From NCBI GenBank assembly GCA_012033495.1, contig JAAUQT010000024.1, forward strand, positions 1 through 38,442: a stretch of DNA of 38,442 nucleotides, given 5' to 3'. The position numbers were made by a program, and so were the translations under genes. The stretch is from Cyanobacteria bacterium RM1_2_2. Its GTDB lineage: Bacteria > Cyanobacteriota > Cyanobacteriia > Elainellales > Elainellaceae. The notes under the pieces are model-generated. The model was not told where the DNA came from and searched no databases. It was given only the letters and a program-made list of their open reading frames with translations. Below are positions 1 through 38,442 of the stretch, one piece after another; the first letter of the stretch is position 1; the number at the start of each line of letters is the position of its first letter.

Positions 1-373
1 CGAAAAGATCCCCGGACAGGTTGGGCAGGGAAGGCAGTCTTAACAGGGCAGTTGCCGAAAGCACACCCATACTGCTAAAGGCAATGATCAGGGTAATTCC
101 CCAAAACTGCCAGCTTCGAGGAAACCGCAGCCGATGTGCCCACTTGCGCCGCCGTTTGGTTGGTGCAGCAGGTGCAGTATCGCTTGGAGCGGAAGGCGGC
201 ACCGTAGCAACGGGGTTTGGGCGGCGCGGCAACGGCAGATGGGCGGTTGGGTTCGCTTGTGGTGTTCCGGTAGGACGCAAGGAAGGAGTGCCCTGGTGCG
301 GCAATTTGTGTAAATCTGGATTTAACCGATCGCCCTCCGGCGTCTGATCGGATGTTCCATAATCTCCAGTCAT
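1..373 (-). CDS. Membrane-anchored protein, N-terminal part only (cut by the window edge)
   Basis: The reading frame starts at an ATG (complement of 371-373) and stays open to the left edge, giving about 124 residues. The first ~75 residues are rich in Pro, Thr and Ala and look disordered. A basic stretch (KRRRKW) follows, then a hydrophobic segment at about residues 91-113 that looks like a single membrane anchor, then a Leu/Pro-rich turn. The arrangement resembles a conserved cyanobacterial anchored protein, sometimes loosely annotated as a chromosome-segregation-like protein, with a large domain after the anchor. That identity is from memory of the family and is not secure. An opposite-strand frame at 21-347 is taken to be its shadow. 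It is transcribed divergently from rseP. Confidence 0.6.
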   Translation of the reverse strand, partial: MTGDYGTSDQTPEGDRLNPDLHKLPHQGTPSLRPTGTPQANPTAHLPLPRRPNPVATVPPSAPSDTAPAAPTKRRRKWAHRLRFPRSWQFWGITLIIAFSSMGVLSATALLRLPSLPNLSGDLF

Positions 374-1017
374 ACCCTCACCCCAGTACAGTGCAGCAAC
401 TTTAACTCTGTGCCTTCAACTCACAGTTTTGGCAACTATTTTGGCAATTAGTATAAAACAATCAAAGATAAAGCAATCAAAGATTAGAACGCAAACCAAC
501 AACTAGAACCCACTGAACAACTGATCAAATGCTTGCTTTCAGCCTCAATCAAGCCCCTCAAACTCCGCCAGAGATCGCTGAGGGTAATAAATTCAAACAG
601 GTGCAATTCGAGAGCAGATGCCTTTCGACTTCTCTCAACGCTCGAACCAAGAACGAAAGCGGGGTGAGTTCACTGACTTCCCTAACACTAGGATGGTTTT
701 GATTTTTGCTCGGCAAACTCCTGCTCGGCAAACTCCTGCTCGGCAAACTCCTGCTCGGCAAGCCCCAACTCGGCAAGCTCCTAGCAACCCTGCTATTTAC
801 GATACAGCGACTTGCGATGTATATCGGTAGTTGTTGCCATCCTACCCCTCAATTCTGGAAAGCGCTAGCTCCTCCCTAGGGTAGAGAAATCAGCAGTATT
901 GCTACTGAATACTGCCTTTTGTCCATCTTCTGTCGCTAATGTGAAGAACTTCTTTTCACCAGCCCTTTAGAATAGTCAAAAGACAGAATCATAAGATCAA
1001 TCCAGCCTTTGAAATCT
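374..1017. other. Intergenic gap with tandem repeats, no convincing gene
   Basis: This 644-base gap separates the left-edge gene from rseP. It holds two short tandem duplications: a 12-bp unit (ttttggcaacta) at 427-450 and a 15-bp unit (aaaacaatcaaagat) at 455-484. It also holds a five-copy 15-bp repeat at 708-782. Promoters for both divergent genes should lie here, but I could not assign -35/-10 boxes with confidence. Short frames on both strands across the repeat encode only repeat-derived peptides. Confidence 0.6.
708..782. repeat. Tandem repeat, five copies of a 15-bp unit
   Basis: The unit GCTCGGCAAACTCCT occurs three times exactly (708-752), then as two diverged copies (753-782) with changes such as GCAAGCCCCA. 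The period is a multiple of three, so both strands show short open frames with a pentapeptide repeat (for example ARQTP). I read these as by-products of the repeat rather than a gene. Confidence 0.85.
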
Positions 1018-2109
1018 ATGTCAGTTTTAGCGCCTTTAGCCTCGATTGGAGTTCTTGCTCTTTTGATTGTGGTTCATGAACTGGGGCACTTTTTAGCAGC
1101 CCGGTTGCAAGGAATTCATGTCAACCGCTTTTCAATTGGGTTTGGCCCCATCTTATGGAAGTATCAAGGACGCCGTACCGAATATGCGCTGCGCGGCATT
1201 CCTTTAGGAGGCTTCGTAGGCTTTCCAGACGATGACCCCGACAGCGAGATTCCACCCAACGACCCCAACTTGCTGCGAAATCGCCCTATTTTGGATCGGG
1301 CAATTGTGATCAGTGCTGGTGTGATTGCCAACCTGATTTTTGCTTATCTGGTGTTTGTGATGCAGTTCAGTACAGTCGGGATTCCCGAAGGGGTCTACGA
1401 GCCAGGCGTTGTGGTTCCAGAAGTAACTGCGTTGGATTCGCCGGCCGCCCAAGCTGGCATCCGTTCACGAGACGTGATTTTGGCAGTCGATGGCGAAGAA
1501 CTTGGCGCTGCTGATGCTGCCATGCGCACCTTAATGGATAAAATCCGCGCCCACCCTAACGAAACAGTGGAATTAAAGGTGCAGCGAGGCGAGCAGCAGT
1601 TGGATGTGAACGTTGTGCCGCAGGTTGGCGAAGATGGCGTCGCTCGAATTGGGGTTCAACTTGCGCCCAATGCAGGCTACCGTCCGCCGAAAAGCTTTTT
1701 TGAAATCTTTAGACGAGCGGCTGAGGTGTTTCAAAGAGTCTTGGTGGCAACCGTTCAGGGCTTTTGGTCGCTGATTACTGATTTCGGTTCGATGGCGGAT
1801 CAGGTATCTGGGCCGGTCAAAATTGTCGAAAAAGGAGCACAACTGGCTGCTTCCAATGCCACCGATCTATTTTTCTTTACGGCCATTATCAGTATCAACC
1901 TCGCCATCATCAACATTCTGCCGTTGCCTGCTCTAGACGGTGGACAGTTGGTATTTCTGTTGCTTGAAGGATTGCGCGGCAAACCCGTTCCAAGTCGCAT
2001 TCAGGAAAATGTAATGCAAACTGGACTGGTGCTGCTGCTGGGCTTGGGCATTTTTCTGATTGTGAGAGACACAACTCAACTGGAAGTGGTACAACGACTG
2101 TTTCAATAG
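1018..2109 (+). CDS. rseP: RseP-type site-2 intramembrane metalloprotease (M50)
   Basis: This is a zinc protease embedded in the membrane that cuts transmembrane substrates such as anti-sigma factors (regulated intramembrane proteolysis). With the ATG at 1018 the protein has 363 residues. The zinc motif HELGH is at residues 20-24 in the first membrane helix, a PDZ domain lies at about 115-205, and the second active-site motif LDGG is near 306-309 in a C-terminal membrane segment. A TTG at 1009 in the same frame would add three residues, but the ATG matches the usual start of this family. The stop codon lies in a 12-bp unit that is immediately duplicated (2101-2124). The substrate cannot be told from this window. 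nth follows in the same direction after about 245 bases. Confidence 0.95.
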   Translation: MSVLAPLASIGVLALLIVVHELGHFLAARLQGIHVNRFSIGFGPILWKYQGRRTEYALRGIPLGGFVGFPDDDPDSEIPPNDPNLLRNRPILDRAIVISAGVIANLIFAYLVFVMQFSTVGIPEGVYEPGVVVPEVTALDSPAAQAGIRSRDVILAVDGEELGAADAAMRTLMDKIRAHPNETVELKVQRGEQQLDVNVVPQVGEDGVARIGVQLAPNAGYRPPKSFFEIFRRAAEVFQRVLVATVQGFWSLITDFGSMADQVSGPVKIVEKGAQLAASNATDLFFFTAIISINLAIINILPLPALDGGQLVFLLLEGLRGKPVPSRIQENVMQTGLVLLLGLGIFLIVRDTTQLEVVQRLFQ

Positions 2110-2278
2110 CAGTTTCAATAGCAGTTCAGGCAAACATAAAAAAAGCAGGAAACAAAAAGCAGGAAATAAAGTGCTTCTGCTGCCATAAAATTGAGCGACG
2201 GTGGAAGCATTAGGAACGGAGCCTAGGTACAGCCCTGTACAAAGAACTGCCCCCCTTCTGTTTGCCCCCCTTCTGTTT
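2101..2278. repeat. Three tandem duplications between rseP and nth
   Basis: Three separate two-copy repeats lie here: tttcaatagcag at 2101-2112 and 2113-2124 (covering the rseP stop codon), aaaaagcaggaaac/t at 2140-2153 and 2154-2167, and a 15-bp unit with six C residues followed by ttctgttt at 2249-2263 and 2264-2278. The units differ in sequence, so these are independent local duplications. Confidence 0.85.
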
Positions 2279-2354
2279 GCCCATATCCTGTCCTACCTCC
2301 CAAATCAGCGCATCTTATCTAGATAAGGCAACTCACCCTCTATCCCTTCTCTTT

Positions 2355-3059
2355 GTGGTAACGACACGCAAACCAGGAGCTAAAAAGCGGGCGCTTGAGA
2401 TTCTGTCTCGATTAAAGCGCCTTTATCCAGAAGCTCCTTGCACGCTCAACTACGAAACGCCTGTTCAGCTATTGGTGGCAACCATTCTTTCGGCTCAATG
2501 CACCGATGAACGGGTTAATCTCGTCACGCCAGAATTGTTTCGCCGCTTTCCGGATGCCGCAGCGTTAGCAGGTGCTGATCTGACAGAAATTGAAACCTTG
2601 GTGCGCTCGACCGGCTTCTATCGCAATAAGGCGAAAAATATTCAGGCAGCCTGCCGGATGATTATGACAGAGTTTGGCGGACAAGTGCCTCAAACCATGG
2701 AAGAACTGCTGCGACTAGCAGGGGTGGCTCGCAAAACGGCAAATGTGGTCTTGGCTCACGCTTACGGCATCCATGCTGGAGTCACCGTTGATACACACGT
2801 CAAGCGGCTCAGCGCTCGATTAGGGTTAACCAAAGCCACTGACCCCATGCGGATCGAGCAAGACTTGATGAAACTGCTGCCCCAACCTGATTGGGAAAAC
2901 TGGTCGATTCGCTTGATTTATCACGGTCGGGCGGTTTGTAATGCTCGCAATCCGGCTTGTGCCGCATGTGTATTGGCAGATTTGTGTCCTTCAGTGTGTG
3001 CTTCAGCCACCAGCGTGTTGCCTCAAGTGCCGCCACCTAGCTCGGAAATGCCCTTATGA
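2355..3059 (+). CDS. nth: Endonuclease III (base excision DNA glycosylase/AP lyase)
   Basis: This bifunctional DNA glycosylase/AP lyase removes oxidised pyrimidines. Starting at GTG 2355 it has 234 residues, close to the family length of about 210-230. The helix-hairpin-helix GVARKTANV carries the catalytic Lys127, and VDTHV carries the catalytic Asp146. Four cysteines with spacing C-x6-C-x2-C-x5-C (Cys195, 202, 205, 211) form the [4Fe-4S] site. An upstream TTG at 2262 keeps the frame open, but the extra ~31 residues are unlike the family and cross a tandem repeat, so I prefer 2355; no Shine-Dalgarno site is visible. The stop overlaps the next gene's start by four bases (ATGA), so the two are probably co-transcribed. 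Confidence 0.93.
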   Translation: MVTTRKPGAKKRALEILSRLKRLYPEAPCTLNYETPVQLLVATILSAQCTDERVNLVTPELFRRFPDAAALAGADLTEIETLVRSTGFYRNKAKNIQAACRMIMTEFGGQVPQTMEELLRLAGVARKTANVVLAHAYGIHAGVTVDTHVKRLSARLGLTKATDPMRIEQDLMKLLPQPDWENWSIRLIYHGRAVCNARNPACAACVLADLCPSVCASATSVLPQVPPPSSEMPL

Positions 3060-4510
3060 GCAAACCTACAATCATTTGCGTTGATGATGAGCCGACGGTT
3101 CTAGAAAGTCTGAAGATCGAGCTTAAGCAAATTTTGGGCGACACTTGCCTAATCGAAACAGCCGAGAGTGCGGAAGAAGCGCTGGAATTGTTTGATGAAC
3201 TCCAAACCGATCAGTCTGAAATTGCCCTTGTGCTGGCAGATCACATCATGCCGGGAACTCGGGGCGATGAGTTGCTGAAGCAGATTCACACTCGCTCACC
3301 GGAAACGTTCGGCATTATGGTGACAGGACATGCTGATCTCGAAGTCATCGGCAATCTGATTCGGACAGCCAAGCTGCACTGCTACATTGCCAAGCCGTGG
3401 CAGTCAAACGATTTACGTTCAACCGTTTTAGAAGCGATTCAAAGCTATCAGCAGACGCGGCAACTCGAAGCGCAAAATGCGGCGCTTCAGCAAACGGTTC
3501 AGCAGCTTCAAAACTCGATTGGCGAATTAAGGCAATCGGAAGAACAGCTTTGGCGGCAGGTTCAACAGCAGGAAGCGCTGAGCCGCGTTTATTTGGCGTT
3601 TGCAGCCCAGCAATCTCAGCTTTTTCAAGCCACGCAGACGCAGATACAGGGATTGGAACAGTCCAACCAACTCAAGGATGATTTTCTAGAAGCGATCTCC
3701 CATGAGTTGCGTGCTCCCATCTCAAACATTCGCATGGCAACCCAAATGCTAGAAGTGCGGCTACGCCAGTTGTCCAATAGTGACACCCTTGCCCAGTGCG
3801 ATCGATATTTTCAGATTTTGCGTACCGAATGCCAGCGAGAAGCCGCTCTCCTCACCGATATGCTGGACTTACTTCGACTCGACAACGACAACGACCCACT
3901 CAACCTTTCCACCATTCACCTGAATCTATGGCTGCCCCATGTGGCAGAACCTTTCATTGAACGAATGCGGGAACGAGAGCAGCAGCTTGTGATTAATTTG
4001 CCTGCAAATTTGCCCACGCTGACAACTGACCTTGCCCACCTAGAACGCAGCCTCACCGAGTTGTTGACCAATGCTTGGAAATATACGCCAATCCACCAAA
4101 CGGTTACAATCACAGCACAGATAGTCCCCAGCACGTCTGACCGACCCCTGGCTGCCACCGCAACTGCCCCCTCTCGGCTTTCCATCCCTCCTCTGGTGTC
4201 AATGCCGCCGCAATTGCTAGTCTGGATTAGCATCACCAATACGGGAGTTGAAATTCCGGTGGAGGAGCACGAGCGAATTTTTAGCTATTTTTACCGCATC
4301 TCCAACCACAATTTCTGGCATCAGCGCGGTACGGGGCTAGGATTAGCGATCGTCAAAAAACGAGTTGAAAAGCTGCGCGGTTCGATTGGCATCACCAGTC
4401 AGCAAGGCTCCACTACGTTTACCATCAAACTGCCGCTACATCCCATTGAGCCATCCCATTCAAACGACTACTATCAAAATGAATTAGACCTACCCGATTT
4501 GAGTCGCTAG
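3056..4510 (+). CDS. REC-coiled coil-histidine kinase
   Basis: This soluble two-component protein has its receiver domain at the N-terminus. The REC domain spans about residues 5-125, with acidic pair Asp10/Asp11, phospho-acceptor Asp62, Thr90 and Lys113 (the KPW form seen in RpfG-like receivers). A Gln-rich coiled coil follows at about 130-205. A HisKA domain has His216 in ISHELRAP. The ATPase domain (about 320-465) has an N box (LTNAWKYT) and a G2 box ([11 protein letters not shown]). The G1 box reads NTGVEI instead of DxGxG, a variant I recall from other cyanobacterial kinases. It overlaps nth by four bases. There is no membrane segment, so it probably receives phosphate from, or relays it to, another kinase. 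The signal is unknown. Confidence 0.88.
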   Translation: MSKPTIICVDDEPTVLESLKIELKQILGDTCLIETAESAEEALELFDELQTDQSEIALVLADHIMPGTRGDELLKQIHTRSPETFGIMVTGHADLEVIGNLIRTAKLHCYIAKPWQSNDLRSTVLEAIQSYQQTRQLEAQNAALQQTVQQLQNSIGELRQSEEQLWRQVQQQEALSRVYLAFAAQQSQLFQATQTQIQGLEQSNQLKDDFLEAISHELRAPISNIRMATQMLEVRLRQLSNSDTLAQCDRYFQILRTECQREAALLTDMLDLLRLDNDNDPLNLSTIHLNLWLPHVAEPFIERMREREQQLVINLPANLPTLTTDLAHLERSLTELLTNAWKYTPIHQTVTITAQIVPSTSDRPLAATATAPSRLSIPPLVSMPPQLLVWISITNTGVEIPVEEHERIFSYFYRISNHNFWHQRGTGLGLAIVKKRVEKLRGSIGITSQQGSTTFTIKLPLHPIEPSHSNDYYQNELDLPDLSR

Positions 4511-4724
4511 AGCATGAAGGACAAGGCACTCACTGCAATGACGATGCAATGACTATTACTTTTTATTCAAATTGTTCGCAAATGAACCAGAAAAGCTCTA
4601 GAAGATAGAGTAAAAGTTTCGTATCCTGCAATGTCTCTGCTAGAGACGGCTAGTTGGCATACAGTTGTGTTTGAGACAGGTTATCGAATCAACGGGATGT
4701 GATGTGGCCAAAATCTTCAGCCCC

Positions 4725-6212
4725 ATGAGCCAAGCGCACCAAGAGCACAGCCAGTCTCCTATGAATATTCTCGTCGTTGACGACACGCCCGACAGTTTAC
4801 GGCTGCTCGTGAGCATTTTGGGTGAAAGAGGCTACAAAGTTCGGGCCGCCCCCAGTGGCAAACTGGCGATAGCTGCTGCCCAAACGCTTCCCCCTGATCT
4901 GATCTTGCTCGATATCAACATGCCCGACCTAGATGGCTACGAAGTGTGTCGGCGGCTCAAGCAAGACCAGCGCACCCAGGCTGTGCCCGTGATTTTTCTC
5001 AGCGCTTGGAGCGATGTGTTTGATAAAGTTAAAGCGTTTGCGGTCGGAGGAGTCGATTACATTACCAAACCTTTCCAAATTGAGGAGGCTATTGCTCGAA
5101 TTAAAACCCATCTCACCCTCTGTTCGTTGCAAAATACGCTGAAGCAAAAAAACGCAGACCTTACTCAAACCCTGAATCAACTCAAAGCGACACAAGAGCA
5201 CCTGATCCAAACCGAAAAAATGGCTGCTTTGGGTCAACTCGTCGCCAACGTAGCTCACGAGATCAACACACCGCTAGGAGCTATTCACTCTTCTGCCGAA
5301 ATTATTCATCATTTCCTGACGCAAAATCTAGAATCTGTAACTCATCTGCTGCAAACGATCGCCCCAGAACACCAGGATGCTTTCTTTCTGCTACTCCAGC
5401 GCTCGACTGAGGCAATGCCAGTTCTAGCGGGCTTTTCTAGCCGTGAGAAACGCCAATTCAAACGCCTGCTGCAACAGCAGCTAGAAATTTTAATGATTGC
5501 CGATGCTGACGTTATTGCAGATACCTTAGTAGATATTGGTGTCTACGAGAGGATTGATCCCTTTTTGAATTTGCTGACCCACCCAGACGGCCGCCAGATT
5601 CTAGATACGGTCTATCAGTTGTCGAGCCTGCAAAAGAGCACTCGCACCATTCTTAGCGCCACCGATCGAGCCGCCAGAACAGTGTTGGCCCTGAAGCGCT
5701 ACGTTCACCAAGATTTCAGTGGCACGAAAACTGCAACCGATCTGATTGAAGGCATTGAAACCGCTTTGACGCTGCATCTCAACCAAATTAAGCGCGGCGT
5801 TGCCCTCGTCAGAAATTACGCTGATTTTCCGGTTATTCTGGCTTTTCCTGACGAATTAAATCAAATGTGGACAAATTTATTTAACAATGCCCTTTATGCC
5901 ATGAACTATCAGGGAACTTTAACCATTACCGTCAAAAGCACCGCTTCTGAGATCCAAATTGATGTCACCGACACGGGCAAAGGCATTTCACCTGAACTTC
6001 AGTCCAAAATTTTTGAGCCGTTTTTTACAACGAAGCCAACCGGAGAAGGCAGCGGACTGGGGTTAAGCATTGTCAAAAAAATTGTTGACCACCACGCCGG
6101 GCGCATCGAACTCAGCAGCCACCCCGGACAAACCACTTTTTCTGTCTTCCTGCCGCTGCATCTTCCTCACGATCATTCTCCAACCAATCTACCCGAAATG
6201 ACCGAAACCTAG
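4725..6212 (+). CDS. REC-histidine kinase hybrid
   Basis: This cytoplasmic protein of 495 residues has an N-terminal receiver and a C-terminal kinase. The REC domain begins with ILVVDD and has phospho-acceptor Asp63 in LLDINMP. A coiled coil leads to HisKA with His176 in the VAHEINTPLGAI form. A cyanobacterial-type helical insert of about 120 residues follows, then the ATPase domain with N box (LFNNALYAM), G1 (DTGKGI), F (FEPFFTTK) and G2 (GEGSGLGLSIVKK), all intact. A TTG at 4665 extends the frame, and a later ATG lies at 4761. I chose 4725 because it precedes the REC core by a short linker; no strong Shine-Dalgarno site decides it. It lies 214 bases after the other REC-kinase and may act with it. 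Confidence 0.88.
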   Translation: MSQAHQEHSQSPMNILVVDDTPDSLRLLVSILGERGYKVRAAPSGKLAIAAAQTLPPDLILLDINMPDLDGYEVCRRLKQDQRTQAVPVIFLSAWSDVFDKVKAFAVGGVDYITKPFQIEEAIARIKTHLTLCSLQNTLKQKNADLTQTLNQLKATQEHLIQTEKMAALGQLVANVAHEINTPLGAIHSSAEIIHHFLTQNLESVTHLLQTIAPEHQDAFFLLLQRSTEAMPVLAGFSSREKRQFKRLLQQQLEILMIADADVIADTLVDIGVYERIDPFLNLLTHPDGRQILDTVYQLSSLQKSTRTILSATDRAARTVLALKRYVHQDFSGTKTATDLIEGIETALTLHLNQIKRGVALVRNYADFPVILAFPDELNQMWTNLFNNALYAMNYQGTLTITVKSTASEIQIDVTDTGKGISPELQSKIFEPFFTTKPTGEGSGLGLSIVKKIVDHHAGRIELSSHPGQTTFSVFLPLHLPHDHSPTNLPEMTET

Positions 6213-6276
6213 CTGAGCAGATTGAGCCGCACTCGATACAATGAAACAGGTCTGCTGCTGGGTTGGAATAGTCTGC

Positions 6277-6675
6277 ATGTTGAGTAAACCCAAAGATCGG
6301 AGAGTTGCCGCACTGTTGGCATTTGCAGGTATTTTAATCCCTGGACTGCACAAATTTTATCTCGGTCAGATGCGCTGGGGGGTTGGCTATCTGATGTTAG
6401 GTTGGGTGACGCCGATCTCGGTTTCAAAAATTGCCAGCGTCGCTGAAGGTTTTTGGTATCTGTTTCAAGACTGCGAAGATTTTGACCGCCGCTTTAATTC
6501 AGCCCATTTTGGTCAGGAGTTTCGTTCAAGCTCGATTTCGTCAACGACTCCCATTGCTTCGGTCAGCCTGTTGGCTGATGCGATCCGCCAGTTAGAACAA
6601 TTGCGGCAAGACGGACTGATCTCAGAATACGAATTTGAGCAAAAGCGACGGCAGTTTATCGATCGAATCAGGTAG
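6277..6675 (+). CDS. TM2 domain protein with C-terminal SHOCT motif
   Basis: This is a small membrane protein of 132 residues. Residues ~8-60 form a TM2 domain: two hydrophobic segments around a short turn with the typical G-x-HKFYLGQ-x-x-xG motif. The C-terminal ~30 residues (IRQLEQLRQDGLISEYEFEQ and on) match the SHOCT oligomerisation motif. An upstream ATG at 6241 would add 12 residues, but the start at 6277 fits the family better. The next gene starts seven bases later, so the pair are probably co-transcribed. The molecular role of TM2 proteins is not settled. Confidence 0.8.
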   Translation: MLSKPKDRRVAALLAFAGILIPGLHKFYLGQMRWGVGYLMLGWVTPISVSKIASVAEGFWYLFQDCEDFDRRFNSAHFGQEFRSSSISSTTPIASVSLLADAIRQLEQLRQDGLISEYEFEQKRRQFIDRIR

Positions 6676-6682
6676 GAGCGCT

Positions 6683-7255
6683 ATGACAGTGGCAGATTGG
6701 TGGAATCGCTGGATGCAACGGCGACCGATGCAACCGCCTCCGCTAGGCGAGCGACTCAGTGATCTTTACCGTGATCCTTACTATCGGTTTCGTTCGGTGA
6801 CAGAACTGCGCAAGGCAGCGAACTCAGGGCAAAGAATTGATGTGAACCAAGCCACTGTCGATGATTGGCTACGCCTGCCAGGTTTGTCGATCCATCAAGC
6901 CCGACTGCTGGTAACGCTCAGCCAGTCGGGTGTGCCTTTTCACAGTTTAGAAGATATTGCGGCCGCGCTCAGTTTGCCTGTGCAGCGATTACAGCCTCTC
7001 GCCCCGATTCTGCAATTCTGCTATTACGAGCATGATGCTGGGCTGCCGTTCATCAACCCAAACTGGGCAACAATAGAGCAGTTGAGCCAAATTCCTGGAA
7101 TTGACCCAACTTTGGCAGAACGTATCCTGAGCGAGCGGCAGCAACGAGGCGCTTATCGAAATCTGCTCGACTTTCAGCAACGGCTAAGGCTATCTCATCA
7201 ACAGCTTGCTGAACTGATGCATTTTTTGAGATTTAACCCCGGAATCCAGCCCTAA
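6683..7255 (+). CDS. Helix-hairpin-helix (ComEA-like) protein
   Basis: The protein of 190 residues has two ComEA-type helix-hairpin-helix regions. One is near residues 55-105 (IDVNQATVDDWLRLPGLS) and one near 120-175 (FINPNWATIEQLSQIPGID). Such motifs bind DNA non-specifically, often in competence or DNA-processing proteins. There is no signal peptide, unlike the secreted ComEA receptor, so it is more likely cytoplasmic. The ATG at 6683 has a GGAG sequence about eight bases upstream; the frame is open further upstream, into the preceding gene, but that extension is not expected to be coding. It converges on lepB. Confidence 0.78.
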   Translation: MTVADWWNRWMQRRPMQPPPLGERLSDLYRDPYYRFRSVTELRKAANSGQRIDVNQATVDDWLRLPGLSIHQARLLVTLSQSGVPFHSLEDIAAALSLPVQRLQPLAPILQFCYYEHDAGLPFINPNWATIEQLSQIPGIDPTLAERILSERQQRGAYRNLLDFQQRLRLSHQQLAELMHFLRFNPGIQP

Positions 7256-7271
7256 ATTCACTAAAAATCGC

Positions 7272-7952
7272 CTAGTTGAGCCTGCCAAATCGATCAAACG
7301 GAAAAAACCGTAAAATCGCTCGTCCAATAATATTTTGCTGCGGCAAAAAGCCCCATACATGGGAATCGTTGCTGTTGTTGCGATTGTCTCCCATCACAAA
7401 AACCTTGCCTACTGGAACCTGCACTTCCGGCATTTCATAGGCAGGCGGCTCAGCAATGTAGGCTTCCGGCAAAGGCTGACCGTTCAGGTAAACGGCTCCA
7501 TCCTGAACCTTAATGCTGTCGCCCGATGTACCAATCACCCGCTTAATGAACGCCTTGTCGGGGAGAAAGCCAAACTGCTCTAGAAACTGGGAGGGCGGCT
7601 CAAACACCACAATGTCACCCGTCTGGGGCGGATGCAGCCGATAGCCCACTTTTTCGATGACCAACCGATCTCCCACCAGCAACGTTGGCTCCATTGAATT
7701 CGACGGAATATAGCGCGGTTCTGCCACAAAAACTCGAATCAAGATAGCCAACGCTAGCGCAATCGCTAAAATTTGCACGTTTTCTCGCTGCGAGTCGCGC
7801 AGACGCACCCACCAAGATGTGCTTTGCCCAGATTGGACGGACGCCTGCTGCCCGTTGCCATCTACATCGGTAGAAGGGATATTAGGAGAAGGGATGTGAG
7901 GCGAGCGAGAAACTGGCTGGTCGGCAGGTTGAGCATCAGGTTGAGTTGGCAT
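7272..7952 (-). CDS. lepB: Signal peptidase I
   Basis: Leader peptidase cleaves signal peptides on the outer face of the membrane. The protein of 226 residues has a Pro-rich cytoplasmic tail, one membrane anchor at about residues 58-76, the catalytic Ser86 in PSNSMEPT, and the general base Lys137 in FIKRVIG. The conserved box GDNRNNSNDSHVWG lies near the C-terminus. The start is the ATG ending at 7952. It converges on the helix-hairpin-helix gene across a 16-base gap. Cyanobacteria often carry two lepB paralogues; which one this is cannot be decided here. Confidence 0.94.
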   Translation of the reverse strand: MPTQPDAQPADQPVSRSPHIPSPNIPSTDVDGNGQQASVQSGQSTSWWVRLRDSQRENVQILAIALALAILIRVFVAEPRYIPSNSMEPTLLVGDRLVIEKVGYRLHPPQTGDIVVFEPPSQFLEQFGFLPDKAFIKRVIGTSGDSIKVQDGAVYLNGQPLPEAYIAEPPAYEMPEVQVPVGKVFVMGDNRNNSNDSHVWGFLPQQNIIGRAILRFFPFDRFGRLN

Positions 7953-8055
7953 ATTAAATCACAAAACCAAGATTAAGTCTGAAGATAGGACTCATTTAAT
8001 CCTAAAGTTTTTATACTCCGATCAGCATAGAAAACCTGGATAGGAGGTCAACTGA

Positions 8056-8271
8056 ATGGCAACTGAAGCTGAAGCAAATACATGGTACGTCTTGAAGCAC
8101 GCAGACGGGCACTGTGAAGTCACCCAAATTGACATGGGTGAGGGCAGTGCTCCGGGAGAAGAGGAAGAAGAGAAATCCCCTCAAGAGCAGTGGGGGCCCT
8201 TTGCTAGCGAAGATGAGGCTAATGCTCGTCGGGTGGGTCTAATTCGAGCGGGCAAGTGTCAGCCTCAGTAA
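8056..8271 (+). CDS. Small acidic conserved cyanobacterial protein
   Basis: The protein has 71 residues, a central Glu-rich stretch (about residues 31-41), and short conserved-looking ends: NTWYVLKHADGHCEV near the start and ARRVGLIRAGKCQP at the end. A strong Shine-Dalgarno sequence (TAGGAGGT) lies about eight bases before the ATG, which supports translation. I recognise the pattern from other cyanobacterial genomes but know of no function. There is no membrane segment or signal peptide. It is divergent from lepB and converges on the ctp gene. Confidence 0.8.
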   Translation: MATEAEANTWYVLKHADGHCEVTQIDMGEGSAPGEEEEEKSPQEQWGPFASEDEANARRVGLIRAGKCQPQ

Positions 8272-8283
8272 AACAGGCAGAAA

Positions 8284-8322
8284 GCGTGGGTTTCGAGTAG
8301 AAGTCAACTCAAAACCCATCGC
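8284..8322. terminator. Stem-loop between convergent genes
   Basis: An imperfect inverted repeat (arms beginning gcgtgggtttcgagt and ending actcaaaacccatcgc) forms a long stem with one internal mismatch and small bulges. It sits between the end of the small acidic gene and the end of the ctp gene. There is no T run, so a bidirectional terminator is a fair guess, not a certainty. Confidence 0.5.
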
Positions 8323-8350
8323 TCAAATCCTCTGGCTTAGCAGCCCAAGC

Positions 8351-9649
8351 CTATTGAACTGGGGCGGCAGCTTTAGTTCCACGCTGAGCTTCAGCAATGC
8401 GTTGGTTCAGTACTTCTAAAGCTTTGATGTATTGCAAATCGCCTTCGGTACCAATTTTGTTACTAGCACCAAACAGTTCCTGTCGCTGCTCATCGGTTAG
8501 ATCGACGATGACATCAGGCTGAATTCCTGCCCGATTAATGTCAGTTCCATTGGGAGTTAGATATTTTGCGACGGTGACAGCTAAACCTGAACCATCTCCA
8601 AGTCCCCGTACCGATTGCACCAACCCTTTGCCAAACGTCTTGCTGCCAATCAGCGTTCCCCGACGATCATCCTGCAAAGCCCCTGAAAGGATCTCGCTGG
8701 CACTCGCAGAACCGCCATCAACCAATACGACTAGCGGCTTGTCGGTTAGGGCTGTGTTATTCGCCGTCTCCTGCTCAGACACGCCCTGCCGATCGACCGT
8801 AGACACAATCACGCCTTCGTCAATCCACATGCGGGCGATATCCACACTGGCGTAGAGCAACCCACCCGGATTCACGCGCAGATCGAGGACATAGCCTTCA
8901 ACCTGCTGAGATTCTAGGTTTTCGATCGCGTCCTGCATTTCTTCGGCGGCGTTCGCGCTGAACTGCGTCAGACGAATATAGCCCACTTTCTCGCCTTGCC
9001 CTCCCGATTGCACGCTATATTTCACCGGATGAAGCTCGATCCGGGCGCGTTGCAGGGTGTAGTCTATCTCTTCATCACCTCGTCGAATTGTTAGATTCAC
9101 ATCAGTGCCGACCGGCCCGCGAATCAGGTTGACAGCGGCATTGCTATCCATCCCTTGGGTGCTTTGACCGTCGATTTTGATAATCACATCTCGCGCCAAG
9201 ATCCCTGCCTGGAAAGCCGGCGTATCTTCAATCGGAGACACTACAATCAGTTCTTTCGTTTCTTCGTCTTGAGCAAGTTGGATACCCACCCCAGTCAGTT
9301 CACCAGAGGTATCGATCTGCATGTTTTTGAACTCTTGCGGATCCATGAAGCGCGTGTAGGGGTCATCCAGCTTTGCCAACATTTCCCGGATGGCGTCGTA
9401 GGCTTGCTCTTTATTGCTGTATGCCCGTCCTAAATACTCTTGTCGAACGGCTCGCCAATCAACCTGATTGAACGTCCCATCCACATAGTTACGATCAATC
9501 AATTGCCAGACTTCATCAATTAGCTCTTTTGGACTTTCTTGAAAAAAGGCCTGTCCCTGAGAGAGATGCAACCCTGCACCCGTGACGGTGACAGCCGTGA
9601 CTGCTGCCGCTGTAGCACCTAGAATGAGTCCGCGTTTGGTGATTGCCAT
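8351..9649 (-). CDS. ctp: Carboxyl-terminal processing protease (S41 family)
   Basis: This exported serine protease trims protein C-termini. In cyanobacteria the CtpA member matures the photosystem II D1 protein, while CtpB and CtpC have other roles. The protein of 432 residues has an N-terminal hydrophobic signal/anchor (residues ~6-28), a PDZ domain (about 115-205), and the Ser/Lys dyad: Ser in GGSASASEI and Lys in SKTFGKG, 25 residues apart. The frame is open 15 residues further upstream, but the ATG at 9649 puts the signal segment at the very N-terminus. I cannot say from this sequence alone which Ctp paralogue it is. It runs in the same direction as ispG, with about 210 bases between. 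Confidence 0.92.
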   Translation of the reverse strand: MAITKRGLILGATAAAVTAVTVTGAGLHLSQGQAFFQESPKELIDEVWQLIDRNYVDGTFNQVDWRAVRQEYLGRAYSNKEQAYDAIREMLAKLDDPYTRFMDPQEFKNMQIDTSGELTGVGIQLAQDEETKELIVVSPIEDTPAFQAGILARDVIIKIDGQSTQGMDSNAAVNLIRGPVGTDVNLTIRRGDEEIDYTLQRARIELHPVKYSVQSGGQGEKVGYIRLTQFSANAAEEMQDAIENLESQQVEGYVLDLRVNPGGLLYASVDIARMWIDEGVIVSTVDRQGVSEQETANNTALTDKPLVVLVDGGSASASEILSGALQDDRRGTLIGSKTFGKGLVQSVRGLGDGSGLAVTVAKYLTPNGTDINRAGIQPDVIVDLTDEQRQELFGASNKIGTEGDLQYIKALEVLNQRIAEAQRGTKAAAPVQ

Positions 9650-9859
9650 ATTCAATGAATCAAAAGGTATAGACTGCAAGGCAAGTACGCCCAATTTAAC
9701 ACAGCCAGAGCAAGACAGGGGTAACGAAAATATCTCAAACTTTTGTAAATCTCAATCAAAAAACGGGTAGATTTAACCAAGCCAAAGTGCGGGGCGATAC
9801 TCTAGATCGCTGCCCAGATGCGGATCAATGCTGGAATTTGGATAAGTAGGGCCGGTTCT

Positions 9860-11095
9860 CTACTCAGGATCAACCCACTTTCCGTCTGCTTTGATCAGAT
9901 TAATCAATTCGGCTACGCCCTGATCTTCGGGAACCTTTTTAATTTCTTCCCGTCCGCGATAGAGCGAAATGTAGCCCGCCTGCTTCCCAACATAGCCATA
10001 GTCAGCGTCTGCCATCTCACCAGGGCCGTTAACGATGCAGCCCATCACCGCGATATTCAGCCCAGTGAGGTGGCTGGTCGCCTGCCGAACTTTATGCAGC
10101 ACTTCCTCTAAGTTGAACAGCGTCCGACCGCAAGAGGGGCAAGCCACATACTCCACCATTGTTCGGCGCAACCCCAGCGCTTGCAAAATGCCGTAGCAAA
10201 CCGGAATTTCTTTTTCGGGCGCTTCGGTGAGGGAAACGCGGATCGTATCGCCAATCCCTTCTGCCAGCAGTGTGCCGATGCCAGCCGTCGATTTGATTCG
10301 CCCATATTCACCGTCTCCGGCTTCAGTGACGCCCAGATGCAGCGGGTAATCCATGCCAAGGGCATCCATGCGTTGTACCATCAGGCGATTCGCGGCGACC
10401 ATCACCGGCACTTTGGAGGCTTTCAGCGAAATTTCGATGTTGTAGAAGTTGAGGTCTTCACACAGCCGAATAAACTCCAGCGCTGATTCCACCATGCCTT
10501 CGGGCGTGTCGCCATAGGTGAACAGCATTCGTTCTGCCAGCGAGCCGTGGTTGACGCCAATCCGCATCGATTTGTTTTGATCGCGCAGCGACACGACCAG
10601 CGGCTCTAAAGTTTCGCGGATTTTGTCACCAATTTCGTTAAATTCGGCGGGGGTGTACTCAGTCCGGCCCACATTCGGCTTCTCGAACACATACAAACCT
10701 GGATTGATCCGCACATTGTCTACATAATTTGCGACTTCCAGGGCGATTTTCATGCCGTTATGATGCACATCGGCGACCAGCGGCACAGGCTGATAGGTGG
10801 CATACAGCTTTTCGCGAATCTGCTCCATTGCTTTAGCGTGAGCCATGCTCGGAACCGTGACTCGGACAATTTCGCAGCCAATCTCATGTAAACGCCGAAT
10901 CGCCGCAACGGAGCCTTCAATATCAAGCGTGTCTTCATTGATCATGGACTGGACAGCTACCGGATGCCCGCCGCCAATGTAGAGGCTGCCCACCGGAACG
11001 GGGCGCGTTTTGCGACGATGAATGGTGCCATCGGTAGAGAGGCAGATTGAACTGATGGGGGTCTGGGAAGTGATGGGGTTGGGAAGAGTTTGCAT
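9860..11095 (-). CDS. ispG: 4-hydroxy-3-methylbut-2-en-1-yl diphosphate synthase (IspG/GcpE)
   Basis: This enzyme catalyses the next-to-last step of the MEP isoprenoid pathway, turning MEcPP into HMBPP with a [4Fe-4S] cluster. The protein has 411 residues. The N-terminal TIM-barrel domain has the conserved [12 protein letters not shown]-like region. The C-terminal domain carries the cluster cysteines in CPSCGRT and GCIVNGPGE. The frame is open for 53 residues upstream of the chosen ATG (11095), but that extension is unlike the family. A purine-rich AGAGACGGG just before 11095 is a plausible ribosome site. Plant and cyanobacterial IspG can take electrons from ferredoxin; nothing here shows the donor. 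Confidence 0.95.
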
Positions 11096-11530
11096 ATCCC
11101 GTCTCTTTATAAATGTCGCGTTCAGAAATGGCAACTGGCGTAGAAAAGTCAGTCCTATTTTCCAGAGTGCCACAAGTGGGGGCAGTTGGGGAGTATTTAG
11201 AATACAGAAGGCTGCACTTGCACGATCGCTGTCTCCTCTTTCATTGCTCACCAAAACCCTCTAGCCAAAAATGCTGCGACTTAAACAATAGGCTGACCGT
11301 CAAAAATGGCGAAACTGCTCAAGACAACCAACCTTTCTCCGTTGTGCTAATGTTGCTCTACTTAAGGCTAGATAACCGTTAACACTTTAGCTATTAGTTA
11401 GACGTACAGTAAAACATATCCATTTACGCACACTTTAAATTTAGAAATGGTATTCACAATTTCGTCTGCCAGTTTATAAGAGATAAAATAGTAAACTGAT
11501 GTTGTGAGATTTTATTGCATAAAAAGAGGC

Positions 11531-11644
11531 GACGTTGCTGAATGATGGTATGAATTTGCCGCTCAAAGTCCCCCAGAATGGGAAATTTAGGCGGCGATCA
11601 GAGAAATAGCATCTCAAGAATTCATACTTCCGTTCAGCAACGCC
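11531..11644. mobile_element. MITE-like element with TIRs and 9-bp target duplication
   Basis: The 114-bp element begins GACGTTGCTGAA and ends TTCAGCAACGCC, so its outer 12 bases are inverted repeats with one mismatch. The similarity continues inward: GTATGAATT near the left end and AATTCATAC near the right. It is flanked by perfect 9-bp direct repeats AAAAGAGGC at 11522-11530 and 11645-11653, the mark of transposase-made insertion. The interior (about 11560-11596) resembles a CCCCCAGAATGGG hairpin common in cyanobacterial genomes. It has no coding capacity, so it would need a transposase supplied from elsewhere. Confidence 0.8.
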
Positions 11645-12199
11645 AAAAGAGGCTATGGTGTGCCAAGGGATAGTTGTGCAGTTGCTGCCTAAATCTCGCT
11701 GCAATGAGGTGTACACCTAAAACGGCTCAATTAAAACGGCTCACTTGAGTCTTGCCGAACGTCTAGTTTGAACCGGGCGTAGGGTTGAAGCACCAAGAAT
11801 ATACTTCACCTCTTTCAACAAATTGAATGACGTTTCACGCAGTTTTCACAGAGAAAAATAGTTTATTTATCCTGCCTTTACAGTGACTCTCCCGTCTTCT
11901 TGCTAGTCTCTCTATAGGTCAGTACATTCCAACTTAGTTTATTCAATCAACTTGTGACAATTTGTCCGCAAAGATGCGAAGCCACAGCGTATAAGTACTA
12001 CATCTACCTTTTTTCACTGTCTTTTCTCACTGTAGAGGGAGTTGCTGTGACTCTATAAAGATAGCGTCCAAAACGTTGTGAAGTTTACACCTGTTAGATT
12101 TAGGAGTTTGTGATTCAAGAGTTTGCTGAAGCGTGGTAGGCAAAGGCAATTGAGCCAAGCATCTTTGCTCCAACCCTACTTTAGCGCTGCTTCATCTCT

Positions 12200-12323
12200 C
12201 TTGATCTCAACTTGCTTGATCTCAACTTAATAGTGTCGAGTGAACTCCTCAACCTGGTTTCATGTAGACAAATGTTGATTGATAGGTGGCATCTGTTGGT
12301 TCAATCTGGTTGGTTCAATCTAA
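12200..12323. repeat. Two tandem duplications upstream of rfbF
   Basis: The unit cttgatctcaactt(g/a) occurs at 12200-12214 and 12215-12229. The unit ttggttcaatct(gg/aa) occurs at 12296-12309 and 12310-12323. Both lie in the presumed leader or promoter region of the sugar cassette. Confidence 0.85.
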
Positions 12324-12418
12324 GCAAAGAGAATTCACGGTTGATGCGTCTCAAGCTGCATTGAGTGAGAACTTTCGCTGATTTGCACAAGTAGTTTATT
12401 CCGAAATGAGGTAGGTGC

Positions 12419-13192
12419 ATGAAAGCAGTCATATTAGCTGGTGGCTTGGGTACTCGCTTGAGCGAAGAAACTTCGATTAAACCTAAACCGATGGTTGAGA
12501 TAGGGGGGCAGCCTATTCTCTGGCACATCATGAAAACCTACGCGGCTCATGGTGTGAATGACTTTATTATCTGCTGCGGTTACAAAGGCTATGTGATCAA
12601 AGAATATTTTGCAAACTACTTTCTGCGGATGTCGGATGTCACATTTGATATGCGGTTTAATCAAATGAACATCCATGCAGGAAACGCTGAACCTTGGCGA
12701 GTAACTTTAGTGGATACGGGTGAGAACACCATGACCGGCGGACGCTTGAAGCGCGTTCGAGAACATGTCGGTAATTCCACTTTTTGCTTTACTTACGGAG
12801 ATGGTGTTAGCAACGTTAATATTACGAAGTTAATTGAGTTCCACAAAGCAGAAGGCGCGTTGGCGACGCTAACGGCAGTGCAGCCTCCCGGACGATTTGG
12901 GGCGATTTCGCTCGGCAAAGAGCAAACTCGAATTAATCAGTTTCATGAGAAGCCCGGTGGAGATGGAGCCTGGATTAACGGCGGATACTTTATTTTAGAG
13001 CCTGAAGTGATCGACTATATTGCTGATGACACCGTGATGTGGGAACATGAGCCTCTGGGAAAACTGGCGCAAGATGGACAACTCTCTGCTTATAAGCACG
13101 ATGGCTTTTGGCAGCCAATGGATACGCTCAAAGATAAGAACTATTTAGAAGATCTGTGGAAGAGCGGTAAAGCTCCGTGGAAGGTTTGGTGA
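12419..13192 (+). CDS. rfbF: Glucose-1-phosphate cytidylyltransferase
   Basis: RfbF joins CTP and glucose 1-phosphate to make CDP-glucose, the entry point to CDP-activated deoxysugars of surface polysaccharides. The protein of 257 residues matches the family length. It opens with the nucleotidyltransferase signature [12 protein letters not shown] followed by [16 protein letters not shown], which is RfbF-like rather than GalU- or RmlA-like. The acidic motif [10 protein letters not shown] fits the metal-binding region. A purine-rich sequence (GAGGTAGG) sits just before the ATG. It is first in a same-strand set of five sugar genes; the usual partner RfbG (CDP-glucose 4,6-dehydratase) is not present in this window. 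Confidence 0.93.
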
Positions 13193-13268
13193 CAGGGTTT
13201 TGATGGGGCGAGTTAATGGGGCGAGTTGATTGAGTTGTTCATATTCTCTATGTAAAGGTGATAAACCT

Positions 13269-14483
13269 ATGTACGATTTTGCGATCATCGGTGGTGGCAT
13301 CGTTGGTCTTTCCACGGCAATGACGCTCGGACAGCGTTATCCAGATGCAAAGATTCTCGTCCTGGAAAAAGAAAGCCGTTGGGCGTTTCACCAAACTGGC
13401 AACAATAGCGGCGTCATTCACTCTGGCGTTTACTACAAGCCGGGTAGCTTCAAAGCCAAATTTTGCCGCGATGGTTGTGAGTCGATGGTGGAATTTTGCC
13501 AGAAATACGAGATTCCCTATGAAGTGTGCGGCAAAGTGATTGTTGCGACAGAAGAGCGCGAATTGCCGCTGCTGGAAAACCTTTACCAACGAGGGTTGCA
13601 GAACAACATCAAGGTGGCTCGCATCACCGCCGAAGAAGTGAAAGAATATGAGCCGCATGTCAACTGCATCGCCGGGGTTCGCGTCTTTTCCACGGGCATT
13701 GCTGACTATAAGCGAGTTTGCCAAAAGTATGCCGACCTAGTTCAGCAACAAGGCGGCGATCTGCAACTCAACACCAAGGTTGACAAGATCTTGGAAACCA
13801 AAACAGGACAAGTGCTGGAAACCAACCAAGGTAAGTTCGAGTCTCGATTTGTAATCAACTGCGCTGGATTGCACAGCGACCGGGTGGCCAAATTGGGGAA
13901 AGTTGATCCGCAAGCCAAGATTGTGCCGTTTCGCGGGGAATACTACGAGCTAGTTCCTGAGAAGCGCTATCTCGTGAAAGGCTTGATTTATCCGGTTCCC
14001 AATCCCGCTTTCCCGTTTCTGGGCGTGCATTTCACCCGCATGATTGATGGCAGCGTTCATGCCGGCCCAAATGCCGTTCTGAGCCTGAAGCGAGAAGGCT
14101 ACAAAAAAACCGACTTTGACCTGCGAGACTTTGCTGAAGTGATGGCTTATCCGGCGTTCTGGAAGTTGGCAACCAAGCACGCCGACGAGGGCATTAAGGA
14201 GATGATTCGCTCCTTTAGTAAGGCGGCTTTTGTGGCGAGCCTGCAACGGCTGATTCCCGAAGTCAAAGCCGAAGATGTGACGCCAACCCACGCCGGAGTG
14301 CGGGCCCAAGCGCTGATGAACGACGGCAAACTCGTCGATGACTTTTTGATCATTAAAGGGCAAAACTCGGTGCATGTTTGCAATGCCCCTTCTCCGGCTG
14401 CCACCTCTTCGCTTGAGATCGGTAAAGCAGTTGTAGAGCAAATTCCAGCCCCGCAACATCTGAAATCGACACTCAACGTTTAG
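13269..14483 (+). CDS. lhgO: LhgO-like FAD-dependent oxidoreductase (L-2-hydroxyglutarate oxidase family)
   Basis: The protein of 404 residues starts with a dinucleotide-binding motif (IIGGGIVGLSTA, residues 5-16) followed by the DAO-family fold. The N-terminal half carries HQTGNNSGVIHSGVYY, typical of L-2-hydroxyglutarate oxidases, and VRAQAL lies near the C-terminus. Members oxidise L-2-hydroxyglutarate to 2-oxoglutarate using FAD. Here it lies inside a nucleotide-sugar cassette, so its true substrate may be a sugar-derived 2-hydroxy acid; that is inference from context. The chosen ATG has AAAGGTGA upstream; the frame is open 13 residues further. A 13-bp tandem duplication lies between rfbF and this gene (13203-13228). 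Confidence 0.88.
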   Translation: MYDFAIIGGGIVGLSTAMTLGQRYPDAKILVLEKESRWAFHQTGNNSGVIHSGVYYKPGSFKAKFCRDGCESMVEFCQKYEIPYEVCGKVIVATEERELPLLENLYQRGLQNNIKVARITAEEVKEYEPHVNCIAGVRVFSTGIADYKRVCQKYADLVQQQGGDLQLNTKVDKILETKTGQVLETNQGKFESRFVINCAGLHSDRVAKLGKVDPQAKIVPFRGEYYELVPEKRYLVKGLIYPVPNPAFPFLGVHFTRMIDGSVHAGPNAVLSLKREGYKKTDFDLRDFAEVMAYPAFWKLATKHADEGIKEMIRSFSKAAFVASLQRLIPEVKAEDVTPTHAGVRAQALMNDGKLVDDFLIIKGQNSVHVCNAPSPAATSSLEIGKAVVEQIPAPQHLKSTLNV

Positions 14484-14509
14484 AACCTACTAGAACCGAT
14501 TAGGAAATC

Positions 14510-15538
14510 ATGAAAGTATTAGTTACTGGAACTGAAGGCTATTTGGGCTGCTTGTTTGCGCCGCTCTTGCTGGAGCGGGGACACGAAGTAACCGCTGTGG
14601 ATACAGGCTTCTACAAAACCGGCTGGCTTTACAACGGCACCAACCTCACCGCCAAAACCCTGAACAAAGATATTCGCCATATCACGGCAGAAGATCTGCA
14701 AGGCATCGATGCGATTGTGCATATGGCAGAGCTTTCCAACGACCCCACCGGGCAGCTATCCCCCACCATCACCTACGACATCAACCACAAAGGCTCTGTC
14801 CGCTTGGCTGAACTGGCGAAGCAAGCCGGAGTGCGGCGGTTTGTTTATATGTCGTCTTGCAGCGTGTACGGCGTGGCGACCGAAGGTGATGTCACCGAAG
14901 ACTCTCCGATCAACCCCCAAACCGCTTATGCCGAATGTAAAGCCCTGGTTGAGCGCGATCTGAAGCCGATGGCAGATGACAACTTCTCGCCGACCTTCAT
15001 GCGGAATGCCACGGCGTTTGGGGCTTCGCCTCGGATGCGGTTTGATATCGTGCTGAACAACTTGTCAGGCTTGGCTTGGACAACCAAAGAAATCAAAATG
15101 ACCAGCGACGGAACACCTTGGCGTCCGCTGGTTCACGCCCTCGATATTGCTAAAGCCCTGATCTGCGTACTGGAAGCCCCCCGCGATATTGTTCATAACC
15201 AAATCTTCAACGTGGGCGACACGGCTAACAACTACCGCGTTAAAGAAATTGCTGAAATCGTGGCGGAGGCGTTTCCGGGCTGTGCGTTGAGCTTCGGAAA
15301 TCAAGGAGCCGACAACCGCAGCTACCGCGTTGCTTTCGAGAAAATCAACTCTCAGCTACCGGGCTTTAAGTGCGAGTGGGATGCGCGGCGCGGCGCACAG
15401 CAGCTCTACAACGTGTTTAGCCAAATCGACATGACCAAAGCCGAATTTGAGTCTCGCGGCTTTACCCGCCTGAAGCAGCTAGAGTACCTGATTCGCACCC
15501 AGCAAATTGACAAAGATTTCTTCTGGAGCCAGTCATGA
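14510..15538 (+). CDS. NAD-dependent epimerase/dehydratase (extended SDR)
   Basis: This is a sugar-nucleotide-modifying SDR of 342 residues. The glycine-rich NAD motif GTEGYLG is at residues 7-13, the catalytic Ser is in SSCSVYG (about 115-121), and the Tyr140/Lys144 pair (YAECK) completes the triad. It is not a typical RfbG, whose N-terminus has a different GHTGFKG-type motif, so epimerase, reductase or dehydratase are all possible. The start is 26 bases after the LhgO-like gene. Its stop overlaps the start of the RmlC-like gene by four bases (ATGA), which supports translational coupling and a shared pathway. Confidence 0.88.
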   Translation: MKVLVTGTEGYLGCLFAPLLLERGHEVTAVDTGFYKTGWLYNGTNLTAKTLNKDIRHITAEDLQGIDAIVHMAELSNDPTGQLSPTITYDINHKGSVRLAELAKQAGVRRFVYMSSCSVYGVATEGDVTEDSPINPQTAYAECKALVERDLKPMADDNFSPTFMRNATAFGASPRMRFDIVLNNLSGLAWTTKEIKMTSDGTPWRPLVHALDIAKALICVLEAPRDIVHNQIFNVGDTANNYRVKEIAEIVAEAFPGCALSFGNQGADNRSYRVAFEKINSQLPGFKCEWDARRGAQQLYNVFSQIDMTKAEFESRGFTRLKQLEYLIRTQQIDKDFFWSQS

Positions 15539-16083
15539 TTTTCACCGAAACCAAACTGAAAGGCGCGTTTATTCTGGACTTGGAACTCAGAGCAGACGAC
15601 CGAGGCGCTTTTGCTCGCACCTTTTGCATGAAAGAGTTTGAAGCCCACGGATTGAAGCCGACCGTCGCGCAGTGCAACCTCTCTTTCAACTACAAAGCCG
15701 GTACGCTGCGAGGAATGCACTATCAAACGCTGCCCGCTGCCGAAACAAAGCTAGTCCGCTGCACTAGAGGCGCCATTTATGACGTAATCATCGATATGCG
15801 TCCTGACTCTCCCACCTACATGCAGCACATTGGCGTTGAGCTAACGGCTGACAACCATCGAGCGCTCTATGTTCCAGAACTGTTTGCCCACGGCTATCAA
15901 GCCCTGACGGACGGCGCAGAAGTGGTCTATCAGGTTGGTGAATTCTACACCCCTGGCTACGAGCGCGGCATTCGCTATGACGATCCGGCTTTCGGCATCC
16001 AATGGCCCATGCCTGTCACGGTGATTTCTGAGAAAGATGCAGCTTGGCCCGCTTTTGCAGCAATGTCAGCGTCGGCTAGCTGA
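15535..16083 (+). CDS. dTDP-4-dehydrorhamnose 3,5-epimerase family (RmlC-like)
   Basis: This cupin of 182 residues epimerises 4-keto sugars attached to a nucleotide. It has the signature RGMHYQ with catalytic His62, Lys72, Asp83/Asp87, the box VPELFAHGYQ, and the C-terminal YxxGxERGIRYDDPAF region with the expected Tyr and Asp residues. In this context the natural substrate is more likely a CDP-linked than a dTDP-linked 4-keto sugar, since rfbF is the only nucleotidyltransferase of the set; this is inference. It is translationally coupled to the SDR gene by a 4-base overlap. Confidence 0.88.
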   Translation: MIFTETKLKGAFILDLELRADDRGAFARTFCMKEFEAHGLKPTVAQCNLSFNYKAGTLRGMHYQTLPAAETKLVRCTRGAIYDVIIDMRPDSPTYMQHIGVELTADNHRALYVPELFAHGYQALTDGAEVVYQVGEFYTPGYERGIRYDDPAFGIQWPMPVTVISEKDAAWPAFAAMSASAS

Positions 16084-16108
16084 TCAGAACTGATTAGATC
16101 AGTAGAAG

Positions 16109-16220
16109 AACCCAATTAAACGGACTTAAAGATTGGGTTTCGACTGCGCTCAACCCGCCGTTGGACTGCGCTCAACCCTCCGAATGCTGACGGTTTGCGC
16201 GTTGAGCGGAGCCGAAACGC
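16109..16220. repeat. Interspersed palindromic repeat region
   Basis: Two inverted repeats overlap. AACCCAAT at 16109-16116 pairs with ATTGGGTT at 16132-16139. The arm gggtttcgactgcgctcaac (from 16135, ending at 16156) pairs imperfectly with 16199-16220. A partial direct copy of the left arm (ggactgcgctcaaccc) lies at 16163-16178. Sequences of this TTTCGACT-CGCTCAAC type recur in many cyanobacterial genomes as dispersed palindromes. It sits between the RmlC-like and SAF-domain genes and could attenuate transcription. Confidence 0.7.
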
Positions 16221-16282
16221 ATCTGACAGCATTTTGTTTTCTAGAAATCTCGTCTAGTGAATAGCAGTTACAGGAGTTTTTC

Positions 16283-17644
16283 ATGTTTATTGTTGATACC
16301 GCATTGCAAGCACGGGCAGAAGCCGGAAATCCGGTGCGCGTAGCGATGATTGGCTCTGGCTTTATGGGACGCGGCATTGCGAATCAGATCATCAATTCGG
16401 TTCCCGGCATGGAGCTTGTTGCCGTCTTCAACCGCAGTTTGGCTGGGGCAAAGCGGGCTTACAACGAAGCAGGCATCGAAGAAGTGCGGGAAGTTAAAAC
16501 CGTTGCAGAACTCGAAGAGTCGATTCGCCAAGGCAAATATGCTGTCACCGACGATGCCATGTTGCTGGCTCGCGCTGAAGGCATCGACGCGCTGATTGAA
16601 GTAACGGGTTCGATCGAGTTTGCGGCTCATGTCGTGCTAGAAGCCTTTGCTCACCAAAAGCATGTGGTTTTAATGAACGCCGAGCTAGACGGCACGCTGG
16701 GCCCGATCCTCAAGGTCTATGCTGACAAAGCCGGCGTGGTGCTCTCGGCTTGTGATGGCGATCAACCTGGCGTACAGGCGAATTTGTACCGCTTCGTGAA
16801 GAGCATTGGTTTGACGCCGCTGGTGTGTGGCAACATCAAAGGGTTGCAAGATCCCTACCGGAATCCTACGACGCAAGAGGGTTTCGCCAAGCAGTGGGGA
16901 CAAAACGTTTACATGGTGACGAGCTTTGCCGACGGCACGAAAATTTCCTTTGAGCAAGCCATTGTCGCCAACGCCACCGGGATGACCGTCGCCAAACGCG
17001 GCATGTTGGGCTATGACTTCCGCCTCCACGCTGAAGCACTCACGCAGCAGTTCAACCTCAACTACACCGGTCACATTGATGAGTTGACCAAACTCTACGA
17101 TGTCGAGCAACTCAAAGAACTCGGCGGCATTGTGGATTATGTAGTCGGCGTCAAGCCTGGCCCCGGCGTGTATGTGTTTGCAACACACGATGATCCGAAG
17201 CAAAAGCATTACTTGAACCTTTACAAACTCGGCGAAGGCCCGCTGTATAGCTTCTACACCCCCTACCATCTCTGCCATTTTGAAGTGCCGCTGTCGGTGG
17301 CTCGCGTTGTCCTGTTCAAGGATGTGGTGTTGGCTCCTCAAGGCGCTCCGCGTGTCGATGTGGTGACAACTGCCAAAATTGACCTCAAAGCAGGCGAAAC
17401 CATCGACGAAATTGGTGGATATATGTCCTATGGTCAGTGCGAAACCTCTAACATCACTCAGGCACAGCGCTTGTTGCCAATGGGTTTAGCCGAGGGCTGC
17501 CGCCTCAAGCGGGACATGGCTCGTGATCAGGTGATTACCTACGACGATGTCGAGTTTCCTGAAGGTCGTCTTTGTGATAAGTTGCGGGCTGAGCAAGATG
17601 CCTATTTTGCCTCACCAGAGGTGGCTCAACTCACAGCCGTGTAA
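16283..17644 (+). CDS. NAD(P)-dependent oxidoreductase with C-terminal SAF-like domain
   Basis: The protein has 453 residues. Residues ~18-160 form a Rossmann domain with GSGFMGRGIANQ as the nucleotide-binding motif. The middle region (about 165-340) resembles homoserine-dehydrogenase-like enzymes, and the C-terminal ~100 residues (from about VVTTAKIDLKAGETIDEIGGY) resemble a SAF/antifreeze-like domain. Relatives occur next to polysaccharide genes, but I know of no settled reaction. A GGAG-like element lies nine bases before the ATG. It is the last gene of the cassette: about 200 bases and a palindromic repeat separate it from the RmlC-like gene, and an intrinsic terminator follows. Confidence 0.82.
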   Translation: MFIVDTALQARAEAGNPVRVAMIGSGFMGRGIANQIINSVPGMELVAVFNRSLAGAKRAYNEAGIEEVREVKTVAELEESIRQGKYAVTDDAMLLARAEGIDALIEVTGSIEFAAHVVLEAFAHQKHVVLMNAELDGTLGPILKVYADKAGVVLSACDGDQPGVQANLYRFVKSIGLTPLVCGNIKGLQDPYRNPTTQEGFAKQWGQNVYMVTSFADGTKISFEQAIVANATGMTVAKRGMLGYDFRLHAEALTQQFNLNYTGHIDELTKLYDVEQLKELGGIVDYVVGVKPGPGVYVFATHDDPKQKHYLNLYKLGEGPLYSFYTPYHLCHFEVPLSVARVVLFKDVVLAPQGAPRVDVVTTAKIDLKAGETIDEIGGYMSYGQCETSNITQAQRLLPMGLAEGCRLKRDMARDQVITYDDVEFPEGRLCDKLRAEQDAYFASPEVAQLTAV

Positions 17645-17677
17645 GCAAAATATCAAAATAATAAAGTGGGAATGAAG

Positions 17678-17718
17678 AGCAGAGATAGCGGCCTAAAAAC
17701 AAGCTATCCCTGCTTTTT
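17678..17718 (+). terminator. Intrinsic terminator of the sugar cassette
   Basis: AGCAGAGATAGC (17678-17689) and GCTATCCCTGCT (17703-17714) form a 12-position stem with a single A/C mismatch, directly followed by a run of five T residues (17714-17718). This is a textbook rho-independent terminator 33 bases after the SAF-domain gene. A 14-bp tandem duplication (ctttttgcatagaa, 17713-17740) begins inside its T tract. Confidence 0.85.
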
Positions 17719-17821
17719 GCATAGAACTTTTTGCATAGAATATAGACCCGTTAATTTGGGTATTCTCAAAGCAGTAGTGTACTTTAATGAAAAGTCCTCC
17801 TCCACTTCTGGTAGCAAGTCT

Positions 17822-18142
17822 ATGACTGAGAATAGCGATCAAGTTTCAGAAGTCAGCCACACTGACAACTGCGGTAGGAAATCTACTGCTCAAGAGACAG
17901 TTGTGAGCCTCAAACTGCCAGCCGATTTAACAGAAAAACTGCAACAGTACAGCCAGCAATCTGGTAAAACTCAGGGCGAAATTATCTTAGCGATCTTGAA
18001 GTCTGCGTTAACCAAAATGACGCCAGAAGCACTCATTGATCCAATGGCGTTGAAAATGCAGCAGGAGTTGAAACTACTCAAGGCACGCCTCAGCGAATTA
18101 GAAACTTTGATGCCGCGATTGGAGGCACTGGAGGGAAAGTAG
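17822..18142 (+). CDS. Ribbon-helix-helix (CopG-like) protein; zero-frame product
   Basis: This small protein of 106 residues, if ended at the TAG (18140-18142), has a Ser/Glu-rich head. A ribbon-helix-helix-like segment follows at about residues 26-62 (TVVSLKLPADLTEKL, then a helix pair), the dimeric DNA-binding fold of CopG/Arc proteins. A coiled coil (MQQELKLLKARLSELE) occupies about 75-102. The frame is open upstream to 17666, but the ATG at 17822 avoids an unlikely leader. The gene ends with the heptamer G_GGA_AAG immediately before the stop, and a zinc-ribbon frame continues in -1, so a longer 251-residue product is possible. Its DNA targets are unknown. Confidence 0.82.
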   Translation: MTENSDQVSEVSHTDNCGRKSTAQETVVSLKLPADLTEKLQQYSQQSGKTQGEIILAILKSALTKMTPEALIDPMALKMQQELKLLKARLSELETLMPRLEALEGK

Positions 18143-18185
18143 ATGGCCTTCTGAGCAACCCAGTCACTTCACCTCAGAAGGCCAT
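18133..18185 (+). promoter_or_regulatory. Candidate -1 ribosomal frameshift site: slippery heptamer plus stem-loop
   Basis: The bases G GGA AAG at 18133-18139 are an X XXY YYZ heptamer in the correct register for the upstream frame. The zero-frame stop TAG follows at once (18140-18142). A perfect 13-bp stem begins at 18143: ATGGCCTTCTGAG (18143-18155), a 17-base loop, then CTCAGAAGGCCAT (18173-18185). The spacing of 3 bases, or 5 if the outer A-T pairs open, is near that of known bacterial -1 signals. Alternatives are an ordinary stem-loop inside a gene broken by a missing base in the GGGAAA run, or a terminator without a T tract. Confidence 0.65.
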
Positions 18186-18576
18186 TCGTTCAGAAAATAC
18201 ATCAGAACAATCCTCTGATTCAGCAAATGCATCGCAGTCTCATTCCCCTACTACAGCAGAGGTCGGTTCTTCAATTGCAACATTGTGGCTTAAAGTTGGA
18301 CAGGAAAATCAGCCGCCCGCCTCGATTCCTTCCACATTGGCTGCTTCAGGCCAATGTCCTCGGTGTGAACAGCCCTTAGCTCCACCGTTGCAATCTTCCG
18401 GGCGCCAAGTTTGCATGAAATGTGGCTGGACTAACCAACCCAGAAACCCGAATGCCAATGCAGGCACAGCAGAACTTGCAGCCGAACCCACCGACACGGA
18501 TTTGCTCAATCTGCTGGAAAAGGCAGCTTTTGAGTCGCTGAAAAATATGGAACCACGCAAAAAACCAAAGCGTTAG
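18139..18576 (+). CDS. Zinc-ribbon C-terminal extension in the -1 frame
   Basis: This frame is open from upstream of the ribbon-helix-helix gene's stop to 18576. Between 18139 and 18573 it gives 145 residues: a Ser/Thr/Ala-rich linker, then a zinc ribbon with CPRC and CMKCGW about 20 residues apart, then a Lys-rich tail. The frame contains no ATG or GTG from the heptamer onward. The first usual alternative start is a TTG at 18283 without a clear ribosome site. It therefore looks like the second half of the preceding gene, reached by a -1 shift, giving a 251-residue fusion. A sequencing or real deletion would give the same picture. The zinc-ribbon call itself is firm. Confidence 0.72.
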   Translation, partial: VDGLLSNPVTSPQKAIRSENTSEQSSDSANASQSHSPTTAEVGSSIATLWLKVGQENQPPASIPSTLAASGQCPRCEQPLAPPLQSSGRQVCMKCGWTNQPRNPNANAGTAELAAEPTDTDLLNLLEKAAFESLKNMEPRKKPKR

Positions 18577-18585
18577 GTTTTCAAT

Positions 18586-19668
18586 CTATCCAACATTTCT
18601 GCCCGTGAGAAAATAAGTCACCATTTCGCCTTTGCCCTTCACCTCAATTGCGCCCCTCGGCTGAAAGACATATTTATGTTTCAAAAATTCGTAGGTGGTG
18701 CTGGTGACTTGAATATGCCTGGGTAATCCATGAAATTCCATCCGGCTGGCCATGTTGACCGTATCGCCCCAGAGGTCATAGGCAAATTTAGTCACTCCAA
18801 CCACACCTGCTCCAACCGGCCCAGTGTTGATGCCAATCCGAATTTCGATCGGCTGATGTTGTAAGGCAGGGTGAGGAATCGTCACCTCAGTAATGACTTG
18901 CTGCATGTCGAGGGCCATTTCTGCGATTGCTTCTGCATGATCAGCGCGGGGAGTTGGCAACCCACCGACCGCCATGTAAGCATCTCCGATCGTTTTGATT
19001 TTTTCTAAGCCATAACATTCCACTAATCCATCAAATTTGGAAAAGATTTGGTTGAGGAGTTGGACTAAATCGGTGGGAGCTAGGGTACTCGAAAGCCTTG
19101 TAAAATTGACGATATCTGCGAACAGCACCGTCACCTCTGGAAAATTGTCTGCAATCGTGTGTTGTCCTTGCTTGAGGCGATCGGCGATGGGTTTAGGCAG
19201 AATATTGAGCAGCAGCCGTTCAGATTTTTCTTGTTCTGCCTGTAGCTGTTTCAGAAAAGCCTGCTCCTGATCGCGTAGACGTTTCTTTTCTAGGCAAGCG
19301 CCAATCCGGGCCTTCAGCAAAACTGGATCAAAGGGTTTGAACAAATAATCTTCTGCGCCTAGTTGGATACAGCGCACTACACTCTCCATATCATCTAGGG
19401 CAGAAATCATGATGACCGGAATGTGACGCAGTCCTGAATCGGTCTTGAGATGTTCTAGCACTTGATAGCCGTTCATTTGAGGCATCATCACATCCAGCAA
19501 CACCAAGTCAAATGGGCGAGTTTGGAGTTGATCTAGCGCTTGCTTGCCATTTTCTGCAACCAAAACTGTGTGTCCCTGACGTTGCAACCGTCTCGACAGC
19601 AGGTCACGGTTCATTTCGTTGTCATCGACTACCAGCACTACACCCCGATCAGTCATAAGATCGCCCAT
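18586..19668 (-). CDS. Response-regulator adenylate cyclase (REC + class III cyclase)
   Basis: The protein of 360 residues has a receiver at residues 8-125 with Asp59 as phospho-acceptor and a KPF lysine, a short coiled coil (about 130-160), and a class III cyclase domain (about 175-350). Metal-binding Asp residues are in LFADIVNF and TIGDAY. Substrate-selecting residues look adenylate-type: Lys in EKIKTIGD and Asp in AYDLWGDTVN. The Arg of NMASRM would stabilise the transition state. Phosphorylation by a neighbouring kinase probably controls cAMP output. A second ATG lies 12 bases downstream of the chosen start. It is the last gene of a same-strand signalling block. Confidence 0.92.
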   Translation of the reverse strand: MGDLMTDRGVVLVVDDNEMNRDLLSRRLQRQGHTVLVAENGKQALDQLQTRPFDLVLLDVMMPQMNGYQVLEHLKTDSGLRHIPVIMISALDDMESVVRCIQLGAEDYLFKPFDPVLLKARIGACLEKKRLRDQEQAFLKQLQAEQEKSERLLLNILPKPIADRLKQGQHTIADNFPEVTVLFADIVNFTRLSSTLAPTDLVQLLNQIFSKFDGLVECYGLEKIKTIGDAYMAVGGLPTPRADHAEAIAEMALDMQQVITEVTIPHPALQHQPIEIRIGINTGPVGAGVVGVTKFAYDLWGDTVNMASRMEFHGLPRHIQVTSTTYEFLKHKYVFQPRGAIEVKGKGEMVTYFLTGRNVG

Positions 19669-19712
19669 GAAACAATCCCATTGTCACAGTATTTTCTTGG
19701 TTTACTCAACGG

Positions 19713-20096
19713 TTAATCTAGGTTGACTGTAGAGGCTTTTAGTAAAGTCTCAATTTTGTTTAAGAGCCGAGCAAATTCGATCGGCTTGGTGTCGTAGTCA
19801 TCGCAGCCTGCCTGCAAACATTTGTCTCGGTCGCCTGACATCGCGTGAGCCGTTAACGCAATAATCGGAATTTTGCAGGTTTCAGCATTTGTTTTTAATT
19901 GCCGAGTGGCTGACCAACCATCAATGATGGGCAGGCTCATATCCATCAAAATTAAATCAGGCAACTCTGAACAAGCTATCCCAACACCTTGCGCTCCATC
20001 AACCGCAATTAAAACCTGTAAACCTTTCCGCTCTAGGCGGCGCGACAACATATCACGGTTCATCTCGTTGTCTTCAACTAGCAATATTTTAGGCAT
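19713..20096 (-). CDS. Single-domain response regulator (DivK/CheY-like)
   Basis: The protein of 128 residues is a receiver only: ILLVEDNEMN at the start, phospho-acceptor Asp52 in LMDMSLP, the Thr of ALTAHAM, and the lysine of DTKPIE. It most resembles the DivK-like receivers common beside hybrid kinases. The frame is open to 20168, but the ATG at 20096 gives the standard receiver N-terminus. With no output domain it probably shuttles phosphate between the neighbouring kinases and the cyclase, which is inference from position. It ends 44 bases before the start of the cyclase gene. Confidence 0.88.
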   Translation of the reverse strand: MPKILLVEDNEMNRDMLSRRLERKGLQVLIAVDGAQGVGIACSELPDLILMDMSLPIIDGWSATRQLKTNAETCKIPIIALTAHAMSGDRDKCLQAGCDDYDTKPIEFARLLNKIETLLKASTVNLD

Positions 20097-20351
20097 CTTC
20101 TTAGAGGAGTTTGAAAGTCTCAGTGACGGACAGGGAACAGATCGAGCATGAAAAGCAGGGTTACTCAAAAATTGATAGAAGCAACCTAAAGAAAATGGGT
20201 TTTGATTTCTTTGATCATCAGGGTTATTACAGAGAGTATTAGAACATTATGCGTTTAAAATTTTACTTCTGAGGGTGGATATACTCATCTTTAAAAAATC
20301 AATGTGATTAAGCTTGCTATCTGCTCCTGAAAGCAAAACCTGAAATCAAAA

Positions 20352-21553
20352 TCAGGCTGTTCTTGCCACCGCAGGCAGCCACACAGTAAAGGCGCTGCCT
20401 TTGTTCACTTCACTTTCAACTTGAATGTCTCCTCCCATCAGTTGGCACAGCCGCCGAGCAATGGTTAGCCCCAAGCCCGCGCCACCATGCTTTCGGGTTG
20501 TTGAGTCGTCGGCTTGAGCAAAAGCCTGAAACATTTGCTCAACTTGCTCTGGAACCATGCCAATTCCCGTATCAGAAACGATGATGGCTAGCCAAGCAGG
20601 AGCATCGAGCCGATTCACAGCCAAACTTGCCTCTGATGGCATCGCGGGAAGGGAAGGTTCGAGATATTCTACAACTTGAAACGTAATCGTGCCTGCATCC
20701 ATAAATTTATTGGCATTGTTGATTAAACTCAGCAGAATTTGCCGCATTTTCCCAGGATCGACATACAGAGCAGAGGTAGAGGCGGGACAAGCCACTTTTA
20801 GCTGATTTCCTTTCGCCAGGATAGAAGGATTAATTTCTTGAACAATTTCTTGAATAAAAGTGGGAACTTGGATTTTTTCTAAGTGAAGCTCCATTTTGCC
20901 GGACTCAATTTTGGCTAGATCGAGGATATTGTCAATTAAGTGCAGCAGATGTTTGCCCGAAGCATAAATTTTTTGCAAATCTGCCACCTGCTCAGCAGCA
21001 TCTACGGCTTGCAGGTCTTCTTGCAGCATTTCGCTATAGCCGATGATGGCATTGAGCGGCGTTCGCAGTTCGTGGCTCATATTAGCGAGAAAAGCGCTCT
21101 TAGCTCGATGGGCGGCTTCTGCGGCATTTTTTTCTGCTTCTAGCTGCTTTAAGTAAGCCTGCTCCTGATCGCGCAGTCGTTTCCTTTCGAGTGAGGCGCT
21201 AATTCGAGCTTTCAACAAAACCTGATTGAGAGGCTTAGAAAGGTAATCTTCGGCTCCTTTTTCAATGCAGCAGATCGCTCGATCCAGATCGTCGCTAGCA
21301 GAGATCATGATAACGGGAACGGTGCAGAGGTGCGGATCAGCCTTCAGTTTGCTTAAGATTTGATAGCCATCGAGTTCTGGCATCACAACATCGAGCAGTA
21401 CCAAATCAAACGGCTGAGACTGAAGGAGAGACAGCGCTTCTGTCCGTTTTTTGCAACTGCGACTGCATAGCCATACCGCTGAAGTTGACGAGAGATATGC
21501 AGCCGAATGGCGTGATCATCATCTGCAATCAGAACTTGGAAAGGTGAAGTCAT
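20352..21553 (-). pseudogene. REC-histidine kinase with an apparent frameshift
   Basis: Read from the ATG at 21553, the receiver begins normally (VLIADDDHAIR) but the frame runs out of homology after AKNGQ and stops at 21383. The rest of the receiver, from EALSLLQSQPFDLVLLDV on, continues in the -1 frame through HisKA ([12 protein letters not shown]) and an ATPase domain with DTGIGM and GGAGLGLTIARR to 20352. One missing base near 21438-21452 explains it; the repaired protein would have about 400 residues. The break lies beside a six-A run that also forms an A_AAA_AAC heptamer (21446-21452, minus strand). Causes could be a miscalled homopolymer, a real mutation or, less likely, programmed shifting. 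It begins 14 bases after the large sensor kinase. Confidence 0.8.
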
Positions 21554-21567
21554 GCGGCTCGCCTCAT

Positions 21568-24500
21568 TTATTTCGCAGGTTGATCTTGTACCCAACTCAG
21601 CACTAAGTCTTTGACTTCCCGCAATAGTTCATCTCTATGGTACGCCCCTTTTTTCAACACCTGTTCCACATCGCCATTCAGCCGCAGCCGATCGTGCGGA
21701 GACAGATCCATTGCTGTCATCACAACAATGGGTAAAGAGCGCCATTCTGGGTTGCGTCGCACCTCAGCAATGAACTGAAAGCCATCCACTTCGGGCATCA
21801 TCAAATCGAGCAAGACCAGATCTGGGCGCTGAGCGGTTAGGGTTTCCAGGGCAATTTTGCCATTTTCGGCTTCAATCACCGTCCAGTCTTCCCGCTCTAG
21901 CATTCGGCGAAACATTTCGCGGGTGGTGGCATCATCTTCCACCACTAAAATTTGCTTGGCAGAAGGCAGCAGATGAAGCGACTCAGATTGAAAGCGGCTC
22001 AGCAACCGATCCAAACGCTGATAGTCAATGGGCTTGGTGAGATATTCTGCGGCTCCGAGCGTAAAGCCAACGTTGCGATCATCTACCATGCTCATGACGA
22101 TCACCGGAATGTCGGCTAGCTCTGGATCGGCTTTGAGTGCCGTTAAAACTTCCCAGCCGTTCATGTTAGGCAGCAAGACATCCAGCGTGATCACATCAGG
22201 ATGCAGCGCTTTAGCCAGTTGCAGTCCAGTTTCGCCAGTGGCAGCAATTCTGACTTCAAAGCCTTCTTTGGTTAAATGTCGCAGCATCAGATCTTGAACA
22301 GCCAAATCATCGTCAATGACTAAAACTGTGCCGATTTGCCGCCGAACAGCAGGACGACGAGCACTTGATGGAACAGCCGCAGCAGAGATTTGGGCATTCT
22401 TCCAGGCAGCCACATCAACGGGCAGGTGAATGGTGAACGTAGAACCCTTACCTACCTCGCTGCTGACGGTAATGTCGCCACCCATCATCTGGCAAAAATG
22501 GCGAGTAATGGCCAGTCCGAGTCCGGTTCCGCCATATCTACGAGTGGTCGAAGCGTCTGCTTGCGTAAAGGCTTGAAACACTTTTTCCATTTGCTCTAAC
22601 GTCATGCCGATGCCTGTATCGGAGACTTTAAAGATGATCCAGGCAGGTTGAGACTCAGAGGGTTGCTCCGGCGAGTCCAGGTTCTGTTCCGATGTACATA
22701 CACCGATAGTTGCGGAGGTAGTTTCAACGGTGAGGGTGATGGTTCCCTGTTCTGTGAATTTGGCAGCATTGCTGAGCAGGTTAAACAGGGCTTGCCGCAG
22801 TTTGGTTAAATCGGCGTTGATGCTGCCCAGATGCTGCGCACACTGAATTTTAAGCGCATTGCCGTTTTTCTCAACCAGCGGTCGGATGGTATTTTCCACC
22901 TCAAACAGCAGTTGGGAAACATCGAAGGTTTCGGGATACAACTCCATTTTGCCTGCTTCAATTTTTGAGATGTCGAGAATGTCGTTGATCAGGGCGAGCA
23001 GATGTTTTCCAGCGCTGCGAATTTTGCCTAAATCAGGCACAAAATCCTCATAGCCTAAATCTTCGGCATCTTCTTGCAGCATCTCGCTGTAACCAATGAT
23101 CGCGTTGAGCGGCGTCCGCAGTTCGTGGCTCATGTTCGCCAGAAATTGGCTCTTAGCGCGGTTGGCTTCTTCCGCCGCTTCTTTGTTTTTGCGCAACGCT
23201 TCTTCGGCTTGTTTGCGGTCAGTAATATCAACCGCGACACCAGTTAAACGCAGTGGCTGACCTGCTTCATCCCGAATTAGATTTCCCTTGCTGTTAAGCC
23301 AGCGGATGCAGCCATTCGGTTGAATAATCCGAAATTCTGGACGATATTCTGCGCCTTCATGCAGGGTTTGAGTGAGGGCTTCTACAACTTGTTGGCGATC
23401 GTCTGGATGAATGCGTCTAAAGAAGTCTTTATGGTTGATATTCACAACATCCACGTTAATGCCCCACATGGTCTTCATTTCTCCAGACCAATGTTCTTCA
23501 CCTGTGGCGATATCTAAATCCCATACGCCCATACGCGCTGCTGTTAACGCCATGCGTTGCAGAGTTTCACTGTAGCGTAGTGCTTTCTCTGTCTGATGGC
23601 GTTTCATATATTGGGCAATTTGGCTGCTGATCGCTCCCATCATGTTGAGCAAATCGCCATCCAGTCCTTGAGGTTTGTGGCTGAGAAAGACCATAACCCC
23701 AACGACCTTTTCTCCATCTAGAATCGGAAACCCGCAGGCTAGGCGGAGGTGCGGCGGCAAAGTTTTGTGAGTTGGGTTCTGGCTTTTTGAGAGATCAGCA
23801 ATCCAGATATGTTCGGCTTTGTCTAAAACCTGCTGCGGTAAACCAATCTGCGCGGCAAAGGTGATGGGTTGATCTTGCTCGGTGACGTGAACTGCGGTGA
23901 GGGCAGGATGCCGCCAAGCTTCAACTAAACGCAAGGTGTTTTCAGAGTCATCGACCTGCCAGATTTCACCACTATCCCATTTCAAGCTTGGGCAAATCGC
24001 TTGTAGAATCTGCGGTGCGGCTGCCTGAAGAGTTGGAGCATCTGCCAGAACGCGAGTCGCCGCATATTGGGCGCTGAGCCGTCGCTCGGAGCGTCTTTGC
24101 TGCATCAGATGCCGACTAAAAGATAGGAAAATGTAGCAGACTGTGCCCAGCACCAGCAGCGTGAATGCCTTAATCCAGTAGGTTTTCCAGCGAAATCCTT
24201 GAATTCTTGCCTGCAAAAGTCGATCAAGTTCATCTGCTAACCGCTGCCAGAAATTGGAACTGATGGTAGAAGCATTGCCCAAGAACCGCTCGGATTCTGC
24301 TGCTGATAGCAAAACGGTACTGGGCTGAATCACGGTTTGATCAAGCTTGGCGAGCAGCGCCTCATGAGTTCTGACAAAAGTTTGTAACGGCGGTTGAAGG
24401 ACAGGCTGTAAATTCTGAGCCGAATTATTACGAAAAGCAGTAAATATACCTTTCTGAGCCGCTTTCACGTTTGCCCGAATCAAGCTAGAGAGCGCAATCA

Positions 24501-25155
24501 GTTTTCCTTCTTCCTTAGCGGAAACTTGCTGACGTTGCAAAATGCCTTCAGTGAGTAATCTGGTTTGCGCCAGTAAATCATCAACTTCGGGCAACTTCAG
24601 CAAGATTGCATCCATCAGATAGTAAGTATCTAAATCAGGATCAAGAATCAGGTTCGACGTATCTCCAACCTGAGCCATCAGCAGGCGAATGTCTCGAACC
24701 AGTCTCAGATGAAGCTGCTCGATTTCAGTTTTGTCAGTTGTGCTGAGGCTGCTGATATTTCGTTGCTCGATCCGGTTTTGTAGCCTTAACCAAGTTTGAT
24801 TCAAGGTGTTAAAGCCTTGAGTGGTATCTAGCTGCTTTCCTAGCTCTTTTTCTACCTTCGACAGCGCTCCCATCGTTTGGTCAATGTCAAGATGCTGTTG
24901 CGTCAACGTTTGCCAAGTAGTGGCTTGCCGCCAATAGCGCTGCATCAAAAGTTGGCTCTCTGGAACCTCGTGCAATAGCTGCTCTAAAGGGCGCAAATAG
25001 GCGAGGCCATTGATTTCGGCTTGGGCAAAATTGACTCGTTGATCGACTTCTGCAATCAGTTGATAGACCACAATCGCAAACGGCAGGATAAACGTTAGCA
25101 ACAGAACAGCCAAATTAACGGGCTGAGGTTTGCGATAACGAATTTTTCTTTCCAT
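21568..25155 (-). CDS. Membrane hybrid sensor histidine kinase (GAF-PAS-HisKA-HATPase-REC-REC)
   Basis: The protein has 1195 residues. Membrane helices at about 13-36 and 320-343 frame an extracytoplasmic helical sensor region of ~280 residues. After it come a GAF-like domain (about 365-500), a PAS/PAC domain (about 530-655, ending DITDRKQ), HisKA with the phospho-His near 676 in MSHELRTP, and an ATPase domain with DTGIGM and [10 protein letters not shown]. Two receivers follow (about 943-1060, LVIDDD; about 1067-1190, LVVEDD). The upstream open frame adds 16 residues; the ATG at 25155 is preferred. It heads a same-strand block with a REC-kinase, a lone receiver and a REC-adenylate cyclase, so it may be the sensor of a phosphorelay that ends in cAMP. 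The ligand is unknown. Confidence 0.92.
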
Positions 25156-25273
25156 GTCGAAAGTCTCCGATTGGCTCTGGTGAATTGTGAGCGGTAGTTT
25201 CACCCCAGAACTCAGGCATGACTGAAGCCGAGCAGCAGGACTATTCCATAGTTCCCAGCTTCGTCAAGCTGGC

Positions 25274-25321
25274 GTCAGTGCCAACGGCTGTCAGTGCCAA
25301 CGGCTGTCAGTGCCAACGGCT
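25274..25321. repeat. Tandem repeat, three copies of a 16-bp unit
   Basis: The unit gtcagtgccaacggct repeats three times without change. It covers the 3' end of the minus-strand membrane protein gene. Because 16 is not a multiple of three, successive copies are read in different frames, and the stop codon (complement of 25291-25293) lies inside the second copy. Confidence 0.9.
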
Positions 25322-26538
25322 GTCAGAGCCTCGTTCAACTGAAGCACCATCGCCCGAAACTCGCTTGAATTCTGCAATTCACGAATTTCGATCGCCTGAT
25401 CCTGAGCTAAAATCAGCAGCGATGGCCAAGGCTGTGTGAGGAACAAAACAGAGTCAATCGCAGCCGTTTCAACTTGGTCAATTTGCTGAGTATCCAGGAA
25501 AAACGTCAACCGATCCGGCGTGATGTAAAGATGTTCTTCACGGCTGATTTGTGCACCTTTGTAAACCATGATACTCAAGGCAACCGCCAGTTCCAAAATC
25601 ACTTGCCAACGCAGGCTGAGATTCAGCCCCTCTCCTAACCCAATTGCTGATCGGTTAAACCACACTGAGCCACAGAAATGTAAAAGTCCGCCAAAGTGGA
25701 TCATCAAATTTGCCACAATCACCGCAAATAGCAAAAAACCAAACCTGCTCAGAATTTGGCCGCCTAGCTGCCATGTGCTCACAGCCTGCCACTGCGAATA
25801 GATGTGCCACTGCTGCCCTGATTTCTGACAGCGAATCGTTGAGCAAACTTGCGCATTCTGGATCACGTTAGGCAGGTCGAGTGGCTCAGCCGCATATTTT
25901 CCGTCTCCTTCGCTCGCCAGCACCACCGCCGGAACCGCAAAATAATCGCTCAGTTGATTCGCTTTCCCGAAGGCTACAGCCGTATCCCAGGTTTCATCGA
26001 GCAGCCATTCTGAGCGATCAGCAAGGGTGAGGTAAACTTGCCACACGGTTCCCAAAATTCCTTGAAAAGCTCCACCTCGCACCTGCGTTCGCAGCAGTGA
26101 AATTTGGGCGACTTGCGATGTCGGAAACTTAATGTATTCTGTGCGACCATCTGGAATTTGCCGCTGCCAGAGTGCCCATTCTCCCCGACATTCAACTGTG
26201 GTGGGTAAACGATGTCCCTTGCTAAAAACTTTTCGCTGAGCAACTTGAAAATCTATAAACCAAAGCAGAAAAAAGATAAGCAGAAAAAAGCCTGCGTAAG
26301 CCCGACCGTAGTAGGAAATTAACGAAAGCGTGCAAAAAGCAAAGAAACCCGCCCACGTCAAAAGTGGATCAGCCGTTTTGCCTTCCACTAGCTCTGACCA
26401 CAGCAACCCTAGCGTCAGTCGAAACAAGGTTTGCAGAAAGTTTTTGCACGCCACGAAGGGCAAAATTAGTGAAGCGTATCCGCTGTGACTTGGCGCGAAA
26501 ACTTCACCTCGAAAAGTAACGGATTTGGATGCCGACAC
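25291..26538 (-). CDS. Membrane protein of unknown function
   Basis: The protein of 415 residues starts at GTG with GGGAG nearby. It has several hydrophobic segments: two or three in the first 100 residues (around LTWAGFFAFCTLSLI and FFLLIFFLLWF), two around 265-325, and soluble stretches between and after them. The central soluble part (about 115-225) and the C-terminal part (about 335-405) both look like beta-rich domains. I do not recognise the family. The last ten residues are encoded by a 16-bp tandem repeat. It lies upstream of the large sensor kinase on the same strand, but the ~135-base gap with the repeat argues against tight coupling. Confidence 0.75.
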   Translation of the reverse strand: MSASKSVTFRGEVFAPSHSGYASLILPFVACKNFLQTLFRLTLGLLWSELVEGKTADPLLTWAGFFAFCTLSLISYYGRAYAGFFLLIFFLLWFIDFQVAQRKVFSKGHRLPTTVECRGEWALWQRQIPDGRTEYIKFPTSQVAQISLLRTQVRGGAFQGILGTVWQVYLTLADRSEWLLDETWDTAVAFGKANQLSDYFAVPAVVLASEGDGKYAAEPLDLPNVIQNAQVCSTIRCQKSGQQWHIYSQWQAVSTWQLGGQILSRFGFLLFAVIVANLMIHFGGLLHFCGSVWFNRSAIGLGEGLNLSLRWQVILELAVALSIMVYKGAQISREEHLYITPDRLTFFLDTQQIDQVETAAIDSVLFLTQPWPSLLILAQDQAIEIRELQNSSEFRAMVLQLNEALTAVGTDSRWH

Positions 26539-26648
26539 AATAGAAACTCCCTGTTGCCAAGTTTGAGTTGATCAAACCTGAATCCAGTATGCCGAATTGG
26601 TAAGGGCGACCAACAGGAAATGCCTGCTTCTACCTCCATAACTTCACA

Positions 26649-26697
26649 TCATTAATTCTGCCACCATTAATTCTGCACCACCATTAATTCTGCACCA
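26649..26697. repeat. Tandem repeat with attaattctgc core, three copies
   Basis: The core attaattctgc recurs at 26651, 26666 and 26683, at spacings of 15 and 17 bases, flanked by cac/acc. The last copy contains the stop codon and final codons of the L,D-transpeptidase gene on the minus strand. Confidence 0.75.
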
Positions 26698-27298
26698 CTA
26701 CAGCCGTGCCCGTGCCCGCCCAATCATAGAGCCATGCCGCGCCTTGAATGGGTACATTGATGCAACCACTACTCACAGGCGAGCCAAAGTTGGTGTGCCA
26801 GTAAGCACCATGAATCGCATAGCTGCCGGAAAAATACATTGTGTAAGGCACATCAGGAATATCGTAAGTTTCGCCCTGCATTCGCGCCGTGCGATATTTA
26901 TGTTCAATCGCGTAAACTCCAGTCGGCGTCATATCTGAGGCTCGCCCAGTTGAAACAGTGATTGAAAAAACAGGCGTGTTGCCTTCCCATGCAATCAACC
27001 GTTGATCAGAAATGTCGATCTGAATCCATTGTCGGCTCGATTGTTTCAAATCATTAGCCCAACTTTCTACCCACTGAGAATTATCTGGTGCTAGAGAATG
27101 TCCATCACCGTTGGGCGCTGCCAGCGGGCTAGCAGCCACGTCTACATCTTGAGTTTGGGCATCTTGAGTTTGAGCATCTTGAGCTTGAGCCGGAATACTG
27201 CAAAAACTCAATGAACAGATGGCACCAGCCAAGTAAATAGACAAGCTTCGCTTAAGATTTGAGGCTAAAATTGCTAGATCAGGGTTTTTGAAAGACAT
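26684..27298 (-). CDS. L,D-transpeptidase (YkuD/ErfK family), exported
   Basis: This periplasmic enzyme makes 3-3 cross-links in peptidoglycan or attaches proteins to it. The protein of 204 residues has a basic N-terminus and a hydrophobic signal segment (about residues 17-40) ending near PAQAQ. The catalytic domain (about 92-204) carries HGAYWHTNFG and SGCINV, whose Cys is the nucleophile and His the base. GGAG lies about eight bases before the ATG at 27298. A run of DAQTQ pentapeptides after the signal is encoded by three 15-bp tandem copies (27145-27189), so that linker has probably changed length recently. It is divergent from the glycosyltransferase. Confidence 0.9.
   Translation of the reverse strand: MSFKNPDLAILASNLKRSLSIYLAGAICSLSFCSIPAQAQDAQTQDAQTQDVDVAASPLAAPNGDGHSLAPDNSQWVESWANDLKQSSRQWIQIDISDQRLIAWEGNTPVFSITVSTGRASDMTPTGVYAIEHKYRTARMQGETYDIPDVPYTMYFSGSYAIHGAYWHTNFGSPVSSGCINVPIQGAAWLYDWAGTGTAVVVQN
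27145..27189. repeat. In-frame 15-bp tandem repeat in the transpeptidase linker
   Basis: Three copies of catcttgag(t/c)ttg(g/a)g occur at 27145-27159, 27160-27174 and 27175-27189. On the minus strand they encode a repeated five-residue unit just after the signal peptide, so copy-number change would leave the frame intact. Confidence 0.85.
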
Positions 27299-27493
27299 CA
27301 ACAGACTCCTACACAATGATTGCGCTAATTTCGAGCATTGCGCCAATTTCGGCACTTCATCGGTACTTCAACAGTTGTCCCTATAATTTTATTTACAGAA
27401 ACGAAAATAGACCCCGTAGAATTACGAAATTTCTTCAAAAGAATGTTACTTTTGCTGAAGTTATGATTGGGCTACCTCAAGCAGCAACTCAAT

Positions 27494-28486
27494 ATGTCTC
27501 CTCAAATCAGCGTGGTTCTTCCTGCCTATAACGGTAGCTGCTATCTGGCTGAAGCGATCAACAGCGTGTTGAAGCAAACTTACCGTAGCTACGAATTAAT
27601 TGTGGTAGACGATGGCTCCACAGACGACACGGCGCTAGTTCTGCAACCCTATCTCAACCAAGAGCTTCGCCAACCCTCCGTTCGCTACGTGTACCAAACC
27701 AATCAGGGCGTCGGCGCGGCGCGTAATCACGGCATCCGGCTGGCGCAGGCAGACTGGATCGCGTTTCTCGATCAAGATGATGTGTGGCTACCAGATAAAC
27801 TGGCGCTGCAAGTGGATTGTCTAGAATCGCAGCCTCAGCTTGGCATCGTTCATAGCGGTTGGCAAATTGTTGATGCGGCCGGTCGGTTGCTGTCAACCGT
27901 TCAGCCTTGGCGGGGCTTGCCGACGCTAGATTTGACTGCTTGGATACAGTGGAAGCCCGTATTTTTAGGAGCAATGCTGTTTCGGCGCGACTGGCTAACC
28001 CAAATTGGCGGATTTAACCAACGCTGGCAGCAAACGGGTGATGTGGATTTGGTGTTGCGCTTGGCAGCATTAGACTGTCCGGCGGCTTGGGTGCAGCAGG
28101 CAACGGTGCAATATCGCCAGCATTCTGCCAATACTTCTCGCAATGTGCAGGTTCAAATCACAGAACTAGAGGCGGTTTTGCAGCAATTTTTCTGTCAAGC
28201 TGACTTACCTCAGACTGTCCGTTCTCTGGAGCCAGCATCTCGTTACCAAAGTTGGGTTTGGAGCGCGTGGCGTTTTTATCAGGCAGGATTTAACCAGGAA
28301 ATGGCGAACTGCCTCGAAAAGGCTTTGAATTGCACAAAAAAGCCTTTTACGGTAGTCCTATGCGACTGGATTGAGCAATTTAAGCTGTACTCAACAGAAT
28401 ATGGTGTTTCGTTGGATGTTGCGGCTTTGTGCGCATCAGCAGAGTGGCAAACGATCACGCAAGCTGCCTTGCTGCGCCAATTGTAG
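27494..28486 (+). CDS. Family 2 glycosyltransferase
   Basis: The protein of 330 residues has a GT-A fold N-terminal domain: ISVVLPAYNGS at the start, VVDDGSTDDT for nucleotide-sugar binding, and FLDQDDVW as the DxD-type metal site. An acceptor-side motif (QQTGDVDLVLRLA) follows. It would transfer a sugar to a polysaccharide or lipid acceptor on the cytoplasmic face of the membrane; donor and acceptor are unknown. The frame opens nine residues upstream, but the ATG at 27494 gives the usual short head. The C-terminal ~110 residues are not distinctive. It stands alone, away from the sugar cassette. Confidence 0.9.
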   Translation: MSPQISVVLPAYNGSCYLAEAINSVLKQTYRSYELIVVDDGSTDDTALVLQPYLNQELRQPSVRYVYQTNQGVGAARNHGIRLAQADWIAFLDQDDVWLPDKLALQVDCLESQPQLGIVHSGWQIVDAAGRLLSTVQPWRGLPTLDLTAWIQWKPVFLGAMLFRRDWLTQIGGFNQRWQQTGDVDLVLRLAALDCPAAWVQQATVQYRQHSANTSRNVQVQITELEAVLQQFFCQADLPQTVRSLEPASRYQSWVWSAWRFYQAGFNQEMANCLEKALNCTKKPFTVVLCDWIEQFKLYSTEYGVSLDVAALCASAEWQTITQAALLRQL

Positions 28487-28686
28487 GAGCAGTGATATCG
28501 TCAACCGTCAAGACGATTGGAACAAAGGGATGTGGGATCTGTTACCCGACACGAGGTTAACTAAGCGCATCGTTCCAACTCAAGTGGCTTTACTTCGCGG
28601 GTATCTCTATAATTAAGCGGATAGGTCATCGGTGGGGGAGCGATTTGAGGCTGCCCGTTAGCTGCTTGGTGGCTCATTGACTAGCA

Positions 28687-29616
28687 TCACTTTATTTGCT
28701 TTGGAAATGCCCGATTAGTTAAGTCCCAAATATCATTTGGCGTAGCTGTAAAATCTGAACGAAAGTTGCGATTAGAAAACTGACGCAAAATTTCACCACC
28801 AATGAATTGAGCACTCATCAAGTAGTTTCCAAGATCCAAACGAGAATCTTGCCTTGCTTCATAGCGACTTTTAGCATAATTGGGAAGTTGTTGAACTACA
28901 AACAATAAATTGTCTTTATCTATGTTAGGTAAAAGTTCACCTGCCCTATTCACCAAGTTTTTAAGTATATGACCATAACCTTTCTTCTCGTCTTTTAAAG
29001 TATCTTTGTCGATGCCATGTGCAAGGAGAGCACCTTTCAACAACAACTCAGTTGAAATACAACAATTCTGAATCACAGCATATTTGTTAAACGAACCTAA
29101 TACTGTTGCTGCTGCTGCCTCAAGTTGTTGTTTTGCCAGATACCACCATTCCACCGTTTTATCTGGTAGCTGCCCTATTTTTTCAAGGTCATTGAGTCCA
29201 TATACAAAATCCATTAGGTCGATAACCTGATCAAAAAAAGCCAACCCAGATTGTTGGTCAGTAAACAGCCATCGTTTTTGTATTTCAGGTACATCAGTTA
29301 GGAAATCGACTGGGTTAATTGCAAATGGGCTAACAATTACTGGAATCCGTAGAGGAAAAAACACATCCCGAAACATAAATGCTCCTACATGCATAGGTGG
29401 CATCTGGAGATCCGACAAACGGTATAGTTCGCTGTATATGTGGTTAACGGCATTGAAAAGTGGGTCACTCTGAAGAATTGAACTGCTACCAGGCTGCAAA
29501 CGCTTTGCAATTCTCATGTATGCAGTTAGGGGACGCTGAAAGGGTTCTGCTCCCTCTTGGATTAGTTCACCATCTACTTCAATAACAAGCTTCGTCAGAT
29601 CAATTTCTTCTGCCAT
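28687..29616 (-). CDS. Unknown protein with a possible HEPN-like helical domain
   Basis: The protein of 309 residues has no signal peptide or membrane helix. The C-terminal half (about 165-290) is helical and carries CCISTELLLKGALLAHG followed ~25 residues later by GYGHILKNLVNRAG, a layout like HEPN domains (a helix with ELxLKxxL, then a histidine helix). The RNase motif Rx4-6H is not clear, so it may be a non-catalytic HEPN, or the likeness may be chance. The N-terminal half is unrecognised. The gene is A/T-richer than its neighbours, which could mean transfer. It is divergent from the Uma2 gene. Confidence 0.7.
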   Translation of the reverse strand: MAEEIDLTKLVIEVDGELIQEGAEPFQRPLTAYMRIAKRLQPGSSSILQSDPLFNAVNHIYSELYRLSDLQMPPMHVGAFMFRDVFFPLRIPVIVSPFAINPVDFLTDVPEIQKRWLFTDQQSGLAFFDQVIDLMDFVYGLNDLEKIGQLPDKTVEWWYLAKQQLEAAAATVLGSFNKYAVIQNCCISTELLLKGALLAHGIDKDTLKDEKKGYGHILKNLVNRAGELLPNIDKDNLLFVVQQLPNYAKSRYEARQDSRLDLGNYLMSAQFIGGEILRQFSNRNFRSDFTATPNDIWDLTNRAFPKQIK

Positions 29617-29760
29617 CTCTCTACTTAAACTTAAAAACTTATGCCATCATGTTACACAATACTACAAGCCAAGAATCCAACACTTTGAGGCAGGCGGCGG
29701 ATAAAAGCTGCTAGTACACAGAAGGTAAGCGAAACTCAACCTCTGCCAAGGCAACCGATT

Positions 29761-30336
29761 ATGACTGCCGTTACACTCAACCTCAAACCCTTGCTGCAAC
29801 TCACCGATGAGCAGTTTTATTTACTGTGTCAGGCGAACCCAGAGGCTAAGTTAGAACGCACTGCTGCCGGAGAATTAGTCGTTATGTCACCTACAGGCGG
29901 AGAAAGCGGGCGACGTAACACGAAGTTGACTCAGCGGCTTGCAAACTGGACAGAGGCAGACGGTACAGGCGAAGCTTTCGACTCATCGACGATGTTTCAG
30001 CTTCCTAGTGGCGCGTTTCGCTCTCCCGATGCAGCATGGATTCTGTTCACACGCTGGAATGCCCTCACGCCCAAACAACGCCAATCCTTTCCGCCCATTT
30101 GTCCCGATTTTGTCGTCGAGTTGCGTTCCGACTCAGATCAACTGCGGGTTTTACAAGACAAAATGCAAGAGTATATCGATAACGGCACACGCTTGGGTTG
30201 GTTGATCGATCCGCAGAAACAAAGCGTTGAGATTTATCGCACTGGACAGCCAAAGGAAATCAAACAAAATCCCCAGCAGTTGTCGGGTGAAGACGTGTTG
30301 CCGGGGTTTCTGCTGGATTTGACAGGGATTTTTTAG
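29761..30336 (+). CDS. Uma2 family protein (PD-(D/E)XK nuclease fold)
   Basis: The protein of 191 residues matches the Uma2 family, greatly expanded in cyanobacteria. It has LTDEQFYLLCQANPEAKLERTA near the start, a GE-rich first strand (GELVVMSPTGGESG), SPDAAW with the acidic residue, PDFVVELRS with the Glu of the nuclease core, and KMQEYIDNG with the conserved Lys helix followed by LGWLIDP. It is annotated as an endonuclease by fold; few members have a known role. The start ATG is clear. It converges on the ThyX gene with only nine bases between. Confidence 0.88.
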   Translation: MTAVTLNLKPLLQLTDEQFYLLCQANPEAKLERTAAGELVVMSPTGGESGRRNTKLTQRLANWTEADGTGEAFDSSTMFQLPSGAFRSPDAAWILFTRWNALTPKQRQSFPPICPDFVVELRSDSDQLRVLQDKMQEYIDNGTRLGWLIDPQKQSVEIYRTGQPKEIKQNPQQLSGEDVLPGFLLDLTGIF

Positions 30337-30345
30337 AGGACAAAT

Positions 30346-32271
30346 TTAGGGGGCGAGGCGGGCTTTCTTCAACCGATTGGCTTCATACCAGGCGGCGATT
30401 TCAGGAACCCAGGCTTGAAAGTGTGTCCAAATTTGTTCACAAAGCTGTTGGGCTTCTAGCTGAGCGTCGCCTTTCCAACGCAAATCGAGCAGGTGCATCA
30501 GCGAGCGGGTGTTAGCCGACAGTACCCAATGTTGGCGTACATCAAAGGGAATTAAGCCCCGCGCATGTTCTTCGGAGAAGCCCTGATGAATCCGCTCTTG
30601 ATAACGCTTGCAGCCCGCCAGACACCATTCCAAATCTTGTTGCCGCAGTTCGGGCGTATATTCGTAGCGCTTGCCTTGCCGATCGGTGTAGCTACCCAAC
30701 GGCCGCAGATAAAACACTTCTTCGATGTCGCGTTTGCCATCAGCCACATCCAAAATGCGAGTGCCCGTGTAACGGAAAGAGTTATGCACCACAACCCCAT
30801 TCGCGACGAAGTTGTGCCAGTCTCCCGCAACCTCTAAATCATAAGTTCTTTGCAGTCCCAGATACTTGACCTGCACCACCCGCAGCGGATGAGCTTTTAG
30901 CTTGTGTCCGATGGGTTTGGGCTTCTGCAACAGGACTTGAATTGGAATAAAGTTTTGAGCAAACTCTAGCTCTCTGCCTTGATTGTGAATCTGACGGTGG
31001 CAGTCTTCGCAAACACTGACTAAATTATCGAAGCGATAGGCTTCTTCAGGATGGGCATAGACGGGCAGTAAATGATGCGCATGAAGCCGTCCACCTCGCT
31101 GACCGCAATGCTGACAGATGTAATCAAACTTTTCGTGAACTTGCGGAGCCATCGTGCGTGTCCATGCCCCAACTGCAACCCGCGATTCTGTGACGCCGCC
31201 CTTCCAGAAGTTGCTGTCCGCACCGCGTCGGGTCTGCTGTCTGCTGCGCTCTCGACGTTGGCGGCGTTGTTCGGAGGTGAGATTGAAGTGGTAAGTGCCT
31301 TTTAAGCCACGGTTCCAGGGAATTGGGCTTCCGGGTTTGCATTTGTTTAGCTTGAGTCCGTGCAGATAAACCCACTTTTTAACTGCCTCCATCGAACAGC
31401 CTGCTTCAGCCGCAATTTGACGAACGGTGAGTCCGGCAGCGAGTTGGGTTTGCAGCCAAGCTTTTTCGCGGTAACGCCCTTCGCCGACGATAACGCCATT
31501 AGTCATCAGTTGACAATCTTGCTGATGGCTGACGACTTGCCCAGTGAGGTCGGTCATCAAGTGTAGGGCGTCGCCCATCGTTTGCCAGCCTTGGTGGGTC
31601 AGGAGACGGTGATTCTCGGTGCAGTCGAGCGTTCGCCCATCTTCCAGCGTGAGTCGATAAACGGGCTGCATTCCTTTGTCAAAGACTGCTTGAATGTGGC
31701 TCGTTTCAAAAATGCCTGTTGCCTCATTTAAGACTCTCAAATTCATCTTACGGAGCCGCGTTTTGCAAGCTCGGCGATAGTGTCCGGGCGGCTCTCCCTT
31801 GCGTCCGCGAATTTTGCGCTCTCGAATTGTGGTTTCGCCATTTGCCCACTGGTTGTATAGATCGGCAATTTTGATTTTTCTCAGCGCACCAGAGGCATGG
31901 ACAAAGGTGATTTCTGTATCGGCTGCCAAACATTGGACATCAAAACTAACGCCGACGCGATGAGTCCGCATTTGCTGCATCGTGGAATGGGGGAAATAGC
32001 CGCAGTTCAGCGTAATTTGCGGATGTTCGAGTGGGCCATAGTGACCGCGACCCCCTGCTAGCAGATTTTTGATAACCAGTTCGCCTGCTTTGGTTTCTGA
32101 GGGAAATCGCTCGCGTTCATCCCAAACGAACGCTTCGGCATAGTCTTGGTGCATCGCGGCGTAGATCACCTGCTGCGGGTTGGGGGTTTGGGCGAGCATT
32201 TCAACCGTGAAGAACCGATCCATAAGCGGCGACTGAGGGAGGGAAGGTTTGGAATCTGGAGTTGTAACCAT
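30346..32271 (-). CDS. thyX: ThyX, flavin-dependent thymidylate synthase, interrupted by an HNH intein
   Basis: This enzyme makes dTMP from dUMP with FAD, NADPH and methylenetetrahydrofolate. The precursor has 641 residues: N-extein 1-113, intein 114-497, C-extein 498-641. The spliced product has 257 residues, typical of ThyX. The intein sits inside the ThyX signature, splitting RTHRVGVSFDVQ from SFRYTG. The intein starts with Cys114 and ends with His-Asn, and the next extein residue is Ser, as for standard splicing. The N-terminal ~16 residues are low-complexity; a start at MDRFF (32223) is possible. Splicing must occur for activity, since the intein separates residues of one motif. Confidence 0.92.
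   Translation of the reverse strand: MVTTPDSKPSLPQSPLMDRFFTVEMLAQTPNPQQVIYAAMHQDYAEAFVWDERERFPSETKAGELVIKNLLAGGRGHYGPLEHPQITLNCGYFPHSTMQQMRTHRVGVSFDVQCLAADTEITFVHASGALRKIKIADLYNQWANGETTIRERKIRGRKGEPPGHYRRACKTRLRKMNLRVLNEATGIFETSHIQAVFDKGMQPVYRLTLEDGRTLDCTENHRLLTHQGWQTMGDALHLMTDLTGQVVSHQQDCQLMTNGVIVGEGRYREKAWLQTQLAAGLTVRQIAAEAGCSMEAVKKWVYLHGLKLNKCKPGSPIPWNRGLKGTYHFNLTSEQRRQRRERSRQQTRRGADSNFWKGGVTESRVAVGAWTRTMAPQVHEKFDYICQHCGQRGGRLHAHHLLPVYAHPEEAYRFDNLVSVCEDCHRQIHNQGRELEFAQNFIPIQVLLQKPKPIGHKLKAHPLRVVQVKYLGLQRTYDLEVAGDWHNFVANGVVVHNSFRYTGTRILDVADGKRDIEEVFYLRPLGSYTDRQGKRYEYTPELRQQDLEWCLAGCKRYQERIHQGFSEEHARGLIPFDVRQHWVLSANTRSLMHLLDLRWKGDAQLEAQQLCEQIWTHFQAWVPEIAAWYEANRLKKARLAP
30781..31932 (-). other. 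Intein in ThyX with an HNH homing endonuclease domain
   Basis: The 384-residue intein has N-terminal block A (CLAADTEITF), block B (CTENHRLLTHQGW with the TxxH-type His), and C-terminal blocks F and G (TYDLEVAGDWHNFVANGVVVHN). Between them lies a helix-turn-helix-like segment (GLTVRQIAAEAGCSMEAVKKW) and a zinc-HNH endonuclease: CQHCG, LHAHHLLPVY, DNLVSVCEDCHRQIHN. It uses HNH rather than the commoner LAGLIDADG nuclease. All splicing and nuclease residues appear intact, so it may be both splicing- and homing-competent. Confidence 0.88.
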
Positions 32272-32371
32272 ACGCGCAAGGGGTTGCAGAAAACCGCTTA
32301 TATTAGCTCAAAAAAATTCCGTCGCAGCGTTAAGGTTAGATTTAAGTCTAAATATTTCGCAATGCTGTCTT

Positions 32372-33187
32372 TTAATCATCCAGGCTAAACTGCTGAGCCA
32401 CTTTAGTCTTAACAGGCGTTTTGACGGGTGTTTTGATCTCGACGCTCGCTAGCGAACTGCCTGCAATTGGCTGCACCGGATTGAGAGCCTGCATACTTTC
32501 GAGTAAAGCACGGCAAACCAGCGCTTCGGTTTCTCGATCTAGCATCAGGCGAAAACACTCGGCTAACTGACTTGCACTCATCGGCAGACCGGACGGGTCG
32601 GAGGCGTTGAGTAACTGATGGGTGATCTGTCGTATTGCAATCAGACGTTTCAGCGGATCGGGATGGGACAAGTCACTTAATAAGGCGTGATGATCGTCGT
32701 CTCGATCCTGCGCCTGAAGCGGACGGTTCAAAAGCTGCCAAACTAACAGGCAACCGATCGCCAGAATGCCGAGTCCTTCCAGCAGAATGCTCGTTGCCAT
32801 CCAGTGCTGATCTGACTCTAACCAAACTGCTGTCGCCAAATAAGTGCTGCCTAGCGCCACCAACCCTGCTAGCGCAGACAAACTCAAGGCTCGGTTTGAG
32901 CGGCTCCACAGCTTACGCCAACCCTGCCAATTTAGGTTTAGCTGTCCTTGCTGCGTCAGGTAAACGCCCATCATCACCATCAGCCCGACCCCAATCGACA
33001 GCACCCATTGCCAGATCCAAACCCACAGCAACAGTAGCCCCACTCCTGAGAGCAGCCAGCCTTTCGATCCGTTGAGACGCTGCCCCAACCGATTCAACCG
33101 CTTGTGTAGAACGGGCGAGAGTTTTTGGCGGCGGGTGAACCAATGGTGGAGTTCGGTGGAAATGTCGGTCAGCGAGTTTGTTTTCAC
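32372..33187 (-). CDS. Cyanobacterial membrane protein of unknown function
   Basis: The protein of 271 residues starts at GTG. It has a basic N-terminal stretch, four likely membrane segments (about residues 43-60, 61-78, 101-120, 131-152), and a cytoplasmic helical C-terminal domain (about 165-240) that looks like a short repeat or armadillo-type helix bundle (LIAIRQITHQLLNASD). The tail has a KTPVKTPVKTK run, encoded by a 12-bp near-duplication (32412-32435). The function is unknown. It is on the minus strand, just upstream of thyX. Confidence 0.72.
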   Translation of the reverse strand: MKTNSLTDISTELHHWFTRRQKLSPVLHKRLNRLGQRLNGSKGWLLSGVGLLLLWVWIWQWVLSIGVGLMVMMGVYLTQQGQLNLNWQGWRKLWSRSNRALSLSALAGLVALGSTYLATAVWLESDQHWMATSILLEGLGILAIGCLLVWQLLNRPLQAQDRDDDHHALLSDLSHPDPLKRLIAIRQITHQLLNASDPSGLPMSASQLAECFRLMLDRETEALVCRALLESMQALNPVQPIAGSSLASVEIKTPVKTPVKTKVAQQFSLDD

Positions 33188-33267
33188 TAGAATGATGGGA
33201 AAAGAGCTACCTAAAACAGTTTTACAAGATTTTGATTAACAGCACATAAGGAGATCTCCAAAAGGGT

Positions 33268-33582
33268 ATGTCTGCCTACGATGCCATTTATGCCATTGTC
33301 CGCCAAATTCCGCCGGGTAAGGTTGCCACCTATGGACAGGTTGCTGAGTTGGCGAATCTAGCAGGTCAGGCGCGGTTGGTGGGCTATGCGCTGTATCGCG
33401 TCACTCACGAGCTAGAGATTCCCTGGCATCGGGTGATCAATGCGAAAGGCGAAATCTCGGAGTCTCCTTTTCGGCATGGTGATGACCATTTGCAACGCTC
33501 GCTGCTGGAACAGGAGGGAATTTGCTTCAGCGCTGAGGGCAGAATTAATTTGCGTCAATATCGCTGGCAGCCGGATGCTTGA
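33268..33582 (+). CDS. Alkyltransferase-like (ATL) DNA-binding protein
   Basis: The protein of 104 residues has the fold of the C-terminal domain of O6-alkylguanine-DNA alkyltransferase: IPPGKVATYGQVAELANL (winged helix), VGYALYR, and PWHRVINAKGEI. The catalytic PCHRV of true alkyltransferases is replaced by PWHRV, the hallmark of ATL proteins. These bind O6-alkylguanine without repairing it and hand it to nucleotide excision repair. GGAGA lies about 15 bases before the ATG. It stands alone and diverges from the membrane protein at 32372. Confidence 0.9.
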   Translation: MSAYDAIYAIVRQIPPGKVATYGQVAELANLAGQARLVGYALYRVTHELEIPWHRVINAKGEISESPFRHGDDHLQRSLLEQEGICFSAEGRINLRQYRWQPDA

Positions 33583-33587
33583 ATTCT

Positions 33588-33643
33588 GGGCGGGTTTGTA
33601 GGTTCTATCTGCTGCGCTGTGAATAGTTGAAAGAAACCCGCCC
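33588..33643. terminator. Perfect 10-bp inverted repeat between convergent genes
   Basis: GGGCGGGTTT (33588-33597) and AAACCCGCCC (33634-33643) are perfect inverted repeats around a 36-base loop. The right arm touches the stop codon of the minus-strand gene. The position suits a bidirectional terminator, although no T run follows. GGGCGGGTTT-type hairpins also recur as dispersed repeats in cyanobacterial genomes. Confidence 0.55.
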
Positions 33644-34299
33644 TACGGTGATTGGGATTGGCGTCCTAAACGGCGGCTCACTTCCACAAACAAATCTTTG
33701 CGCAAGTAAGGATAATCGGAAACCCAAAGCTCATATTCGGGCAGGTAGACATCAGAAACGCGAGAAATGCGGCTCAAGTCTGACCGATTCGATAAGACCA
33801 GCAGTTCCGCAATGTCGCCCCGCCGGATTGATCGGTGCGCTCGCAGAAGAGGAGCCTGAATGATCGTCACAAAGCCGCTGTCGTCGCCCACTTCCAGGTT
33901 GATTCGCCGCTCTCGGTTTTCCACAATCACCAGTTCACCCTGTTTATTGACGGTTTCTTCTTTGCCGATCAGGTTTTCGGTGGTGTAAATGTCAAGCACT
34001 TCGCCTTGAAAAAAGCCGCTGTATTTGTACTTTCGGCATTCTAAATTGCGCCGAGTAGCCCGATACACGGGATCCCACAGCCAATACAAGCCTGTAGCGC
34101 TGCCCAAAATGGCGCAGATGATCTCAAACGTGCCACCCGTGAAGAAGTTAAGAATCAACACGGCTACAACAGATGCAAAGGAGATCAGAACTCGGCGTAG
34201 AATATCAGAAAATTTTCCCCAGTGATATCGATACTGATCGGCTGTGGCGGTCAGGGGAATCAGTTCCTCAAACTTCTTGCGGGTAATTGGGATCAACAT
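33643..34299 (-). CDS. Conserved cyanobacterial membrane protein (often annotated as phosphate ABC transporter permease)
   Basis: The protein of 218 residues has two membrane segments at about residues 38-58 and 60-80, flanked by a short N-terminal head (LIPITRKKFEELIPL) and a cytoplasmic beta-rich C-terminal domain (about 85-205). Homologues are widely named phosphate ABC transporter permease, but two helices and no permease loop make that name doubtful; I would call it unknown. A 16-bp tandem duplication (ttgtcattgctt core, 34301-34332) lies just upstream, in the leader. Confidence 0.78.
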   Translation of the reverse strand: MLIPITRKKFEELIPLTATADQYRYHWGKFSDILRRVLISFASVVAVLILNFFTGGTFEIICAILGSATGLYWLWDPVYRATRRNLECRKYKYSGFFQGEVLDIYTTENLIGKEETVNKQGELVIVENRERRINLEVGDDSGFVTIIQAPLLRAHRSIRRGDIAELLVLSNRSDLSRISRVSDVYLPEYELWVSDYPYLRKDLFVEVSRRLGRQSQSP

Positions 34300-34300
34300 T

Positions 34301-34332
34301 TTGTCATTGCTTCATCTTGTCATTGCTTCGTG
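34301..34332. repeat. Two-copy 16-bp tandem duplication
   Basis: ttgtcattgcttcatc (34301-34316) is followed directly by ttgtcattgcttcgtg (34317-34332). It lies between ligA and the membrane protein gene. Confidence 0.8.
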
Positions 34333-34362
34333 CCTATTTTACTAGCCTAGCGTTTTGTCTCC

Positions 34363-36554
<2,192 letters not shown>

Positions 36555-36579
36555 TCAAGGGTATGTAGATGAGTTTGCC

Positions 36580-37008
36580 CTAGTCCATGAATAGATCGAG
36601 GGGCAGATGACCGAACATTTCGTTGATTCCGGCTTCGGTCGCAGACTGACAGGATACCAAAACGCCTCGATGATTGCCGCTATATAAACTGGCATAGCAA
36701 AGCCCCGATTTGGGATTGAACTTAATGTAAACCGCTTCTTCAATCGTGGGCAAATCTAGAGTCGGCGCGTAGTTCAGAGCCGTGGCATAGGATTCGAGTG
36801 CCTGAATGCCCTGCGTGAGAGTATCGGCACAAATCCCAAAAATTTGGTAATCCGATGCTTGAACCACCAACAGCAATGCTTGACGCAGCAGGGAGCGATC
36901 GACATTTGCTGTCTGCGGATTCAGACAGTCTACCTGCCGCAGATAGTGGCTTGCCTGTTCGACGCTAGAAAAAGTTCCGTTTGGAGTGGAGTCTGAGGTG
37001 GGGATCAC
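36580..37008 (-). CDS. DUF1824 family protein
   Basis: The protein of 142 residues starts at GTG and matches DUF1824, a family confined mainly to cyanobacteria. It has a helical N-terminal part (YLRQVDCLNPQT, LLLVVQASDYQIFGICAD) and a C-terminal part with TIEEAVYIKFNPKSG and GHRGVLVSCQSA-like strands, ending in GHLPLDLF. It is soluble, with no signal. The function is unknown. It is just upstream of ligA on the same strand (31-base gap), so the two may be co-transcribed. Confidence 0.88.
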   Translation of the reverse strand: MIPTSDSTPNGTFSSVEQASHYLRQVDCLNPQTANVDRSLLRQALLLVVQASDYQIFGICADTLTQGIQALESYATALNYAPTLDLPTIEEAVYIKFNPKSGLCYASLYSGNHRGVLVSCQSATEAGINEMFGHLPLDLFMD

Positions 37009-37122
37009 AGTTTGAAAAATCTAATTTGACAACTGATTTGACAGCCGAATGAATGGTTACACAACTTTTTGATGCGCTGATCTTAATTCACCAATCAATT
37101 TAGCGCTTGCCTGCCCCTACAA

Positions 37123-37266
37123 ATGAAGGCAATCTCTATTGGGAATCTTAATTATGAAGCGCAGTCACTATCAGGCTTTGAAGCAGTGACCCTGCGGCTG
37201 CTTTATTCAGGATGGGAATCCATCGTTCCTGAAGGTTACGGCTCCACAATCTTAGGGATTTTTTAA
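37123..37266 (+). CDS. Possible small protein or gene remnant
   Basis: An ATG-started frame of 47 residues ends at TAA (37264-37266). The middle (GFEAVTLRLLYSGWESIV) looks protein-like, but there is no visible ribosome site. After the stop the same frame stays open to another TAA at about 37399-37401, including FEKKTVKLPKNLARE. The whole 93-codon stretch could be a decayed gene with one in-frame stop. I do not recognise a family. Confidence 0.25.
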   Translation: MKAISIGNLNYEAQSLSGFEAVTLRLLYSGWESIVPEGYGSTILGIF

Positions 37267-37413
37267 TACAGTAATTTCTTGAATTTGGATTTCATAGAAA
37301 TAACCTTTTTTATGATCCCTAATGGGTTTGAAAAGAAAACCGTAAAGTTACCTAAAAACTTGGCTAGAGAGATTATTTCAGAAAATGTGTCTGAGGCTTA
37401 ACAGGAGTATAAA

Positions 37414-37432
37414 GATAATCTAAATCATTATC
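37414..37432. promoter_or_regulatory. Candidate Fur box
   Basis: GATAATCTAAATCATTATC matches the classical 19-bp Fur box GATAATGATAATCATTATC at 16 of 19 positions; the three differences are in the centre. It is also a perfect AAGATAAT/ATTATCTT palindrome (37412-37434) around a 7-base centre. It lies about 120 bases before the chosen start of the 4-Cys protein gene, so iron-dependent repression of that gene is plausible. Confidence 0.55.
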
Positions 37433-37554
37433 TTCTCTTCGGGATCGCTGAAATCTAAGCTGAGTCAGGTTTTAGGTGCTGTCCATCCACTTAAAAAGAA
37501 TCTTTGCTTGCGATGAGAATGATGTTGAAGGCTCACTCTGGAAACGCTCACTCT

Positions 37555-37863
37555 ATGAAATCTGTGAAAGATGCAATTTCTGCCTGTCGCCACTGTCGCT
37601 TCTATCAGATAGAAGGACGCCGAGGTGGGGATTGTCAGCAGCTTGGAGTTCCAGTCCAAGGAAGCTGGAAAGCTTGCTCTTTAGCGGCACAACCTTTTGC
37701 TTCCCAGTGGGATGACTGGTCAGAGGTCGTTTCACGGCGTCTATCAAGCCCTGATCCCCAGACCGTTGTTGCTTCTGAGATCTCGCTTCAGATGTCTATT
37801 CCAGAGTTTGAACCCGTCACCCCAACTGCCTTAATTGAAGAGATTCTTCTAACGGTTGAATAG
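37555..37863 (+). CDS. Small conserved cyanobacterial protein with four cysteines
   Basis: The protein of 102 residues has, in its first 40 residues, CRHCRFYQIEGRRGGDCQQLGVPVQ in two overlapping parts (CRHCRFYQIEGRRGG, then GGDCQQLGVPVQGSWKAC). The four Cys residues (C-x2-C, then two single Cys) could bind a metal or a cluster. The C-terminal half is acidic and less distinctive. I recognise the GRRGG/Cys pattern from other cyanobacteria but know of no function. Upstream in-frame ATGs exist (37513), but the ATG at 37555 gives the usual short head. A Fur-like site lies upstream. Confidence 0.75.
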   Translation: MKSVKDAISACRHCRFYQIEGRRGGDCQQLGVPVQGSWKACSLAAQPFASQWDDWSEVVSRRLSSPDPQTVVASEISLQMSIPEFEPVTPTALIEEILLTVE

Positions 37864-37881
37864 CCCTCCAATGGCTTGTCG

Positions 37882-38442
37882 TTACTGGGTTGATTGGGCT
37901 GGCAAAACGGGCTTTGCTTCCAGAACAGCCTGGAGCGGTTCAACAAGGTTGGAGAGAAAATCATAGCCAGTCAGTTCTTCAACCGCATCAATTGAGGTTC
38001 TATAGCTTGTCCAACTTCTTCCTTTAATGCCCTGCTGGTTTGGCATGACAACAGCGATCACAGGTGTAGTTTCCGTGATGCTCTCTAAAGTCAAGCCTGG
38101 ACGATCAAGAATCACTACAATTTTCCATAAGGTTGCAGGCACAGTCACAGCCCCTTTCACTAAGGTTGTGCGCTTGCCCTTCATCCCCGTTCCGCCGACG
38201 CCCGCACTGCCCGCAATAATGTAAAGTTCCTTCCCTTGACGAACCAACGCTCGACAGTCGCTCTCTAGGTTTTCCCACGGGCCCTGATTATTGTCTGGAG
38301 CCTGCGGCAAAATGTTGGTCATTAGAAAAACCGCTTTGCTGTCTGCTTCAGTCTTGTTGCGGTCGGCGGCAGGAATCAAATGCCCCCGATCAAAACCGCT
38401 GCCCGTATAGTCGCTCGGTTTCACCTGATACCAACCCTGCGG
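37882..38442 (-). CDS. DNA/RNA non-specific endonuclease (NucA-type), cut by the window edge
   Basis: The frame enters from the right edge (PQGWYQVKPSDYTGSG) and ends at 37882, so only the C-terminal ~186 residues are seen. The catalytic motif DRGHLIPAADR contains the general-base His, and NNQGPWENLE contains the metal-binding Asn, as in the Anabaena NucA/Serratia nuclease family. These are sugar-non-specific nucleases, normally exported; the signal peptide would lie beyond the window. The GTG at 38424 is inside the domain and is not the true start. Confidence 0.9.
   Translation of the reverse strand, partial: PQGWYQVKPSDYTGSGFDRGHLIPAADRNKTEADSKAVFLMTNILPQAPDNNQGPWENLESDCRALVRQGKELYIIAGSAGVGGTGMKGKRTTLVKGAVTVPATLWKIVVILDRPGLTLESITETTPVIAVVMPNQQGIKGRSWTSYRTSIDAVEELTGYDFLSNLVEPLQAVLEAKPVLPAQSTQ

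Follow-up and report, generated by a model that had tools for sequence, protein, structure and literature searches.

Here we describe a cyanobacterial gene that, to judge from its own sequence and that of its relatives, is very probably decoded by programmed -1 ribosomal frameshifting, a reading to which we assign a probability of about 0.92. The gene lies on a 38,442-nucleotide stretch of DNA, analysed here at its full length and hereafter called the window, from the genome of Cyanobacteria bacterium RM1_2_2 (genome G000 in our comparisons). The likely outcome of its decoding is a set ratio of two proteins, a short ribbon-helix-helix (RHH)/coiled-coil protein and a 251-residue form that carries a zinc ribbon. 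Since the arrangement is conserved in 15 related species, comparison of the sequences indicates that it is not a sequencing error.

An earlier note, made from the letters of the window, had described an in-register slippery heptamer with a stop right after it, a 13-bp stem and a 145-codon -1 frame with a zinc ribbon, and all of these elements are present (Table 1). The zero-frame product, as read from the window, comprises 106 amino acids and ends in LEALEGK, the heptamer GGGAAAG stands in the register G GGA AAG with TAG directly 3' of it, the two arms of the stem are complementary at 13 of 13 positions, and the 145-residue product of the -1 frame contains the motifs CPRC and CMKCGW. The fold of positions 18125-18225 has a z-score of -3.5, with a stability equalled in none of 200 shuffles, and the combined pattern of heptamer plus stem occurs once in the window, compared with a mean of 0.00 over 100 shuffles. 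The frameshift stretch is single-copy in the source genome, and an Rfam scan of the window at the gathering cut-off gave no match. Upstream of the gene, CTTTTTGCATAGAA is found in two tandem copies (17713-17740).

Table 1. Features of the frameshift gene, in positions of the window.
Feature	Position	Strand	Basis
Zero-frame ORF, 106 aa plus TAG (short product, with RHH-like domain and coiled coil)	17822..18142	+	homologues
RHH-like domain; expected strand at residues ~26-32, modelled helices at 34-47 and 51-64	17897..18013	+	AlphaFold2 (pLDDT ~80 here), Foldseek, Pfam
Predicted long helix, probably coiled coil, residues 74-105, reaching the shift site	18041..18136	+	model; conserved heptad-like L/I/V pattern
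Slippery heptamer G GGA AAG	18133..18139	+	conservation, codon test
Invariant Glu codon GAG 5' of GGA AAG; its last G is heptamer base 1	18131..18133	+	GAG in 15/15
Zero-frame stop TAG, G000 only	18140..18142	+	
Zero-frame stop TGA within the 5' arm, conserved in relatives	18152..18154	+	
Stem, 5' arm	18143..18155 (conserved core 18146-18155)	+	
Stem, 3' arm	18173..18185 (conserved core 18173-18182)	+	
-1 frame, 145 aa plus stop; C-terminal extension of the predicted 251-aa trans-frame product	18139..18576	+	homologues, dN/dS
Conserved linker motif GSSIATLWLKVGQENQPPASIPSTL	18265..18339	+	alignment
Zinc-ribbon-type CPxC...CxKCGW module	18355..18429	+	
C-terminal helix and basic tail LLEKAAFESLKNMEPRK, common to stand-alone zinc-ribbon relatives	18493..18564	+	

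With the zero-frame protein as a query against 60 relatives, 17 matches were obtained besides the window itself, in 14 of which (one cut by a contig end) the zero frame stops at the corresponding point and a related C-terminal part follows in the -1 frame. Extending the search by profile to all 36 species of the family, we obtained a match in 30, and the offset arrangement was found in 15 of the 36, representing 10 genera with the source genome counted and including one complete, single-contig genome (G006). All 15 share the invariant GAGGGAAAG and a stop in the zero frame, have a stem of 10 bp that begins 6 nt downstream, and carry the C-terminal part in the -1 frame, in line with the programmed frameshift that the earlier note had proposed. 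Elsewhere in the family, four relatives carry a single uninterrupted frame (G008 and G026; G023 and G031), one (G004) retains a shorter, in-frame gene that lacks the zinc ribbon, and nine apparently possess only a stand-alone zinc-ribbon protein of ~84-105 amino acids; the gene was not found in G003, like G004 a member of the window's genus. An order-level search returned the same 36 genomes as the family-level search, matches outside the family in a sample of 386 genomes from the phylum were all weak and partial, and a tblastn search of a plasmid collection with the C-terminal part gave no match. Scanning 84,980 species for the heptamer-plus-stem pattern produced 14 hits, 12 of them genomes of this group, and the genomes recovered include Elainella saxicola, Drouetiella hepatica, Pegethrix bostrychoides, Phormidium tenue FACHB-886 and Filamentous cyanobacterium CCP2. 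Hits in Pseudovibrio and Bacillus, which have another spacing and no related reading frames, were set aside as chance occurrences.

The shift site is constrained at the level of its nucleotides. In a codon alignment of the 14 complete offset genes, scored by the pairs sharing an amino acid that also share its codon, the codons GAG GGA AAG show the same synonymous choice in 273 of 273 pairs, compared with a codon sharing of 0.36 upstream and 0.35 downstream of the cassette; over the 16 codons following the slip the value is 0.72. The Leu codon just 5' of GAG varies freely (shared in 20 of 91 pairs), and because rpoB of the offset genomes uses GGA for 17% of its Gly, GAG for ~41% of its Glu and AAG for 60% of its Lys codons, the identity of the slip-site codons is not a matter of codon preference. 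The Glu codon before the heptamer is GAG throughout the offset genomes, and its invariant GA may be part of a signal that extends into the E site (GAGGGAAAG); a review notes that nucleotide usage in the E site ahead of shift sites is biased (PMC5009743).

For the stem, the earlier note had given a perfect 13-bp helix with a spacer of 3-5 bases, and the helix is as described in the window, but the relatives keep a core of 10 bp (GCCTYCTGAG / CTCAGRAGGC) that starts 6 nt 3' of the heptamer, the outer 3 bp not being kept. Similarly, the TAG right after the heptamer is present in G000 alone among the compared genomes; the stop that relatives keep instead is the TGA inside the 5' arm, which in the window forms a second zero-frame stop. 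Nine of the ten core pairs form in 15 of 15 sequences, and the loop-proximal pair is missing from two. At one core position three related genomes have C-G in place of U-A, probably through one event, with a shuffle control that was not decisive. Covariation is thin, and the case for the stem therefore rests on its retention despite synonymous freedom and on its folding energy, with hairpin z-scores of -1.4 to -6.0 across the offset genomes. Stimulators usually begin 5-8 nt downstream of the heptamer (PMC4066793), a range that includes the 6 nt observed in the 15 genomes. A pseudoknot or conserved loop pairing is unsupported, the loop sequence not being conserved among the offset genomes. A Shine-Dalgarno-like site 6-17 nt upstream was found in 9 of the 15, too few for such a stimulator to be retained as a defining part.

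Homologues in one uninterrupted frame, which the earlier note had set against its own reading, do exist (n = 4), but in these the heptamer and stem have been lost together. An rpoB tree places G008 and G026 as sisters of G009, which has the frameshift, and nests all three among further species that have it; the divergent neighbour gene seen in many frameshifting species is retained in G008 and G026 too. Their junctions lack the heptamer and a stable stem, with minimum free energies of -7.8 and -9.6 kcal/mol over 54 nt compared with -15 to -28 kcal/mol for the offset genes. G023 and G031, of another genus, likewise have one frame without heptamer and stem, and read ...AEVDRLLQ... where the shifted product would read ...GKVDRLLS.... 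Thus the signal is present where the frames are offset and absent where they are joined, and the single-frame fusions in these relatives identify the joined protein as the product that their lineages keep. With regard to the number of origins, the tree allows one gain followed by several losses, or more than one gain.

In the mechanism we propose, ribosomes on the RHH/coiled-coil frame would arrive at G GGA AAG and be paused at the heptamer by the 10-13-bp hairpin starting ~6 nt downstream, where tRNA-Gly on GGA and tRNA-Lys(UUU) on AAG could re-pair with GGG and AAA. After this inferred slip ...LEGK-VDGLLS... would be read into the -1 frame, and ribosomes that do not shift would terminate within 0-4 codons. 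Two N-coterminal products are predicted. The shorter has 106 residues and consists of the RHH-like domain and coiled coil; in the longer, of 251 residues, the coiled coil would lead into a linker rich in Pro and Ser, followed by a zinc-ribbon-type module and, at the C-terminus, a basic helix. In E. coli, G_GG.A_AA.G ranks among the top three -1 motifs for efficiency if a stimulator is present (PMC4066793). UUU is the only tRNA-Lys anticodon found both in the complete G006 (47 tRNA matches) and in G000 (34 found, in an assembly ~92% complete), and an argument from a single tRNA has been made likewise for dnaX in a review (PMC5009743). We infer from this arrangement the slip and its efficiency, as well as DNA binding, zinc binding and a regulatory role of the products: these may form a DNA-binding oligomer in which a set frameshift ratio would fix the number of zinc-ribbon modules displayed. 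A more speculative and rather unlikely version is that the frameshift acts as a regulatory dial and not as a fixed ratio, such that slippage on AAG by the sole tRNA-Lys(UUU) would vary with a cellular condition such as zinc level, tRNA-Lys charging or growth state, and thereby change the number of zinc-ribbon modules on the RHH complex, with an autoregulatory loop that would act on the divergent neighbour or on the promoter of the gene itself.

On the basis of sequence patterns and structural modelling, an RHH protein with a coiled coil is the probable product of the zero frame. The RHH domain named in the earlier note agrees with the fold matches, but the profile scores are weak (Pfam RHH_1, 17.2 bits for the window protein, below the cut-off of 20.5; E<=0.1 in 6 of 15 members, best E 2.3e-4) and the significance of the fold matches is low, the top Foldseek matches in the PDB all being RHH proteins (CopASO, AmrZ, Arc, NikR, CopG) with E values of at least 0.3, none of them significant. 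In the AlphaFold2 model of this product, which was folded separately from the C-terminal part, two RHH-type helices are followed by a long helix (mean pLDDT 68), and the heptad-like pattern of the shifted product crosses the junction in the alignment (LExLEGKVDRLL). The -1 part contains a conserved GSSxAxLWxxVxQxxxPPASIPSTL stretch and ends in a helix terminating in NMKPRK. Between these lies a zinc ribbon with two Cys pairs (CxxC...CxxC), of which CPxC and CxxCGW are conserved in most members and for which zinc binding is predicted; its profile matches eS31/S27ae at ~1e-4, the nearest ribbons being those of eS31/S27ae and TFS/RpoM.

Among the alternatives to programmed frameshifting, the one that fares best, although it is improbable, is that of two separate genes, with the -1 frame translated by reinitiation or internal initiation after the stop and the hairpin serving another role. 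This would suit the stand-alone zinc-ribbon proteins that have their own ATG in nine relatives, as well as the GTG found as first -1 codon in a few offset genomes, but ATG, GTG and TTG are all absent from the open -1 frame upstream of the slip in each of the 15, and ahead of the first Cys pair the genomes share no start codon at a common position, so that reinitiation would lack a conserved start. The lack of an ATG or GTG that the earlier note had ascribed to the whole -1 frame holds 5' of the zinc ribbon, where the only start-like codons in the window are two TTG, but not beyond, as ATG codons encode the Met of CMKCGW and that of NMEP. Furthermore, protein conservation of the -1 frame begins at the shift site, the fusions described above show that lineages retain the joined protein, and initiation has no need of an invariant in-register GGGAAAG.

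A second alternative, that of a decaying gene pair whose palindrome is a repeat element or terminator, is very unlikely. It draws on the degraded zinc ribbons of three genomes and on the absence of the family from some others, but dN/dS is well below 1 in both frames: in the two closest, unsaturated pairs (G033/G028 and G034/G029) we obtained 0.13 and 0.12 for the zero frame and 0.25 and 0.23 for the -1 frame, and both frames are thus under purifying selection in closely related species. The cassette, moreover, is single-copy, stands at a constant place with respect to the heptamer, lacks a U-run and is better conserved than other parts of the gene. As seen in the profile search and alignment, the zinc ribbon is damaged in G001 and G002, both of the window's genus, and G009 has lost the ribbon while keeping the shift cassette and tail. 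Because the ribbon has decayed in these genomes with the cassette retained, selection may not everywhere act on the zinc-ribbon form, and in some species may instead favour an RHH protein with the linker motif. In three frameshifting genomes (loci L008, L005 and L009) the zinc ribbon is damaged or deleted while slippery site and stem are intact, a pattern that suggests either that the linker motif has a role or that selection has recently relaxed.

Transcriptional rather than ribosomal slippage at GGGAAA would result in the same frame change, but is just as hard to credit given homopolymer runs of at most three and a heptamer that is constrained in the register for tandem tRNA slippage and coupled to a conserved hairpin at ribosomal spacing. 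Finally, a base missing from the GGGAAA run of a single-frame gene through sequencing or assembly error, the rival that the earlier note itself had raised, is practically excluded by the recurrence of an identical offset, heptamer and stem in 15 separately assembled genomes from 10 genera, among them the one-contig G006, by a synonymous constraint confined to the cassette, and by single-frame homologues that lack heptamer and stem, which frameshifting predicts and error does not. Indel errors or true indels do occur in this assembly, as indicated by a frame break in ligA (NAD-dependent DNA ligase; 34363-36548, minus strand) on the same contig, where the adenylation/OB/zinc-finger part lies in one frame and the HHH/BRCT part in another. 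The earlier note had pointed to such breaks in two other genes here, neither with the stem-loop. The ligA break does not resemble the frameshift locus: it is confined to G000, and the gene is intact in relatives, forming one frame of 695-785 codons in 10 of the 12 searched (the other two are partial, probably at contig ends). The break is likely to be an assembly indel or a recent mutation.

Programmed frameshifting of this gene has parallels in several known systems. Bacterial dnaX (gamma/tau in E. coli) resembles it in being a chromosomal gene with an X_XX.A_AA.G heptamer, a downstream stem-loop and two N-coterminal products. E. coli dnaX uses A_AAA_AAG with an upstream Shine-Dalgarno stimulator, whereas a Shine-Dalgarno-like site is not conserved in the present gene; there the shift makes the short form and here it would make the long one, and the proteins are unrelated. 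A minority of dnaX genes have a reversed architecture, in which the long form arises by the shift and a stop stands right after the site (PMC5009743), and this is the arrangement of the present gene. Similarly, csoS2 (Cso2) of alpha-carboxysome operons is a bacterial chromosomal gene in which only part of the family shifts, with an efficient -1 shift, a 3' stem-loop and no apparent Shine-Dalgarno stimulator, predicted for 79 of 162 species (PMC5009743), although its protein is unrelated and its lineage and gene function are different. Elements of the IS3/IS1 type also pair a small DNA-binding N-terminal protein (OrfA) with a longer -1 fused form (OrfAB) from overlapping frames, and G_GG.A_AA.G is found among IS heptamers (PMC4066793). 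An insertion-sequence orfA/orfAB was nevertheless rejected for the present gene, which lacks a transposase domain (no transposase family match in either frame), is single-copy and lies in conserved neighbourhoods. Translational frameshifting is also reported for Mg-chelatase chlD, a chromosomal gene family in prokaryotes (PMC9227772) that is unrelated to the present gene.

The mechanism itself is known. In the literature searched, which included the text of the 2013 prokaryotic survey, no earlier report of this family, or of a frameshift in these cyanobacteria, was encountered. Ordinary bacterial chromosomal genes, as opposed to those of phages and mobile elements, have few conserved -1 frameshifts. 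In the present case both of the modules to be joined can be recognised, one as a probable DNA-binding domain and the other as a zinc ribbon. The family also supplies natural controls in the form of close species with the shift, with a permanent fusion or with the zinc-ribbon part only, which makes it directly testable why two forms in a set ratio, and not one fusion, are produced. Since gene callers are expected to report only the short ORF, annotations probably overlook the longer protein.

A divergent conserved gene (MRLGKVVKSNSHCDY...) adjoins the frameshift gene in 10 of 20 loci, two of them single-frame (L107, L109, L111, L112, L114-L117, L121, L122), ~0.5-1.4 kb upstream of the shift site on the opposite strand; a Pfam search with it gave no match, and it is a candidate regulatory target. 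The stand-alone zinc-ribbon proteins of related cyanobacteria (84-105 amino acids) share a homologous zinc ribbon and an NMKPK-type tail with the -1 part, but differ in having their own ATG, no RHH/coiled coil and no frameshift. Homologues of this type at L020, L046, L047, L050, L051, L053, L055 and L056 follow the pattern MPLxxCPKC...NMKPK, and several of them have a diguanylate-cyclase-like gene downstream and a gene for a small Cys-rich, probable membrane protein upstream.
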